A stretch of DNA of 64,000 bases from Schaalia suimastitidis DSM 15538 (GTDB lineage Bacteria > Actinomycetota > Actinomycetes > Actinomycetales > Actinomycetaceae): contig NZ_AUBF01000006.1 of assembly GCF_000429105.1 (NCBI RefSeq), forward strand, positions 310,001 to 374,000. The letters run 5' to 3'. This document shows positions 1-64,000 of this stretch, piece after piece. The first letter of the stretch is position 1, and each line of letters begins with the position of its first letter. A model generated the notes under the pieces. That model saw nothing but the letters and a program-made list of their open reading frames with translations, searched no databases and was not told the DNA's origin. The position numbers were made by a program, and so were the translations under genes.

Positions 1-1072
1 GCACAGTTTTGAGGTGTCCTGCGACTTTGCTCAGTGGAACCGGCACGGCTGCCTGCCCTTGCGACGCCACAGTGACACCGTAGTGACCTTCAGCCACAAG
101 ATCCGCCCCAGCCCCACCTAATAGTGTGCCAAGGAGCCGGTCATTCGCATCGGGGGTGCCACCTCGTTGCACGTATCCCAAAACGGTGACGCGTGCTTCA
201 AGTCCAGTGGCTTTTTCAAGGATTTCAGCGAGTTTAAAAGCGTTACCTCGGTGGGAAGCAATGACAGCTGCGCGATGCTTTTTCGCTGCGGCCTTCGCTG
301 CCGGATCATTAGCAGCGCTCACGAGTGCTTCGGCAGCAGCCAGTTCCTCGGAGTCATGCCGATCCAATGCTCCTTCTGCAATCGCAACAACGGAGAACAT
401 ATGTCCACGGCGTGCACGTTCTTCGATGGACGTCACCACGGAGTCAATGGAATAGGGTATTTCAGGCAGTAAAATAATGTCGGCGCCACCAGCAATACCC
501 GCACCGAGTGCCAACCATCCCGCGCGATGCCCCATAATTTCGACAACGATAATGCGATGGTGACTGTGTGCTGTGGAATGGAGCCGGTCAATGGCTTCAG
601 TGGCGATGCCCAAGGCAGTTGAAAACCCAAAGCTAGTATCCGTGTGGGCAATATCGTTATCAATCGTCTTGGGAAGATGGATGACATTGAGACCTGCCTT
701 GGCCAGGCGGTTCGCATTCTTTGCTGTACCACCTCCCCCGATGCAGACCAGGGCATCAATGCCCTGTTTTTCGCAGTTTTCGACAACTGTGGGGATCATG
801 TCACGTATTTCACCATCAACGAGCATCCGATGGACCTTATCCCGAGAGGTGCCAAGCACTGTGCCGCCAACAGTGAGGATCCCTGACAGTGCGGCACTAT
901 CAAGAGCAATGGTGCGGTTTTCGGCAAGGCCACGGATACCGTCACGAAAGCCAATCAATTCCATCCCGTGATGGCCGATGGCTGCTTTACCAAAGCCGCG
1001 GATCGCGGCATTTAAACCAGGGCTGTCGCCGCCAGCAGTAAGGATTCCGACCCGTTTTGTCGCCTGTGACAT
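1..1072 (-). CDS. pfkA: 6-phosphofructokinase, C-terminus cut by the window edge
   Basis: Phosphorylates fructose 6-phosphate to the 1,6-bisphosphate in cytoplasmic glycolysis. The frame opens with ATG at 1070-1072 ([19 protein letters not shown]) and stays open to base 1, giving 357 whole codons; the family is about 340-370 residues, so only a few are missing. Visible motifs are GGDSPGLNA (residues 14-22), IGGGGT (111-116), PKTIDND (134-140) and [10 protein letters not shown]. The Asp of the usual GGDG phosphate-binding loop is Gly here. The PKTIDND lysine is seen in pyrophosphate-dependent and group III enzymes, so the phosphoryl donor (ATP or PPi) cannot be settled by reading. It lies downstream of ohr, separated by a strong hairpin terminator, and so is probably transcribed on its own. 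Confidence 0.93.
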
Positions 1073-1157
1073 CTCAACCTCCAGTGGCGTGTGCGGCAAA
1101 AACCGTTGCCTTAAGCCTAGCTACTGGTATAGGTGTGAGGAAGCAGATGGACCGCAA

Positions 1158-1188
1158 AGGCGGCGGCAATATTCTCATGCCGCCGCCT
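1158..1188 (-). terminator. Hairpin terminator between ohr and pfkA
   Basis: Perfect 11-bp inverted repeat (arms 1158-1168 and 1178-1188, 9-base loop), GC-only except at its ends, followed on the minus strand by TTT. It begins 10 bases after the ohr stop codon, so it most likely ends ohr transcription before pfkA. Confidence 0.75.
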
Positions 1189-1197
1189 CAACGCACC

Positions 1198-1629
1198 TCA
1201 GTCCTGGGCGGCGCGTACCTCAACGGGAATATTGCCACGTGTGGCCTTGGAGTAGGGGCACAATTCGTGAGTGCGATCTGCCAGTGCTTGAACCTGGTCG
1301 AGTTCCAAACCGGGCACTACGACCTCGATACGCACCGTGAGACCAAAAGACTCACCTTCGGGGCCAATACCAACGCTGGTGCGCACCACCGAAGCCGACA
1401 CATCCACACCGGCTTCTTTTGCGGCTAACCCAAGGGCACCCTGGAAGCAGGCACCGTAACCCATCGCAAAAAGTTGCTCAGGGTTGGCGCCACCACCTGG
1501 CCCACCCAATTCAATAGGCATACGCATATCAAGGGTGAGGTCCGGATTCGTTGAAATGGCCTGGCCTGCTCGGCCACCAGTGGTTGAGGCATTCGCTGTG
1601 TAGGCGATAGATGAAGGTACGTGTGTCAT
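1198..1629 (-). CDS. ohr: Organic hydroperoxide resistance protein (Ohr/OsmC family)
   Basis: Thiol peroxidase that reduces organic hydroperoxides in the cytoplasm. The 143 residues match the usual Ohr length. The reactive and resolving cysteines are visible as C61 (GYGACFQGAL) and C124 (HELCPYSKAT), and the Ohr-type N-terminal half carries GGRAGQAIS and LGGPGGGANPEQLFA. The start is ATG at 1629. No OhrR-type regulator lies next to it; the only MarR gene in the window is about 46 kb away beside a different operon. It is flanked upstream by the M18 aminopeptidase gene (143-base gap) and downstream by a terminator. Confidence 0.93.
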   Translation of the reverse strand: MTHVPSSIAYTANASTTGGRAGQAISTNPDLTLDMRMPIELGGPGGGANPEQLFAMGYGACFQGALGLAAKEAGVDVSASVVRTSVGIGPEGESFGLTVRIEVVVPGLELDQVQALADRTHELCPYSKATRGNIPVEVRAAQD

Positions 1630-1772
1630 AGGACCATCGAAACATCTTCACATCGAGACAGCAAGCGCTATCTCACAGGACCACCAGGTCATGACAAAAC
1701 CACTCACCTGAGGCAGCGCACCAAAGGCAGCCTCAATGCAACGGACCAGAAGGCCATGGCGCCGCCACCTCG

Positions 1773-3089
1773 TCACAAGGAGCGCCAGAAACCTTCCAGA
1801 GCCGTGCTTAAAGCCACCACGTCGTCAACATGAGTCATTTCCCTTGCCGAATGCATCGACAGCATTCCCGCGCCCACATCAATAGTGCGAATTCCCAAGC
1901 GTGTCGCAGTGATCGGACCAATGGTTGAACCGCACGGCATCGCGTTATTTGACACGAAGACTTGGGTTGGCACTTCAGCTGCCCCACAGGTTGCACGCCA
2001 CATGGCTTGACCAACGGCGTCGGTGGCGTAGCGCTGATTTGCATTCACCTTCACTACGACACCGCCGCCAAGTACAGGAAAATGGTCAGGGTCGTGATGC
2101 TCTACGTAATTCGGATGCACACTGTGTGCAGCGTCAGCACTGACGCACCATGAGGCAGCAAGCATCTGCCCCAGACCGTCAGCATTGCGCCCAAGTGCGG
2201 TAGCCGTCCTCGTCAATACATCGGACAGTAATGGGCCAGCAGCGCCGCTTCGTGAATCTGAACCAATTTCTTCGTGATCAAAGCAAGCGAAAACGACAAT
2301 ATCGCCACTATCAGGTACACCCAGGTCGTATAGTCGCTCCAACGCACGCAGTCCTGCGTGCACCGACGACAAGTTGTCTTGGCGGCCCGAGGCGATGAAC
2401 TGGTTGTCGGCACCAAAGACCGCAGCGCCCTGGGTGGGGATGAGATTCAGATCCGAGGCCACGATCTGCTCAGCGCTGTGCAGGCCGGCGTCGCGTGCGA
2501 CACGGGCCATGAGGTCTGCAGGTGTCCCCACGTTCCACACCGGATGCAGATGCCGTTGAGGATCCAATTTGAGGCCGTCAGCATTGACGGTGCGGTCTAA
2601 ATGGATAGCAAGCTGGGGGATACGTGCCAGCGCGCCTGTACGTACCAGCACCTCGGTGCCGTCATCAGTGATAAGTCGCCCCGCAATGGCCAACTCGCGA
2701 TCCAGCCACGAGTTCCACAGCATCCCGCCGTAGACCTCAACATTGATCTGTTCCCACCCGTGCGTGGTGCGCGTCGTGGGGTGAGGTTTGACTACGAAGG
2801 TTGGTGAATCCGTGTGAGCGCCCACAATGCGGAATCCTGCCGTGGGCGCCAGATACTCGGGCACCACCCACGCGATGGTCGCACCGTCACGGACCATGAC
2901 ATGCCCGCCAGGAGTTGCGCTCCACGGTTCGCTTTCCACTTGGCGTTCAAAACCAGCATCCACCAGGCGTTGTGCCACCAGGTGGGCCGCATGGTAGGAA
3001 CTGGGGCAGTCATTGAGAAACTGCAGGTAATCCAGAATATGGTGCTCGTGGTGGCCATGCTGTTGGTGTGTGCGGCATCTGGAACTCAT
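1773..3089 (-). CDS. apeB: M18 family aminopeptidase (aspartyl/leucyl aminopeptidase-like)
   Basis: Cytoplasmic dinuclear zinc aminopeptidase that trims N-terminal residues from peptides. The metal-binding motifs of M18 are in order: VGAHTDSPT, then FDHEEIGSDSRSGAAG, then DAAHSVHPNY, with NQRYATD and HSAREM near the end. Length (438 aa) is typical. The ATG at 3089 is the only reasonable start in frame; the His-rich stretch just after it (HQQHGHHEHH) is ordinary variation. It is divergent from the aldo/keto reductase with 62 bases between starts. Specificity for acidic or other N-terminal residues cannot be read from the sequence. Confidence 0.92.
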   Translation of the reverse strand: MSSRCRTHQQHGHHEHHILDYLQFLNDCPSSYHAAHLVAQRLVDAGFERQVESEPWSATPGGHVMVRDGATIAWVVPEYLAPTAGFRIVGAHTDSPTFVVKPHPTTRTTHGWEQINVEVYGGMLWNSWLDRELAIAGRLITDDGTEVLVRTGALARIPQLAIHLDRTVNADGLKLDPQRHLHPVWNVGTPADLMARVARDAGLHSAEQIVASDLNLIPTQGAAVFGADNQFIASGRQDNLSSVHAGLRALERLYDLGVPDSGDIVVFACFDHEEIGSDSRSGAAGPLLSDVLTRTATALGRNADGLGQMLAASWCVSADAAHSVHPNYVEHHDPDHFPVLGGGVVVKVNANQRYATDAVGQAMWRATCGAAEVPTQVFVSNNAMPCGSTIGPITATRLGIRTIDVGAGMLSMHSAREMTHVDDVVALSTALEGFWRSL

Positions 3090-3151
3090 AATCTAATGGT
3101 AAGCCTGTCGCGCGCGGCTCAAAATCTGGCGATACGCGATAGGCTCACCCT

Positions 3152-3997
3152 ATGAACGCGCATCACCATCCCACTCGGCAACTGAATGACGGTGTGGATA
3201 TTCCACTGATCGGTCTGGGAACCTACATGTTGAAAGGCCCAGGTGGCATTGAGGCGATGCTCAGCGGCATTAACGTTGGCTACAGACTCCTTGACTCGGC
3301 ATTCAACTACGAAAATGAGGGCGCCCTCGGTCAGGTGGTACGCCGCAGTCCGGTATCGCGGGATGAACTGATCCTGGTTTCGAAGCTTCCTGGGCGCCGT
3401 CAACGCTATGACGAAGCGATCGCAACCGTGTACGAAAGCCTGTATCGTGCCGGTCTTGACTACTGGGACCTTTACCTGATCCACTGGCCGAATCCGCGGC
3501 AGGGCCTCTACGTCGAAGCATTCCAAGCCCTTGTTGATCTGCAACAAAAAGGCCTGATACGTTCAGTGGGTGTCTGTAATTTCCTGCCTGAGCACCTGAT
3601 GACCCTTCACCAGGAAACCGGGGTGATGCCCAGCGTTAACCAAATTGAATTACACCCGCATTTCAATCAGGCCAAGATGCGCGCATTTCACGCTGAACAT
3701 GGGATTGCCACACAGTCGTGGTCACCGCTCGGTCGTAAACTCGGGTTAGTCAATGATCTGACAATCCAGGCGTTGGCGGCCGAGGTGGGTGTCTCGCCTG
3801 CGCGTCTGATTTTGCGGTGGCATGTGCAACACGGCGCAATTCCTGTGCCGAAATCAGCTCACGAGGCGCGGCAAAGGGAAAACGCTGACGTCTTTAGCTT
3901 CGCTCTTACTCAGCAGCAAATGGACGCTATCGACGCATTGACCAGGCAAGACGGGCGTTCGGCAGGGCAAGACCCTGCCGTATATGAAGAGTTCTAA
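3152..3997 (+). CDS. Aldo/keto reductase (2,5-diketogluconate reductase-like)
   Basis: NADPH-dependent carbonyl reductase with a TIM-barrel fold. The complete catalytic tetrad can be placed: D48, Y53 (DSAFNYENEG), K78 (VSKLPG) and H111 (YLIHWPNP). The later NADPH-binding region IPVPKSAHEARQRENADV also fits the AKR5 group. Length 281 aa is normal. Substrate is unknown. The stop lies 3 bases from the stop of the convergent GNAT gene, so the two share a terminator region that is essentially coding sequence. Confidence 0.92.
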   Translation: MNAHHHPTRQLNDGVDIPLIGLGTYMLKGPGGIEAMLSGINVGYRLLDSAFNYENEGALGQVVRRSPVSRDELILVSKLPGRRQRYDEAIATVYESLYRAGLDYWDLYLIHWPNPRQGLYVEAFQALVDLQQKGLIRSVGVCNFLPEHLMTLHQETGVMPSVNQIELHPHFNQAKMRAFHAEHGIATQSWSPLGRKLGLVNDLTIQALAAEVGVSPARLILRWHVQHGAIPVPKSAHEARQRENADVFSFALTQQQMDAIDALTRQDGRSAGQDPAVYEEF

Positions 3998-4000
3998 AGC

Positions 4001-4453
4001 TTATTTGCCCAATGACATCCGGTAGACATTGGTTTCGCGTAACTCGAAGCCGCAGCGCCTGTACAGGCGGTTAGCTGCTTCACGTGACGGGCGCGATGTC
4101 AGATCCACTGTGAGTGCGCCAATCGTGCGTGCGTGGTCAAGGGCGGCCTCGACCAGCGCCTGGCCTGCGCCCTGGCCTCGTGCCTGGGAATCGACGACGA
4201 CATCTTCGACCCATGCGCGCACACCGGTGGGGATTTCAAAGGTGGCGAGTGACAACATGCCAAGGATGGGTGATACTTCGTCAGATTGATGCTCATCGGA
4301 GCGGAAGACGAAAAGGTATACCCCTGGCTGCGACACGAAACGTTGGGTTGCCTCGGCGTCCATTGGTTGTGCGCTGCGCGACAGCTGTGGAACGAGGCGC
4401 TCCATTGCTTCGACCAGTTCGGGGTGGTACTGGGTGACGAGTTCAACGGCCAT
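4001..4453 (-). CDS. GNAT family N-acetyltransferase
   Basis: Acetyl-CoA-dependent acyltransferase of unknown acceptor. The 150-residue protein has the GNAT core: VEDVVVDSQARGQGAGQALV (beta-4 and the pyrophosphate-binding R/Q-x-x-G-x-G/A loop at RGQGAG), then NRLYRRCGFE near the end. The start is ATG at 4453. It is separated from the upstream glycosyltransferase by a hairpin terminator, so it is probably independent. It could acetylate a small molecule or a protein N-terminus; the sequence does not say which. Confidence 0.88.
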   Translation of the reverse strand: MAVELVTQYHPELVEAMERLVPQLSRSAQPMDAEATQRFVSQPGVYLFVFRSDEHQSDEVSPILGMLSLATFEIPTGVRAWVEDVVVDSQARGQGAGQALVEAALDHARTIGALTVDLTSRPSREAANRLYRRCGFELRETNVYRMSLGK

Positions 4454-4482
4454 GAGGTGTCCTCAATAGGTGGGGGTGGACA

Positions 4483-4506
4483 TGCCAAAGCCCTCCCAAG
4501 GAGGGC
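4483..4506 (-). terminator. Hairpin terminator after the glycosyltransferase gene
   Basis: Perfect 7-bp GC-rich inverted repeat (arms 4490-4496 and 4500-4506, 3-base loop). On the minus strand the stem is followed by TTTGG. It lies about 90 bases past the glycosyltransferase stop and upstream of the GNAT gene. Confidence 0.65.
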
Positions 4507-4596
4507 CAGGCAGGTGCCTACGGTCTGTGGGCAATGTACCGCGTGAGGCGACGGTGGTGCAGGTTTTCTTGCGGTGAGTCGGTTCCTTCATTCCTT

Positions 4597-5835
4597 TTAT
4601 GCGAGCATCTTTTCTCCGCGTGTCAGGACGTGTGCCGTGCGTGGGAGCGGCATTGCGGTGACATTGCTTGTTGCGGGTGAGGCGATTGCCGAGGCCGTGG
4701 TAGTGACGGGGATCTGGCTGGCAGCAGCGTGGCTGGCCGCGCTGACACTGGTGGCGACCGCCTCGACACTACTCGTGGCAGTGCTGACGCTGTGCTGGCT
4801 TGGTTGTGTCTGCGTGAGGTGCTCTTCTTCGCTGCGAAAGACGTAGCGTTGTTGGGCGACAAAGGACGATGCCCACATGGTCACGTCCGCGATTGGTTTG
4901 GCAATCCACAATGGCATGCCGACGCTCATTAAACCCGTGACGATTGCGTAGGCACCCGCAAGGACAACCATGGCTAGACCGACATAGCGGGCCGCGCTTT
5001 TCGCGATCGTGCCCGGCGCCGCGTGGAAGACGCGGCGATTCACCATGAAGTTCACCGCACCCGAGGTGATCCGAGCGATCACCATTGGGATGAATACGGC
5101 GCCCGTGATGGTACTAAGGCCAACCGTGAGCACGTAGTCAATGATGGCGGCCAGACCCGACGATGCGGCGAAGCCAACAAGGGGTGCCCAGATGCGGATG
5201 GAGTCACGGATCGGATGAAAATGCGAGGTGGGGTTACCAGGCTCGTAAACGGCTGTTACCGGTACTTCGCGTCGTTCCACCTTACGGCGGGTAGCCTCTA
5301 GGAGCACCTGGAACTCGTATTCGTAACGATCCCCTTTGACACCTTGCAGCCAAGTGAGGTGTTCGGCGGCGAAGCCACGCAGCCCAGTCTGTGTGTCGGA
5401 CAGGTTCCATCCGGTGGCTGCGCTGAAGAAGAGTGCAGTCGCGCGGTTGCCTATTTTGGAACGTAGAGGCTGGGTAGGATCAAAGGCGCGTACGCCCAAG
5501 ACCATTGCACCGCTTGCCTCGACTTCAGCCGCGACACGCACGATGTCAGCGACAAGGTGTTGGCCGTCGGCATCTGCGGTGACTACTGCTTCGCCGGGTG
5601 CAGTGTGGCTGATATGGGCGAAACCTTGACGGAGAGCATGTCCTTTCCCACGGTTCTTCGGGTAGCTCAGGACGGTGGCTCCTGCCGCTAGGGCAGCTTC
5701 GAAGATGATACGGAAGTCGAGGCCTGAACCGTCGTCAACAACGACAACCTTGAGGTCATTGCGTGCTGCACGAAGTTCTGAGATAAGACGTGGCAGACGA
5801 AGATCAGGGCGATACGCGGGGATAAGGACGTACAT
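4597..5835 (-). CDS. GT2 glycosyltransferase fused to a GtrA-like membrane domain
   Basis: Membrane-linked sugar transferase, 412 aa. The N-terminal half is a dolichol-phosphate-mannose-synthase-like GT2 domain: MYVLIPAYRPD, VVVVDDGSG, ADADGQH (the metal-binding DxD) and DRYEYEFQVLL. The C-terminal half, from about residue 205, has four hydrophobic helices typical of GtrA flippase-like proteins (LVGFAASSGLAAIIDYVL onward), then a Ser/Thr/Ala-rich tail of about 60 residues. The start at 5835 was chosen because the family begins with the VLIPAY strand; an upstream in-frame start would add 30 unrelated residues. It starts 2 bases after the stop of the phosphodiester glycosidase gene, so the pair is translationally coupled. 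Likely role: making and flipping a lipid-linked sugar for a cell-surface glycan (inference). Confidence 0.88.
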   Translation of the reverse strand: MYVLIPAYRPDLRLPRLISELRAARNDLKVVVVDDGSGLDFRIIFEAALAAGATVLSYPKNRGKGHALRQGFAHISHTAPGEAVVTADADGQHLVADIVRVAAEVEASGAMVLGVRAFDPTQPLRSKIGNRATALFFSAATGWNLSDTQTGLRGFAAEHLTWLQGVKGDRYEYEFQVLLEATRRKVERREVPVTAVYEPGNPTSHFHPIRDSIRIWAPLVGFAASSGLAAIIDYVLTVGLSTITGAVFIPMVIARITSGAVNFMVNRRVFHAAPGTIAKSAARYVGLAMVVLAGAYAIVTGLMSVGMPLWIAKPIADVTMWASSFVAQQRYVFRSEEEHLTQTQPSQHSVSTATSSVEAVATSVSAASHAAASQIPVTTTASAIASPATSNVTAMPLPRTAHVLTRGEKMLA

Positions 5836-5837
5836 GA

Positions 5838-6893
5838 TTATGCTCCTTGGGCGATGTAGAGAATGTCTGAGGTGGCGCGTTCGCCGCCGTTGGAGGGTTG
5901 GTTCACGACTTCGCCGTTGAACCACATTTCGGCTGAGCCGCCGCCGTCCAGGTTGTAGGCGGTGGTTGCCCCCAGGCTCACCATGATTTCGGCCAATTCA
6001 GTCATGGTGGCTCCGCGCGAGTAGCCATCTTCACGTCCATCGACAACGACGAATACGAAGTGGTTTTCGTCGATGATGCCAATTGCAGTGCGCGGATGTG
6101 AACCTTGTACCGAGTGGTTGCCGAAGTTTGTGTCAATTTCGACGTTGTCAATACCAGAGATGACGGAGCCGTTTTCCACCAGCGCGGGTCCAAAGGACAG
6201 TGTTTGCCACACGCCCTCGTCGACCAGGGTTTGGGCGTCCGTGGTGGTTTCGTCATAGACCTTCATCGTGCCGTCACGGTAGATGGCAAGGCCTTGGCGG
6301 GCACCTTCGTCACGGTAGATGACTCCGTTACGGATCACGATGCCCGTGTCGCGGAAGCCGTAGTAGTCACCGTTGATGGCGAGTACAGCACCGTTTTCTG
6401 TCGCAATATTCGAGACAAGGTCGGTGATATTTTCGCCAAAAGCATTGTCGGCGAAGGCTGACTGAAGGGCGGTGGCGTCGCTGAGCTGAACGTCGGCGAC
6501 GTAGTAGGTGACGGTGTCATCACCGCTGCCGGTGGTCACCTGGGTAATGGTGATCTGCGTGTTATCGGAGGTGTAGGTGGTATCAGTTGTTGTGGTCGTG
6601 GTGTCGGTTGTGGTGGTGCTTGTTGTTGTGTCGCTTGTTGTCGCACTTGCCGAGGCGGCGCTCTGTGCTGCTTCATAGGCGGCAACATCGGAAATTTGGA
6701 CGTGTTCGATGACGAAGCGGTCAAGTGCCCATGCGGCGGTGCCAGCAAGGGCAAGGACCATGGTGGTGCCACCTGCGATTAGCGCGGTGATCCATGGCCG
6801 ACCCTTCCTTTTCACACGGCGCTTGGGCAGTGCTTGAGAGGTGGTGTCGGCGGCGGTGTCATTTGCTGTTTGGGGGAAGGTCTCATTTGTCAT
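5838..6893 (-). CDS. Membrane-anchored phosphodiester glycosidase (NAGPA/DUF2233 domain)
   Basis: Predicted extracellular enzyme of the family that hydrolyses sugar phosphodiesters, anchored by one N-terminal helix (about residues 33-52, ITALIAGGTTMVLALAG). A Thr/Ser/Asp-rich linker of about 40 residues follows, then the NAGPA domain with AINGDYYGFRDTG, HPRTAIGI, VVVDGREDGYSRG and the hallmark YNLDGGGSAEMWF. Length 351 aa from the ATG at 6893; a TTG seven codons upstream is possible but has no ribosome site. Coupled to the downstream GT2-GtrA gene. This pairing suggests synthesis and remodelling of a phosphodiester-linked surface glycan; that is inference. Confidence 0.86.
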   Translation of the reverse strand: MTNETFPQTANDTAADTTSQALPKRRVKRKGRPWITALIAGGTTMVLALAGTAAWALDRFVIEHVQISDVAAYEAAQSAASASATTSDTTTSTTTTDTTTTTTDTTYTSDNTQITITQVTTGSGDDTVTYYVADVQLSDATALQSAFADNAFGENITDLVSNIATENGAVLAINGDYYGFRDTGIVIRNGVIYRDEGARQGLAIYRDGTMKVYDETTTDAQTLVDEGVWQTLSFGPALVENGSVISGIDNVEIDTNFGNHSVQGSHPRTAIGIIDENHFVFVVVDGREDGYSRGATMTELAEIMVSLGATTAYNLDGGGSAEMWFNGEVVNQPSNGGERATSDILYIAQGA

Positions 6894-7020
6894 GGCCCTA
6901 GCATGGCCAGACAACTTCAGATCAGCTTATGACTATGCTGTGGGCTTCCTGTGGAGGTAACTTTGTGCAGTATCACCTATGTCAGCCTTGCAATCGTCAG
7001 GTTTATACGCCCTTGGTACC

Positions 7021-7821
7021 TTACGCAAGTAGGCTGCGGTCGGACATTCCTTGCCCACCTGAACGCAGACGATCGAACTCTGACAGTAGTGTGTCCACGC
7101 TGGCATTGGACTTGTCTTGCCCTGCTAATTCAAAGATGATGCGACCTTCGTGCATCATGATGAGCCGGTTGCCCATTGACAGGGCTTGTTCCATATTGTG
7201 GGTCACCATCAGTGCCGTCAGATGATGGCGCGCAATTGCTTCCCGTGTCAGGTGTGTAATGAGGGCAGCGCGTTTGGGATCTAATGCCGCGGTATGTTCA
7301 TCCAGAAGGAGCACATCGGGCTGAGAAAAGGTCGCCATAGTCAACGACAGTGCTTGTCGTTGTCCACCGGAAAGTAAACCAACTTTGGTGCTCAAGCGAT
7401 TTTCGAGGCCTTGTTCCAAGGGGGCTAATGCCTCGCGAAACAGGGCACGCCGTTTGGCACCGATGGCGAAGGCAAGGCTGCGGCGGCGTCCTCGTTTGTA
7501 GGCCAGGGAGAGGTTTTCCTCGATGGTGAGGTGTGGTGCGGTACCCGCCATGGGATCTTGGAAGACGCGTCCGACTTGGCGCGCCACCTTATGGTCAGGT
7601 AGTCGTGTGGTATTGCGACCATCGATGTGGACGGTCCCCACATCGCACTGATAGTGGCCAGCGACAACATTGAGCAGCGTGGATTTGCCAGCACCATTAG
7701 AACCAATGACTGTCACAAAATCGCCTGGTTCAAGGTGGAGCGAGATGTCACGCAGTGCAACACGTTCGTTAATGGTGTGGCGGAAGAATGATTTGGTGAC
7801 ATTGGTCAGTGTCAGCATCAC
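7021..7821 (-). CDS. ABC transporter ATP-binding protein (TrpXYZ-like importer)
   Basis: Cytoplasmic ATPase of the uncharacterised importer family often annotated as tryptophan/tyrosine uptake. All ABC motifs are intact: Walker A GSNGAGKSTLL, Q-loop VFQDPMAGT, signature LLSGGQRQALSL, Walker B VLLLDEHTAALDP and switch His in VTHNMEQ. The signature region and length (266 aa) match the COG1101 group. The start ATG overlaps the permease stop by 4 bases, giving the gene order binding protein, permease, ATPase. Confidence 0.92.
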   Translation of the reverse strand: MMLTLTNVTKSFFRHTINERVALRDISLHLEPGDFVTVIGSNGAGKSTLLNVVAGHYQCDVGTVHIDGRNTTRLPDHKVARQVGRVFQDPMAGTAPHLTIEENLSLAYKRGRRRSLAFAIGAKRRALFREALAPLEQGLENRLSTKVGLLSGGQRQALSLTMATFSQPDVLLLDEHTAALDPKRAALITHLTREAIARHHLTALMVTHNMEQALSMGNRLIMMHEGRIIFELAGQDKSNASVDTLLSEFDRLRSGGQGMSDRSLLA

Positions 7822-8765
7822 AGCACCACCTTCGCGGAGTCTTTTTCTTCGGTGGGCGGAATGATGTCGGGTTCAGCAATCAGGTTCTTTGAATTACGTC
7901 GTGCACGGATCTTCCTAAATAGGCCCCATTGAGGCAGCAGTAGTGCCGCAAGCACTATGACGGCACTGACGAGCTTCATGTCATTGGCTTTGACGTAGGG
8001 CATCATCAGGGCCAATTGGACGAAGAGACGGTACAGGACCGATCCGATTAGGACTGCGGCGCTCATTACCCATACGCGTGGTGAGCCGATGATGGCGGTG
8101 CCAATAATGACCGAGGCAAGTCCAGCCACGATCAGCCCTACACCCATCTCGATTTCTGCATAGCCCTGATATTGGGCGATGAGTGAACCAGAGAGTCCAA
8201 CGAGTCCGTTGGATAGTGCCAAGCCGAGTACTTTCATTGCGCCGGTATTGACACCTTGGGCGCGCGCCATACTTTCGTTGTCACCGGTGGCACGCATCCC
8301 TAGCCCAATTTCGGTTGAGAGGAACCAGTTAAAGAGCAACATGATCACAACGACGACGACCGTGAAGACGCAGACAGAGGTCCATGTGCCGTTCAGTCGA
8401 TTGTTCCGCAGAGGGGACATGAGTGTGGTCATGCCCTTCATCAATGGCAGATTGGCGTCGACCATAATGCGCAGATTGATGGAGTACACCGCGATCTGTG
8501 TGAGGATGCCAGCAAGTAGTGGGTGAATCTGGCCTTTAGTGTTGAGAAGGCCGGTGATGCCGCCGGCGATAAAGCCGGCGGTAAAACCACATGCGGTGGC
8601 AAGCCATGGATTGTGGCCGTTGATCACCATGACAGTGGAGACGGCAGCTCCGCTGGTAAAGGAACCATCGACGGTCAGGTCAGCAAAATCGAGAACCCGA
8701 AAGGTCAGGTAGACCCCTAATGCCATCAGGCCGTACAGTAAGCCGAGGTCAAGTGCGGTGAGCAC
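7818..8765 (-). CDS. ABC transporter permease (TrpXYZ-like importer)
   Basis: Inner-membrane channel subunit of the same importer, 315 aa with about eight hydrophobic segments and a short charged C-terminus. The N-terminal LLYGLMALGVYLTFRVLDF and DLTVDGSFTSGAAV are characteristic of the COG4120/branched-chain-type permeases. The ATGA overlap with the ATPase gene shows translational coupling. Substrate cannot be read directly. Confidence 0.9.
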   Translation of the reverse strand: MLTALDLGLLYGLMALGVYLTFRVLDFADLTVDGSFTSGAAVSTVMVINGHNPWLATACGFTAGFIAGGITGLLNTKGQIHPLLAGILTQIAVYSINLRIMVDANLPLMKGMTTLMSPLRNNRLNGTWTSVCVFTVVVVVIMLLFNWFLSTEIGLGMRATGDNESMARAQGVNTGAMKVLGLALSNGLVGLSGSLIAQYQGYAEIEMGVGLIVAGLASVIIGTAIIGSPRVWVMSAAVLIGSVLYRLFVQLALMMPYVKANDMKLVSAVIVLAALLLPQWGLFRKIRARRNSKNLIAEPDIIPPTEEKDSAKVVL

Positions 8766-8849
8766 GGAGGTGTTCCTTTCGTGCGTCGGCTAAGGACAAT
8801 GTCTGCCGCGTGTGATGTCGTTAGGTATCTTTTGGCCGAGTTGTCGGCA

Positions 8850-9833
8850 TTATTCGATGATTGTGGCCTCTTGGGCGAGGTCGTCGGGGATTGTGATGCC
8901 AATGGCTTCGGCCGCTGTTTTGTTGATGATGAGTTCAAAAACGTCTTGTTCTTCAACGGGCATGGTGGCCGGGTCTGCGCCTTCGGTGAGGATCCGGATT
9001 GCCATCTGTGCGGTCTGCTTGCCCAGTGCAGCGTAATCGACACCGTAGGTTGCCAGTGCGCCTGAGGTGACGGTATTGCCTTCGCCTGCAATGATCGGAA
9101 TCCCTTCGGTTTCTGCCACTTGGACCACTGCAGCTATGGCTGAGACGACAGTGTTGTCAGTGGGAACGTAGAAGGCGTCGACGTCAGACAGTGATTGTGC
9201 TGCCTGTTGGACCTCCCCAGAGTTGGTCACGGTTGCTTCTTTGACGGTCAGGCCCTCTGCTTCGGCAGCTGCCTTTGCAAGGTTGACTTGGACTTTAGAG
9301 TTGATTTCGCCGGAGGAATACAAGATGCCGACCGTTGTAGCGTCGGGCGCGAATTTTTTGATCAGTCCGATCTGTTCTGCTACGGGGTTCATGTCGGTGG
9401 TGCCAGTGACATTGCCACCAGGTGCCTCAAGAGAGTCAACGAGTTGTGCACTGACCGGATCAGTGACGGCGGTGAAGAGGACGGGAATATCGGCAATGGT
9501 GTTGGCAGCTGCTTGTGCAGTGGGCGTGGCTATTGCCAGCACGAGGTCGAGGTCGCTGGCGGCGAAGGTTGCGGCGATTGCGGTGGCTGTTCCCTGATCG
9601 CCCTGAGCGTTTTCTTCGACCCATTCGACGGCGAGTCCTGCCTCGTCAAATGCGGATTTGAAGCCTTCGCGTGCACTGTCAAGCGCAGTGTGGGAGACGA
9701 TCTGGGAGATCCCAATGCGGTAGGTGGTCTGGCTGCTCGCATCGTCCGTAGTGTTTTGCGAGGCGGTGGACGAACATGCGGCAAGGCTCAGTGCCGTTGT
9801 TGTGACGGCGAGGGCGACAAGGGGGCGTTTCAT
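8850..9833 (-). CDS. ABC transporter substrate-binding lipoprotein (COG2984/TrpX family)
   Basis: Extracellular binding protein that delivers ligand to the permease encoded 84 bases downstream. It begins with a lipoprotein signal (MKRPLVALAVTTTALSLAAC) with the lipidated Cys at residue 20. The mature part carries the ABC_sub_bind pattern: YRIGISQIVSHTALDSAREGF, PVLFTAVTDPVSAQLV, NVTGTTDMNPVAEQI, FYVPTDNTVV and TYGVDYAALGKQTAQMA. 327 aa. Relatives have been linked to aromatic amino acids, but the ligand here is unproven. Confidence 0.92.
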   Translation of the reverse strand: MKRPLVALAVTTTALSLAACSSTASQNTTDDASSQTTYRIGISQIVSHTALDSAREGFKSAFDEAGLAVEWVEENAQGDQGTATAIAATFAASDLDLVLAIATPTAQAAANTIADIPVLFTAVTDPVSAQLVDSLEAPGGNVTGTTDMNPVAEQIGLIKKFAPDATTVGILYSSGEINSKVQVNLAKAAAEAEGLTVKEATVTNSGEVQQAAQSLSDVDAFYVPTDNTVVSAIAAVVQVAETEGIPIIAGEGNTVTSGALATYGVDYAALGKQTAQMAIRILTEGADPATMPVEEQDVFELIINKTAAEAIGITIPDDLAQEATIIE

Positions 9834-9929
9834 GGGAGTCTCCAGGCGTTGAGGGCTTTAGCTGGAACGGTAGTGGGCAAGGCCACAGGGCCGTGTTGGT
9901 GACCAAATAGCGGGACGCTTGTCCAATGT

Positions 9930-9944
9930 TTGACACGGTGTCAA
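9930..9944. promoter_or_regulatory. Perfect 15-bp palindrome, operator candidate
   Basis: TTGACAC-G-GTGTCAA in the region between the divergent ABC importer and FMN reductase genes. Two exact 7-bp arms round a single centre base are typical of dimeric repressor sites. It lies 5 bases upstream of the -35 element of the reductase promoter, so it could act on either gene. Confidence 0.6.
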
Positions 9945-9948
9945 CCTC

Positions 9949-9977
9949 TTGACAGAGGAGGGGATTCGTGTTAACTT
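9949..9977 (+). promoter_or_regulatory. Sigma-70-type promoter of the FMN reductase gene
   Basis: A consensus -35 TTGACA (9949-9954) is followed after 17 bases by TAACTT (9972-9977). The predicted start of transcription near 9984 falls inside the palindrome at 9976-9992. Confidence 0.7.
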
Positions 9978-9992
9978 TACTTTTCAAGTAAA
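9976..9992. promoter_or_regulatory. 17-bp palindrome over the transcription start
   Basis: TTTACTT-TTC-AAGTAAA, two exact 7-bp arms overlapping the -10 element and predicted start site of the FMN reductase promoter. The position suits repression by a small winged-helix (MarR/HxlR-type) regulator, but no such gene is adjacent. Confidence 0.6.
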
Positions 9993-10011
9993 TCGTGATG
10001 AGGAGACTGCC

Positions 10012-10563
10012 ATGACCTATACCGTTGCTTATTTTGTTGGCTCTATTTCGGCCAATTCCCTCAACCGTAAGCTGGCACAGGCACTGATCGCCGAAGCCCC
10101 CGAAGACCTGGAATTTGTCGAAATTACCATCGCTGACCTCCCGCTATACAACCCTGACAACGACGCAAACTTCCTCCCCCTTGCCGCAGAAAAGAAGGCA
10201 GTCGTTGATGCCGCTGATGCCCTCTTCTTTGTTACCCCCGAATACAACCGCTCAGTTCCGGGCGCGTTGAAAAATGCCATCGACTGGCTGTCGCGCCCCT
10301 GGGGGCAAGGTGTCCTCGGTGGTAAACCCACCTTTGTCGCCGGCGCCTCGGTCGGCGCGGTTGGCGCCGCTGTGTCTCAGGGCGAATTGAAGCGTATCCT
10401 CGCATTCTTCAACGCCTACCTTCTGGGACAGCCTGAACTGTACCTGCAGCTTTCCCACGATCAATTCGGCCCAGACGGCCGTGTGCTCGACGAAGGCACG
10501 CGCGCGCACTTCAAAGGCGCGATGGAAGCCTTCGCCGCACATATTCGCAAGATTCGCGGCTAA
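10012..10563 (+). CDS. NAD(P)H-dependent FMN reductase (chromate reductase-like)
   Basis: Flavodoxin-fold oxidoreductase of 183 aa. The FMN-binding hallmark is PEYNRSVPGALKNAIDW, preceded by the phosphate-binding start VGSISANSLNRKL. The ATG at 10012 was chosen for its GAGGAGA ribosome site (10000-10006) and family-typical MTYTVAYFVGS; an upstream TTG start would use the promoter itself as coding sequence. It is likely a stress-induced quinone, chromate or flavin reductase. Its upstream region has a consensus promoter between two palindromes, indicating tight control. Confidence 0.9.
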   Translation: MTYTVAYFVGSISANSLNRKLAQALIAEAPEDLEFVEITIADLPLYNPDNDANFLPLAAEKKAVVDAADALFFVTPEYNRSVPGALKNAIDWLSRPWGQGVLGGKPTFVAGASVGAVGAAVSQGELKRILAFFNAYLLGQPELYLQLSHDQFGPDGRVLDEGTRAHFKGAMEAFAAHIRKIRG

Positions 10564-10573
10564 GTGATTTCAC

Positions 10574-10606
10574 GCATGGGGCGGTTGTGAGACAATCGCC
10601 CCATGC
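10574..10606 (+). terminator. 15-bp hairpin spanning the dcd start codon
   Basis: Arms 10574-10588 and 10592-10606 pair over 15 bp (one G-T) with a GAG loop. The dcd start codon (10603-10605) lies in the right arm. It sits 10 bases after the FMN reductase stop and probably ends that transcript, but in any read-through RNA it would bury the dcd start. Confidence 0.7.
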
Positions 10607-11184
10607 TGCTTAGTGACCGAGATATCCTGGCCAGCCTCCGCTCGGGCCGTATTGAACTCGACCCGCTCGACGAAACACTGGTGCAACCCGCCAGCGTCGA
10701 CGTTCGCCTCGACCGATATTTCAGGCTTTTTGATAATCACCGCTATGCCGTGATTGACCCTGCTGAAGACCAAAGCGAACTCACACACCTTGTTGAGGTT
10801 GCCGCCGACGATCCTTTCGTCCTTCACCCTGGCGAATTCGTCCTTGGCGCCACCTACGAATACGTCACCCTGGGCGACGATATCGCTGCACGTCTCGAAG
10901 GAAAATCCTCCCTTGGGCGCCTTGGTCTGCTCACACACTCCACAGCGGGCTTTGTGGACCCAGGCTTTTCTGGGCATGTCACCCTTGAGCTGTCCAATAC
11001 TGCAACGATGCCCATACTGCTTTACCCCGGCATGAAGATCGGACAGCTGTGCTTCTTTGACCTGTCGTCACCAGCACAGCATCCCTATGGTTCTGCGGAA
11101 CGTGGTTCTCACTACCAGGGACAACGCGGCCCTACCGCTTCACGTTCTCACCAGCGTTTCACCCGTACTCGCATCGAACGCTAG
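10603..11184 (+). CDS. dcd: dCTP deaminase
   Basis: Supplies dUTP/dUMP for thymidylate synthesis; actinobacterial members are often the bifunctional, dUMP-forming type. The 193-residue protein starts with the family-invariant MLLSDRDI, and has [12 protein letters not shown], the catalytic [10 protein letters not shown], and [21 protein letters not shown] with C-terminal [11 protein letters not shown]. The start is unambiguous by family comparison, yet no ribosome-binding sequence is visible and the ATG lies in the right arm of a hairpin, which suggests leaderless or structure-controlled translation. Confidence 0.93.
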
Positions 11185-11192
11185 GTGACTCT

Positions 11193-12665
11193 ATGGTGAA
11201 GTCGACGGCTGACCGAAGCAGTGATAAGCCTTCTCATCAGGAACACCACGCCCAGAGCGTCCCAGTGCGACGCTCGGTGCGTGAACGCTTCGCCGCAATA
11301 CCGCTCACTGCTCACAATGGCATCTCGCCACATGGAACCCCACACAATGACAACCCTCAGGATCGCGTTCCAACAAATGGCACCCCTGGAGATAGTGCGC
11401 CACACAATGGTGCCCCACAGGATAATGCGTCCCGTGATCCTGCCGTCATGTCGTCTACCCCAGCCCAAGCCAATGATGAGGTCCTCAAAGAATCTCAGCA
11501 CGTTACTTCACCACTTGCACGCCAGTCGCTGTCAGCCTTGACTGACACCACGCACGCCCTCACAGATACCTCCTTCGCATTGACCGGCACCGCCATCCAT
11601 CATGACCTGGCATTTCGTATAGAAGCGGATGGCACCGTTGCTGAGGCAACGGTCACCTCGGTCGCACACCACATCAGGCGCGATGGGGACGCGGATCTAC
11701 TGTCGGCCCACGACGCGCAACGACACCACATGCTGCTTATCGCCGATGATGTTGACGACGACGAAGTGGAAGCACTTGCGGTATCTCTGTGGGAGGAAGC
11801 AGGCTGGATGGGTCCCGGACAGATTCGTCTGACTCCTCAGGCGCGCCTTGAAGGTCCACTTGCACTCACCGATGAGTTGCGCGCAGAACTTGGCGTGGAT
11901 CAGACGTTGGCATACGCATGGCTTTTGCTGTGCCCACCGAGTCGTGGACCAGCACCTAAAGATACTGACGACCGCTTGGACCTGTGGGCGAAGGCATTCC
12001 CTCAAGGTGCGCCGCGCGGCTCTGAAGCCGACGCCTTGGCTGGCCTGAGACGTATGGCCCGCAGACTTGTCGGAGCACTGCGCATTGCAGGATCGGGAGA
12101 AATAATCCGCCCCGAGGCAGATACGGCGGTGTCGCTTGCCCTATATGCGCCGCGTTGGCTTGAACCACAACAGGCCTTAGCAGTACTTGCCCCACACTTC
12201 CCTGAAATCATCGACAGTCGCGAACTTGCTCCACCTGTTGGCCAGGACAGCGGCGGATATGTCGATAACACCCTCACCGCCCAGGCGCAGCACCTCAGCG
12301 CCGCAATTAGAACCGCGATCGAAGAGGATTTGCGGCGCGCAGTCAACGAGCCGCAGGTCCTTGACGGCTATGCACTGATCTTTCCGGTAGGGAATCGCTC
12401 CGAGGCGATGCTTGAAGTATGTACGGGCGAGGCCGTGCCGCTTGCCCTTCGATGGGAACCATGGGCACGCGGTGCTGTCGTCACCTATCGACTGCGCTGG
12501 CTCCCGCACGACGAAGCCGTTGCGTTCGACAATGCACGAGCAAGCCGGATGGAACGTCAACGCTCAGCCCGCGATATTGAGCAGGCGGCCTCCCTCCTGG
12601 TGACAGCCGTAGGGGGAGCAGCAGTAGACGAAGACGGCTTCCTTATTGCATTCGACCAAGCGTAG
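11193..12665 (+). CDS. Uncharacterised 490-residue protein
   Basis: Not recognised. The first 130 residues are low-complexity and hydrophilic, with repeated PHNG and NGTP words and three tandem 7-residue units (ALTDTTH, ALTDTSF, ALTGTAI; bases 11535-11597). The rest looks folded and soluble: an acidic turn DDVDDDEVEAL, WEEAGWMGPGQIRL, a helical Arg/Ala-rich part, and a C-terminal helix ERQRSARDIEQAASLL. There is no signal peptide or membrane segment. It starts 8 bases after dcd and is probably cotranscribed. A conserved-hypothetical actinobacterial family is likely; no function is proposed. Confidence 0.75.
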   Translation: MVKSTADRSSDKPSHQEHHAQSVPVRRSVRERFAAIPLTAHNGISPHGTPHNDNPQDRVPTNGTPGDSAPHNGAPQDNASRDPAVMSSTPAQANDEVLKESQHVTSPLARQSLSALTDTTHALTDTSFALTGTAIHHDLAFRIEADGTVAEATVTSVAHHIRRDGDADLLSAHDAQRHHMLLIADDVDDDEVEALAVSLWEEAGWMGPGQIRLTPQARLEGPLALTDELRAELGVDQTLAYAWLLLCPPSRGPAPKDTDDRLDLWAKAFPQGAPRGSEADALAGLRRMARRLVGALRIAGSGEIIRPEADTAVSLALYAPRWLEPQQALAVLAPHFPEIIDSRELAPPVGQDSGGYVDNTLTAQAQHLSAAIRTAIEEDLRRAVNEPQVLDGYALIFPVGNRSEAMLEVCTGEAVPLALRWEPWARGAVVTYRLRWLPHDEAVAFDNARASRMERQRSARDIEQAASLLVTAVGGAAVDEDGFLIAFDQA

Positions 12666-12759
12666 GCAGGCAGCGAAAGATAATGAAGGGGCACAGGCAT
12701 GTGCCGCAGTAACGTTGTGCTGCCCGTTGACAACAACACTCGTGCATCGAGGCACGTAT

Positions 12760-13632
12760 TTACGCCTTGAGGTGCGCGGTCCATATCAGTGTGTGATAAG
12801 GGATTTTCACTGCCTCACCACTGTCATAGCCAAGGTGCTCGTGGAGATACCATCGAAGATTATCTTGCATGCGCACCCGGCCCGCCTTGTCTTGACGCAA
12901 CCAGGACGAGCGTGTGCGCCCAAGGGCCATGACGTCGTCAGTACTTAAGGTGTCACTCCACGCGACCACATCGAGTGTGAGTGACGAAAACTGTGGGCCA
13001 ATAAGAGGTGGTCGATCCGCACGATGCACGTCACCTGAACGCATAATTCGCGTCAAACGATGTACCCACGGCAGCGAGACATCCATCTGATTAAAAACTA
13101 TCGCCAGGACGCTGCCACCACAGTTGCTCCGACCACGCTGCGTGGGTGCAATGAGCGGTGAGTCGAGGTGTGGTGTGCGTGGCTGCGAAGGGCGCGGATA
13201 TGTGTGGTGTGAAGTACCAACAGGTGGCGACACCTGTGGCGATGTCTGAGCGTACGGTCCTGATCCGCATAAAAGTCGCGCCGCCTCGTCAGACGCCCGA
13301 AGCGCATCGAACCAATGCCATGCCTGCGCAGCCACCACCATATCGGCACACCCCGAGGGTAACCCCGTATCCTCCGCCGTGCCCCCATATATACGCACAC
13401 GCGGGTGGATTCGGATCTGGTGACGCATCGCAGCGGCAGGTTCCACCGCCATCGTGTGCCAACCGCGTTGCGCCAGCAACTGCGTCATTTTTCCTGTCCC
13501 TGCCCCAAGGTCAACGACATGTGGCTCATCAATGCCGTCAACTTTGGATGCCAAAACATCCAGCGCACCGACCGGGTAGGCGGGACGTACCTGCGCATAG
13601 GCAGAGGTGGCGGCCTCAAAAGGATTTGTCAC
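12760..13632 (-). CDS. Class I SAM-dependent methyltransferase
   Basis: Small-molecule-type methyltransferase of 290 aa. The SAM-binding motif I is VVDLGAGTGKMTQLL, with acidic VEP at the end of strand 2 and QAWHWFDAL typical of the Methyltransf_11/25 group. The middle (about residues 115-150, PYAQTSPQVSPPVGTSHHTY) is Pro/Ser/Thr-rich and looks like an inserted loop. It starts with GTG one base after the stop of the upstream membrane protein gene, so the two are translationally coupled. The substrate is unknown; a link to that gene's lipid or glycan cargo is only inference. Confidence 0.85.
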   Translation of the reverse strand: MTNPFEAATSAYAQVRPAYPVGALDVLASKVDGIDEPHVVDLGAGTGKMTQLLAQRGWHTMAVEPAAAMRHQIRIHPRVRIYGGTAEDTGLPSGCADMVVAAQAWHWFDALRASDEAARLLCGSGPYAQTSPQVSPPVGTSHHTYPRPSQPRTPHLDSPLIAPTQRGRSNCGGSVLAIVFNQMDVSLPWVHRLTRIMRSGDVHRADRPPLIGPQFSSLTLDVVAWSDTLSTDDVMALGRTRSSWLRQDKAGRVRMQDNLRWYLHEHLGYDSGEAVKIPYHTLIWTAHLKA

Positions 13633-13633
13633 C

Positions 13634-16237
13634 TCAGATCAGGTCTTTCCGCTCCATTATTTTCATGGCAATCCAACCCAACGGCGCACGCCCATAGAAG
13701 GTGACCAAGCGATATAGCAGGGCGATCGACAAGGCTACCGATAAGGAAATCCCAGCCACCTGTAAACCACCGGTAAGTGCCGCTTCAACAGGGCCGATAC
13801 CACCGGGAGAGGGGATGAGGGAGCCCAGTGAATTCGACGTCAAATATGTGACTGTCAACGTCGTAAGGTTTAGTGTGGCTCCCATTGCTTTAACACAAGC
13901 CCAGAAACACCCAACAAAACCGACGATGGTGATGATATTGCCGACAATCACTGCGGCGATACGGCGCGGGTGACCTACGAACCACAGTAGGCGCGGGTAG
14001 ACCTGCAACCAAGTTGGTTGAATCTTCACCCACACCCAGCGACGTAGTTTTGGCACGATTGCAACAACGGCAATGCCGGCAAGGGCAACACCAAGTGTTG
14101 CCACGATCGTGCCATACGGCAGGGACACTGAAAGGCGCTGCCCGGAAAACAGCAGCAGAACCACCAATAGACCCACCGTGACCGCCAGCTGAGCCAACTG
14201 CTGCAGCGTCACCGTGGTCATGGCAACGGCAGGGGCAACCTTCTGCTTCGTTAAATACCGTAAATTGAGGGCGGCAGGACCAATGCCGGCAGGGGTAACC
14301 AGGGTAACCAAGGAGGCGGCAACCTGTGCAAGGAAGGCGTCACGCAGACGCAGGCGCTCAGATGAGAAGGCAAGTAAGGCAATAGATGCGCCAAGCCACG
14401 TCAGAGTGGAGGCAGCAAATGCTACACCGATCCACATGAGATTCGCGGAACTGATGGTTGTCCGCAGTTGTGAAATATTCAAAGAACCAGCGATGGCAAC
14501 CAGCGCAACAAATAGGACCGTTGACATAATGACGGTACGCGGCGCAAAACGTTGAATATTAGCTAACTGGAAGGAGGACGCTTCCGTTGGATCGGCCACG
14601 AGGCTGCCACGTAGCTGCTCCAACAAATCTGAACCACGCAGGCGAGCGCCAATTGACGACGGTAACACTGCCCGCTGAAGGAATGGCGCACACAGTCGGA
14701 GGTTTTCCTCACCAATGACGCGGCTTGCCGAGGCCAAAGCTCGGTCCATTCCTGCCACAAGCGTAAGGTGGACCAACATTTGAGCGGTATCAATACGTAG
14801 CGTTACCTCTGAAGCGCCTGCTTCACCCTGCTCCCAGTGGATCAGCCAAATGTGCCCGCCGTCGTCAACGTAGATGCTGTCAAAATCCAAGGCCCGGTGC
14901 GCGACTGACCGACGGTGCGCCAACGACAACTGACGCCACGCCTCGTCAAGAAAATGATCACTGACCATCTCGCTGGGAAGCTCATGTAGCGGCACCGCAG
15001 CGGGCACAGGCTCGTTCACCAAAAGCAACGATTCTCCAGCAACAGCCATTCCAACAGGCTCTGGAAGACGCACCCCAGCGCGCGAAGCAGATAGGGCAGT
15101 AAGGGTAGAACGCTCAGCAGCAGCCTTCGCCGATGGTGCCACCCAACGACTCAAACCACGCAGCCGAATATTTTCCCACACCTGCATCAGCGTGCCTGTC
15201 ACGTCGCGGCCTGGATCCAGGGCCGTGACGTCAAAAATCTGATCGTCACAGTTCCACACGCGGTAGTGGCGATGCCCATCGTTGGGTCGGCGCGGCACCT
15301 CGTAGGCGCCAGTGGAAGACTCGTGCGGCACCTGCTTGAGATAGCGTTGTGCGGCTGCGGACACACGTTCCTCCACCAGCCACGTCGTCAGCGGCTGAAG
15401 CTGAGTGTCCAAGTCACATCGCACGATACGGGTCGGCACCACCCCTAGGGTAAGCAAGGCATTCACCAATTCGGGGCCCTGGGCACTACGGTTTTCAAAG
15501 CCACTTATCCACCGCATCGCACATCCCACAGCGCGTCCAATAAGCAGCGAAATAAAGGCGGAAGGCAATGTCATTGACAGGCGAATGACCCACAAAATCG
15601 TGATGGCCCACAGGCCGACCCACGACCACCGTAAGGTACGCGACGAAGGGGCTTCACCCGCACCAGTAAAGAGGGCCGACAAAATAATGACCACAAGGTT
15701 GAGTGCGATGGTGGTATCGGCAATACCTTCAACCGAAACAGTGCCGGTCGACACACGTAACGGCGCGGTCATCCACGGCGGAAGATACGCCAAGGCTTGC
15801 AACGTTCCCCATCCAATGGCAGCGGCGACACCAGCTGCCAAGATCGCTTCAATGGTGCTGCGTAGACGTTGTTTGATAAGTAAATTAGCGATGACTGCTA
15901 CAGGTGCCACCAGGATGACAATACCTTCGAGGAAGGTAATGGGAAGCAGCAAAATATCGCGGATAATTTCAAATTTGAGGACGTCTTCGGCAACACCGCG
16001 TGTCGTAGAGTTGGCGTAGACACCAAAAAGCCATAAGCCAACAATACCGGCAAGCGCTGTGACACAATCAACAAGGTCAGAGCGTCGCCGCTGACGCGCC
16101 TGTGGGCGATCCGCGATCAGCACTGGGGCTGACAAACGAGGGGTGCGTGGGGTGGGATACAACGGTTGTAGGTTCAATTCACCCCCACGGGTGGACTCAT
16201 CTGTTACAGACGTGACCGGTTCCTCGCCCATTTTCAT
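13634..16237 (-). CDS. LPG-synthase-TM/flippase-like membrane protein with embedded pseudokinase domain
   Basis: 867 aa from the ATG at 16237 (GTG at 16285 is possible but lacks a ribosome site). The layout is: N-terminal hydrophobic segments to about residue 240; a soluble middle with a kinase-fold trace; and a C-terminal membrane domain of about seven helices (from about 560) of the MprF/AglD (UPF0104) type, ending SLIPSPGGIGPVEAALTGGL. In the middle, HRALDFDSIYVDD and WLIHWEQGE align with the HGDL...N and WLIDFG motifs of aminoglycoside/LPS-kinase-like proteins, but the catalytic Asp is Ala and the metal-binding Asp is His. It may move or tether a lipid-linked molecule. Coupled to the methyltransferase gene. 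Confidence 0.82.
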   Translation of the reverse strand: MKMGEEPVTSVTDESTRGGELNLQPLYPTPRTPRLSAPVLIADRPQARQRRRSDLVDCVTALAGIVGLWLFGVYANSTTRGVAEDVLKFEIIRDILLLPITFLEGIVILVAPVAVIANLLIKQRLRSTIEAILAAGVAAAIGWGTLQALAYLPPWMTAPLRVSTGTVSVEGIADTTIALNLVVIILSALFTGAGEAPSSRTLRWSWVGLWAITILWVIRLSMTLPSAFISLLIGRAVGCAMRWISGFENRSAQGPELVNALLTLGVVPTRIVRCDLDTQLQPLTTWLVEERVSAAAQRYLKQVPHESSTGAYEVPRRPNDGHRHYRVWNCDDQIFDVTALDPGRDVTGTLMQVWENIRLRGLSRWVAPSAKAAAERSTLTALSASRAGVRLPEPVGMAVAGESLLLVNEPVPAAVPLHELPSEMVSDHFLDEAWRQLSLAHRRSVAHRALDFDSIYVDDGGHIWLIHWEQGEAGASEVTLRIDTAQMLVHLTLVAGMDRALASASRVIGEENLRLCAPFLQRAVLPSSIGARLRGSDLLEQLRGSLVADPTEASSFQLANIQRFAPRTVIMSTVLFVALVAIAGSLNISQLRTTISSANLMWIGVAFAASTLTWLGASIALLAFSSERLRLRDAFLAQVAASLVTLVTPAGIGPAALNLRYLTKQKVAPAVAMTTVTLQQLAQLAVTVGLLVVLLLFSGQRLSVSLPYGTIVATLGVALAGIAVVAIVPKLRRWVWVKIQPTWLQVYPRLLWFVGHPRRIAAVIVGNIITIVGFVGCFWACVKAMGATLNLTTLTVTYLTSNSLGSLIPSPGGIGPVEAALTGGLQVAGISLSVALSIALLYRLVTFYGRAPLGWIAMKIMERKDLI

Positions 16238-16335
16238 GCTCTTGATCTTAGTGTCGACGCGCTTGACCGGTAGTGTGGTAGCCACGGGAAGCCCGATTTG
16301 AGTTAATAGTGGCCCTTGCCACTGGAAGGACCCGC

Positions 16336-17025
16336 GTGTTCACTACCGTTGTTACTACTGCCGTTGCCGAACCCTCCTGGTGGGAAACCGTAATTGGATG
16401 GTTCCACGACCCCACTGGACTACTTGAAGCAATGGGACCGTGGGTGCTGTGGGGTACGCTCCTCATCGTCCTGGTTGAATCAGGCATCCTTTTCCCGGTC
16501 CTTCCAGGCGACTCACTGCTATTTACCGCCGGTCTGATGCATGACCGCCTCAACCTCAACCTTTTCGTCCTCATGGGCCTGACCTTTGTTGCCGCATTCA
16601 TTGGTGCACAGATCGGCTACTGGATTGGCGCAAAATGGGGACGCAAACTCTTTTCTGACAATGCGCGCTTCCTCAAAACAGAGTATCTGACCAAATCAGA
16701 ACACTACTTCGACCGTTACGGTGGGCGGTCCCTGGTGATTGGGCGCTTCATCCCCTTCGTCCGCACCTTTATCCCCCTGGCAGCAGGTATCGCACGCTAC
16801 CCGTACCACAAATTCTTGATCTTCAACTCCCTGGGCGCACTGCTGTGGGGTGTTGGCATCACCTACGCTGGCTCCCTGCTAGGGGATGTTCCTTTTGTCC
16901 ATGACAATCTGTCGGTCATTATCCTGTCGATTATCGCGGTATCGGTTCTACCGATGATTGTCGAGGTGGTACTGCACCGTGCGCGTGCACGCAAAGTACC
17001 GGTTGACGCTGATACGCCTCGTTAA
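16336..17025 (+). CDS. DedA family membrane protein
   Basis: Integral membrane protein of 229 aa; DedA/VTT proteins act in lipid-carrier recycling and membrane homeostasis. Family signatures are FPVLPGDSLLFTAGLM, GAQIGYWIGAKWGR, then ERY-like DRYGGRSLVIGRFIPFVRTFIPLAAGIARYPY split over the re-entrant loop. The GTG at 16336 is chosen because GGAAGGA (16324-16330) lies 5 bases before it; a GTG 27 bases upstream has no ribosome site. Divergent from the flippase-like gene and followed by pheA after 15 bases. Confidence 0.9.
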   Translation: MFTTVVTTAVAEPSWWETVIGWFHDPTGLLEAMGPWVLWGTLLIVLVESGILFPVLPGDSLLFTAGLMHDRLNLNLFVLMGLTFVAAFIGAQIGYWIGAKWGRKLFSDNARFLKTEYLTKSEHYFDRYGGRSLVIGRFIPFVRTFIPLAAGIARYPYHKFLIFNSLGALLWGVGITYAGSLLGDVPFVHDNLSVIILSIIAVSVLPMIVEVVLHRARARKVPVDADTPR

Positions 17026-17040
17026 TGGAAGGTAATAACG

Positions 17041-18057
17041 ATGAGCCACACTGCCACCAACCTGCCCGGCCCACCGCCACAGGGGGACCATGTGCGCATC
17101 GCCTTCCTTGGCCCCTTTGGAACCTTCACCGAGCAAGCCGCATGGCAGATCGCTCCCAGCAGCGCAGAATTACTGCCGATGACTTCAGCACCAGCAGCAA
17201 TGGACGCGGTACGTCAAGGTAACGCTGATCGTGCTGTAGTTCCCATTGAAAACTCCATCGAAGGTGGTGTCAACGCCACCCTGGATTCACTGTCACGTGG
17301 CGTGCCGCTAGTCATCGTCGCGGAAATGCTGGTGTCAGTGGTCTTCCAACTTGCAGTCAAGCCAGGTACACGACCAGAAGATATTCGTCGCATCGGCACA
17401 CACCCGCATGCGTGGGCACAGTGCAGGACGTGGCTTGAGGCCACCTTCCCTGGTGTTATCCATGTCCCGACGACGTCGACGGCTGCAGGTGCCGAATTAC
17501 TTGCCACCGAGGACGCAACCTTCGACGCCGCCCTATGTAACGCCACATCCGTTGAACGCTACCAACTGGTTGCACTTCACAAAGATGTGGCGGACAATCC
17601 GGGCGCTGTGACGCGATTCGTACTGGTGTCACGCCCTGGTGCCATTCCCCCCGCCACAGGCGCGGATAAGACCACGATTCAGGTGGCACTACCCTTCAAT
17701 GAGTCGGGTGCACTGCTCACCCTCCTAGAACAATTCAGTGTGCGAGGCGTGGACCTGTCCCGTATCGAATCTCGTCCCAGCGGTGATGGGTTAGGTAACT
17801 ACACCTTCAGTATCGACATCGTTGGTCACATATCGGAAGAACGCGTACAAGCGGCCCTTGTGGGTCTGCATCGTTTCTCCCCCGATGTGCGCTTCATGGG
17901 GTCCTACCCGCGCGTTGATGGTGTGCGTGCCAATATTTTGCGGGGCACATCCGACGAAGACTTCCGTTGTGGTCGCGCATGGGTCAAAGATATCCTCCAC
18001 GGTGGCGACGGGTTGCATGTTGACCCGCGTTCTGCTCCAGATTGGCCGCTGGCCTAA
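17041..18057 (+). CDS. pheA: Prephenate dehydratase
   Basis: Converts prephenate to phenylpyruvate in phenylalanine synthesis. The catalytic domain shows FLGPFGTFTEQAA, VPIENSIEGGVNATLD and the TRF motif (GAVTRFVLV). A C-terminal ACT domain (GALLTLLEQFSVRGVDLSRIESRPS, with the ESRP motif) indicates allosteric inhibition by phenylalanine. The 338 residues are normal for a monofunctional actinobacterial enzyme. Ribosome site GGAAGG precedes the ATG. In a run of co-directional genes dedA-pheA-lipid kinase-serS-HAD. Confidence 0.95.
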   Translation: MSHTATNLPGPPPQGDHVRIAFLGPFGTFTEQAAWQIAPSSAELLPMTSAPAAMDAVRQGNADRAVVPIENSIEGGVNATLDSLSRGVPLVIVAEMLVSVVFQLAVKPGTRPEDIRRIGTHPHAWAQCRTWLEATFPGVIHVPTTSTAAGAELLATEDATFDAALCNATSVERYQLVALHKDVADNPGAVTRFVLVSRPGAIPPATGADKTTIQVALPFNESGALLTLLEQFSVRGVDLSRIESRPSGDGLGNYTFSIDIVGHISEERVQAALVGLHRFSPDVRFMGSYPRVDGVRANILRGTSDEDFRCGRAWVKDILHGGDGLHVDPRSAPDWPLA

Positions 18058-18066
18058 CATTGTTCT

Positions 18067-19347
18067 ATGCCAGTCAATGTTGGACTCAGCCTGGGTGCTG
18101 TCGCGCTCGTGTCTGCCACTGGTTTTGTTGCTTCACAGTGGTATAAACGGCGCAAGGCGCAGCGCACGGCCCGTAAGGAGGCGCTGCTCCATCCGCAGCA
18201 GCCCGTGGATCCAGAACGAGGTCGTCCACGGCCGTGGATTATCCTCAATCCATCCAAAATTGACGACGTTGCGGCGTTGCGTGAGCGCGTAAATACCTGC
18301 GCTGCCAAAATGGGGGTCCCTCACGTACATTGGCGCTACACGACGGTGGAAGACCCTGGTACAGGCCAGGCGATACAGGCGATTGCTGATGGAGCGTCGG
18401 TGGTGATTGCTGCAGGTGGCGATGGGACGGTGCGGGCCGTTGCCGCTGCAATGGCTGGTAGCGGTGTACGCATGGGCATTATGCCAGTGGGCACCGGTAA
18501 CCTCATGGCGCGTAACCTCGGCATCCCACTGGGTGATGTGGAACGCGCATTAAGTATTGCCCTGGGTGAAGGGCATCGCGCCGTTGACCTTGGATGGTTG
18601 CGTGTGGACGAAGTCAACGGCGAATGTGAAATACCCGCCGAAGGCACCCTTATTGCTCGCGCGCTGTCCACTTTAGATACCCACAGGCAGCCTCGTCGTG
18701 CTGGCGAATATCCCACGGGTGATGAATACTCGTTCCTGGTTGTGGCAGGTATTGGTTTTGATGGACAAACGATGGCCGATACGGATCCTGAATTAAAGAA
18801 GATGATTGGGTGGCCTGCCTATGTGATCGCTGGCCTTGGTGCGACGACGGTGGCGCGTATGCATAGCTACCTGACGTTGCTGAAGCCGCGTCCCACCCAG
18901 GAGCACGAGGCAGTGGTGGGGCTTATTGAAGGCCACACGATTGAAGGTAATGGCGATGCGGCTGGAGGCAACGATGACGCCGAATCGACAAGTATTACGG
19001 CGCGCTCGGTACTATTTGCCAATTGTGGGGAGCTGCCACTGGTCACCCTTGCGCCTGAGGCGACGGTAGATGACGGACTGATGGATGTAGTGGCGGTCGA
19101 CACCCAGGCTGGCATGGTGGGCTGGGCCGATCTTGCTGGAAAGATCTTCGCGCAGGGCTTGGGGATTCGCCCGCTTCTTGATGTGCCGTCAGTAGGGCAG
19201 ATTGCCTTCCGGCAGGCACGCGGCGCATCACTGCGGGTTGACGAGGCGCAGGTCGTTCAGGTTGACGGTGACGCTATCGCTTCGGCGCGTGTCGTCGAGG
19301 CCCGCATTGAGTCTGCTGCTTTAGATATCGCCGTTCCCACCCTATGA
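18067..19347 (+). CDS. Diacylglycerol kinase-family lipid kinase
   Basis: Membrane-associated kinase for diacylglycerol or a related lipid, 426 aa. An N-terminal helix (about 5-22) anchors it, followed by the catalytic domain with [23 protein letters not shown] (nucleotide loop) and [16 protein letters not shown]. The C-terminal half has [27 protein letters not shown] typical of the YegS/DgkB fold. It begins 9 bases after pheA with no clear ribosome site, suggesting coupling. Confidence 0.9.
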
Positions 19348-19381
19348 CGTGGGTATTGCAGAAAAGGAATACACTACAGCC

Positions 19382-20659
19382 ATGATTGATGTGCGCGCAC
19401 TGCGAGAGAATCCTGAACCGGCCCGAGCATCGCAACGAGCCAGAGGTGGCGATGTTGGCCTCGTCGACCAGATCCTTGATGCTGACGCGCAACGCCGTGC
19501 CTCATTGCAGGAATTTGAACGTTTACGTTCCACTCAAAAGGACGTGTCTCGTTCGGTTGGCAAAGCCAGCCCTCAGGAGCGGCCTGCCGTGCTGGCGCAA
19601 GCAAAAGAACTTGCCGAACAGGTCAAAGCCGCTGAAGCGAAAGCCAATGAGTGCGCTGCTGAAGCAGACCGTCTTGCACGTATGCTGCCCAACCTTATCC
19701 TTGACGGTGTCCCCACCGGCGGGGAAGAAGACTATGTTGTCCTGCGCCATGAAGGCCCTGCAGTCAGGGATTTCGTTGATGAAGGTTTCGAACCTGCGGA
19801 CCATTTAGCGTTGGGCGAGTCCCTGGGTGCTATTGATGTCAAACGTGGCGCCAAAGTGTCGGGCTCACGTTTCTACTACCTGACTGGCGTGGGGGCACGC
19901 CTGGAATTAGCCCTGATGACCATGGCGATGGATCAGGCCGTGGCAGCAGGCTTTACCCCGATGATGACACCAACGCTAGTCACCCCCGCAGTGATGGGTG
20001 GCACGGGTTTCCTCAATGAACATTCCGACGAAATCTACTATTTGCCTGCTGATGACCTGTACCTCACCGGTACCTCTGAGGTGGCGCTCGCGGGATACCA
20101 TGCCGATGAAATCCTTGACCTTACTGCGGGTGCAAAACGCTACCTGGGGTGGTCTACCTGTTACCGCCGTGAAGCCGGTTCTGCAGGCAAAGACACACGC
20201 GGCATTATTCGCGTCCACCAATTCAATAAGGTGGAAATGTTTAGCTTCTGCCGCCCCGAATCCTCCGAGATGGAGCATCAGCGTTTCTTGGCCTGGGAAG
20301 AAGAGATGCTGGCCAAGGTCGAATTGCCGTACCGCGTTATTGACACAGCTGCTGGCGACCTGGGGACCTCTGCCGCACGCAAATTCGACTGCGAAGCATG
20401 GCTGCCGACCCAGCAACGGTGGATGGAAGTAACCTCAACGTCGAATTGCACGACCTTCCAGGCGCGACGGCTTGGTATCCGTGAGCGCCGCGAAGATGGG
20501 CAGATCTATCCTGTTGCCACTCTTAACGGCACCTTGGCAACGACCCGCTGGATTGTTGCGATCCTCGAGAACCATCAGATGCCTGATGGAAGCGTGCGTA
20601 TTCCTGCAGCTCTGCAGCCTTACCTGGGTGGACTTGACGTCTTATCCCCGCTTGCCTGA
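19382..20659 (+). CDS. serS: Serine-tRNA ligase
   Basis: Class II aminoacyl-tRNA synthetase charging tRNA-Ser. The N-terminal coiled-coil arm (residues about 30-100, rich in [20 protein letters not shown]) precedes the catalytic core: motif 2 [20 protein letters not shown] with [23 protein letters not shown], and motif 3 [15 protein letters not shown]. 425 aa, normal length. The start at 19382 ([11 protein letters not shown]) is the family start; an upstream in-frame codon would add 11 unrelated residues. Followed after 7 bases by the HAD gene. Confidence 0.97.
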
Positions 20660-20666
20660 GGCTGCA

Positions 20667-21602
20667 GTGGACACAATCAGTCACGCCATCGTTACCCCTC
20701 CGCCCTCGGGGGAGGCGCCTCGTGAATATCGTGAGGTCGTCGAAGCGGCGCTCGCCGCTTTACCGCCGGATTTACCGACCGATCCGTCGCAGCTCCTCAT
20801 CGGGCTGGATATTGACGGCACACTCATTACACGCAACGGTGCCTCGACGCGGGTGCGTGAGGCCTTCCATGCTCTTACCGATGCTGGGGCACATCCTGTG
20901 GTCACCACCGGTCGCTCGCCAGGGGCGACAGTGCCGGTGATGCAGATGTTAGATGCGGATACCGCGCTGGTGGTGTGTTCCAATGGCGCTGTTTTCACGG
21001 AATTTCATCCGCGTCACACCGGTGGTGCTTATGTGCGATCAGCCCGCTATTTTGAGGTGAGGGAGGTACTTGACCGTGCTCTCGACGCGGTGCCAGGCGC
21101 GCTGATAGGGGTCGAGGCAGATTTCGGCTACCTCCTGTCGCAATCCTTCCCGGCAGGTGAATTTATTGAACATATTCGTATTGCCACTTTCGACGAGTTG
21201 CGTAGCAAGACGACGGCGAAAATGGTGATACGGGCACCGTGGATGGATGTGCCAGAGTTTTCTCAGATGATTGCCGAATCTGACCTTCGGGATACGCATG
21301 AGGTTTTCGTCGGGTGGACATCCTGGGCTGATGTGGGTCCGCTGGGGGTAACTAAAGCCTCAGCATTGGCGCAGTTGGCACAGGACTTTGATATTCCACC
21401 AGAGGGCACCATTGCCGTTGGCGATGGGACGAATGACGTGCCGATGTTTGATTGGGCACATTTTGCCGTGTCGATGGGTGGTGCTCACGACAGTGTGAAG
21501 GCCTCAGCTGACTACGTGACTGCCTCTGTGGAAAATGACGGTTCGGCCGCCCTGATGGACGCCCTTCTTATCCACTGCGGTGTGGAGAACGTGCCCAATT
21601 AA
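20667..21602 (+). CDS. HAD superfamily hydrolase (Cof-type phosphatase)
   Basis: Cytoplasmic phosphatase for sugar phosphates or similar metabolites. HAD motif I is GLDIDGTLITRNG, motif II is in VVTTGRSPG, motif III Lys is in VTKASALAQLA, and motif IV is AVGDGTNDVPMFDWA. The C2 cap between motifs II and III marks the Cof group. 311 aa from the GTG at 20667, 7 bases after serS; the exact start is uncertain because the frame is open further upstream within serS. Probably cotranscribed with serS. Confidence 0.87.
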   Translation: MDTISHAIVTPPPSGEAPREYREVVEAALAALPPDLPTDPSQLLIGLDIDGTLITRNGASTRVREAFHALTDAGAHPVVTTGRSPGATVPVMQMLDADTALVVCSNGAVFTEFHPRHTGGAYVRSARYFEVREVLDRALDAVPGALIGVEADFGYLLSQSFPAGEFIEHIRIATFDELRSKTTAKMVIRAPWMDVPEFSQMIAESDLRDTHEVFVGWTSWADVGPLGVTKASALAQLAQDFDIPPEGTIAVGDGTNDVPMFDWAHFAVSMGGAHDSVKASADYVTASVENDGSAALMDALLIHCGVENVPN

Positions 21603-21708
21603 CAGACCTTTTGGGGTGTTGGACTGGGCAGGTGTTCGTCCCTGCGCGAGTCGGCGCATCGGCGCCTGCAGCGGCCTTTTGCCACGGAGCCCCCGCAACA
21701 TTTGGCTA

Positions 21709-22503
21709 TCACAGGTAACGGCGTGCCAGGGACACTGTTTCGGTGATGTAGGCGCCCCCAAATAGGTGACAGTGGACCATTAACATATGCATCTGGTGCA
21801 ACGTTACCCGTTCACGCCACCCATCACATAGCGGTGACGCCTCATGGTAGGCCGCGATAATTCGGTCAGCGTAGGGCGTGCCGAAGACACGCAATTGTGC
21901 AAGGTCTTCTTCAGCATGTCCGCCCTGAGCGGCCGGATCAATAAGGACCGCTCCACGGTCCGTCCACATAATATTGCCACCCCACAGGTCGCCGTGGAGG
22001 CGTGCCTGCTGTCCAGTGCCGTGCAGAAGGGCAGGCTGGTCGTGCTCAAAATCGCCATTGTCGAGGCGTTCGCACAGCCGCTCGATGACGCGCATCTGCT
22101 CGGGGGTGAAGGGAGAGGTCGCCAGATAGGGGAGGATACGGTAGGACGCGTAGTAGGTGCCCCACGAGGCGGGAGCGTGTGCCGCCTCGTCAATCAGAGG
22201 GAGGTGAGCCGCACCCATCCACCCGTCACCCGACCACCTCGGTGGTGGCGCACCCCAATGGGAGGCACCTGCAGCATGGGTGTAGGCAAGGGCATGGCCG
22301 AAAGCGTCGGCATGAGCAGGCGTGGCGCCTATATCGTGCAGGCGCGGCTCCTCCAGGTAGGTGCGACCACTACCCACGATGGGGACAACAAAGGCACCGC
22401 TGTGATCCACACTGCCTACGTCTTGGGCATCAGCAAGCCACTGTAGGCCCGCAATTTCCCAATTGATCTGCGCGGCTGACCCCGCTTTACGGAAGAAGGT
22501 CAC
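21709..22503 (-). CDS. Fructosamine kinase-family protein
   Basis: Kinase of the aminoglycoside phosphotransferase fold that in relatives phosphorylates ketosamines (protein deglycation). The catalytic loop is LHGDLWGGNIMW and the metal Asp lies in VLIDPAAQGGHAEEDLA, both intact; the N-terminal FFRKAGSAAQINWEIAGLQWLADA matches the family. 264 aa, starting with GTG. It lies 18 bases after DUF3073, so the two likely form one transcript. It ends convergent with the HAD gene across a 106-base gap. Confidence 0.88.
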   Translation of the reverse strand: MTFFRKAGSAAQINWEIAGLQWLADAQDVGSVDHSGAFVVPIVGSGRTYLEEPRLHDIGATPAHADAFGHALAYTHAAGASHWGAPPPRWSGDGWMGAAHLPLIDEAAHAPASWGTYYASYRILPYLATSPFTPEQMRVIERLCERLDNGDFEHDQPALLHGTGQQARLHGDLWGGNIMWTDRGAVLIDPAAQGGHAEEDLAQLRVFGTPYADRIIAAYHEASPLCDGWRERVTLHQMHMLMVHCHLFGGAYITETVSLARRYL

Positions 22504-22521
22504 GGTCTTGCCGCACAGAAT

Positions 22522-22776
22522 CTAGGACGATTTCGAACCAGTCCAGAACGCCTCGTCCATTGGGTCAAGGTCGTCCTTGTCGTCTTCCTGGGGAGCATAC
22601 GGGTCAACATATTCGTCGTCCTCGTCCTCATCCGCATACCGGGCATAGGGGTCCTCGTATGAGTCCCTACCGGAAGCCAGCTCCCGCTGGAGGGCATCCA
22701 GGTCCGTATCAGGACTGAAATACTTGAGTTTGCGTGCGACTTTCGTCTGCTTAGCCTTTTGACGGCCGCGCCCCAT
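22522..22776 (-). CDS. DUF3073 family small acidic protein
   Basis: 84-residue actinobacterial protein of unknown function. The basic N-terminus MGRGRQKAKQTKVARKLKY is the family signature; the C-terminal half is strongly acidic with repeated DPYA words (YEDPYARYADEDEDDEYV). The start is set at the ATG at 22776 that begins this signature, preceded by GGAGGGG. A two-faced charge pattern suggests nucleic-acid or ribosome association, but this is not established. Confidence 0.88.
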   Translation of the reverse strand: MGRGRQKAKQTKVARKLKYFSPDTDLDALQRELASGRDSYEDPYARYADEDEDDEYVDPYAPQEDDKDDLDPMDEAFWTGSKSS

Positions 22777-22919
22777 GGGGTCGACCCCCTCCACGTCGTG
22801 CGGGTCCGCATACGCGGTCCCCGAGTTTCATCATTCTGTCGTGCTCCCCATCATAGCGGTCGAATGGAAAAAGCCCCATTCTTAGAGTGCCGGATGGGAG
22901 AAGTATTGGTTGATGTCGT

Positions 22920-23252
22920 CTAGCGGCGACGGAAGATTCGCAGGCACACAAGGCCAACAACCGCAACGGTTGCCACTGCTGCAATTCCCACTTTGCGCAG
23001 CGCATCCTCGTCACCACTACGTGCTGCGTCAACAGTTGTGCGGGCCTTCTCACAGGTTCGTTCAGCCCAGGCGCGTGCCTGCTCAGGGAAATTTTGTGCT
23101 GTCTGGGTCAGTTTCAGTTTCACCTGGTCAATTTGATGGCTAGGGCTGAGTTGAAAGACGAGGTCGTCAAGTGTACGTGCCATCTGCTGCCGTGTTGCAG
23201 CCAAATCGGCTTCGATCTGTGCGGCGGTACGGGTGTCCTCAGTCGCGCTCAC
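22920..23252 (-). CDS. DUF3618 domain membrane protein
   Basis: 110 aa. The DUF3618 signature is RTAAQIEADLAATRQQMART, followed by an amphipathic helical stretch and one C-terminal membrane helix (VGIAAVATVAVVGLVCLRIF) ending in RRR. Known members are small envelope-associated proteins encoded next to DUF1469 holin-fold proteins, exactly as here. The start lies 14 bases inside the end of the DUF1469 gene, so translation is coupled. Confidence 0.88.
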   Translation of the reverse strand: MSATEDTRTAAQIEADLAATRQQMARTLDDLVFQLSPSHQIDQVKLKLTQTAQNFPEQARAWAERTCEKARTTVDAARSGDEDALRKVGIAAVATVAVVGLVCLRIFRRR

Positions 23253-23721
23253 TGCTCAGTCCCTTCTTGAGAATATCAACATTGCCAGCCATATTGTCTT
23301 TGAACTCCTGTTGCACTTTCGCGGTATTTTCGCTACCTTCTTTGAGCTTCTTCAGGCCAATAGGTGTCAGGAGCGCAACGACTAGGAGGAGCACAACACA
23401 GACAATAAGCGCCGCAGCCCACTGCGGCAGGACAAGACGCAGCGCAAGCTCACCGGTATGCAAACCCCAACCCAAAGCATAAAGAGCTAGTACGCCCGCA
23501 ATAGCAAGGATCACGGCGCCTGAGGAAAGGGATCGTGCTGCGTCGCGGAATTTCGTTTTCGCCAGGCGAATCTCATCTTCGATGAGGCTACGTACCTGAG
23601 TAGTGAATGCGGCAAATAGGGTGCCGACCGATACCTGCGCCTTTGGGGTTGCCTCGGGAATGGTGGGGCCAGGGGAGGCTGCATGGGGGGCAGACTGGTC
23701 GGCGTAGTTCTCAAAAGACAT
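23239..23721 (-). CDS. DUF1469 / phage-holin-superfamily-6-like membrane protein
   Basis: 160-residue membrane protein with two central hydrophobic segments (AVILAIAGVLALYALGWGL and WAAALIVCVVLLLVVALLTP) between amphipathic ends. The motif LIEDEIRLAKTKFRDAAR is typical of DUF1469. Despite the holin name, there are no phage genes nearby; such proteins are chromosomal envelope components. The ATG at 23721 is preferred; a GTG three codons upstream is an alternative. Overlaps the DUF3618 gene by 14 bases. Confidence 0.85.
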   Translation of the reverse strand: MSFENYADQSAPHAASPGPTIPEATPKAQVSVGTLFAAFTTQVRSLIEDEIRLAKTKFRDAARSLSSGAVILAIAGVLALYALGWGLHTGELALRLVLPQWAAALIVCVVLLLVVALLTPIGLKKLKEGSENTAKVQQEFKDNMAGNVDILKKGLSSERD

Positions 23722-23802
23722 TATCTGCACTCGCTTCCTGTTTGACGCAGATGCGCACGCTTTAAGTGTCTCACGTTCACTCCCGCGGTGCGAGGACCTG
23801 GC

Positions 23803-25023
23803 CTATTCTTCGGTAAAAACAGGTCCTGGAAGGTCACTGAGGATCCGTTGGGCACGTGTGACAACATCCTCGGTGTGAGGTGATGGTGTTGTCGAAATCG
23901 CAGTTTTGCTTTGGATCGGGGTACGCACAATACTCACACGCTGGGGAAGCGCTGCCCGTGGGATGGGTCCCGTCTGAGTGCTCACTGCGTCGTGGCTTGG
24001 GTGTACGGCATCTGCTTCATGGTCCCCGGTAGGGTCTTCCGCTTCGCGTGGATCGGCTTGTCCATCAGGTTCGGTGCCCTCGTGGGTCTGTGCAGGTGCA
24101 TGAGGGTCGTCGTCTTCCTCATCAAGGACATGCGGCTCGTCGTTGCTGCGTACAGCGGTTACCTCCAGTGGGAACCACGTTGTGGGCGCGGCCTCGTCAT
24201 CGCTTGGTTCAGCGGTAGGAAGAGGACCTAAGAGCGGCACAGGATTCGAATCCTGTACCCAGTGAGTTGCCACCGAATCTGCACTGGGGTGAGGAAGATC
24301 TGCGCATACGGATCCGTCTGTAATGAGGATGGCTCGATCCGCATGAAGTACGACACGCGGATCCTGCGAGGTGACGATCACGGAAACGCCACTGTGAGCC
24401 ACCTCGGAAAGAAAACGCATGACCTCGTCGGCTGGGCCAGACAGCATGTCGCGGGTCGGATTCTCGACCAGGATAATGGCAGCGCCGACCAGTAATGCTT
24501 GTGCGACCTTTATCCGCCACGGCCCTTGAGGGCCAAGCGTCGCCGCTGATTTATGCAGGTAACGGGTAAGTCCGCATAGATTGGCAACCTCAGAAAAGGT
24601 AGAGGTTTCGACTACGGTGCCGCACTGAGCAAGTGGTTGTACCAGGCACTGCTCAACGGTTAACGACATATCAGGGGTGCTCAAAGGTGTCAGGAGCGCG
24701 ACCGCAGGAGGCTTTCCGAGGCCTCGGCGCGTCCGTTTGGCAGTGCGGATGCTGCGAGCCTTGGTGGGAAGATACCCACCTAAGGTGAGCAGCAGAGTGC
24801 GGGCACGTTCAGGGGAACGGTCAAGGACGACGGTGAGCGCACCTGCGCGGAACGACAAGTTAAGGTCGGCGAATGCAGCACCATCACCGTGGGCAGAGGC
24901 AATGGTGAGGCGCCGAGTCCACATTAACGGACGCCGACCGGGACCGGAAGCGTAGAACGTCTTGTGGCGTCGCCACCAGGGTTTTACGGTCGGGGTGGAA
25001 CTCGTCGGCGCAAGGGAAGACAT
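23803..25023 (-). CDS. Degenerate ABC-ATPase-like protein with acidic tail
   Basis: 406 aa. Residues about 35-240 follow the ABC ATPase layout (LTIASAHGDGAAFADLNLSF... strand, helical domain, ILVENPTRDML at the Walker B place, VIVTSQDPRVVLHADRAILITDG at the end), but the motifs are lost: the Walker A site reads LDRSPERARTLL with no GxxGxGKS, the signature site reads LGPQGPWRIKVAQ, and Ser replaces the switch His. ATP hydrolysis is therefore unlikely. Residues 250-406 are acidic, Pro-rich and probably disordered. The ATG at 25023 starts MSSLAPTSS; upstream in-frame sequence is not family-like. It follows the SPFH gene after 74 bases, suggesting a joint role at the membrane. Confidence 0.75.
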   Translation of the reverse strand: MSSLAPTSSTPTVKPWWRRHKTFYASGPGRRPLMWTRRLTIASAHGDGAAFADLNLSFRAGALTVVLDRSPERARTLLLTLGGYLPTKARSIRTAKRTRRGLGKPPAVALLTPLSTPDMSLTVEQCLVQPLAQCGTVVETSTFSEVANLCGLTRYLHKSAATLGPQGPWRIKVAQALLVGAAIILVENPTRDMLSGPADEVMRFLSEVAHSGVSVIVTSQDPRVVLHADRAILITDGSVCADLPHPSADSVATHWVQDSNPVPLLGPLPTAEPSDDEAAPTTWFPLEVTAVRSNDEPHVLDEEDDDPHAPAQTHEGTEPDGQADPREAEDPTGDHEADAVHPSHDAVSTQTGPIPRAALPQRVSIVRTPIQSKTAISTTPSPHTEDVVTRAQRILSDLPGPVFTEE

Positions 25024-25097
25024 ATTCCATATTCTTGCAGCATCTCGATATTTTTCCGAGGGGCCACCCCCACCGCAGTCTATTTTGTTGCACCCGC

Positions 25098-26528
25098 TCA
25101 GGACCGAGGCGCCCCACACATGGCGCAGAAACGCTGCTCAGGCATGGAGAAGGCGGTGCCGCATTTACTACAGGCAACCGCAGCTTCAGCCTGCGGCGTT
25201 GGCGCTGCACCATGCACTGGAGTCGGAGGCTGAGAGGGGAGTTGCTGCTGAGGTACCTGCTGGGACGCTCCCGCAGTTGGCGCATTCCCGCCTGGGTAGG
25301 TAGTGGGTGGAGCTGGTGGCATTGGTTGCTGGGTATGCCCAGGTGCCTGCTGAGGATAATGCTGCGGATAAGGGGGTTGCTGGGGGTAGGGCGCTTGCCC
25401 AGGTGCCTGCTGGGGATGCGCCTGCCCTTGTGGTGGGTAGCCCTGAGGGTAGCCTCGCGGGTACCCGGCGGGCGCCTGACCTGGCATCGGTGGGTACTGC
25501 GGTGGATACGGCTGTTGGTACTGCTGCTGGGCCATTTGTGCCTGGTTGGATTGTGAGGCGGCTTGCATAAAGCCACCACCTGCTTGCATACCCATTCCCA
25601 TGCCCATAAATGCAAGACCTGCGCCAGCCTCATTTGAGCCTGCAGCCTCCATCCCGCGAGCGACTGCTCCTTGGACATACCCTTCACGTACCGACGGGTC
25701 AGACAACATAGCGCCCTGGTTGCGCATGTCGATGAGCTTGCGGGATTCTTCGTCGTAACTGATCGAAGCGATACCCACTGCTTGGATTTCCATGCCGCGG
25801 TGACGCAACCAATCTTCATCCAGTGTGTCACGCATGTACTGCGAGAGTTCCCGCATCTTTGAAGCAACCTGCGAAATGCGGATCCCGTCAACGCTCATCT
25901 GGTTGATAGAGGTCTGTAGTGCCTCGAGGAACTCAGACATGTACTGTTCTTTTACGTCGTCAATGTGAAGACGTAGCGCATCGCGTGGGATGACTTCCTG
26001 GTAGAACAAGATGGGGTCAACGATCTTGATAGAGAAGGTCCCGTGGCACCGCAAAAATAACTCGGCGTTGTAGAAGGTGTCGAAGTAATTTAACGCGTTG
26101 GGTGTGCCAAATTTTATCCCCTTGATTTCTTGTAGGTTGATGTAGAACGCCTGCTGCTTCTGTGGAGTGACACCGCCGAAGGTGAAACGCTTCCACGTGT
26201 CGACGACCGACTCGCGAAGTTCACCAGAAAAGATGGACGGGGCAGTGGAATGATCGACAGTGAAAATACCTGGCTCGGCAGCGAAATCAGCGATACGACC
26301 ACCATCAATCAGCATCATTGCCTGGCGGTCATACACGTGAATAGCTGATCCGTTGGTGATGATGTCGTCGGTGCCCTTTCGGTTGGCGCCCCGACTGTCG
26401 TCAGGGCGCAGGCGGCTTCCTTTGCAAAAAACAACGCCTTCTCCCATGTCTGTCGGTTCAATCGCTTCACGCCACTGGTCTGCTAGTACGCCGCCGATGG
26501 CACCTGCTGCTGCCTTAAATAAACCCAC
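25098..26528 (-). CDS. SPFH/band-7 domain protein with C-terminal zinc ribbon (YdjI-like)
   Basis: 476 aa. The N-terminal half is the COG4260 (virion core protein) SPFH type found in B. subtilis YdjI: VGLFKAAAGAIGG, QAMMLIDGGRIADF, QAFYINLQEIKGIKFGTPN, LRCHGTFSIKIVDP, then a coiled helix. The C-terminal part is a Pro/Gln/Tyr-rich linker of about 130 residues, then a two-CxxC zinc ribbon (CSKCGTAF...CAMCG) at the very end. The GTG at 26528 is chosen because GAGGAAGGA lies 6 bases before it; the longer reading from 26576 would cover this site. Likely forms membrane-associated oligomers. Divergent from the YdjG/YdjH-like genes. Confidence 0.88.
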   Translation of the reverse strand: MGLFKAAAGAIGGVLADQWREAIEPTDMGEGVVFCKGSRLRPDDSRGANRKGTDDIITNGSAIHVYDRQAMMLIDGGRIADFAAEPGIFTVDHSTAPSIFSGELRESVVDTWKRFTFGGVTPQKQQAFYINLQEIKGIKFGTPNALNYFDTFYNAELFLRCHGTFSIKIVDPILFYQEVIPRDALRLHIDDVKEQYMSEFLEALQTSINQMSVDGIRISQVASKMRELSQYMRDTLDEDWLRHRGMEIQAVGIASISYDEESRKLIDMRNQGAMLSDPSVREGYVQGAVARGMEAAGSNEAGAGLAFMGMGMGMQAGGGFMQAASQSNQAQMAQQQYQQPYPPQYPPMPGQAPAGYPRGYPQGYPPQGQAHPQQAPGQAPYPQQPPYPQHYPQQAPGHTQQPMPPAPPTTYPGGNAPTAGASQQVPQQQLPSQPPTPVHGAAPTPQAEAAVACSKCGTAFSMPEQRFCAMCGAPRS

Positions 26529-26628
26529 GGTGTGTCCTTCCTCTAAGTGGAGACGCGTCGTCGTGTCACGGGTCAAATAGCGATACTCAGACGGGGTCTA
26601 CTACATCATCGCGTATTTTGTGTCCCAT

Positions 26629-26645
26629 TTCATCATTTCGATGAA
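26629..26645. promoter_or_regulatory. 17-bp palindrome between the divergent SPFH and zinc-ribbon genes
   Basis: TTCATC-ATTTC-GATGAA, 58 bases upstream of the zinc-ribbon gene start and about 100 upstream of the SPFH gene. Its place in a shared divergent promoter region suits a regulator of both sides of the cluster. Confidence 0.5.
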
Positions 26646-26702
26646 TTTCTCCGTAAATGAGAATAGGCTACATCGTAATAGCATGCCGCAAAGGAGGCGC
26701 TG

Positions 26703-27935
26703 GTGGCGAATACTCAGTACAAATGCCCTGCATGTTCTGCGCCCATCGAGTTTAACGCCGCTATTGGGCTTATGACATGCGACTATTGCGGGTCTCGATT
26801 CGACGTTGCACAGGTGGAACGCTTTAATGCGCACCGGGATGACACTGCCCAGGCGCAGTCTCATACAGAAACACTCAGCCATGCTCAAGCTACAGTAACG
26901 CCGGGAGTGGAGCCTCGCCCGCAAGCGTCACCAGGAGGTAATGCTCGCACGCACATGGCACCAGACGCCCCCGTGTTGCAGGAAGGGCAGGCCCGCGCCC
27001 AAGCCCCGACCGCCTCGTCAATCCCAGAACGCACCTTCGACGCGGCAGACGGGATGGAAGAGCTGATCTGCAACTCCTGCGGCGCAGAAATTGTCGCAGA
27101 TCCAACCACGATCTCAACGCGCTGCGGATTTTGTAACAACACCTTCGTAGCCAACCAGCGCATCACAAGAAAACGTGTGCCCGATTTCCTTATCCCATTT
27201 AGCGTCGACAAAGCCGGTATGCTGCGCGCATTTCTCGACAGTACGCGAGGAAAATTTCTACTGCCCAAAGATTTTCGCGACCAGCACACACTGTCAGAAG
27301 CTACCGGCACATACCTGCCCTACTGGTTCCACGACGGCACAGTTTTTGGGGACGTGCATATGGAAGCCAACGAGACACGAAGTTGGACCGAAGGCAACAA
27401 CGACTGTACCGAAACAACGACGTACGCGATTCATCGCAGGATTCGCAGCGTCTACCGCGGCGTGCCTGCGTGTGGAACAACGAAATTAGATCGACCTCGC
27501 GCCCAGGGTGTTGAACCATTCGACCTAGCAGGGTCAAAAGAGTTCGGTACCGCCTACCTATCAGGTTACGCTGCCTCCTCCTACGACATCGCCGGGGAGG
27601 ACACACGTAACGAGGCGCATCAGCGGGTCAGGGAGGCCGCATGTCACCTGGCCGCACGGTCGGTGACCAACCACAGTGCGCCTCGGACCGTGTCAGCGAA
27701 CCTTGCTGTTGAACCGTCGGGCATGTGGTACGCCCTGTTGCCCGTGTGGCTCATCGTCATTTCCTATGCTGGCAAGCACTATCCCTTTGCTATCAACGGG
27801 CAAACGGGGGAGGTTGTTGGCGAATTCCCTATCAGCGTCAAACGTAAACGCGCAGTGGAATTAGGGTTCTTTGCCGTATTCGCCATCCTGAGCGGCATCG
27901 TGTCATGGCTGCTGTCTGTCGCGTATTTTTCCTAA
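26703..27935 (+). CDS. Zinc-ribbon membrane protein (YdjG-like)
   Basis: 410 aa. Four CxxC pairs form two zinc ribbons: CPAC/CDYC (residues 8-29) and CNSC/CGFC (about 123-143). A soluble domain follows with LIPFSVDKAGMLRAFLDS and YLPYWFHDGTVFGDV, then two C-terminal hydrophobic segments (WYALLPVWLIVISYAG, and LGFFAVFAILSGIVSWLL at the end). This matches B. subtilis YdjG, a membrane partner of the SPFH protein YdjI. Start GTG at 26703 with a consensus AAAGGAGG ribosome site. The TPM-domain gene follows after 15 bases. Confidence 0.85.
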   Translation: MANTQYKCPACSAPIEFNAAIGLMTCDYCGSRFDVAQVERFNAHRDDTAQAQSHTETLSHAQATVTPGVEPRPQASPGGNARTHMAPDAPVLQEGQARAQAPTASSIPERTFDAADGMEELICNSCGAEIVADPTTISTRCGFCNNTFVANQRITRKRVPDFLIPFSVDKAGMLRAFLDSTRGKFLLPKDFRDQHTLSEATGTYLPYWFHDGTVFGDVHMEANETRSWTEGNNDCTETTTYAIHRRIRSVYRGVPACGTTKLDRPRAQGVEPFDLAGSKEFGTAYLSGYAASSYDIAGEDTRNEAHQRVREAACHLAARSVTNHSAPRTVSANLAVEPSGMWYALLPVWLIVISYAGKHYPFAINGQTGEVVGEFPISVKRKRAVELGFFAVFAILSGIVSWLLSVAYFS

Positions 27936-27950
27936 AAGGAGGGCGTAACG

Positions 27951-28784
27951 ATGAGCGTATTTCGCACCTGCGGTGTTGTCACTCAGTACGTCCTGTCCCT
28001 ATTTGTCGCACTGCTTTTCGTGATGCCGTTGGGGTTACCCGATGTCGCTTGGGCCAATAGTGACCGGGTAATTGACGAAGTTAATGTACTGACCGACAGC
28101 GAAGAACAAAGCCTAGAGGCTGAGATAGCGAACCTGGTGAGTCGCCACCGCCAAGACATCGTCATCCTTTTTGCTGACCTTAACGGCAAGACCCCAATGG
28201 CGCGTGCCGACGATTACTTTGACGAGAACGGGTATGGCATTGGTGAGCAGCGTAGCGGGGTACTACTGCTCGTATCCCCATCGAGCCGCGACTGGTGGAT
28301 CTCCACGTCAGGTGAATCGATCCCCACATTCACTGACCGCAGTATCGAAGCCATTGGCAATGACATCTCGTCCTCTCTTGGGGACGAGAAATGGGCTGAC
28401 GCCTGCCACGAATTCCTTGAACACATGGACGCCTATATGCAGGCCTATCGTGGTGGCACGCCCTTAAATGGCGGGCGACTGTCGCACAAGGATATGCCAT
28501 CCGTGGTGGTGAGTACGATTATCGGTGCACTAGCAGGGGGTGTGCTTTTTGCCAAAATTGTGGTCCGCGTATTTTTCGTGTCGAAGATGAAAAACATTGG
28601 GCGCGCATCACGCAGCGAAGACATTATGGCGCCAGGAACATTCCAGGTGCTAGCAGGCAGCGAACAGATTATCAGCCGTTCGGTGTCAAGAACGCCCCGG
28701 GCGATATCCTCGGACAGTTCGGGATCAAGTACCCATAGGAGTTCTTCGGGGGCAACGCACGGCGGTGGCGGCGGTAAGTTCTGA
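27951..28784 (+). CDS. TPM-domain membrane protein (YdjH-like)
   Basis: 277 aa with an N-terminal signal or anchor (residues about 8-36, YVLSLFVALLFVMPLG...AWA). A TPM (DUF477) domain follows: RVIDEVNVLTDSEEQSLEAEI, GYGIGEQRSGVLLLVSPSSRDWWIS. A second helix (VVVSTIIGALAGGVLF, about 185-200) leads to a Ser/Gly tail ending HGGGGGKF, the usual TPM-family end. In B. subtilis the equivalent YdjH pairs with YdjG to recruit YdjI and PspA; no PspA gene is present in this window. Confidence 0.85.
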   Translation: MSVFRTCGVVTQYVLSLFVALLFVMPLGLPDVAWANSDRVIDEVNVLTDSEEQSLEAEIANLVSRHRQDIVILFADLNGKTPMARADDYFDENGYGIGEQRSGVLLLVSPSSRDWWISTSGESIPTFTDRSIEAIGNDISSSLGDEKWADACHEFLEHMDAYMQAYRGGTPLNGGRLSHKDMPSVVVSTIIGALAGGVLFAKIVVRVFFVSKMKNIGRASRSEDIMAPGTFQVLAGSEQIISRSVSRTPRAISSDSSGSSTHRSSSGATHGGGGGKF

Positions 28785-28819
28785 GCCGCACACCATTCCC
28801 CGCGATGTGCGCGTGATAC

Positions 28820-28887
28820 GAATGTGGCTCACGAAAGGCATGAGCGTCGTGGTGAACAACGTTTTACGCCCCTCGTGAGCCACATTC
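28820..28887. terminator. Large inverted repeat between convergent genes
   Basis: Two exact 15-bp arms (28820-28834 and 28873-28887; core ATGTGGCTCACGA) enclose a 38-base loop between the convergent TPM-domain and superoxide dismutase genes. Likely a bidirectional terminator. The 10-base core ATGTGGCTCA recurs at 34953-34962 after another gene. Confidence 0.6.
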
Positions 28888-28917
28888 GCTGTGTGGACCG
28901 TGGGTCGCAGTATCTGA

Positions 28918-29538
28918 TCAGATAGTGACAAGCCCCGAGAAGGTGCGTGCCCGATCAAAACGCGCCGCAACGTCTGCCCAGTTCACGACATTCCACCAGG
29001 CTTTGACGTAGTCGCCCTTGACATTGACGTAGTCAAGGTAGAACGCGTGCTCCCACATGTCGAGCATGAGCAGTGGCACAGTAGCCACCGGAATATTGCC
29101 CTGCTGGTCGGTGAGTTGGAAGGTCACCAGACGGTTGCCCAGGCTATCCCAGGCCAGGACGCCCCAGCCGCTGCCCTGGAGGCCAAGGGCTGCGGCGGCA
29201 AACTGGGCTTGGAATTTCTCGAAAGAACCGAAGTACTCATCAATGGCAGCGGCGAGTTCGCCGTCGGGACGTCCCTGTCCACCGGGGGTCATATTCTGCC
29301 AGAAGATCGTGTGGTTGGTGTGTCCGCCCAGGTGGAAAGCCAGATTCTTTTCGTGCAGATTGATGGCAGCGTGGTCGCCTGCATCACGAGCAGCTTCAAG
29401 AGCAGCCAGGGCACCATTGGCGCCTGCCACGTACGCGGCGTGGTGCTTGTCGTGGTGCAATTCCATGATGCGACCAGAAATATGGGGTTCCAGCGCGGCG
29501 TAATCGTAGGGAAGTTCGGGCAGTGTGTAGACGCTCAT
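28918..29538 (-). CDS. sodA: Superoxide dismutase (Mn/Fe family)
   Basis: Converts superoxide to hydrogen peroxide and oxygen. Metal ligands lie in [12 protein letters not shown] (H28), [10 protein letters not shown], and [13 protein letters not shown] (Asp and His). The Gln in QLTDQQGN, at the site where the iron enzyme of M. tuberculosis has His, and GGHTNH favour manganese, but metal choice needs testing. The ATG at 29538 ([13 protein letters not shown]) is the family start with an AGGACTGC ribosome region; the upstream extension is spurious. 206 aa. Confidence 0.96.
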
Positions 29539-29697
29539 AGCAGTCCTCCGTCTTACGTGGGCCAATCTAGGACGAAAGGCCGTGTCGCACTTTAATCTAT
29601 CGCCCTTTACGGCTGAGCGCATCAGAACGGTCGGTGGCGTGGCCCCCATTTCAGCGGAAGGCGGTCCGCCTCGTCAATTACCCGAGGTCGCCCACCG

Positions 29698-30636
29698 TCA
29701 GTGCGTCGCTCCGCGTATGAGGCGCATTAGCAGCAGCCAAATACCAGCCAGGACGCTCCCCCACACGAGGCCGAAAACACCCGATAGGGCAGTTTCCACA
29801 AGCCACATCACGACACTGCCCCCTGCCTGAGCGAGATGGACGACGTATTCGACACCATGATGGAGCGCATCAAAACCGACGTCAGCCAGGGACGCAATGA
29901 TGATGTGCCCACCCACCCACAGCATTGCAACAGTGCCGACAATACCAATGGCTGAAAAAACGCCGGGCATCATTTTGACGATGGAGCGACCCAGCCCAGC
30001 GCGAGCACCACCACCGCGTGCCAAATGCGCACCAAAATCGTCCATCTTCACTAGCAACGCCACTGCGCCATACACCACGAAGGTCATCGCAAACGCCACC
30101 GTCACCAGCACGGCAATACGCATCGTTGACGACTGGGTGGACAGATCTGCCAATGCGATCAACATGATTTCAGCCGATAAAATAAGGTCGGTACGTACCG
30201 CTGAGACAACAATCTTATTCTCAAATTCGTCGGCACTTGTTGCCTGCCCACCCGCGTTGTCCTCATGGTGGTGAGAAATCAGGCCAAGTTTAGACAAGAC
30301 TTTCTCGGCGCCTTCAAAACACAGGTACGAGCCGCCAATAATGAGCAATATTGGTAGCGCCCACGGTGCCAACCAACTGAGCAGCAACGCCGCCGGCAAA
30401 ATAATGGCGAGCTTGTTAATCAGTGAGCCTTTAGCGATACGTGCAATCACGGGCACTTCGCGAGCAGGTGAGAGGCCCTGAACGTATTGAGGTGTTACTG
30501 CCGCGTCGTCAATCACCACGCCGGCAGCCTTCGCTGACGCCTTCGCGGCGCCGGCAGCCACGTCGTCAAGGGACGAGGCAGCTACCTTCGCGAGCGTTGC
30601 AATATCGTCAAGGAGCGCAACTAAACCACCGGGCAT
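29698..30636 (-). CDS. DUF808 family membrane protein (YedI-like)
   Basis: 312 aa inner-membrane protein of unknown function. The family N-terminus GGLVALLDDIATLAKVAA and AAGVVIDDAAVTPQYVQG are recognisable, followed by about seven hydrophobic segments and SYLCFEGAEKVL. Its ATG lies 2 bases after the kbl stop, so it is translationally coupled to the threonine-degradation genes; whether it takes part in that pathway is unknown. Confidence 0.9.
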   Translation of the reverse strand: MPGGLVALLDDIATLAKVAASSLDDVAAGAAKASAKAAGVVIDDAAVTPQYVQGLSPAREVPVIARIAKGSLINKLAIILPAALLLSWLAPWALPILLIIGGSYLCFEGAEKVLSKLGLISHHHEDNAGGQATSADEFENKIVVSAVRTDLILSAEIMLIALADLSTQSSTMRIAVLVTVAFAMTFVVYGAVALLVKMDDFGAHLARGGGARAGLGRSIVKMMPGVFSAIGIVGTVAMLWVGGHIIIASLADVGFDALHHGVEYVVHLAQAGGSVVMWLVETALSGVFGLVWGSVLAGIWLLLMRLIRGATH

Positions 30637-30638
30637 TA

Positions 30639-31850
30639 TCAGTGAGTCCCTTCTGCTGGCGCCACCACTTCGGCGCGCGCACGAATAAACGCATCAACAC
30701 AGGCCACTACGTCTTCGCGACTGTGAGCCGCTGAAAGCTGCACACGAATCCGCGCCTTCTGGCGTGGCACAACCGGGAAGGAAAAAGCGACAACGTAGAC
30801 GCCGTAGTCCAACATGCGTTCGGCAATTTCAGCGGCAACGCGAGCGCCGTCATCACCGGGGAACATCACTGCGTGGATCGGATGCGAACCGGGGAGGACA
30901 GTGAAACCTGCCTGCGCCATGAGCTGACGAAATAGCGCCGACACCTCCCGTAAATGGGCGCGCTCCGCATCTGCTGCTGCCGCAATACGCAACGCCTCCC
31001 GAGAACCAGCAACAACCGCTGGGGCGAGCGTATTGGAGAACAGATAAGGGCGTGCTTTTTGGCGCAACATGTCGATGACGGCCTGCGGGCCTGCGACGTA
31101 GCCGCCGGAAGCACCGCCCAAGGCCTTACCCAAGGTGCCGGTCAAAATGTCGACACGGTCAGCAACGCCAAAGAACTCGGGCGTACCTTTTCCGCCGTCG
31201 CCAACAAAACCGGTGGCGTGGGAGTCGTCAACGAGGACGAGGGCATGAAATTCTTCAGCAAGGTCGCATATCTCGGGTAGCGGTGCATAGGATCCGTCCA
31301 TTGAAAATACGCCGTCGGTGACGATAACGATCTGATCGGCGCCATCATTGCGTGCGCCAAGAAGTTGGGCGCGTAGATCGTCCATATCGGCATTGCGGTA
31401 GCGGTAGCGTGTCGCTTTACACAGGCGAATGCCGTCGATTAACGAGGCGTGGTTCAGTTCGTCGGAAATAATGGCGTCCCCGGGGCCAAATAGTGCGTCG
31501 AAGACGCCGCCGTTGGCGTCAAAACAACTGGAGAATAATATGGCGTCCTCAGTGCCAAGAAATGCTGCGATTTCATTTTCGAATGCGCGATGCTGGTCCT
31601 GCGTGCCGCAGATAAAGCGCACGGAACTCAACCCGAAACCCCACCGGTCAAGGGCTTCTTTTGCGGCTTGTGCGGGCCGAGGGTCACCTGCTAGGCCCAG
31701 GTAGTTATTGGCACAGAAATTCAATGCGTCGCCGCGACGGGTCTGCACTTGGGGTCCTTGGCGGCCAAGGATTTCACGTTCCGATTTATACAGGCCCGCA
31801 GCGCGTATCTCGTCTAATGCTGACCGAAGGCGCGGTGACAGCGTGTCCAT
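30639..31850 (-). CDS. kbl: Glycine C-acetyltransferase (2-amino-3-ketobutyrate CoA ligase)
   Basis: PLP enzyme that cleaves 2-amino-3-oxobutyrate with CoA to glycine and acetyl-CoA, the second step of threonine degradation. Visible features are LNFCANNYLGLAGDP, the PLP-binding DDSHATGFVG, and the Schiff-base Lys in TGTLGKALGGASGGYV. 403 aa, normal length. It lies 120 bases downstream of tdh on the same strand, which confirms the pathway assignment. Confidence 0.95.
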   Translation of the reverse strand: MDTLSPRLRSALDEIRAAGLYKSEREILGRQGPQVQTRRGDALNFCANNYLGLAGDPRPAQAAKEALDRWGFGLSSVRFICGTQDQHRAFENEIAAFLGTEDAILFSSCFDANGGVFDALFGPGDAIISDELNHASLIDGIRLCKATRYRYRNADMDDLRAQLLGARNDGADQIVIVTDGVFSMDGSYAPLPEICDLAEEFHALVLVDDSHATGFVGDGGKGTPEFFGVADRVDILTGTLGKALGGASGGYVAGPQAVIDMLRQKARPYLFSNTLAPAVVAGSREALRIAAAADAERAHLREVSALFRQLMAQAGFTVLPGSHPIHAVMFPGDDGARVAAEIAERMLDYGVYVVAFSFPVVPRQKARIRVQLSAAHSREDVVACVDAFIRARAEVVAPAEGTH

Positions 31851-31970
31851 GGTATTCCCTTCTGATATAGGAAAAATTGGCGGAATAGGTATATATGGAG
31901 GTGCCGACAGGGCGTGCCGCCACGTACCAGCAGTGGCGGAGCAGGTCGTTGCGGGGCCACGTGCGTGCTA

Positions 31971-33029
31971 TCAGTGTTCCCAGTCAAGGATGACTTTACC
32001 TGCCGTGCCTGAGGCTGCCGCCTCGAATGCCTGTTCCCACTCCTCGGGGCTGAAGCGATGTGTGATGATGGAGCGCACCGAATCGCGAAGGCGCTGGGAG
32101 GTTTCCATCATGTAGGTCGCCAAATACCAGGTGTCGAACATTTCGCGACCGTAGACACCTTTTATTGTGAACATGCGGGTAATGACCTTACCCCAGTCGA
32201 CTGGGAAGGCGCCCTTAGGAAGACCAAGAAGTGCCAGTGTCGCCCCGTGTGTGCAGTAGTCAATGAGGGTATTGAGTCCGCCGGGTGCCCCGGACATTTC
32301 CAGACCCACATCGAATCCTTCGCGGATATCGAGGGCAGCCATCACGTCAGGCAGTGTTTCTTTGGTGACATTCACGGCACGGTCAGCGCCTGCCTGAGAT
32401 GCCAGTGCCAAACGGTCGTCTTGTATATCCGTGACTACCACATGGCGGGCACCCGCATGTTGAGCCAGCGCAGCGCACATGACGCCGATAGGTCCAGCAC
32501 CTGTAATAAGGACGTCCTGTCCGGTGAGTTCTGCCTGTTGGCAGCTGTGGACGGCATTACCCAGTGGATCAAAGAGCGCACCGAGTTCGGCGTCAATCAT
32601 GTCGGGTTGGACCCACACATTGCCAGCGGGAACGACAACATAGTCAGCGAAACCCCCATCACGGTTTACGCCAATACCAATGGTGCGGATACACATGTGA
32701 CGCCGACCTGCCCTGCAGTTACGACAGCGACCACAAACGACGTGCCCTTCAACCGATACGCGCTGGCCAACGTGAAGCTCATCGCGACCTTTGCCTTCAA
32801 CTACTCCGGGGCCAACGGCAACTATTTCCCCACAAAATTCGTGACCGAGGGTTTGAGGTGGGGTGAGTGAACCAGGTGCTCCGCCGTCCCAGTTGTAAAG
32901 GTGCACGTCGGTGCCGCACAGACCCGCACGTAGGACCCGAATTTTTACTTCACCAAAACCAGGCGTTGGTTCGGGAATCTCGCACAATTCCAAACCGGGG
33001 GCCGCAGCCGTCTTCCGTAATGCTCGCAC
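31971..33029 (-). CDS. tdh: L-threonine 3-dehydrogenase
   Basis: Zinc- and NAD-dependent oxidation of threonine to 2-amino-3-oxobutyrate. Catalytic-zinc motifs LCGTDVHLYNWD and GHEFCGEIVAVGPG, structural-zinc cysteines in CGRCRNCRAGRRHMC, and the NAD loop VLITGAGPIGVMCAALA are all present. 352 aa. Start GTG at 33029 with GAGGAG 5-6 bases before it. First gene of a tdh-kbl-DUF808 unit, divergent from the methyltransferase gene. Confidence 0.95.
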   Translation of the reverse strand: MRALRKTAAAPGLELCEIPEPTPGFGEVKIRVLRAGLCGTDVHLYNWDGGAPGSLTPPQTLGHEFCGEIVAVGPGVVEGKGRDELHVGQRVSVEGHVVCGRCRNCRAGRRHMCIRTIGIGVNRDGGFADYVVVPAGNVWVQPDMIDAELGALFDPLGNAVHSCQQAELTGQDVLITGAGPIGVMCAALAQHAGARHVVVTDIQDDRLALASQAGADRAVNVTKETLPDVMAALDIREGFDVGLEMSGAPGGLNTLIDYCTHGATLALLGLPKGAFPVDWGKVITRMFTIKGVYGREMFDTWYLATYMMETSQRLRDSVRSIITHRFSPEEWEQAFEAAASGTAGKVILDWEH

Positions 33030-33254
33030 GAAAGCTCCTCACTTACTGTGCCACCGCCACCGTCGGGGTGACACTCAATTGTGCACCCTCATACCAAAAA
33101 CGCGGTACTTCGTGTGTCCACCACGGCATTTCTGCCTGCAAACGCGATAGTGTGCGCGGTGATGCCCATCGGTGATGCTGTGGCCGCTGACGGTGGTGCG
33201 CGAGCTCGCGCCGGGAGGGCTACGCATCACGGCGACAGCACCTACGCTTAAGAC

Positions 33255-34874
33255 ATGACTGAGCACGAAACCCATGTCCCTGTTGCTGACTCGCCGCGCA
33301 TACCTGACCTTGCCGCTGACCTGCAGGCTGCTGCTTGGAATGCCGATAGGGTAGAACAGCTGCTGGGACCGGTGGCGATGAGCGCGCTCAGCCGCGAAGA
33401 GTACGTTCCTGCTGCTCGCATACTTGAGGGCACTGTTGAGGCGGCGGGGATACTGACCCGCTTCTTTATGTTGGGCGTGCCTGAAACCACGTGGCGCCTC
33501 GACCAAGCGATGCCCACCTTGGGGTGCCAGGGTCTGCGGGCGCTGGGTCTTATTGCCGAGGCCGGACCTGACCTGTGGCGGGCAGCTTTCGATCTTCGGC
33601 CACACCAAGGCAGCTACGGTCCTCGCGGCGCGGCCAGCACCCAACGCGCCGAAGCTCATCATGAAATAGCCACACACCAAAGTGTGGTCAGCACCCACGG
33701 TACAGCTACGCACCATTGGTGGATATTGTCTGACCTGCCCCAGGCCGTCACCAGGAATGCCTTGCCGCCGCACCACGTCATGGGGATCGGTGGTGCCACA
33801 ACATCACTTCTCGCCATGACGCCGCGCCACACCGTCCAGCGTGCGCTGGATGTGGGATGTGGCTGCGGTATCCAAGCCCTCTACCTTGCCACGCACGCCG
33901 ATCACGTGGTGGCCACTGATATTTCCGCGAGGGCCTGCCAAATAACACGATTTAATGCCGCTCTTAACGGCGTCAGTATTGATGTACGCCAAGGATCACT
34001 CTACGAGCCAGTCGCGGGCGAAATCTTCGACCTCATCGTGTCCAATCCACCATTTGTTATTACCCCGCCAGCCTTGCGTGAAACGGGACTATTGGAATAC
34101 CGTGACGCCGGTATGGAGCGTGACAGTCTTGTCGGCGCCGTCATCGTTGGCGCTCAGCATCATCTGCGTGAAGGTGGAACAGTGCATGTGCTGGCTAATT
34201 GGGAGATAGATGCGGACGCTGACCCTGAGTGTGACGATTCGACAACAGGGTGGCCACGTCGCCTCCACCAGTGGTGTCACCAAATGTCTCTGGACGTGTG
34301 GGCGGTGCAGCGTGATGTCCTTGACCCTACCCAGTATGCCGAATTGTGGTTGCGTGACGGCGGTAGTAGCCACGACGAATACGACAGAGCCTACCGTGCC
34401 TGGATGGATGACTTTGCTGGCGCAGGCATCCAAGGGGTTGGCATGGGATTCATTGCTGCGCGCCGCGTGGCGGATCCCGTTACTCCTATTCGTGTCTACG
34501 ACTTCGTTCAGGCAGGGCGTATCCCCAGTGGGGTGGATGTGCTTCAGGCATTGGATTCGCTGCGTCTGCCTGCCCACCTCGAACAGCTGCACCTAGTCAC
34601 ATGTGATGATGTCACTGAGGAACGCCATTACATACCAGGTAACGCCAACCCGTCGGTTGTGATCCTGCACCAAGGTGGTGGCATGGGTCGGGCTATTCAG
34701 GTGTCCAGCGCGGTGTCTGCGCTTGTGGGTGCCTGCGACGGTGAGTTAAGTGTCGGGCAAATCCTTGTGGCGCTCGCGGCGTTGATGGACGAGGAGGTTG
34801 AGCAGTTGCGCTACGAGGTGCTGCCAGTCCTTGAGCGTTTATTGCGGGCAGGAATGCTAAAGGTCGCGCGTTAA
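33255..34874 (+). CDS. Large class I methyltransferase with NPPF motif (HemK/RlmG-like)
   Basis: 539 aa. An N-terminal all-helical part (residues 1-180) precedes the SAM domain: motif I ALDVGCGCGIQALYLA, VVATDIS, and the catalytic SNPPFVITPP. NPPF enzymes modify exocyclic amines of bases or Gln side chains; the RNA or protein target is unknown. The C-terminal 100 residues (VLHQGGGMGRAIQVSSAVSALV...) form a separate winged-helix-like end. In actinobacteria this gene usually precedes topA, as here. ATG at 33255. Confidence 0.85.
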   Translation: MTEHETHVPVADSPRIPDLAADLQAAAWNADRVEQLLGPVAMSALSREEYVPAARILEGTVEAAGILTRFFMLGVPETTWRLDQAMPTLGCQGLRALGLIAEAGPDLWRAAFDLRPHQGSYGPRGAASTQRAEAHHEIATHQSVVSTHGTATHHWWILSDLPQAVTRNALPPHHVMGIGGATTSLLAMTPRHTVQRALDVGCGCGIQALYLATHADHVVATDISARACQITRFNAALNGVSIDVRQGSLYEPVAGEIFDLIVSNPPFVITPPALRETGLLEYRDAGMERDSLVGAVIVGAQHHLREGGTVHVLANWEIDADADPECDDSTTGWPRRLHQWCHQMSLDVWAVQRDVLDPTQYAELWLRDGGSSHDEYDRAYRAWMDDFAGAGIQGVGMGFIAARRVADPVTPIRVYDFVQAGRIPSGVDVLQALDSLRLPAHLEQLHLVTCDDVTEERHYIPGNANPSVVILHQGGGMGRAIQVSSAVSALVGACDGELSVGQILVALAALMDEEVEQLRYEVLPVLERLLRAGMLKVAR

Positions 34875-34955
34875 ATCACTGTGCGGCGCAGCTACCACGT
34901 GCTGCCATCACGCGTCGCCATGACCGAGTGTGGCATCAGGCGTCATGGCCAGATG

Positions 34956-34975
34956 TGGCTCAGAGCCATTTTCGT
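34956..34975 (+). terminator. Small hairpin with T-run after the methyltransferase
   Basis: TGGCT-CAG-AGCCA (34956-34968) followed by TTTTCG. A weak intrinsic terminator about 80 bases after the stop codon. The rest of the 284-base gap to topA shows no gene. Confidence 0.45.
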
Positions 34976-35158
34976 GGTATTTTCCCATTTCAGAACGTGA
35001 AGAAAGGCTGCTTGTCACAGTGCGCTGGCGTGTGGATAGTACACATAAGTTGACATCACGGTATAAGGTCAGCACAGTTGGTGTAATTTGACGACCTGTT
35101 GATGATTGCAGCAGTTTTCATCGGCATATGCGACTGGAAGAAATGAGTAGGGCAAATA

Positions 35159-37864
35159 ATGGGCGCCTCGAAACTCGTCATCGTGGAGTCTCCCGCTAAG
35201 GCCTCCACCATCGAAGGCTATCTTGGGCCAGACTTCCACGTAACCGCCTCAATTGGGCATATCCGTGACCTGCCGCAACCTAAAGATCTGCCTGCCGAGA
35301 TGAAGAAAGGTCCGTTTGGACGTTTCGCGGTCAGCGTTGAAGACGGATTTGAACCGTATTACACGGTCAATCCTGACAAGAAGAAAAAAGTGACCGAACT
35401 GAAACGGCTCCTCAAAGAGGCTGATGAACTCTATCTTGCAACTGACGAAGACCGTGAAGGTGAAGCCATCGCGTGGCACCTGCTTGAAGTACTCAAACCA
35501 AAGGTGCCGGTCAAACGCATGGTATTCCACGAAATCACTCGTGAAGCTATTGAGCGGGCACTGGCTAATACACGTGAGGTCGATACCTCCCTGGTTGATG
35601 CCCAAGAAACGCGGCGTATCCTGGACCGCCTCTACGGCTACGAGGTGTCGCCTCTGTTGTGGCGCAAAATCCGTCCGTCGCTATCAGCTGGGCGCGTCCA
35701 GTCAGTAGCTACGCGCCTTGTTGTTGATCGTGAACGAGAGCGTATGGCTCACGTGGATGCCGAGTACTGGGGTATTGACACCGATATTGTGGCCCACGGT
35801 GAGTCTTTCGCTGCGCGCGTCACCCACGTCGATGGTCGACCAATTGCCACTGGCTCTGACTTCACCGAAAAGGGTGTGCTCGGCGAAAAAGCAACAAAGG
35901 CCTCGGCACTTCACCTTAAAGAAGCTGAAGCGACACGGTTGGCTGACCTGCTGGCTGCCTCGGCCTCGTCAATTATTGACGATGTCAGCCAAAAGCCGTA
36001 CCGGCGCCGACCTGCTGCCCCCTTCACCACCTCGACCCTTCAGCAGGAGGCGTCACGCAAACTGCATTGGAATGCCTCATCAACGATGCGCACAGCCCAA
36101 TCGTTGTACGAATCGGGCTATATCACCTATATGCGTACTGACTCCACGGCCCTGTCATCCCAGGCAGTTGCTGCAGCACGCCAACAGGCCAGCGAACTCT
36201 ACGGCGCGCAGGCAGTGGCGGAGCAGCCTCGCGTCTACGGGAAGGTTGCCAAAGGTGCGCAGGAAGCTCACGAGGCGATCCGCCCTGCTGGGGATCATTT
36301 CCGCACTCCATCTCAGGTGGCGGGGCAGCTTTCAGCTCAGCAACTTGCGTTGTATGACTTGATTTGGAAGCGAACTATTGCTTCACAAATGGCTGACGCT
36401 GTGGGTTTCACCGCCACAATCCGCGTGCTGACTGGCGTATCAGATGAGCAGGGGCGCCACGATGTCCTCAGTTCGGCATCGGGTACTGTCATCACTGAAC
36501 CAGGGTTCCGCTTGGCATACCAGGAAGGCCGCGACAAAGGCCGCTACGACTCAGAAAAAAGCGAGTCAGAGAAGGTACTGCCGAATGTGGCCAAAGGGGA
36601 ACGTGCCGATATTGTCGAGGCCACTGCGGGCGGACACCGTACCCAGCCCCCTGGGCGATACACGGAAGCGACGCTGGTGAAAATGATGGAGGAACTCGGT
36701 ATCGGGCGGCCCTCCACCTACGCGGCAACGATTCAAACCATTGGGGAGCGCGGCTATGTTGTGCACCGCGGTCAATACCTCGTGCCCACATGGCTGGCTT
36801 TTTCAGTGACCCGATTGCTGGAAGAAAACCTTGCCAGCCTGGTCGACTACGACTTCACGGCGTCAATGGAAACAGATTTGGACCGTATTGCCGCAGGCCA
36901 GGAGGATGGTCGCGCCTTCCTCACCCAGTTTTACTTAGGCGCAGACGGCAAGGGTGATGCGGACGGATTACGATTCCAAGTTGCCTCATTGGGTGATGAC
37001 GTTGATGCGCGCGCAGTGAACTCCATTGATGTGGCTAACGGCGTCACTCTACGTGTGGGGCGCTACGGCCCTTACCTTGAGAAAGAGGATGGGAGCCGCG
37101 CCAACGTCCCGGAAAGCTTAGCGCCTGATGAAATTAACGACGACAAGATCGCGGAACTTTTCGCGTTGGCTGCAGATGACGGACGAGAACTGGGGGTAGA
37201 CCCGGTGAGTGGACATACAGTGGTGGCCAAGAATGGTCGTTTCGGCCCGTATGTCACCGAGGTCCTGCCCGAATCTGATACCGACCAAACCAAAGGCCGA
37301 GGAAAAGCTAAACCTCGTACCGCATCCCTGTTCCAGACAATGAGTCTGTCCGATGTCACTTTGGAACAGGCACTTCAACTGTTGTCACTGCCACGTGAAC
37401 TGGGCGCCGACCCTGCCACAGGAGAGGTGATTACGGCGCAAAATGGTCGTTATGGCCCCTATTTGAAGAAGGGGAGTGACTCGCGGACGCTGCCTAGCGA
37501 AGAACAGCTGCTCACCATCACACTGGATGAGGCCTTAGCGATCTACGCCCAGCCTAAGACCCGTGGCCGAGGTGTCGCGAAACCGCCACTTCGAGAATTT
37601 GGTGACGACCCGGTGTCAGGCAAAAAAGTGACTGTGAAAGATGGGCGTTTTGGCCCCTACGTCACTGATGGGGTGACGAATGTAACGGTGCCACGCGCTG
37701 AAACGGTGGAAGATTTGACCGAGGCGCGCGCATTTGAGCTGCTGGCTGATAAGCGTGCCAAGGGACCTGCTCCCAAGCGTAGTGCGAAACGCTCGGGTGC
37801 CTCGTCAAAGACTGCGGCGACGAAGGCCACCTCTCGACGGGCGACGCGGACAAAGAAAGCGTGA
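35159..37864 (+). CDS. topA: DNA topoisomerase I (type IA)
   Basis: Relaxes negative supercoils by single-strand passage. N-terminal toprim domain KLVIVESPAKASTIEGYL with DEDREGEAIAWHL; LSAGRVQSVATRLVVDRE; the active-site Tyr lies in GYITYMRTDSTALS. The C-terminal part has four zinc-free topoisomerase repeats (each ending GRYGPYL or GRFGPYV) and a Lys/Arg/Ala tail of about 35 residues, as in mycobacterial and streptomycete TopA. 901 aa, typical. First gene of a topA-tmk-holB run. Confidence 0.97.
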   Translation: MGASKLVIVESPAKASTIEGYLGPDFHVTASIGHIRDLPQPKDLPAEMKKGPFGRFAVSVEDGFEPYYTVNPDKKKKVTELKRLLKEADELYLATDEDREGEAIAWHLLEVLKPKVPVKRMVFHEITREAIERALANTREVDTSLVDAQETRRILDRLYGYEVSPLLWRKIRPSLSAGRVQSVATRLVVDRERERMAHVDAEYWGIDTDIVAHGESFAARVTHVDGRPIATGSDFTEKGVLGEKATKASALHLKEAEATRLADLLAASASSIIDDVSQKPYRRRPAAPFTTSTLQQEASRKLHWNASSTMRTAQSLYESGYITYMRTDSTALSSQAVAAARQQASELYGAQAVAEQPRVYGKVAKGAQEAHEAIRPAGDHFRTPSQVAGQLSAQQLALYDLIWKRTIASQMADAVGFTATIRVLTGVSDEQGRHDVLSSASGTVITEPGFRLAYQEGRDKGRYDSEKSESEKVLPNVAKGERADIVEATAGGHRTQPPGRYTEATLVKMMEELGIGRPSTYAATIQTIGERGYVVHRGQYLVPTWLAFSVTRLLEENLASLVDYDFTASMETDLDRIAAGQEDGRAFLTQFYLGADGKGDADGLRFQVASLGDDVDARAVNSIDVANGVTLRVGRYGPYLEKEDGSRANVPESLAPDEINDDKIAELFALAADDGRELGVDPVSGHTVVAKNGRFGPYVTEVLPESDTDQTKGRGKAKPRTASLFQTMSLSDVTLEQALQLLSLPRELGADPATGEVITAQNGRYGPYLKKGSDSRTLPSEEQLLTITLDEALAIYAQPKTRGRGVAKPPLREFGDDPVSGKKVTVKDGRFGPYVTDGVTNVTVPRAETVEDLTEARAFELLADKRAKGPAPKRSAKRSGASSKTAATKATSRRATRTKKA

Positions 37865-37913
37865 TGGTGCTGCGCTGGACGCAGATGTGACAACCTCGTG
37901 GGAGGATAGGCGT

Positions 37914-38630
37914 ATGCAGCCTGATGACACCGTGATGCCGGGGATCTTTGTCACCTTCGAAGGGGGTGACGGGGCGGGTAAATCCACCCAAATTCAACAG
38001 GTGAAAACCTGGTTTGAAGACAGGGGATTTACTGTGCTAGTTACTCGCGAGCCTGGGGGTACAGACCTGGGATTGCAGCTGCGTCACCTCGTTCAAAATG
38101 GTCCTGATGACGTGGATCCTCGGACAGAAGCATTGCTGTACGCAGCTGACCGTGCCTACCATGTTGCCACTGTGATACGTCCTGCTTTAGAAGCAGGCTA
38201 CGTTGTCCTTGGTGACCGGTACGTGGATTCCTCCGTTGCCTACCAGGGGGCGGCACGCAACCTCGGTGTTGAGGAAATTCGGACCTTGTCGACATGGGCG
38301 ACGCGCGCCTTGATGCCAACGTTGACCTTCCTCCTTGATTTGCCGCCCGAGGTGGGGGCCAGACGCCGCAATGGTGTCCCCGACCGTCTTGAGCGGGAAT
38401 CTACGGATTTTCATGAACGAGTACGGCATGAGTATCTTCGACTTGCCGACGAACAAGCCGACCGTATAGTGGTGATTGACGCTGTTGGGACGCCAGCGGA
38501 AGTCTATAGTGAAATCCGCGGTGTCTTAGAGGAACGTTTCGCTAACCTCAGCCGTCCCGAACCTGTCACAGCAAAAGTGTGTGAGGAAGAAGCGACCCTC
38601 TTTTCTAGCCTTGGGGGAGTTATCTTGTGA
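37914..38630 (+). CDS. tmk: Thymidylate kinase
   Basis: Phosphorylates dTMP to dTDP. P-loop FEGGDGAGKSTQI, VTREPGGTDLG and the DR(Y/H) motif in LGDRYVDSSVAYQG are clear; the lid region carries ERESTDFHERVR. 238 aa, slightly longer than most through a C-terminal extension that ends with the holB overlap. The ATG at 37914 has GGAGG 8 bases upstream; further-upstream readings fall inside topA. Confidence 0.95.
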   Translation: MQPDDTVMPGIFVTFEGGDGAGKSTQIQQVKTWFEDRGFTVLVTREPGGTDLGLQLRHLVQNGPDDVDPRTEALLYAADRAYHVATVIRPALEAGYVVLGDRYVDSSVAYQGAARNLGVEEIRTLSTWATRALMPTLTFLLDLPPEVGARRRNGVPDRLERESTDFHERVRHEYLRLADEQADRIVVIDAVGTPAEVYSEIRGVLEERFANLSRPEPVTAKVCEEEATLFSSLGGVIL

Positions 38631-39910
38631 CCGTCTGGGCAGAGCTTGTCGGGCAGGAAGCGGTGGTCGCCCAGTTACGTGAGGCCGCCTCAGCTGCACG
38701 TTTGCTCCTCGCTGTGGACGCTGTACCCACTGCAGGGGAGCTTAGGGCAGGCTCAGGTATGGGAGGCTTTGGGGCTGAACCGGTGACCTCCGGCACCCAC
38801 GTCGATGCTGCTGTGCCTGGCTTCGGCATGGCCTCGGCACGCTCTATGACGCACTCATGGCTCCTCACCGGTCCACCTGGATCAGGACGCTCCATCGCCG
38901 CATTAGCTTTCGCCGCGGCGCTACAGTGCACCGGCGACGTTATTGGATGCGGCCAATGTGCAGGATGCCGCACGGCAATGCTGCGCTCTCACGCAGATAT
39001 TCGCCTTGTCTCAACCGAGGCCACCCAAATACGTGTCGCTGAGGTGCGTGACCTCATTGGGCGAGCGCAACTGGCGCCCACGCAGGGCAGATGGCGTGTC
39101 ATCATCATTGAAGACGCCGACCGTATGAGTGAACACACCGCCAATGTGCTCCTTAAAGCCATTGAAGAACCCCCCGAACGGACTGTATGGATCTTGTGTG
39201 CGCCCAGCAGCGAAGACATGCTGCCCACCATCCGGTCGCGCTGCCGCCACGTCGCGCTGAGAATACCTGCCGCGCAGGCGGTGGCGGACCTTCTTGTGGC
39301 GCGGGACGGTGTTGACCCCGAGGTGGCACTGGCCTCGGCACGTGCAGCGCAGTCACATATTGGCTTGGCCCGCGCTTTGGCGCGTGATCCGAAAGCGCGG
39401 CAGCGTCGTCGTGACATTATTACCGCCCCGGTGCGAGTGCGTTCCGTGGGGGAAGCCGTTTTCGCGGCCGAAAAACTTCTGGAGGTTGCACAGGAGGAAA
39501 CCGCGGCGCGTCTGGAAGCACGTCACGCTGAAGAAAAAGCAACCTTGCTGCGTCAGCTGGGTATGGACGAGGCCGATACCAGGAACCGGCAAGGGCGCGC
39601 TCGTCTGAAGGAACTCGAAGATGAACAGAAACGGCGAGCTAAGCGTGCGATTCACGACACCTTGGACCGTGCCCTGGTTGATCTCCTTGCCATATACCGT
39701 GACGTGCTGATGATCCAATTGAACACAGGTGCGGCACTTGTCAACGTCGATTTGGCGGACGTGGTCGCTGAAATTGCTGAAGACTCATCTCCGCAGCAAA
39801 CATTGGCACGTACGCGTGCCATTGAGGTTGCACGGCAGCGACTCGTCAGCAATGTCGCCCCACAGTTGGCGCTCGAAGCGATGGCTGTGTCGTTGCGTCC
39901 GCAAATGTGA
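38627..39910 (+). CDS. holB: DNA polymerase III delta-prime subunit
   Basis: Clamp-loader subunit, 427 aa. AAA+ domain with LTGPPGSGRSIAALAF (Arg instead of the P-loop Lys, common in delta-prime, which does not hydrolyse ATP), a zinc-binding CGQCAGC, and IIEDADRMSEHTANVLLKAIEEPP. An insertion with a charged coiled stretch (ARLEARHAEEKATLL, about 300-345) distinguishes it from shorter homologues. Start GTG overlaps the tmk stop by 4 bases. Confidence 0.93.
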   Translation: MTVWAELVGQEAVVAQLREAASAARLLLAVDAVPTAGELRAGSGMGGFGAEPVTSGTHVDAAVPGFGMASARSMTHSWLLTGPPGSGRSIAALAFAAALQCTGDVIGCGQCAGCRTAMLRSHADIRLVSTEATQIRVAEVRDLIGRAQLAPTQGRWRVIIIEDADRMSEHTANVLLKAIEEPPERTVWILCAPSSEDMLPTIRSRCRHVALRIPAAQAVADLLVARDGVDPEVALASARAAQSHIGLARALARDPKARQRRRDIITAPVRVRSVGEAVFAAEKLLEVAQEETAARLEARHAEEKATLLRQLGMDEADTRNRQGRARLKELEDEQKRRAKRAIHDTLDRALVDLLAIYRDVLMIQLNTGAALVNVDLADVVAEIAEDSSPQQTLARTRAIEVARQRLVSNVAPQLALEAMAVSLRPQM

Positions 39911-39933
39911 GCGTTGTGTCGTAGGGTGGTGAT

Positions 39934-41592
39934 ATGCAGTCACCTCCTATTTGGCCTCGTGTCGTTACCGTTATCGCTATTTCTTGGGGTATTTTCCAAT
40001 TTGCAGTTCTGTCGTTCGTCCTCCTGACATGGGTGGGTGTATTCGCTTTTGCTTTACCCACGATTGTTTCGGCGAATAGGCAATTAGATACGGAAACGAC
40101 GGTTGAAACGCCTGCGCCGCCAACAGGTGGCACCGTGGAAAGTTATTACCAGCAAGATCTGGTGTGGTCGCAGTGCAGCACCGAACAGGTATCAACTGAC
40201 AGCAGCGGTGCGCCCAGCGATATTGAGAACTACCAGTGCACAACTTTCTACGTGCCACTGGATTGGAATGCTCCCGACGGGGAGACGATCACGCTGACCA
40301 TGGCCAAGCACGTTGGTGACCAGTCTGGCGGAAACGCGCTGTTTTTTAACCTTGGTGGTCCGGGTGCTTCCTCGGTTGATTCCCTTACGTGGATGGTAAA
40401 TGATCAATTCGGTGCCGACGTGGTTGATGCCTACGACATCGTCGCATTGGATCCTCGTGGCGTGGGGGCATCAACACCACTGAAATGTATGACCGACGCT
40501 GAGCGCGACGAGTGGAACAACGACGTGACCACTGCCGAAGAAGCTGCGATGTCCTATGAAGAGAAGGCAGAAAAGGCGCGTCAAGAAGCGGTTGATTATG
40601 CTGCGGGCTGTCAGACACACAGTGGTGACCTCTACAAATACGTTGACACTGTGTCGGTTGCGCGCGACTTTGATGTTGCGCGTGCACTCATGGGTCAAAA
40701 TACGCTGAACTACGTGGGGTACTCTTACGGCACTTTCCTAGGTGCTACCTACGCTGAGCAATTCCCTGACATGGTTGGCCGCTTCATTTTGGACAGTGCG
40801 GTGGACCCTGCGGTGGATATCAATACTTTGTCGGAGCTGCAGATGCGTGGCTTTGAAGCGTCGTTGCGCCACTGGGTGGAAGTATGTCAGCAGACATCGA
40901 CCTGCCCATTTGATGGCACTGTTGACGAAGCGATGCAACAGATCGCTGATTTCTTTAGCCGCATCGAAAAGCAGCCACTGCCCACCAGTGATCCTGATCG
41001 TCCGTTAACGATCGGATTGGCAAGCACGGCGGTCATTGGCACGTTGTACTCCACCGATACCTACGAAATGTTGCAACAAGGCTTGTCGCAAGCATTCCTT
41101 GACGGAGACGGGTCCACCCTGTTGTTTATTGCAGACATCCTTAACGAGCGTAACGTTGACGGTACATACGATGGTTCCGGTTCAGATGCGCTGGTGGCTG
41201 TGAATAGCTTGGATATGGAACCTGTTGGCACCGTAGAAGAATGGGTGGCGCAGGTGAAGAAAGTTGAAGAAGAACTGACCGTGATGGGGCGTTTCATGGG
41301 GTGGTCATCTGCTTCCCTAGAAGGCTGGCCGACACAACACGCATCACGTGGGCCTATCACGGCGGCGGGTGCGGCGCCGATTGTAGTGATTGGGGTGACC
41401 AATGACCCGGCGACACCATATGTGATGGCTCAGTCGCTTGCCGAGCAGCTGGAATCAGGTGTGTTAGTGACATGGGAAGGATGGTCCCACGGCGCCTATT
41501 CCAAGGACGGTTCGTCGTGCGTATCCGACGCTGTTGAAGGATACCTTCTTGATGGCACTGTCCCCAACGACGGGTTGGTGTGCACTGACTGA
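39934..41592 (+). CDS. Secreted alpha/beta hydrolase, tripeptidyl-aminopeptidase-like
   Basis: 552-residue exported peptidase. An N-terminal membrane anchor (residues about 13-38) is followed by a short Thr/Pro linker and the hydrolase domain: FNLGGPGASSVDSLT (oxyanion loop), VALDPRGVGAST, the nucleophile elbow VGYSYGTFLGATYA, and at the C-terminus the TAP-like (PF08386) part with the acid in VTNDPATPYVMA and the His in GWSHGAYSK. Catalytic triad intact. It probably cleaves N-terminal tripeptides outside the cell. The gene is monocistronic, ended by a strong hairpin. Confidence 0.92.
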   Translation: MQSPPIWPRVVTVIAISWGIFQFAVLSFVLLTWVGVFAFALPTIVSANRQLDTETTVETPAPPTGGTVESYYQQDLVWSQCSTEQVSTDSSGAPSDIENYQCTTFYVPLDWNAPDGETITLTMAKHVGDQSGGNALFFNLGGPGASSVDSLTWMVNDQFGADVVDAYDIVALDPRGVGASTPLKCMTDAERDEWNNDVTTAEEAAMSYEEKAEKARQEAVDYAAGCQTHSGDLYKYVDTVSVARDFDVARALMGQNTLNYVGYSYGTFLGATYAEQFPDMVGRFILDSAVDPAVDINTLSELQMRGFEASLRHWVEVCQQTSTCPFDGTVDEAMQQIADFFSRIEKQPLPTSDPDRPLTIGLASTAVIGTLYSTDTYEMLQQGLSQAFLDGDGSTLLFIADILNERNVDGTYDGSGSDALVAVNSLDMEPVGTVEEWVAQVKKVEEELTVMGRFMGWSSASLEGWPTQHASRGPITAAGAAPIVVIGVTNDPATPYVMAQSLAEQLESGVLVTWEGWSHGAYSKDGSSCVSDAVEGYLLDGTVPNDGLVCTD

Positions 41593-41606
41593 GTGCACCA
41601 CTTGTG

Positions 41607-41641
41607 ATGGGGCGCAGTATCCAAAGGGTGCTGCGCCCCAT
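41607..41641 (+). terminator. Hairpin terminator after the TAP-like hydrolase
   Basis: Exact 11-bp inverted repeat (ATGGGGCGCAG / CTGCGCCCCAT, arms 41607-41617 and 41631-41641) 14 bases after the stop codon. It has no U-run, as is common in high-GC actinobacteria. Confidence 0.75.
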
Positions 41642-41843
41642 ATGTCGTTGCCGAGGCGAAGCGGGGGTATTGAGATCAGCATGGGGAGTTGCGGGAAATG
41701 GTGAGACCTCGCGGTTATCGAAGGAGAGCGCAAAATAATCAGGGGTCACGTGGAAAGCCAGAGAGCTTCACGGCGACCATAAGTTCGCACAACCACCGTA
41801 GGTATGATGTGAGGCGGTGCATGGTGTTTTTTTGGTTCAGAGT

Positions 41844-41873
41844 TTGCTTGAAAGGCCCCGATGGAACTAGAGT
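41844..41873 (+). promoter_or_regulatory. Candidate promoter of tRNA-Thr
   Basis: TTGCTT (41844-41849), an 18-base spacer, and TAGAGT (41868-41873), placing the start of transcription about 40 bases before the mature tRNA. Confidence 0.5.
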
Positions 41874-41919
41874 AGGCCCGTTGCCTGTAAGCCTACGTTT
41901 CGTGGGAACTGCAAGCGCC

Positions 41920-41992
41920 GCCGCCTTAGCTCAGTCGGCAGAGCGAATCACTCGTAATGATTAGGTCGTGGGTTCGATTCCCACAGGCGGCT
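41920..41992 (+). tRNA. tRNA-Thr (anticodon CGT)
   Basis: 73 bases that fold as a complete cloverleaf: acceptor GCCGCCT (41920-41926) pairs with AGGCGGC (41985-41991); D stem GCTC/GAGC; anticodon stem AATCA/TGATT around loop CTCGTAA with CGT at 41953-41955; T arm GTGGGTTCGATTCCCAC. It reads ACG threonine codons. The 3' CCA is not encoded and must be added after transcription. A terminator follows 11 bases later. No integrase or duplicated tRNA end was seen beside it. Confidence 0.96.
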
Positions 41993-42002
41993 CAAAGAAA
42001 AT

Positions 42003-42046
42003 TGGCTCGGCACCTGCAAAAACGCAGCGCCGAGCCAGTTTGTTTT
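42003..42046 (+). terminator. Intrinsic terminator of tRNA-Thr
   Basis: Exact 9-bp stem TGGCTCGGC/GCCGAGCCA (42003-42011 and 42029-42037) with a nested CTGC/GCAG stem and A-rich loop, followed by GTTTGTTTT. The best-formed intrinsic terminator in the window. Confidence 0.85.
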
Positions 42047-42645
42047 CTTCCGTGTCACAGAATACGTATTTGACGCAGAATGCGAGAGTGGGCTGTGTTA
42101 AACGCAGGGCTATACGCCGTGAGGTGTTGGTGTCTCGGGAGATTGTTCTGGTGGTCTTGGGGCTCATTGTTGAGCTTGTTGGCCGTATGGTGTCGCATTC
42201 AGCGTGAACACGTAGCTTCGCGTACGGACCTTTCTAGGTAGTTGTTTAGGGGTGTTTATCGCCTACGTGTCTGCTGGTCAATCGCGTCCGATTTTGACTG
42301 GCGACATCAAGCAGCTGTGTCTTTAGCCCGGCCATGTGTCCACCTCGCTGTGTCGACGAAAGACCTTAATCGTGGCGGAGCTTTCGACTTTTCCTTCGCA
42401 CACAAAAGACCGTGTTCGGGCCAGTAACAGCCGTAATAGGCGCTTCATGAACCAATGGGATGAGGGGCCTGCGCAGAGATAGAGGATGACAGGCATAGGG
42501 GGTGCCGTTGAGAGCCTTGCAAATTACAGAGAATCCCCTGTAATCTACTGAAAGAACTTACATTGTGTTTCATTCTTCTTTTTGCTGGAACAAAGAAACA
42601 CTGTGGTCAAGCTCGATTCGATGGTGAATTGGAGGAATGAAAACG
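42047..42645 (+). other. 599-base intergenic region upstream of pullulanase
   Basis: I see no supported gene here. The frames that are open (for example 42242-42427) have no ribosome site and no recognisable protein. The last 130 bases hold the candidate pulA promoter and two inverted repeats. The segment is visibly more AT-rich and less structured than its neighbours and could contain a decayed gene, but no family was recognised. Confidence 0.5.
42517..42544 (+). promoter_or_regulatory. Candidate pulA promoter with overlapping operator
   Basis: TTGCAA (42517-42522), 16-base spacer, TGTAAT (42539-42544). A palindrome ATTACAG-N8-CTGTAAT (42523-42544) fills the spacer and the -10 element, so a bound dimer would block the promoter. 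A second inverted repeat (GTGTTTC/GAAACAC, 42565-42571 and 42595-42601) lies in the leader. LacI-family sugar regulators are the obvious candidates (inference). Confidence 0.5.
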
Positions 42646-45600
42646 ATGAAAACACAATTGAGTGCCCGACGCCTGTGGGCCATACTGCTATGCACTTTCC
42701 TTGTGCTGACGGGGATAACAACACTCCACACTCACAGCGCGCAGGCTGCAGGTGAAAAAGACGTCAGCGTTGTCTTTACTCCACTGCCAGGCACCCCTCA
42801 ATCCGAATATGCCAGCTACTCCATCTGGCACTGGCAAACAGGTAGCGCAGGACAAAGCCTTGCGCTGACCGACGCAGGCAATGGCACACTCACTGCTACG
42901 CTCAGCCTTCCTTCGACTGCCACTGAGGTGAACCTCCTCGTGCGCAAAGCGCAGCACGACAACCCGTGGGCAGCACAATCCCAAGACGTCGCCGTTCCCC
43001 TTGACCAGGGCAGCCGCCTCGTCACTATTACCCAGACCGCAGAAAACAAAAACTGGACGGTCAGCGTCAGTGACGCACCTGCTGCCCTGACACAGGCCAA
43101 TATCACCGTCCACTACGTGCGCCGCGACGGCAACTACGACGGGTGGAATATCTGGACATGGCTGCCCGGAAAAGAAGGGCAGCGTATTGATTTTGATCCC
43201 ACAACACACACCGCGCGGTGGACAATGAATGACCCGGCGGGTATCTCCTCGGTCGGATTTATCGTCAGGAAATCGACTGCTGACAACGAATGGGCACAAA
43301 AGAACACTAACGACGACCTATTTCTCACTAGTTTCCCGGGAGGCGCCACCGAAGTGTGGATCGTCCAAGGCGATGCCACTATTTACACTGATCCTGCGCA
43401 TATACCGCCAGCCCCAGACCTCAGCTGCCATACGCTCCACACCCAAGAGTTCAACACCACCTACTACTACGACGGGCAGCTTGGCGCTATCTATACACCA
43501 GCGTCAACGACGTTCCGACTCTGGGCGCCTACCGCACAATCAGTGAATTTCCTCGACTACACCACGTCGCAGACACCCACACGCACCCCGATGACAGCTG
43601 GGGAGAAGGGAACGTGGGAACACGTGATCACTGGCGATGCCCTTGGTACCGTCTACACCTACGAACTCACCTTCCCGGATGGAACCGTCACTGAGAGCGT
43701 TGATCCCTACGCGCGTGCTACCCGCGCTAACTCTGATAAGACCGTAGTTGTGAATCCTGAAGCGATTGTGCCGCAAGGGTGGAGTGGCGCACGCATGCCC
43801 GCATTCGCCTCTATCCAGGACGCCACGATCTACGAGGCTCATATTCGTGACCTCACCATTAGTGCGGACAATGGAATCGCCAACAAAGGCAAATTCCTTG
43901 GGCTGACCGAGGCGGGGACTACTACTACCAGCGGTAACCCTTCGGGTTTGGACTACATTGATTCCCTCGGCGTTACGCACGTGCAGTTGCTGCCTGTCTA
44001 CGACTTTGGGTCCGTCAACGAAACGGGTGATCTGAGCTACGGCGCCCAGTATAACTGGGGCTACGACCCAATGAACTACAACGTTCCCGAAGGGTCATAT
44101 TCGACAAATCCGAACGATCCGCAGGCCCGCATTAGTGAAATGAAGGCAATGGTGCAAGCCATCCATGATCGAGGTATGCGCGTCATTATGGATGTTGTCT
44201 ACAACCACGTATATGACCCTGCAACATCACCACTACAAAAAACCGTGCCGAATTACTACTTCCGTATGGATGAGAACTGCCATTTTCACAATGGCACCGG
44301 CGTTGGGAACGAAACAGCCTCCGAGCAGCTGATGATGCGCAAATACATGGTGGATTCGGTGACCTACTGGGCGAAGGTATATAACCTCGACGGTTTCCGT
44401 TTCGACCTGATGGGTATCCACGACGTGGAGACTATGAATCAGATTCGCGCCGCCCTCGATGCAATCGACCCTTCGATTGTGGTCTTAGGCGAGGGGTGGA
44501 CCATGGGGAATCATCCCAGTGGCGTAGCTGGCGCGAACCAGGCGAATGCCGCACAAATGCCGGGTATTTCCTTCTTTAATGACTCCTTCCGAGATGTCAT
44601 GAAGGGCGACAATTTTGAGCTTGCTAATAGAGGCTTTGTGTCGGGGGGTTCGAGCTCGCCGTGGGATGTGTGGAATAACATTATTGGTGCGCAATATGTC
44701 CGCAAGTACCTCACACCGTCTCAATCGGTGGCCTACAACGAGGCTCATGACAATTACACGATGTACGACAAACTGAAAGGGTCACTCCCCGCAGCACCTG
44801 AATCGGAAATTGTGCGTCGGCATGCGCTGGCAACGTCCATACAATTCCTTGCCAATGGCACGAATTTCGTTCACGCAGGCCAGGAGTTCCTTCGCACGAA
44901 AAACGGTGAGCATAATTCCTATAATCTGCCGGATACGATTAATGCCTTTGACTACGATCGCGCTGCAGACACCGCTTACTCGCCTGCGGTCACCTATTTC
45001 AAGGGTTTGGCCGACTTCCGGCAGGCGCATGAGTGGCTGCGCCTGAAGAGCTACGAGGATATTAACCGGGCTTATACCGAGCCATTCGCTGATGGGCGCC
45101 ACGTCTCTTACCGGGTCGCCAAGCAGCCTCTGGGTCTTGCCGAAGAAGATCACCTTGTCTTTATTAATGCTGATACGGCAGCGTGGAATGCGCGTCTGCC
45201 GCAGGGTACCTACGATGTGTGGATCAAAGATATGCAGGTGTACCAAGAGCCGCAGCGTATCCACACGACTGGCACCATCGAGGTGCCTCCCTTGTCGGTG
45301 CTGGTCGTTCAGCATGTCAACACCAAGGTGATTGTACGAGGCAGTGCCTCCTGGGTTGATGAGCTTGGAAACCCGCTTGCACCGAGCCTGACCCCAGAAA
45401 TGGTGCGCCTCGACATCACCAATGATGCCGGCGAGCCCTTATTAGTCCAGACCCTCCAAAAAGCAGGCCGGTGGAGCGCTCCATCAAGCCCCACAGTGGG
45501 CATTAACCCCGCGAACGGGCAGCCCATTACCTTCACATTTATTCCCGAGGCGGTGCCTGGTTTTGTGCACGAAGGAGACCAGACGCATACGGCAGTGGAT

Positions 45601-46263
45601 GGCCAGGTGCACGGTCGGGTGACGTACACGAAGGTGGACTCTGCTGTAACTGCGACGCTCGTACTTGAGGCACTTGATGAGAGCGGCGCACCCATGCCGC
45701 TTACGCAACTGCCCGCAGGCGTGGGGGCCGAGGTCATTGCTACCAATGGGACTGTGGTGGATACCCTCAGCGTTGCTCAGCTCACGTCAAAGAAGCTCCG
45801 TCGTTACGCGGACGATGGCCACGAGCTGGTCTATCAAATATCGCCAAGTGCACTACCGGGCTTTGATATACGTCCATCGGCAGTTGAGCGAGACGCTCGT
45901 GGCAATCTATTGATGCGTGTGACCTATGTGAAACAGGCGCAGGATGTGCCACCGGTAAATCCGAGCGACCCTGCTGGGCCGAGCGATCCTGCTGGGCCGA
46001 CTGACCCTGCAATGCCCAATAACCCGGACACACCAACTATTCCCGGTACTCCCAATGCGCCGTCGTCTCCACAGGGCGCGACCCCGGCAGCGACCTCACC
46101 TCAAGCAAGCGCAGGGCAGGTGGCGAGCGGAACGAAGCACGTGATTACCCAGGTGACTTTGGCTCAAACCGGCGCGAGCCTCGTACCACTTGTAGGCGCG
46201 GCAGCTCTTGCTGCACTTGGTGCACTGCCGCTTGTTGCCCTGCGCCGCCGTATGCGGCGGTGA
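42646..46263 (+). CDS. pulA: Cell-wall-anchored type I pullulanase
   Basis: Hydrolyses alpha-1,6 branches of pullulan, glycogen and starch outside the cell. 1205 aa: signal peptide (residues 1-35, cleaved after HSAQA), two CBM41 starch-binding modules (about 40-130 and 145-250, second with YDGWNIWTWLPGKEG), CBM48 (about 275-360), and a GH13_14 catalytic domain with the pullulanase motif YNWGYDP. Catalytic residues are D587 (FRFDLMG), E616 (LGEGW) and D702 (AHDNYT). Two SpaA/Cna-B-like repeats (about 890-1090), a Pro-Asp repeat linker and LAQTG plus hydrophobic helix plus RRRMRR form a sortase anchor. The ATG at 42646 is 9 bases from GGAGGA; the ATG at 42637 is too close. Confidence 0.96.
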   Translation: MKTQLSARRLWAILLCTFLVLTGITTLHTHSAQAAGEKDVSVVFTPLPGTPQSEYASYSIWHWQTGSAGQSLALTDAGNGTLTATLSLPSTATEVNLLVRKAQHDNPWAAQSQDVAVPLDQGSRLVTITQTAENKNWTVSVSDAPAALTQANITVHYVRRDGNYDGWNIWTWLPGKEGQRIDFDPTTHTARWTMNDPAGISSVGFIVRKSTADNEWAQKNTNDDLFLTSFPGGATEVWIVQGDATIYTDPAHIPPAPDLSCHTLHTQEFNTTYYYDGQLGAIYTPASTTFRLWAPTAQSVNFLDYTTSQTPTRTPMTAGEKGTWEHVITGDALGTVYTYELTFPDGTVTESVDPYARATRANSDKTVVVNPEAIVPQGWSGARMPAFASIQDATIYEAHIRDLTISADNGIANKGKFLGLTEAGTTTTSGNPSGLDYIDSLGVTHVQLLPVYDFGSVNETGDLSYGAQYNWGYDPMNYNVPEGSYSTNPNDPQARISEMKAMVQAIHDRGMRVIMDVVYNHVYDPATSPLQKTVPNYYFRMDENCHFHNGTGVGNETASEQLMMRKYMVDSVTYWAKVYNLDGFRFDLMGIHDVETMNQIRAALDAIDPSIVVLGEGWTMGNHPSGVAGANQANAAQMPGISFFNDSFRDVMKGDNFELANRGFVSGGSSSPWDVWNNIIGAQYVRKYLTPSQSVAYNEAHDNYTMYDKLKGSLPAAPESEIVRRHALATSIQFLANGTNFVHAGQEFLRTKNGEHNSYNLPDTINAFDYDRAADTAYSPAVTYFKGLADFRQAHEWLRLKSYEDINRAYTEPFADGRHVSYRVAKQPLGLAEEDHLVFINADTAAWNARLPQGTYDVWIKDMQVYQEPQRIHTTGTIEVPPLSVLVVQHVNTKVIVRGSASWVDELGNPLAPSLTPEMVRLDITNDAGEPLLVQTLQKAGRWSAPSSPTVGINPANGQPITFTFIPEAVPGFVHEGDQTHTAVDGQVHGRVTYTKVDSAVTATLVLEALDESGAPMPLTQLPAGVGAEVIATNGTVVDTLSVAQLTSKKLRRYADDGHELVYQISPSALPGFDIRPSAVERDARGNLLMRVTYVKQAQDVPPVNPSDPAGPSDPAGPTDPAMPNNPDTPTIPGTPNAPSSPQGATPAATSPQASAGQVASGTKHVITQVTLAQTGASLVPLVGAAALAALGALPLVALRRRMRR

Positions 46264-46275
46264 TGGCGGGCGCAT

Positions 46276-46339
46276 GTGCCGGAGCGTTTCGTGTGTCGAG
46301 GCTGCCAACGGGTGCCAGTCTCCGGCACCGAGGCAGCCT
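46276..46339 (+). terminator. Overlapping alternative stem-loops after pulA
   Basis: A 9-bp pair GTGCCGGAG/CTCCGGCAC (46276-46284 and 46320-46328) competes with a two-part stem formed by AGGCTGCC/GGCAGCCT (46299-46306 and 46332-46339) around GGTGCC/GGCACC (46311-46316 and 46324-46329). They cannot form fully together. No U-run follows. The remainder of the gap to hemH (to 46518) has no gene. Confidence 0.55.
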
Positions 46340-46447
46340 AGCGCAACGGCGGTCCGGTTCGGAGGCGGCCCGGCGCAAAGAGTGCTCGGCCCTGAGGCTG
46401 CACATTGCCTGTCAAAGTGAGGGCATGTGCCTGCTAAGACGTGTTTG

Positions 46448-46460
46448 AAAGGTCACCTTT
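46448..46460. promoter_or_regulatory. 13-bp palindrome upstream of hemH
   Basis: AAAGGT-C-ACCTTT, 58 bases before the hemH start codon. A candidate operator for the ferrochelatase gene; the regulator is unknown. Confidence 0.45.
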
Positions 46461-46518
46461 TACTGCACTACCTGTGAAGTAATGCGGCGATACAGGTGTT
46501 GTCGAGTACAGTCGTATT

Positions 46519-47535
46519 ATGACAGACCGTGACACAGTGTCAGATAAAGCTGCTAGACCCGTCGTTCTCCTCGTCAACCTTGGCACACCCGAAGCACCAA
46601 CTGCGCCAGCAGTTCGTCGGTTTTTGCGTGAGTTTCTTGGTGACCAGCGGGTCGTTGAAATGCATCCGACGCTGTGGAAAATCATCCTAGAGACGTTCGT
46701 GCTGCCGTTACGCCCACGTATGGTCGCGCCCCAGTACGCCAAGATATGGACCGAACATGGCTCTCCGCTGGCGCATTGGACACATATGCAGGGGCAGATA
46801 CTGCGCGAACGGCTGAAGGACTGTGCCGACGTGCGCGTGGCGATGCGCTACGGTGAACCCTCTATTGGCACAGTACTTGACGAGCTTCATTGCGCTGGAC
46901 ATCGGCGTATCCTCGTTCTCCCCGCCTATCCTCAGTACAGCGCTTCGACTGTCGGTACGGTAATGGACGAGGTGGCGCGTCATCTTCTGCGCACGCGGGA
47001 CCAGTTGGAAATCCGCACAATCCGTAGTTTCGAGGTGGCAAAGGAGTATATCGAGGCGCTTGCCCACGCGCTCGAAACGCACTGGCAGACTGTTGGACAT
47101 CCGCAATTCGACAAAAGAGACCGCGTATTGTTGTCCTTCCACTCCATACCTGTGGCGATGCGCGAGGCGGGTGACCCCTACCAACAGCATTGCGAGGCTA
47201 CTGTGAAGCATGTGGCGAGGCGGCTCAACCTTCCCGATGATGCACTCATGGTGACCTACCAGTCAGTTTTCGGACGTGCAGAGTGGATCGGTCCGGCGAC
47301 AATCGACACTGTTGGGCATCTTGGGCGTAGTGGAACACGCCGTGTCGATATCATCTGTCCGGGATTCATGGCGGACTGCCTTGAAACCTTGGAAGAGATC
47401 AATCAGCTCAATAGGGAAACCTTCATTGAAGCAGGGGGTGAAAGCTTCCACTACATTCCCTGGGGCAACGACAGCAAGGGTGCGATGAGCACCCTTGAAG
47501 CGCAGGCACGCCGACACCTCGGTGGATGGATCTAA
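46519..47535 (+). CDS. hemH: Ferrochelatase (protoporphyrin or coproporphyrin type)
   Basis: Inserts ferrous iron into the porphyrin at the end of haem synthesis. The family start VLLVNLGTPEAPTAPAVRRFL, then YPQYSASTVGTV, the metal-binding LSFHSIPVAMREAGDPY (catalytic His) and VTYQSVFGRAEWIGP are all present, with the conserved Glu in CPGFMADCLETLEE. 338 aa. Actinobacteria normally use coproporphyrin III as substrate, so CpfC is an alternative name. No other haem genes are near, and the neighbours are unrelated, so the gene stands alone. Confidence 0.94.
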   Translation: MTDRDTVSDKAARPVVLLVNLGTPEAPTAPAVRRFLREFLGDQRVVEMHPTLWKIILETFVLPLRPRMVAPQYAKIWTEHGSPLAHWTHMQGQILRERLKDCADVRVAMRYGEPSIGTVLDELHCAGHRRILVLPAYPQYSASTVGTVMDEVARHLLRTRDQLEIRTIRSFEVAKEYIEALAHALETHWQTVGHPQFDKRDRVLLSFHSIPVAMREAGDPYQQHCEATVKHVARRLNLPDDALMVTYQSVFGRAEWIGPATIDTVGHLGRSGTRRVDIICPGFMADCLETLEEINQLNRETFIEAGGESFHYIPWGNDSKGAMSTLEAQARRHLGGWI

Positions 47536-47756
47536 CGCGCGGGCGAAAGTGGCTGTCCACCTGATGTGGTGGTACGAGGTTGTCTGCTGTGGCAGTGGAG
47601 GGACTCGGTGTTCTGCAGCAGGCGCCCTTTTAGGCAGGTATGCGCGATTCGTAGGCAGTGCACGACACCAACGGTCCGTCGGAGGAATACAGTACTTTGC
47701 AGGCAGCACACACAACGCAGGCGGGTGAGTCGCCTCCGTGTGGCACCTTTCGCGTG

Positions 47757-48206
47757 TTAGCGGACTGTGTCGCTCAAACGCGTGGCCACGCGTGTGTAGA
47801 AGGACTGCAACGCCTCTGCTTCGTTGGGCGTCATTCCATCAATTGCCAAACGTCGCACGAGATCACGGTGAACCTCAGCGGCGGCGTCAAATAACGTTGC
47901 GCCAGCCTCGGTAAGAACGATCAATCCGCCTCGTGCATCATTGGGGCAAGGCAACCGTTCGATAAGACCTCGATCTGACAGGCGTTTGAGGGTGTGGGTG
48001 AGACGAGATGGGCTAAATACCACTTCATGTGCGAGTGAGCCCAAGCGAATGCCGCCCGAACCTGCGCGTTGTGCCTGCAGTAGGACATTGTATTCAGGTA
48101 GTGACAGTTGAAATTTTGCCTTCAACGACGCTTCAATAGTCGCCGTCAATCGTGTTGTAGTCGTGAGATACGCTTCCCATGCTTTCCCACGAGCATCGCG
48201 TTTCAT
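47757..48206 (-). CDS. MarR family transcriptional regulator
   Basis: 149-residue winged-helix regulator. The recognition region is VVFSPSRLTHTLKRLSDRGLIERLPCPNDARGGLIVLTEAG (helix-turn-helix plus wing DARGG). It is the last gene of a three-gene operon, overlapping the FMN reductase by 4 bases (ATGA), and very likely regulates that operon by binding the TTAGT...ACTAA site at 50405-50424. Its effector could be a substrate of the downstream flavoenzymes (inference). Confidence 0.9.
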   Translation of the reverse strand: MKRDARGKAWEAYLTTTTRLTATIEASLKAKFQLSLPEYNVLLQAQRAGSGGIRLGSLAHEVVFSPSRLTHTLKRLSDRGLIERLPCPNDARGGLIVLTEAGATLFDAAAEVHRDLVRRLAIDGMTPNEAEALQSFYTRVATRLSDTVR

Positions 48207-48907
48207 TGAGAACCTCCCATGAGCGTTTCAAAGTCGGTGAAACCGGGCCAGGTTTCCGAAACAGACTCCGCTCCACTGTCTAGTGTGGCAGACAAGGGGG
48301 CGGAAAAACCAGATGTAACGCCAAGAATGTTACCTTGGTTACTTAACAAATGCGAATTGGCGCGCATCAGCAATTGACGTGCTGCCCGCCGCACGCGACG
48401 AATCAGTGCTTCGCCTCCGTCACCTGCAGAATCAGTGGCGTGCGCACCCCAGTCTTCAGTTGCTGCGTAGATCGCGGTCGGTACGGTGTCGGCATGGAGG
48501 TAGGAAAATAGCGGGCGGAGTGCAGATTCAGTGACCTGCGCATGGCGAGGAGTCCCACCTGTGGCCCCGATGAGTACGGGCTTATTTTCGAGGCTGTTTT
48601 CAGGTAGCACGTCAAAGAAAGATTTGAACAGTCCTGAGTAGGATGCCTGATATGTGGGCGACAATGCTACGATGGCGTCCGCTTTAGCGACCGACTCTTG
48701 TGCGACTGCCAGATCCGCTGGAGGGAAGCCGGTGAGTATGTGGTCAGTGATTTGATGCGCCAAAGGGCGCATTGCGATCCATTCGATACTCAGAGGCGTC
48801 GCAGATACTTCGGATGCGATTGTGACGAGTTCGTCAGCGATAAGTGTTCCGAGTTGTACTGTGGAAGCGTGTTCAGACATTCCCGCGTGAATGACAACAA
48901 TATTCAT
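48203..48907 (-). CDS. FMN reductase of the CE1759 family
   Basis: NAD(P)H-dependent flavin reductase with a flavodoxin fold, 234 aa. VVIHAGMSEHASTVQLGTLI, the ring-binding SPTYQASYSGLFKSFFDVLP and LIGATGGTPRHAQV identify the family. It probably supplies reduced FMN to the monooxygenase encoded just upstream: its ATG overlaps that gene by 4 bases and the MarR gene overlaps its own end by 4. Confidence 0.9.
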   Translation of the reverse strand: MNIVVIHAGMSEHASTVQLGTLIADELVTIASEVSATPLSIEWIAMRPLAHQITDHILTGFPPADLAVAQESVAKADAIVALSPTYQASYSGLFKSFFDVLPENSLENKPVLIGATGGTPRHAQVTESALRPLFSYLHADTVPTAIYAATEDWGAHATDSAGDGGEALIRRVRRAARQLLMRANSHLLSNQGNILGVTSGFSAPLSATLDSGAESVSETWPGFTDFETLMGGSQ

Positions 48908-50361
48908 TGCAGCCCACCTTGTGACGGATTCTCTGTTGCGGCAAGCAAGCGGTCAGCGTGAGCCAGCGCCGCCTCGTCACTTTCTTGCAGCGGGTAGAAC
49001 GAAGCGCCAGTAACTGAGTCCTGGCCGCTTGCAATTCGGGTACCGAAGGCGTCAGTAGAACCGAAGACTTCAGTCTGCGGCGCCGCATTGGTGGATATAT
49101 TTTCGGATTGCGATGCGGTAGCTGAGGGTGCGTGAGCTGCGTCTGCCTGAGCAACCTTCGCTTGTACAGTGTTTGCCTGAGTAGTGCCTGTTTGCATGGG
49201 CGCGCTATCGGCGCGTCCAAGATGCACATTCACACGAGTAGCACGCGCTTCTTCCATTGCTATAGTAAATTCATCTCGCGCCTCTTTTCCTGCGCGGGCC
49301 GCCAGCATTGACTGATGGGTAGGCGGGTCTGATGGGACACCTTCAGTGCGCATAGCTTCAAACGCTGGGCGGAGCTGTGCCACCACCTCGCCAAGTAAAT
49401 CGAGTTGCTCAAGGACAGTTTTGAGTGGAAGGCCCGCATGGTCCACCAGGAAGAGCTGGCGCTGGTAGTCGCCGACCATATCGCGGAACGTCAGGGTGCG
49501 GTCGACCACCTGAGCGGGCGAGCCGACGGTGAGCGGTGTTGCCGACATAAACTCTTCCAACGAGGGGCCGTGCCCATAGACCGGAGCGTTGTCGAAATAG
49601 GGGCGGAACTCGGAGATGGCGTCCTGGGAGTTTTTGCGCATAAATACCTGACCGCCTAGGCCAACGATGGCTCGATCTGCACTGCCGTGTCCATAGTGTT
49701 CAAAGCGTTCGCGATACAGGGCAACCATACGTGCCGTATGTTCTGCTGGCCAAAAAATATTGTTGTGGAAGAATCCGTCGCCATAGTATGCGGCTTGTTC
49801 AGCAATTTCTGGGCTGCGGATCGATCCGTGCCACACGAAGGGGGCGATGCCGTCAAGCGGTCTTGGGGTGGAGGTGAATCGGCGGAGGGGTGTGCGGAAT
49901 TTTCCTTCCCAGGTGACGTTTTCTTCGCTCCATAGGCGACGTAGAAGCGCGTAATTTTCGATGGCGAGGGGTATGCCATTGCGAATGTCTTGACCGAACC
50001 ATGGGTAGACCGGGCCGGTATTGCCGCGCCCCATCATCAGGTCGACGCGCCCACCGCTGAGGTGTTGGAGCATGGCGTAGTCTTCTGCGATTTTAACCGG
50101 GTCGTTGGTGGTGATCAGTGTGGTTGCTGTGGATAGGCGCAACGTAGTGGTTTGTGCAGCGATGGACGCCAGTGTGGTGGTGGGTGAGGAGGAGAAGAAG
50201 GGCGGGTTGTGATGTTCTCCGAGTGCGAAGACGTCTAGGCCGACCTCTTCGGCGTGCTTGGCAATGGTGATTGTCGAGGCGATGCGTTCGGCTTCGCTGG
50301 GTGTCTTTCCTGTTGTGGGGTCTGTCGTGAGGTCAGAAACAGTGAATATTCCAAATTGCAT
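48904..50361 (-). CDS. LLM class flavin-dependent oxidoreductase (CE1758 family)
   Basis: Luciferase-like monooxygenase using reduced FMN, 485 aa. MQFGIFTVSDLT, FALGEHHNPPFFSSSP, LSGGRVDLMMGRGNTGPVYPWFG and the F420/FMN-site GLGGQVFMRKN are visible to about residue 370. The remaining 115 residues are an Ala/Thr-rich extension that may be disordered. The ATG at 50361 is the family start; the open frame upstream is antisense to the gpmA region. First gene of the operon with the CE1759-type reductase and MarR. Substrate unknown. Confidence 0.9.
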   Translation of the reverse strand: MQFGIFTVSDLTTDPTTGKTPSEAERIASTITIAKHAEEVGLDVFALGEHHNPPFFSSSPTTTLASIAAQTTTLRLSTATTLITTNDPVKIAEDYAMLQHLSGGRVDLMMGRGNTGPVYPWFGQDIRNGIPLAIENYALLRRLWSEENVTWEGKFRTPLRRFTSTPRPLDGIAPFVWHGSIRSPEIAEQAAYYGDGFFHNNIFWPAEHTARMVALYRERFEHYGHGSADRAIVGLGGQVFMRKNSQDAISEFRPYFDNAPVYGHGPSLEEFMSATPLTVGSPAQVVDRTLTFRDMVGDYQRQLFLVDHAGLPLKTVLEQLDLLGEVVAQLRPAFEAMRTEGVPSDPPTHQSMLAARAGKEARDEFTIAMEEARATRVNVHLGRADSAPMQTGTTQANTVQAKVAQADAAHAPSATASQSENISTNAAPQTEVFGSTDAFGTRIASGQDSVTGASFYPLQESDEAALAHADRLLAATENPSQGGLQ

Positions 50362-50404
50362 GATGTATTTCCTGAGTGAATCGTGAACTAAGCTGGCACT
50401 TAAT

Positions 50405-50424
50405 TTAGTACAACATTCAACTAA
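50405..50424. promoter_or_regulatory. MarR-type operator before the flavoenzyme operon
   Basis: TTAGTACAAC/ATTCAACTAA: 7 of 10 positions are dyad-symmetric, giving TTAGT-N10-ACTAA. The sequence resembles known MarR sites of the TTAGTTGAAT half-type. It lies 44 bases upstream of the monooxygenase start. Confidence 0.6.
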
Positions 50425-50522
50425 GAGGAAGTGGGTAACCGGTGATCCTGCTCTCATACACGTGTGTTCATTTGCCTTGAGGCACGTGACAAGTGGCATA
50501 CGACAATGGAACAATAGTGCCC

Positions 50523-51260
50523 ATGGCTTACACACTTGTGCTGCTCCGCCATGGCGAGAGCGAATGGAATGCAAAAAACCTCTTCACTGGCTGGGTTGAC
50601 GTGCCGCTGTCTGACAAAGGCCGCGCCGAAGCTGCGCATGGCGGCGAATTGCTGAAGGAAGCGGGTGTTCTGCCCGACATTCTCTTCACGTCAATGCTGC
50701 GTCGCGCAATTATGACCGCCAACCTCGCTTTGGATGCCGCAGATCGCCACTGGATTCCAGTTGAGCGCCACTGGCGTCTCAATGAACGTCACTACGGCGC
50801 GCTTCAAGGGAAGAATAAGAAAGAAATCCGCGACGAATACGGCGACGACCAGTTCATGCTATGGCGCCGTTCCTACGATGTGCCACCACCAGCAATCGAG
50901 CTTGGTTCTGAATTCTCTCAGGACACGGATCCACGCTACGCGGGCGAACCCATCCCCGCCACCGAATGCCTCAAAGATGTATTGGAACGCCTGCTGCCCT
51001 ACTGGGATGAAACGATCGTTCCAGTCATCCGCTCAGGTAAGACCGTGATGATTGCCGCACACGGTAACTCGCTGCGCGCCATCGTCAAGCACCTCGATCA
51101 GATCTCTGACGACGATATCGCTGGCGTTAACATTCCCACCGGAATCCCACTGGTTTACGAACTCGACGAGGAAACCCTTCAACCGCTGAAGAAGGGTGGC
51201 CGCTACCTCGATCCCGAAGCAGAGGCAAAGATCGCCGCTGTGGCAAACCAAGGGAAATGA
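50523..51260 (+). CDS. gpmA: 2,3-bisphosphoglycerate-dependent phosphoglycerate mutase
   Basis: Interconverts 3- and 2-phosphoglycerate in glycolysis. The phosphohistidine is H10 in [31 protein letters not shown] and [15 protein letters not shown] complete the active site. 245 aa. The ATG at 50523 begins the family N-terminus. It stands next to the phoU/senX3-regX3 genes as in mycobacteria, a synteny marker. Ended by an unusually strong hairpin. Confidence 0.96.
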
Positions 51261-51646
51261 CCCCCGTAAAGAGGCTTGCCATGTGCGTTGTTTGAGGTAG
51301 ATGGCTACTTCAACCTTAAGGGTGGGGCAAGATCGCTTGCTGCGATCTTGCCCCACCCTTTGTTGCAATATTTTCGTTGACTCGTCGCTGTGAGATAGGA
51401 GGTTAAAGGGAAAAACGTGTTGGTTTTGTCCTTTAACCAGAGATAGGAACATGGTTGCGGCTAAAGAGTTGGATATTGCTGTTGGCAATGCGCCGCTTGG
51501 CTGAACGTGGTGGAGGAAATACGGGTACTTTGCTGGAATATGCGATGTGGAACAACGATGTGACTGGTGGGTGGCTCACGCTGGTGGTGAACCGATCCGT
51601 CAGAGCGTCCCGACGTTCTAGCCCGGAGCGCCCCAACACCTCGCCT
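51261..51646 (+). other. Intergenic region between gpmA and phoU
   Basis: 386 bases between convergent genes. It holds the gpmA terminator (51318-51360) and a second imperfect hairpin, GGTTAAAGG/CCTTTAACC (51401-51409 and 51430-51438) with an inner AAAAC/GTTTT pairing. A frame open at 51455-51658 lacks family features and codon order and is not called. Confidence 0.5.
51318..51360 (+). terminator. Strong hairpin terminator of gpmA
   Basis: Exact 19-bp inverted repeat, arms 51318-51336 and 51342-51360, 5-base loop TTGCT. The longest perfect stem in the window; its 5' arm starts AAGGGTGGGGCAAG. Confidence 0.85.
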
Positions 51647-52309
51647 TTAGTGATCTGAGGTTGTGAAGTCTGCGCGCGCACCATTGACGATATAGGACAC
51701 GCGACGTCCTACAGAAACCGCATGATCACCAAAACGCTCAAGGAAGCGTGCTGCTAACGTCAAATCAATGACCTGCTGGTGGGTCAGGTCGCTGTTTTCG
51801 TCGGCGCAGAAACGCCGAATTTCTGTTTGAAGGTCATCAAGCACATCGTCGGCATCGTGCAGTTGCGCCACCAGAGTAAGATCCTGTTCGGCAACCAACT
51901 GTTGCTGTATGCGCCCCATCGTCGCCGCCGCCTCGCACATCCGGTTAATCAAGGATGTGGCCGGTTCAGCGATGCTGCGTGTGGGGTAGGTTTTGCGGGC
52001 AATAGCGGCAATATGGCGTGCCAAATCACCTTGGCGTTCCATCGTTTGGGAAAGACGAAGCCCACCAAGGATAAGACGCAAATCTGAGGCAACGGGGCCT
52101 TGAAGTGCCAGAAGATGAACGCACATCTCGTCAATCTCTCTGGCAGCATCGTCCAGACGCTCATCGGCGTCAATCGTCTGCTCAGCTAATGCCAAATCCC
52201 CGTCACGTAAGGCTGTAGTGGCCCGCTCAATGGCACGAGCAACTCCACGGCTCATACGCTCAATTTCAGATCCAAGTTGAGCGAGCTCTTGACGGTACAG
52301 TTCGCGCAC
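51647..52309 (-). CDS. phoU: Phosphate signalling protein PhoU
   Basis: 220-residue all-helical regulator of phosphate uptake. Two tandem PhoU repeats are visible: DADERLDDAAREIDEMCVHLL and DADDVLDDLQTEIRRFCADE, each with the conserved acidic metal-binding pattern, and C-terminal AARFLERFGDHAVSVGRRVSY. It dampens the sensor kinase when phosphate is ample. Divergent from senX3 with a PHO box between them. No pst transporter genes are in the window. Confidence 0.95.
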   Translation of the reverse strand: MRELYRQELAQLGSEIERMSRGVARAIERATTALRDGDLALAEQTIDADERLDDAAREIDEMCVHLLALQGPVASDLRLILGGLRLSQTMERQGDLARHIAAIARKTYPTRSIAEPATSLINRMCEAAATMGRIQQQLVAEQDLTLVAQLHDADDVLDDLQTEIRRFCADENSDLTHQQVIDLTLAARFLERFGDHAVSVGRRVSYIVNGARADFTTSDH

Positions 52310-52370
52310 GACGAACGCCTTTCTGCAGACAATATCTTCTGTTGGACGTGATCATCCAACAATCCCACTA

Positions 52371-52424
52371 GTTCACCACAGTAGAGCCACCATCGCGTGC
52401 CTACAAGGTGAACGTCTGGTGAAC
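52371..52424. promoter_or_regulatory. PHO box (RegX3/PhoP-type) between phoU and senX3
   Basis: GGTGAAC-GTCT-GGTGAAC at 52407-52424 (on the minus strand GTTCACC twice, 11 bases apart), exactly the direct-repeat spacing of the actinobacterial PHO box. A further single GTTCACC unit lies at 52371-52377. It is 83 bases upstream of senX3 and 98 upstream of phoU. Confidence 0.85.
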
Positions 52425-52506
52425 ATTGGGCATCACTTTGGTGGCAAAGCTGCCAGAACGACCAATTTGAGCGCTATGGGCACGATGAGACCGATAGGCT
52501 GGCATC

Positions 52507-53676
52507 GTGCCGGAGATCCTCACACTCGTTATTGTCGCACTGCTGTCCTTGGCAGTGGGCGCAGGAGGCGTTGCCGCATTCTTAATGTCAGAACGCCAAC
52601 AAGAACGTGAAGATACTGTCGAAGTCGACCCAGACGCTCTGAACGCCGACGCTCTCGCAATCCTGACATCACTGCCGGGGATTTCCATTGTTGTCGACAA
52701 AAATAACCGCGTCATGCAAGCGTGTGCCGCCGCCTACGCGAAAGGCTTGGTCAGAGGTAGTGACCTTACGCATCCACGCATCGTTAACCTTGTTGAAACA
52801 GTGCGAAAAAACGGTCGAGGTGTCACCGAAAACCTGGAACTTCCACGTTCATCCATCACTAGTTCTGCGACGCTGACCTTCCGTACGCGAGTGAGTCCAC
52901 TTCCTGGGCACCGGGTAATTATCCTTGCCGAGGACCTCACGCAGGAGCGACGTAACGAGGCAACTCGCCGTGATTTCACCGCCAATGTGTCCCATGAATT
53001 AAAAACGCCGGTAGGGGCCATCCGACTGTTAGCGGAAACGATTTCGAAAGACCCGGCAGATGCCGCAGCGGTGCAGCATTTCGCTCCGCGACTGATGAAA
53101 GAATCCGAACGTCTGTCGAATCTGGTGCAAGACATCATTGATCTGTCTCGCTTAGAGGCCCCCGATTCTTTGTCGGAACCAGAACTTGTTGATATTGACG
53201 AGGTCGTCACCGCAGCAGCGGATGCGCTATCTGTTACCGCGCAAAGTGCGGGTATCACCGTGGTGACACCGACTGACGCTAGCGGCGCGAAAGTCTGGGG
53301 TAATGCCAATAAACTCGCTACCGCTGTGCGTAACCTTTTGGACAACGCGGTGCGTTACTCCGATTCGGGGTCGCGGGTCAGTATTGGGGTCAGTATTGAC
53401 GAGGCGTTGGTACGTATTGCAGTCGTCGACGCTGGCATTGGTATCGGAGAAGAAGAACAGCAACGCATATTTGAACGCTTCTACCGTGTGGACCCTGCAC
53501 GCTCCCGTGCCACCGGAGGTACCGGCCTTGGCCTGTCGATTGTCAAACATGTGGCCTCCGACCACGGTGGAACCGTGACGCTATGGTCGAAGCCTGGGAG
53601 AGGCTCGACATTTACGCTTGTGCTGCCGCAAGCAGATGAAGGTGGCCCGGATACGTGGGAAGATGAAGAGGTATGA
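52507..53676 (+). CDS. senX3: Phosphate-responsive sensor histidine kinase
   Basis: 389 aa. One membrane helix (about residues 3-28, LTLVIVALLSLAVGAGG), a PAS-like region (about 45-150), the phosphoacceptor in FTANVSHELKTPVGAIRLLAE, then the ATPase with NLLDNAVRYSDSGS, DAGIGIGEEEQQRIFERFYRVD and GGTGLGLSIVKHV. It lacks a large extracellular sensing domain, as expected for SenX3/PhoR kinases that read phosphate via PhoU and the transporter. Start GTG at 52507. Four bases separate it from regX3. Confidence 0.94.
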   Translation: MPEILTLVIVALLSLAVGAGGVAAFLMSERQQEREDTVEVDPDALNADALAILTSLPGISIVVDKNNRVMQACAAAYAKGLVRGSDLTHPRIVNLVETVRKNGRGVTENLELPRSSITSSATLTFRTRVSPLPGHRVIILAEDLTQERRNEATRRDFTANVSHELKTPVGAIRLLAETISKDPADAAAVQHFAPRLMKESERLSNLVQDIIDLSRLEAPDSLSEPELVDIDEVVTAAADALSVTAQSAGITVVTPTDASGAKVWGNANKLATAVRNLLDNAVRYSDSGSRVSIGVSIDEALVRIAVVDAGIGIGEEEQQRIFERFYRVDPARSRATGGTGLGLSIVKHVASDHGGTVTLWSKPGRGSTFTLVLPQADEGGPDTWEDEEV

Positions 53677-53680
53677 GCAT

Positions 53681-54388
53681 ATGGCGCGCATATTGATTAT
53701 TGAAGACGAAGATACCTACCGTGAATCTCTTGCCTTCAACCTTCGGCGAGATGGTTTTGAAGTGGGTGAAGCTGCGGACGGCGAAAATGGGTTGATCAGT
53801 GCCAGAGACGGACACTGGGATCTTGTCCTTCTGGACCTCATGCTTCCAGGGATGTCCGGTGAAGAGGTATGCCGGAAACTTCGTCAACACCGTGCAGTCC
53901 CAGTCATTATGGTGTCAGCAAAAGACGAGGTCGTTGATCGTATTGTTGGTCTTGAAATCGGTGCAGACGACTATGTCACCAAACCGTATTCTTACCGTGA
54001 ACTACTCGCGCGCATTCGCGCCGTATTGCGACGGGGAGAAGCCCGTGACGACACCGCTGAGGACGAAACAGAAGAAATACTTGAAGTGGGTGCGCTCGCA
54101 CTGTGGGTTGACCGCCACGAGGTTCGCCTCGATGGGGAAGTTATTCCGATGCCACTGCGCGAATTTGAACTCTTAGAGTATCTTGCCCGTAACCCCGATA
54201 GGGTTCTCACGCGTATGCAACTGATGGACCGAGTGTGGGGTGCCGGTTATATTGGCGACACCAAAACCCTTGACGTCCATGTCAAACGCCTGCGAACAAA
54301 GATTGAGGTCAATCCTGCCGCTCCCACGCGCTTAGTGACCGTGCGCGGCCTGGGATATAAACTGCTTTCGGACCCCTCCCATGCCTAG
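53681..54388 (+). CDS. regX3: Phosphate-responsive response regulator
   Basis: OmpR/PhoB-type regulator, 235 aa. The receiver domain has IIEDEDTYRESLAF and phosphoacceptor Asp in LVLLDLMLPGMSG, Lys in YVTKPYSYRELLAR. The DNA-binding domain ends RTKIEVNPAAPTRLVTVRGLGYKL. ATG at 53681 follows senX3 by 4 bases. It should bind the PHO box upstream of its own operon, giving autoregulation (inference from the site). Confidence 0.94.
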   Translation: MARILIIEDEDTYRESLAFNLRRDGFEVGEAADGENGLISARDGHWDLVLLDLMLPGMSGEEVCRKLRQHRAVPVIMVSAKDEVVDRIVGLEIGADDYVTKPYSYRELLARIRAVLRRGEARDDTAEDETEEILEVGALALWVDRHEVRLDGEVIPMPLREFELLEYLARNPDRVLTRMQLMDRVWGAGYIGDTKTLDVHVKRLRTKIEVNPAAPTRLVTVRGLGYKLLSDPSHA

Positions 54389-54467
54389 TGTGACCACTCT
54401 CGTTCTCATGGGAAAGGGGCGGAGATGATAGTATTGGAGTGCTGTTGTCCACGTGCAGGGAGCTCTC

Positions 54468-54992
54468 ATGTCGTTCGAAATCGGTCAGACCGTCGTGTAT
54501 CCGCACCACGGTGCGGCCACGATTGAAGAGATCTCAATTCGAAAAATCCGTGGTGAAGAACGCACCTACCTCACCCTTCGAGTCAGTCAAGGGGACTTAA
54601 CCATTCAGGTGCCCGCTGAAAATGTGGACCTCGTGGGTGTGCGCGATGTCGTTGATGAAGATGGACTGGAAAAAGTGCTGTCTGTCTTGCGTGCCCCCTA
54701 TATTGAGGAGCCTACGAACTGGTCACGCCGTTACAAAGCAAACCAGGAAAAGATCGCTACGGGCGACATTGTGAAAGTCTCTGAGGTTGTCAGGGACCTT
54801 ACGCGCCGCGATGACCAGAAGAAGCTGTCGACAGGCGAAAAGCGGATGCTGACCAAGGCTAAGCAAATCCTCGCCTCAGAACTTGCGTTGGCTCGCAACA
54901 TTGATAAAGCAAGTGCCGCAGTGCGGTTAGAAGAAATCCTTGCCGAAGGCCGTATTGACGAGCCTGAAAGCGATACGACTGACGAGGCCTGA
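54468..54992 (+). CDS. carD: CarD-family RNA polymerase-binding protein
   Basis: Essential actinobacterial transcription factor that stabilises open promoter complexes. The N-terminal Tudor-like RNAP-interaction domain reads [18 protein letters not shown]; the C-terminal helical DNA-binding domain includes [17 protein letters not shown] and [16 protein letters not shown]. 174 aa from the ATG at 54468 (ribosome site GGGAG). Stop and ispD start overlap by one base (TGATG), so the two are coupled, as in mycobacteria. Confidence 0.95.
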
Positions 54993-55747
54993 TGAGTCGC
55001 GCTTACGCGGTCCTTACGGCCGCCGGAGCTGGCACCCGCCTCGGTTCGCACGGACCTAAGGCGCTTGTGCCCCTCGTAGGTGAACCCCTAGTTCTTCGCG
55101 CCGCGCGGGGGCTTGCTGAGGCAGGGGTGGATGTCCTTGTGATCACCGTACCCGAGACGCATATGGCAGAATTCGTCAGCCTATTTCCGCTAGAAAAAGT
55201 CCCCGGTTTTCACACCGTGTTGCGTGTCGTCGCAGGGTCGAATGTCTCCCGGCAAGCGTCGGTGGCCAAGGGTCTTGCTGCCCTTGAGACTTTCGCCCGC
55301 GATATTGGCTTGCCGCTACATGATGATTCCGTGGTCCTTGTCCATGATGCTGCGCGTTGTCTGACTCCGCCAGAACTCATTACACGCGTGATTGACGCCG
55401 TTAATGATGGCTACCCAGCGGTAATCCCTGGTTTGCCGCTAGCAGATACAGTGAAAACGATTGCGCGCGGCGGAGGCGACGCGGCGCCTCGGCCCGTTAC
55501 CGGCACACCGAATCGGGCTGACATGGTGGCAGTCCAAACCCCTCAAGGTTTTACCTGGGAGGTACTGCGTACCGCCCACGAGGCTGGTGCTGACCTTGCT
55601 GACAGTGAGCGGCGCTCCGCCACCGACGACGCAGGTCTGGTGGAAGCTAACGGCGGAACTGTCCACGTAGTGGCAGGTGACTCGTTGGCCCTAAAAATCA
55701 CCACTCCGCTGGACGTAGCACTAGCGAAAATCTTGCTGTGTCGCTGA
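54992..55747 (+). CDS. ispD: 2-C-methyl-D-erythritol 4-phosphate cytidylyltransferase
   Basis: Third step of the MEP isoprenoid pathway. LTAAGAGTRLGSHGPKALVPL is the nucleotide-binding start; VLVHDAARCLTPPELI, and VQTPQGFTWEVLRTAHEAG with DDAGLVEANGGTVHVV complete the fold. 251 aa. Coupled to carD. In many relatives ispF follows directly; here an MFS gene intervenes and ispF is on the other strand. Confidence 0.95.
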   Translation: MSRAYAVLTAAGAGTRLGSHGPKALVPLVGEPLVLRAARGLAEAGVDVLVITVPETHMAEFVSLFPLEKVPGFHTVLRVVAGSNVSRQASVAKGLAALETFARDIGLPLHDDSVVLVHDAARCLTPPELITRVIDAVNDGYPAVIPGLPLADTVKTIARGGGDAAPRPVTGTPNRADMVAVQTPQGFTWEVLRTAHEAGADLADSERRSATDDAGLVEANGGTVHVVAGDSLALKITTPLDVALAKILLCR

Positions 55748-55821
55748 GAGGGTGCTACACGTGCTAAGTTCAGCGCGGACACATTGCGTGTAACAACGGA
55801 GTAAATATCCGAGGAGGACAT

Positions 55822-57216
55822 ATGTCCAGCATCGACGCGGGCCGCACCCGCCTCCTATCCCGTCCCGTCGTTGAATGGGCGCTGTGGGACTGGGGGTCGG
55901 CAGCCTTCAACGCGGTAGCCACCACCTTCGTATTCAGCACCTACCTCACCGCCGACAAAAACTTCACCGACTCAGGTACCGCCTCACAATACCTGTCAAT
56001 CGGCCTGATGATTGCAGGTATTATCATCGCCCTCCTTGCCCCTATCACAGGGCAGCGCGCGGATCGACGAGGAAAAGGCGCGCTATGGCTTGGGTGGTTC
56101 ACAGCGTTGGTGTGTCTGACGTTGCTGGCGATGTTCTTCGTCTACCCCGAAAGTCCACTCGGCGCCATGAATGCCCTATGGCTAGGGATTGCACTGCTAG
56201 GTCTGGGCAATATTTTCTTCGAATTTGCCTCTGTGAACTACAACGCGATGCTGAACCACATTGCCCATAAGGACGACATGGGTAGAGTCTCAGGATTCGG
56301 TTGGGGCGCAGGCTACGTCGGCGGCATCGTGTTGTTGCTCATCGTCTACGTGGGCCTCATTGAACCAGAAGTAGGTTGGTTCGGGGTCACCAGCAACAAT
56401 GGAATGAATGTGCGTGTCACGATGATTGTCGCCGCCGCATGGTTCTTCATTTTTGCATTGCCAGTGATTTTGCGGCCACCTCTGCCCCAACATCTGCGCG
56501 ATCAATCCGTCACAGGTAGCCGCGATCTTGACGACACAGCGCCGCGAGAAAGCATCGGGCAGTCCTATCGTTTACTGTGGGCTACCGTCAAGAGCCTGAA
56601 AAAGGCGGCTCCACATACGCTGTTCTTCCTCATTGCTTCAGCTATCTTCCGTGACGGTATGGCAGGTGTATTCACCTATGGTGCAATCGTCGCGAAAACC
56701 ACCTTCCATTTTGAAGCTGGCGACATCATGCTCTTTGGTATTGCTGCCAACGTGGTGGCTGGCCTGGCGACCATGCTTTTCGGTGTACTTGATGACAAAA
56801 TCGGCCCCAAAGCGGTCATCATTATTTCCCTGGTGTCAATGGTGATTTCTGGTTTGGGCATTTTCTTCTTCTACCAAAAAGGTGCGATGGTGTTCTGGGT
56901 GCTGGGCTTGATCCTGTCCCTCTTTGTGGGACCGGTCCAGTCGGCATCACGGTCCCTTCTTGCTCGCATGATTCCAGAAGGACGCGAAGGCGAAATCTTT
57001 GGCCTATATGCCACCACCGGCCGCGCAGTGTCATTCTTGGCACCTGCCATGTATTACCTTGCGTTGAAATTGGGTGAGGCTGTTAATCCAGGTACCGCGT
57101 CGGCGTACACGCACTGGGGCATTCTCGGGATCGTTGCCGTTCTTGCGGTCGGCTTGTTACTGACAATCCCGGTCAGGGTCGAAGAAGCCCACCTCGACGT
57201 TACTCACACCAAGTAG
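55822..57216 (+). CDS. MFS transporter of the UMF1/Atg22-like family
   Basis: 464-residue, 12-helix membrane protein. VEWALWDWGSAAFNAVATTFVFSTYL and LLAPITGQRADRRGKG are characteristic of the UMF1 branch; GRVSGFGWGAGYVGGIVLLL and SRSLLARMIPEGREGEIFGLYATTGR are its later conserved regions. Cargo is unknown; a role in efflux of small metabolites is common in the family. GAGGAGGA lies just before the ATG. It separates ispD from ispF and may have been inserted between them. Confidence 0.9.
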   Translation: MSSIDAGRTRLLSRPVVEWALWDWGSAAFNAVATTFVFSTYLTADKNFTDSGTASQYLSIGLMIAGIIIALLAPITGQRADRRGKGALWLGWFTALVCLTLLAMFFVYPESPLGAMNALWLGIALLGLGNIFFEFASVNYNAMLNHIAHKDDMGRVSGFGWGAGYVGGIVLLLIVYVGLIEPEVGWFGVTSNNGMNVRVTMIVAAAWFFIFALPVILRPPLPQHLRDQSVTGSRDLDDTAPRESIGQSYRLLWATVKSLKKAAPHTLFFLIASAIFRDGMAGVFTYGAIVAKTTFHFEAGDIMLFGIAANVVAGLATMLFGVLDDKIGPKAVIIISLVSMVISGLGIFFFYQKGAMVFWVLGLILSLFVGPVQSASRSLLARMIPEGREGEIFGLYATTGRAVSFLAPAMYYLALKLGEAVNPGTASAYTHWGILGIVAVLAVGLLLTIPVRVEEAHLDVTHTK

Positions 57217-57366
57217 GCGCGCTTGGTTCGGCTGAATGTGTGGCCGACGCGCTCGTTGGGCCACCTCAAGCTGCATATCGTACCTGCGCTTGGGTGCCGC
57301 GAGCTGCATGGGTGAAACCAGCTACCCGCAGCGTTGGGCGCAGGCGGCGATACCTTAATAAGCGCG

Positions 57367-57924
57367 TTATCTACTGATGGGCACCATTAGGACCGAAGCA
57401 AGCGCCGCTAGGCCTTCGCCTCGTCCCGTAAACCCCAGGCCATCGGTCGTTGTCGCACTCACCGACACTGGTCCCTGCGCTAGGAGCGTCATGCGTTCGC
57501 AGGCCTGAGGGAGGCGGGCAGCCATACGCGGTTTATTCCCAATCACCTGCACGGTGGCATTGCCGAGCCTCCACCCGGCTGCGGCGGCCATATTCACCAC
57601 CTCGACCAGGAATGCTTCGCCGCTTGCCCCTTGCCACTGTGGGCGATCGGTACCGAAAACGGTACCCATGTCACCTAAAGCGCAAGCTCCAAGGATGGCA
57701 TCGCATAGTGCATGAGCCGCCACATCCCCATCAGAATGACCCTCCAGAGGCGTTTCGTCGGGCCACGGTAAGCAGGCAACCATCAAGGTTTTTCCACGAG
57801 CCTGCTCCGGGGTGGCAAAAGCATGGACATCAATGGCTTGTCCGACGCGAAAGGTAGCGGAGGCTGGCAATGCCGCGGAAGGAGCGGCAGCAAGGGGAGT
57901 TGCGGTGGGTGAAGGCTCAGTCAT
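57367..57924 (-). CDS. ispF: 2-C-methyl-D-erythritol 2,4-cyclodiphosphate synthase
   Basis: Fifth step of the MEP pathway. GQAIDVHAF carries the zinc Asp/His, [20 protein letters not shown] the zinc His and substrate loop, and [19 protein letters not shown] the C-terminal signature. 185 aa, longer than usual by a 25-residue Ala/Pro-rich N-terminal leader. It is on the opposite strand to ispD and divergent from thrC; its start codon in the leader is uncertain. Confidence 0.94.
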
Positions 57925-57991
57925 ACCCCAAGCCTACGTGTCACAGTGGGACGCGATGAAACGGAACGCGGCGCCGCGTTAGGATCAAGCT

Positions 57992-59461
57992 ATGCGGTAC
58001 CTGTCAACGCGAGCAGCCGCGGATACGCTGCCATCGACCTTCAGCGACATTTTGCTCGGTGGTTTGGCCCCAGATGGTGGCCTCTACCTTCCCCAGACAT
58101 ACCCGCAGATTAACGCCGATACACTCGCTCAGTGGCGTCAACTTCTTGACGACGAAGGCTATCCGGCTTTAGCAGCGCGTGTTCTGTCGCTCTTCATTGA
58201 CGATATTCCCGCTGGCGACCTTGCCGAGATATGTGAGCGTGCCTACCGAACACCTGCATTTGCTACCCCTGAAATCGTCCCTGTGACTGACCTAGGCAAC
58301 GGATTGTGGCTTTCGCACCTGTCTGAGGGGCCAACGGCTGCCTTTAAAGATATGGCGATGCAGCTCCTGGGTGAACTTTTCGAATATGAGCTTCGCCGCA
58401 GGGATGACTGGTTGACCATCGTTGGGGCAACCTCAGGCGATACAGGATCGGCTGCCGAATACGCATTGCGTGGCCGACCAGGTGTGTCGGTTGTGATGCT
58501 GACACCGCGTGGTCGCATGACTCCGTTCCAGCGTGCGCAAATGTTCTCGCTCCTAGACGACAATATCGTCAATGTTGCTGTTGACGGCGTCTTTGACGAC
58601 TGTCAGGACCTTGTTAAAGCACTCAACATGGATGCCGACTTTAAGGCAGCATGGCATATCGGTGCGGTGAACTCCATTAACTGGGCGCGTCTCCTTGCCC
58701 AAGTGGTGTACTACGTCGCCACATGGATACGTGTCTCAGCGCAATATGCGCGCACCTATGGCGGTAATGCTGCGGAGCAGCGCGTCAGTGTCTGCGTCCC
58801 GTCAGGGAACTTCGGAAATGTATGCGCGGCCCATATCGCTCGAAGTATGGGCGTGCCGCTCGATACGCTCATCGTGGCGACAAACGAAAATGACGTGTTG
58901 GACGAATTTTTTACCACTGGCGTCTACCGTGTGCGTAGTGCGGAAAACACCCTTGCGACATCGTCACCATCGATGGATATTTCTAAAGCATCTAATTTTG
59001 AGCGTTTTATTCATGACGTACTTGGTGGCGACAAGGCACGTGTTGCTGAGCTTTTCGGTGAACGCTTGGATGAGTATGGCACATTCGACCTTTCTGCCAG
59101 TCCGTTCTTTGCTCAGATGCGTACGCGCTGGGGAATGGTTTCAGGGCGCTCAACTCACGCCAACCGGCTTGCCGAGATACGACGCACCGCTACTGAAAAC
59201 GGGTACGTTCTTGACCCTCATACTGCTGACGGTATGCACGTGGCACGACAGTGGCTCGATCACCTGGACGGGCCAATCGTTGTGATGGAAACGGCACTAC
59301 CAGTGAAATTTGCCCAGACGGTGGTGGAAGCAACTGGACAGTTGCCACCCACCCCAGAGCGTTTTCAAGGTATTGAGGCCCTGCCGCAAAAAGTCGTTGA
59401 CCTACCTAATGACCTTGCCGCCCTTCAAGCACTGATTCAGGACACGATTCGCCGCCCCTAG
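57992..59461 (+). CDS. thrC: Threonine synthase
   Basis: PLP enzyme converting O-phosphohomoserine to threonine. The Schiff-base Lys is in EGPTAAFKDMAMQLLG; GATSGDTGSAAEYAL and the phosphate-binding PSGNFGNVCAAHIARSMG are clear. 489 aa belongs to the long, bacterial/yeast-type subfamily. The start MRYLSTR is family-typical. It stands alone, inserted between ispF and cysS relative to the common actinobacterial order. Confidence 0.95.
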   Translation: MRYLSTRAAADTLPSTFSDILLGGLAPDGGLYLPQTYPQINADTLAQWRQLLDDEGYPALAARVLSLFIDDIPAGDLAEICERAYRTPAFATPEIVPVTDLGNGLWLSHLSEGPTAAFKDMAMQLLGELFEYELRRRDDWLTIVGATSGDTGSAAEYALRGRPGVSVVMLTPRGRMTPFQRAQMFSLLDDNIVNVAVDGVFDDCQDLVKALNMDADFKAAWHIGAVNSINWARLLAQVVYYVATWIRVSAQYARTYGGNAAEQRVSVCVPSGNFGNVCAAHIARSMGVPLDTLIVATNENDVLDEFFTTGVYRVRSAENTLATSSPSMDISKASNFERFIHDVLGGDKARVAELFGERLDEYGTFDLSASPFFAQMRTRWGMVSGRSTHANRLAEIRRTATENGYVLDPHTADGMHVARQWLDHLDGPIVVMETALPVKFAQTVVEATGQLPPTPERFQGIEALPQKVVDLPNDLAALQALIQDTIRRP

Positions 59462-59471
59462 ATTTCACGCA

Positions 59472-59514
59472 TCCTTTACGTGCCGAGGTGAGCGTCCTTT
59501 ACGTGCTGAGGCGA
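59472..59514 (+). repeat. Two-copy tandem repeat upstream of cysS
   Basis: Units TCCTTTACGTGCCGAGGTGA and TCCTTTACGTGCTGAGGCGA, period 23 bases, differing at two positions. Located just after thrC in the 206-base gap to cysS; that gap otherwise shows nothing supported. Confidence 0.6.
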
Positions 59515-59667
59515 CGGGGAAGTGGCCAGATAACGGGCGGAAGTGCTGCCTGGTCCAGGGTCATGCAGATCGCGCTGCAGCGCGCGGTTACGGAGATGGT
59601 ATCGAGCCCTGGCCCAGAGGTGTACGGTTCGATCATACGGCTCCATGGTGCCACTAAGATGTTGTGC

Positions 59668-61119
59668 ATGGCACTGCACCTTTACGATTCAAAATCCGCG
59701 CACCTTCAACGCTTTACTCCCGTGGTAGACGGGCATGTCGGACTGTATCTGTGTGGCGCCACAGTCCAAGGCTCCCCGCATGTGGGGCACCTCCGTAGTG
59801 CATTAGCATTTGACACGCTTATCCGTTGGCTGATGCGTAGTGGATACACGGTGACCTACGTTCGTAATGTCACCGATATTGATGACAAGATCCTCGCCAA
59901 GTCCGCCCAGGCTGGCCAGCAGTGGTGGGCATGGGCATACCGCTATGAGCAGGAATTTGCGGCAGCCTACCGCACCCTCGGGTTGCTTCAGCCCACCTAC
60001 GAGCCGCGGGCGACCGGACATATTCCTGAACAGATTGCCTTGGCTCAGCGACTGATCGACCGCGGCCACGCCTACAGTGACGGCAACGGCAACGTATATT
60101 TCGACGTCCGTTCCCTCCCAGATTACGGCTCGCTTACCCGTCAGCGCCTCGACGATATGCGATGCACTGAAGACGACGCGCAAATTGAGGCTCACGTTGA
60201 AGCAGGTAAACGTGACCCGCGCGATTTCGCACTGTGGAAGGCCGCGAAAGACACAGAACCAGAAACCGCGTCGTGGGATTCACCATGGGGCAAAGGCCGA
60301 CCTGGCTGGCATCTTGAGTGCTCGGCAATGTCACACCGTTACCTGGGTGAAACCTTCGATATTCATGGCGGAGGTATCGATCTGCGTTTTCCCCACCATG
60401 AGAACGAACAGGCTCAATCCCATGGAGCAGGCTGGGATTTCGCGCGCCTATGGGTACATAATGCGTGGGTGACGACCAAGGGCGAAAAAATGAGTAAATC
60501 CTTGGGGAATGTCCTATCTCTTGAGGCGCTCACCGCCGACTATGCGCCACCAGTAGTGCGCTGGGCACTGTCAACGGTCCATCACCGCAGCGCAATCGAA
60601 TGGGGGCCAGATACGTTGCCGGAGGCAGCAAAAGCGTGGGAGAAATTTGCGGGCTTCGTTGATCGGTCTATTGAGGCGAGTGGTGAGGTGCCGCGTGAGG
60701 AAGTGGAGGCACTGAGGGCGGATCAGCTTCCTGGCGCATTTCGGCAGGCATTGGACGATGACCTCAATGTGGCTGGTGGCCTTGCAGTTATTCACGATTA
60801 CCTCAAACAAGGTAATGCGGCGTTGGCTGCAGGTGATGGCCAAGCGGTCCGTACCACACAGCTCCTTGTTCGCGCCATGCTGGATGTCATGGGCCTGGAC
60901 CCGGCCTCCCCACAATGGCGAGGTAATTCCGGTGTGACCACTGGCCTGGGCAAGCAGGATGCTGCTTTGGCTGCACTTGTTGAGGCTGCCATTGCTGACC
61001 GCGCCGCTGCACGAGGCGCTAAGGATTGGGCGAGGGCCGATGAATTGCGTGACCGCCTGGCCGCTGCAGGTGTAGTGGTCGAAGATGGTCGGGATGGGGC
61101 TCGTTGGCACCTGGCTTAA
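59668..61119 (+). CDS. cysS: Cysteine-tRNA ligase
   Basis: Class I synthetase, 483 aa. HIGH-type motif GSPHVGHLRSA, zinc ligands in YLCGATVQ, LECSAM and FPHHENEQAQS, and KMSKSLGNVL are all present. The CGATVQ signature and length separate it from the mycothiol ligase MshC. The ATG at 59668 (MALHLYDSKS) is preferred to one three codons upstream. In the usual actinobacterial order it precedes rlmB, as here. Confidence 0.96.
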   Translation: MALHLYDSKSAHLQRFTPVVDGHVGLYLCGATVQGSPHVGHLRSALAFDTLIRWLMRSGYTVTYVRNVTDIDDKILAKSAQAGQQWWAWAYRYEQEFAAAYRTLGLLQPTYEPRATGHIPEQIALAQRLIDRGHAYSDGNGNVYFDVRSLPDYGSLTRQRLDDMRCTEDDAQIEAHVEAGKRDPRDFALWKAAKDTEPETASWDSPWGKGRPGWHLECSAMSHRYLGETFDIHGGGIDLRFPHHENEQAQSHGAGWDFARLWVHNAWVTTKGEKMSKSLGNVLSLEALTADYAPPVVRWALSTVHHRSAIEWGPDTLPEAAKAWEKFAGFVDRSIEASGEVPREEVEALRADQLPGAFRQALDDDLNVAGGLAVIHDYLKQGNAALAAGDGQAVRTTQLLVRAMLDVMGLDPASPQWRGNSGVTTGLGKQDAALAALVEAAIADRAAARGAKDWARADELRDRLAAAGVVVEDGRDGARWHLA

Positions 61120-61268
61120 GAGCAGTGACCGATTACCTTGTGTGTCTCGCTGACGCATCTGACCATCGTTGGCGTCAAACAGGTAGGCTACATGCAGGAT
61201 ATTGAGCGCCACACGCATGCGTTGCGTGCGCTGTCGCGCCACCATGACTTGAGTGCCGGGAGGCAGAT

Positions 61269-62255
61269 ATGGCAGGAAACGACGGGCGTCGAGGAGCGGT
61301 GCGTAAGCCCGGTTCGAAAAAAGGCGCCAAGGTAGGTACCGGCGGACATTCGAGGCGCCGCCTCGAAGGCAAAGGACCAACCCCCAAGGCCGAAGACCGC
61401 ACGTATCATCCGGCACATAAGCGTAAGCTTGCACGCGAAAAGCGTGAAGCGCAGGAAGCAGCCATTGCACGGGCACGGGCAAAATCGTCTATTAGAGTGC
61501 CTGAAGGGCATGAACTGATCGCTGGTCGCAATCCTGTTGCCGAGGCGGTGCGCGCCAAGGTGCCTATTGAACGTGTCTTCGTGGCGGGTAACATCAAAGA
61601 TGACCGGGTTGAGGAGGTCGTTCGTCTTGCCTCGGCCATGGGTGCGCCTGTTTTTGAGGTGACGCGACGTGACTTGGATGTGGCAACCGATGGTGCGGTT
61701 CACCAAGGCGTGGCCGTGGAGGTACCCGCCTACGAATATGCCGATGTCGCCGATCTTATCGCTGATTCTCAACAGCAAATTGACTTGCCGTTACTGCTGG
61801 CTCTTGATCAGGTCACTGACCCGCATAACCTGGGCGCTGTCTTGCGCAGTGCAGGGGCTTTCGGTGGCGACGGCGTTATTATTCCCGAGCGTCGAAGCGC
61901 AGGGGTAACGACGACAGCCTGGAAGGTATCAGCAGGTGCAGCCGCACGTGTGCCTGTGGCGCGCGTGACGAATCTTGTGCGGGCCTTAGAAGACTGCAAA
62001 CGTGCGGGGTTCTTTGTTGTGGGCCTCGATGGTGGCGGTGACGCACAATTGCGCGACATGGAGTTGGCGCACTCTCCTTTAGTGGTCGTCACCGGCGCTG
62101 AAGGCAGTGGCCTGTCGCGCCTCGTCAGGGAAACGTGTGACCATATCGTGTCTATCCCTATCGCTTCGGCAGTAGAGTCACTCAATGCGGCGGTCGCGAC
62201 CGGTATTGCCTTGTATGAGGTTGATTCGCTGCGTCGCGCGGTACGTGAAGGCTGA
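61269..62255 (+). CDS. rlmB: 23S rRNA 2'-O-methyltransferase (SpoU family)
   Basis: Methylates the ribose of a 23S rRNA guanosine (G2251 in E. coli). 328 aa: an N-terminal basic extension (about 75 residues, Lys/Arg-rich, GSKKGAKVGTGGHSRRR), an RNA-binding lead-in GRNPVAEAVRAKVPIERVFV, and the knotted SPOUT domain with ALDQVTDPHNLGAVLRSA, VVTGAEGSGLSRLVRETCD and IPIASAVESLNAAVATGI. GGGAGGCAG precedes the ATG. Confidence 0.93.
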   Translation: MAGNDGRRGAVRKPGSKKGAKVGTGGHSRRRLEGKGPTPKAEDRTYHPAHKRKLAREKREAQEAAIARARAKSSIRVPEGHELIAGRNPVAEAVRAKVPIERVFVAGNIKDDRVEEVVRLASAMGAPVFEVTRRDLDVATDGAVHQGVAVEVPAYEYADVADLIADSQQQIDLPLLLALDQVTDPHNLGAVLRSAGAFGGDGVIIPERRSAGVTTTAWKVSAGAAARVPVARVTNLVRALEDCKRAGFFVVGLDGGGDAQLRDMELAHSPLVVVTGAEGSGLSRLVRETCDHIVSIPIASAVESLNAAVATGIALYEVDSLRRAVREG

Positions 62256-62367
62256 GCGGGTTCGGCCCGTCTGTGTGTTGCGCACAACCGAAGTGGCGGC
62301 TCAATTTGCTGCGTGATGCCCCTGGTGAAGGGCCAAGGCGAGGTGGAGCCGTGGGCAACATATACAT

Positions 62368-62450
62368 TGACGTCACCTTTCGCCTAGAATCCTCTAGGTA
62401 GAACCACCGTTCTGCTCGCATCCGGACAGCAACTGCCGGTGCGGAAACGG
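62368..62450 (+). promoter_or_regulatory. purA leader and candidate promoter elements
   Basis: TAGAAT (62385-62390) fits a -10 element but no good -35 is seen. It lies inside an inverted repeat CCTAGA-ATCC-TCTAGG (62383-62398). TGACGTCA (62368-62375) is a perfect 8-bp palindrome just upstream, and TGCCG/CGGCA (62432-62450) makes a small leader hairpin. Weak evidence overall. Confidence 0.35.
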
Positions 62451-62468
62451 CAACACAGGAGAGCCATC

Positions 62469-63752
62469 ATGCCAGCGGTGATCGTACTCGGAACTCAATG
62501 GGGTGACGAGGGTAAAGGCAAGGCAACAGATCAACTGGGCCAACGTACCGACGTCGTTGTGAAATTCAATGGCGGTAATAATGCCGGGCATACGGTGGTT
62601 GTTAACGGCGAAAAATACGCATTGCACTTGCTGCCTGCGGGTATCCTCTCTGAAGGTGTCACCCCGGTTATTGGCAATGGTGTTGTTGTTGACCTTGAGG
62701 TGCTCTTTGAAGAGTTGGCTGAGATGGAGCGTCGTGGGGTTGACGTGTCTCGTTTGCTTATTTCAGCAAATGCCCACATTATTCCCTCGTATAACCGTGT
62801 GATGGACCGTGCCACCGAAAAATCCTTGGGTGAACGCCAAATTGGCACCACGGGGCGTGGTATTGGACCAACCTACGCTGACAAGATGAACCGTATTGGT
62901 CTGCGTATTCAAGACCTTTTCGATGAGTCGATTCTGCGGCAAAAAGTCCGCAGCGCCCTTGTGGGGAAGAATACGACGCTTGAAGCACTCGGTGGCACTG
63001 CTATTGACCCTGAGACAGTGATCGCTGAATTGCTGTCATATGTTGAGCGGGTGCGACCAATGGTGGTGGATGCGTCGCTGGTGGTCAACGACGCGTTGGA
63101 TAACGGCAAAATGGTCCTCTTTGAAGGTGGCCAGGCCACCATGCTTGATATTGATCATGGCACGTACCCATTCGTTACCTCGTCAAACCCGACCGCTGGT
63201 GGCGCCCTTACCGGCACAGGAGTTGGGCCGACGCGGATTGATGCTGTGGTGGGTGTGGCGAAGGCGTATACGACGCGCGTTGGGGAGGGGCCTTTCCCCA
63301 CGGAACTTACTGACGAGGTGGGTCAGGCTTTGCGTGAAAAAGGTGGCGAATTTGGTGTCACCACGGGTCGCCCACGGCGCTGTGGCTGGTTTGATTCGGT
63401 CGTGGTTCGGTATTCCACCAGGATTAATGGCTTGACGGATATCTGCCTGACGAAGCTCGACGTCCTTACCGGGTATGAAACTATCCCTGTGTGTGTCGCC
63501 TACGAGGTTGACGGTGTACGCATGGATGAAATGCCGATGGATCAAAGTTCTTTCCACCATGCAGCGCCAATTTACGAGGAGCTGCCGGGTTGGATTGAAG
63601 ATATTTCCGATGTGCGTCGCTTTGAGGACCTGCCGACGAACGCGCAAGCCTATGTGTTGCGCCTTGAGGAGTTGTGTCGCTGCCGCATTTCCTCTATTGG
63701 TGTGGGTCCGGGTAGGGAAGCAACAATCGTGCGTATGCCTATCGCCGACTGA
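62469..63752 (+). CDS. purA: Adenylosuccinate synthetase
   Basis: First committed step from IMP to AMP, GTP-dependent. [19 protein letters not shown] (catalytic Asp and P-loop), [11 protein letters not shown] (catalytic His), [17 protein letters not shown] and [16 protein letters not shown] are intact. 427 aa. The ATG at 62469 follows CAGGAGAG; the upstream open frame is spurious. Monocistronic, ended by the hairpin at 63757-63786. Confidence 0.97.
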
Positions 63753-63756
63753 GCAG

Positions 63757-63786
63757 GTAGTGCACCACACCCGGTGGGAGCACTAC
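63757..63786 (+). terminator. Hairpin after purA
   Basis: GTAGTGC/GCACTAC (63757-63763 and 63780-63786) with a nested CCAC/GTGG stem (63765-63768 and 63774-63777), 4 bases past the stop codon. No U-run. Confidence 0.65.
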
Positions 63787-63816
63787 AGGTGTGCGGCTGT
63801 ACTGCCAGCAAGGGCA

Positions 63817-63926
63817 GGGTCGTGACACAGCTAAGGCGAAGTATGTGACACCGAGCCGGAAGCGCCTGTCGGCGCGAAGGCCGCTCGTAGCGGCAGAGTT
63901 TGGAGCCCGGGGCTTACCGACTCGGT
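63817..63926 (+). promoter_or_regulatory. Candidate structured leader RNA (riboswitch-like)
   Basis: GGGTCG (63817-63822) can pair with CGACTC (63918-63923). Enclosed are ACCGAG/CTCGGT (63850-63855 and 63921-63926, competing with the first pairing), and three hairpins: GCGCC-TGTC-GGCGC (63862-63875), GCCGCT-CGT-AGCGGC (63880-63894) and AGCC-CGG-GGCT (63904-63914). GGGTCGTGAC at its 5' end matches the opening motif of ZTP (pfl) riboswitches, but the usual 3' motif is not seen, so identity is open. Confidence 0.4.
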
Positions 63927-63992
63927 GGTCTACCCATCATACGGCCATTGTGTAAATACCGCTCAATTGCACAGTGTGGGAGGATTAAGCCT

Positions 63993-64000
63993 GTGGAACA
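63993..64000 (+). CDS. Start of a gene leaving the window
   Basis: GTG at 63993 preceded by a strong ribosome site GGGAGGA (63978-63984) at 8 bases. Only the first codons are visible, so the product cannot be named. The preceding 65 bases separate it from the structured leader candidate. Confidence 0.5.

Follow-up and report, generated by a model that had tools for sequence, protein, structure and literature searches.

The window analysed here is a stretch of 64,000 nucleotides from Schaalia suimastitidis. Near its end, a spacer separates purA from a gene of about 325 amino acids that runs past the last letter. The spacer carries a conserved, predicted RNA on the minus strand, and the genes and features at the locus are as follows:

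62469-63752, plus strand: purA (PF00709, E 9.4e-182), converging on the RNA
63817-63826, plus strand: the ten bases GGGTCGTGAC, outside the RNA and not conserved
63838-63931 (G000:C2:373838-373931), minus strand: match of covariance model R1
63845-63930, minus strand: small RNA core (fold z-score, family BLAST, R1 match, covariation)
63849-63857, minus strand: outer helix, 3' strand (alignment A1, RNAalifold, fold)
63862-63875, minus strand: hairpin 3, GCGCC-GACA-GGCGC (alignment A1, fold)
63880-63894, minus strand: hairpin 2, GCCGCU-ACG-AGCGGC (alignment A1, fold)
63901-63908, minus strand: GGGCUCCA, pyrimidine-rich strand 3' of hairpin 1, possible pairing segment
63904-63914, minus strand: hairpin 1, AGCC-CCG-GGCU (alignment A1, fold)
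63919-63927, minus strand: outer helix, 5' strand (alignment A1, RNAalifold, fold)
63930/63929, minus strand: predicted RNA start
63936-63941, minus strand: putative -10 box TATGAT, read from the letters
63993-64000, extending past the window, plus strand: start of the gene of about 325 amino acids, divergent from the RNA

The gene at 63993 begins with a GTG behind a GGAGG-like site, in agreement with the gene start and ribosome site described in an earlier note on this DNA. Its product appeared hydrophobic by eye and matched no Pfam family. It opens a plus-strand run in which it is followed by a THAP4-like gene and then by a gene with a GCV_T domain (YgfZ-like). No convincing -35 element was seen upstream of the TATGAT box. 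Over positions 63700-64000, a sigma-70 consensus scanner found no promoter and a terminator scan found no terminator. An imperfect inverted repeat, GTAGTGC...GCACTAC, occurs at 63753-63815 after the purA stop, without a T-run, and may terminate purA transcription.

Read on the minus strand, positions 63845-63930 give a four-way junction with a folding energy of -45.4 kcal/mol (z -4.54), a stability that none of 200 shuffles matched. The architecture consists of an outer helix of 9-11 bp enclosing three short hairpins within about 85 nt. In the window copy the outer helix has nine pairs, the two outermost of the eleven pairs in the model being broken. The plus strand of 63810-63935 folded at about the level of chance (z -0.62), with 54 of 200 shuffles as good, and the plus strand of the whole spacer folded somewhat above its shuffled versions (z -1.87; 6 of 200 as good). 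When the paired alignment columns were read as minus strand, G-U/U-G combinations filled 83 cells versus 8 for A-C/C-A, an excess that assigns the RNA to the window's minus strand. The conserved RNA is the minus strand, and its fold is the four-way junction. The earlier note had described a plus-strand leader with three tight hairpins inside two competing long-range helices. The hairpins and a long enclosing helix (63849-63857 with 63919-63927) are present, and the suspicion of a structured RNA, perhaps of a new class, was right. The strand was wrong, and the leader fold itself fails on the plus-strand values and on the opposite direction of the conserved RNA.

BLAST of the spacer against the window's family matched 193 of 200 genomes and 35 of 36 genera. 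Among the matches listed, the window itself aside, the core lay within spacer positions 81-193 and was centred on about 95-175, corresponding to 63847-63927 of the window. The conserved part spans about 80-96 nt, and in the printed flanks from this family the sequence on either side differs from genus to genus. Alignment A1 was built from the window's family and comprises 56 of 63 distinct sequences, drawn from 70 loci, without fitting to a model. In A1, 36 of 104 columns are invariant, GCCCCGGGCUCCA included. RNAalifold on A1 returned an outer helix of 11 pairs and hairpins of 3, 5, and 5 pairs, with two-sided changes in 10 of the 24 pairs.

Relatives from other orders were added in alignment A4 (58 rows), which was fitted to model R1 from 57 of 60 sources (without L112, L125, and L126) under a stricter cut-off. 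Alignments A2 and A3, which contained four and two antisense rows respectively, were left out of the counts. In A4, which leans towards R1 because it was fitted to it while A1 is free of that lean, 98.5% of cells pair, versus 34-49% in slid-partner controls. Two-sided changes were found in 15 of 24 pairs, among them all 11 of the outer helix. They amounted to 150 cells compared with a shuffled mean of 27, and none of 500 shuffles attained any of the five measures. Pairs that never vary in A4 accounted for 0 of 11 in the outer helix and for 7 of 13 in the three hairpins.

Across the order, model R1 matched 244 of 248 genomes and 84 of 85 genera. Of the genomes without a match, four in all, two measure 0.8-0.9 Mb and two are 75-76% complete. 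At the level of the class, 140 of 246 genomes were matched by R1 (E<=0.01) and 144 of 242 by model R2 (E<=0.001), the remaining 98 of 242 being without a match for R2 at this cut-off. A draw of 296 genomes from the phylum gave 23 matched genomes, 21 of them inside the class, with about three chance matches expected at the cut-off used. The two outside the class, G668 and G820, were weak (E 7.6e-4 and 0.005), and with letters unlike the RNA they were unconvincing as true copies. Within genus g114, the RNA was matched in G473, G566, and G601 and was not found in G429, G490, and G505, which came from the phylum draw. In named genomes, an exact pattern recovered at least 119 stretches, with Streptomyces, Kitasatospora, Nocardia, Rhodococcus, and Mycobacterium/Mycolicibacterium among the matches listed.

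The region upstream of the RNA was surveyed in 269 instances, of which 259 had 60 nt of upstream sequence and were distinct; the counts of TANNNT boxes and terminators used 258. A TANNNT box at the expected distance occurred in all 66 copies of the window's family and in 125 of 192 others, while single-base shuffles reached 9.7%. The pattern GGAA[TC]-N15..19-GTT was present upstream of 112 of the 259 copies, versus 0.22% of shuffles. With the spacer fixed at 18 (GGAA[TC]-N18-GTT), 62 of 259 copies carried it, compared with 46 of 53,734 background windows tiled over the same loci with the RNA site included. The SigR/SigH consensus is GGAAT-N18-GTT, and SigR/SigH is the ECF sigma factor of thiol-oxidative stress.

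The spacer-18 box was found in none of the 66 copies of the window's family, in 17 of 38 rows not listed by name, and in 10 of 75 other order/class loci. Among the named loci, whose counts are not independent because an exact pattern was used to select them and Streptomyces is abundant in the set, it occurred in 7 of 8 Mycobacterium/Mycolicibacterium, 8 of 13 Nocardia, 2 of 3 Rhodococcus, and 0 of 4 Kitasatospora copies, and in 18 of 52 Streptomycetaceae rows (42 of 52 when spacers of 18-19 were allowed). Most of the Streptomyces, Nocardia, and Mycobacterium copies examined thus carry a SigR/SigH-like promoter, instead of or beside the TANNNT box. Many Streptomyces copies with the SigR-like box also have a TANNNT box, so that dual control is possible. 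In family f38 (L101, L103-L108, L110, L111, L114, L118, L119), a conserved GGTAGTTTC..TACTGGCGACAGCC-like stretch upstream of the RNA replaces both promoter types.

RsrA (TIGR03988), an anti-sigma factor, was matched in 19 of 23 genomes tested, in 17 of them above the cut-off. It was not found in the window's genome, in G139 of the same genus, or in G248 and G366, and the latter two were also without the RNA. Two of six genomes tested from the window's family, the window's own included, thus had no detectable RsrA. The link to SigR is not strict, since RsrA is present in G429, G490, and G505, where the RNA was not found.

Rfam 15 gave no row at the gathering score at the RNA in the window, L002, parts of L044, L130, and L218, and 14 whole loci. 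The best sub-threshold rows there were for Thr_leader, with 29.5 bits of the 55 required in L130 and 26.2 in L218. A literature search covering mainly open-access papers found no description of the RNA family among the matches listed. L130, a Streptomyces-like locus, has the RNA flanked by a UvrD-like helicase gene, which we take to be HelD, and a downstream malic enzyme gene, all on the same strand. The same two neighbours are presumably encoded by SCO2951 (malic enzyme) and SCO2952 (HelD-type helicase). By the naming rule in the accessible part of PMC11077062, a part that does not itself name scr2952, this small RNA of Streptomyces coelicolor (Vockenhuber 2011, as given in the accessible part of PMC8388888) is expected between SCO2951 and SCO2952. 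With these presumed spacer neighbours matching those in L130, the Streptomyces copy of the RNA may be this catalogued transcript. The accessible text of PMC8388888 places scr2952 in Rfam and mentions its conservation within Streptomyces only, yet no such Rfam 15 row appeared at the RNA in L130 or in Streptomyces tendae (L218). Rfam families RF02826, RF02827, RF02829, and RF02825 are Scr6925, Scr6106, Scr4115, and LPR17, and none of them is Scr2952.

Other known RNAs resemble the family in part. The 6C RNA is also a small actinobacterial RNA with C-rich parts, but it has two C-loop hairpins in place of a four-way junction, and the locus gave no Rfam match. Ms1/scr3559 and 6S RNA are likewise stand-alone structured RNAs of actinobacteria; at about 190-300 nt they are larger than the RNA described here, which has about 85 nt, a four-way junction, and no Rfam match. 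The portion of PMC9130861 that we could consult gives about 230 nt for Ms1/scr3559 in S. coelicolor and reports no fit for Ms1 at the syntenic place in Actinomyces and Bifidobacterium. The outline recalls the cloverleaf of a tRNA, a candidate that was rejected: at the site of the RNA, ARAGORN called neither a tRNA nor a tmRNA in L003, L044, L130, L131, and L218, and the Rfam tRNA model found tRNAs elsewhere in L131 and L137 and none at the RNA. An 'ncRNA-66' of Actinomyces/Rothia is mentioned in the accessible part of PMC7160235, where it is given without letters, so it could not be compared with the RNA.

We consider it probable that the locus encodes a stand-alone RNA of about 85 nt on the minus strand, with its own promoter, belonging to a family with a four-way junction that is widespread in the class and acts in trans; its transcription as a separate unit and its action in trans are what we infer from the computed features. 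The transcript would begin at the outer helix or immediately upstream of it, from a promoter that is housekeeping-sigma-like in the window's family and, in most of the copies examined from Streptomyces, Nocardia, and Mycobacterium, SigR/SigH-like. Three near-invariant hairpins would be closed by an outer helix that covaries freely. In the mechanism that we favour, a conserved partner, which could be a protein, RNA polymerase, or the ribosome, would recognise the fixed junction and hairpins as one unit. The RNA might then serve as a scaffold or decoy and tune gene expression, and more so under stress where the promoter is of the SigR type. An outer helix that is free to change, together with hairpin stems and loops that are fixed, is easier to reconcile with a recognising partner than with plain antisense pairing. 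Binding of a partner rather than antisense pairing is a conjecture to which we would give somewhat less than an even chance.

More tentatively again, the family may be an unrecognised riboregulator of actinomycetes, present throughout the class and recognised by a partner through its four-way junction. It would then belong to the SigR/SigH thiol-stress response of Streptomyces, Nocardia, Rhodococcus, and mycobacteria, while the window's family would have it under housekeeping control. Stand-alone bacterial small RNAs are a known kind, and this family had no Rfam 15 match at the places scanned. Its near-universal presence in the sampled genomes of one order, the strong covariation, and the thiol-stress-type promoter in part of the class make it a candidate for a core regulatory RNA. 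Antibiotic producers (Streptomyces) belong to the class, as do nocardiae, rhodococci, and mycobacteria.

A stand-alone RNA could also act as an antisense regulator, a possibility that we regard as rather doubtful. The pyrimidine-rich stretch that follows hairpin 1 (CUCCA, UCCCA, or similar) would then pair with purine-rich ribosome-binding sites, as has been proposed for C-rich actinobacterial small RNAs such as 6C. The GGGCUCCA segment is invariant across the 56 rows of A1 and varies in most other relatives, where the changes are mostly between C and U and are compatible with G-rich pairing. The hairpin stems, however, are near-invariant too, and pairing through a loop needs no fixed stems.

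The neighbours of the RNA were read from a gene table produced by a simple ORF caller, which is often in the wrong frame in high-GC DNA, and genes were named only where the protein had been checked with Pfam or clustered with such a protein. A gene of the DUF47 type was located within about 1.3 kb downstream on the strand of the RNA in 17 of 41 loci from the window's family, and elsewhere in the locus in three more. In L036, which was checked with Pfam, a gene for a PHO4 phosphate transporter comes next after the DUF47 gene. Terminator-like hairpins occurred 3' of the RNA in 5 of 66 copies of the window's family and in 64 of 192 others, with none in shuffles of either set. A riboswitch or attenuator acting in cis on the downstream gene of the same strand could draw on the DUF47 and PHO4 genes, on the malic enzyme gene of L130, and on the hairpins of the non-family copies, and a cis role is possible in some lineages given the DUF47 and malic enzyme genes. 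As an explanation of the RNA it is nevertheless unlikely, as the gene downstream is convergent with the RNA in the window and opposes it in L034, L050, L129, L135, and L142, and these neighbours are unrelated to one another: purA in the window, and a symporter, an ABC ATPase, a nitroreductase, an aldo/keto reductase, and AIRS, respectively, in the other loci. While purA is the next gene downstream on the path of the RNA, it is convergent, and the RNA therefore cannot be a purA leader. Since the neighbours vary and some converge, a stand-alone small RNA is most likely, and not a leader.

A gene order recurs around the RNA in loci of the window's family such as L036, L046, and L065, where one side of the RNA carries divergent C4, THAP4-like, YgfZ-like, and D-Tyr-tRNA-deacylase-like genes. 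The other side carries DUF47 and a phosphate transporter, and in the window purA stands there.

It is very improbable that the locus is a palindromic DNA repeat or a mobile element with no function as RNA. Because the hairpins come close to being palindromes, the model also gives weak matches to some antisense strands, and tandem copies occur in L216 (Nocardia abscessus; 3917-4035, 88 nt apart) and in L141 (5001-5279, 182 nt apart). Most matched genomes, however, have a single copy, the G-U pairs are strand-specific, and the promoter-like box keeps a constant spacing on one flank. The RNA had no match on plasmids and, for one strict pattern, none in IMG/VR. Families f14 and f47 have two to four copies of the RNA in some genomes.

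A ZTP-type or other plus-strand leader has practically no chance of being correct, because the RNA lies on the other strand together with its G-U pairs, the plus-strand fold is poor, and no Rfam model matched. The earlier note had taken GGGTCGTGAC for the motif of ZTP (pfl) riboswitches; the ten bases are indeed present on the plus strand, but they are not conserved, occurring exactly in only one of 66 copies of the window's family, the window itself. With up to two mismatches they occur in 12 of 66, and about 11 were estimated by chance. On both strands of 61500-64000, with E up to 10, there was no match to RF01750, and Rfam returned only two sub-threshold rows, 61691-61731 and 63493-63520, outside the spacer. 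The proposed control of a purine or folate gene found no footing in the gene at 63993, which is without a Pfam family and runs opposite to the RNA. A faint link to folate exists through the GCV_T (YgfZ-like) domain in the third gene of the plus-strand run.

Two records labelled as phage match the RNA, MT835541 and MT838127. The former (L275, MT835541.1:24665-36720) is of human-fecal origin and is labelled 'UNVERIFIED: Bacteriophage sp.'. Judged by eye, its ORFs look like those of a sugar-binding lipoprotein, a regulator of the ROK type, DUF47, a phosphate transporter, and phosphoglucomutase. They resemble a piece of chromosome, and the record is probably a mislabelled bacterial contig.
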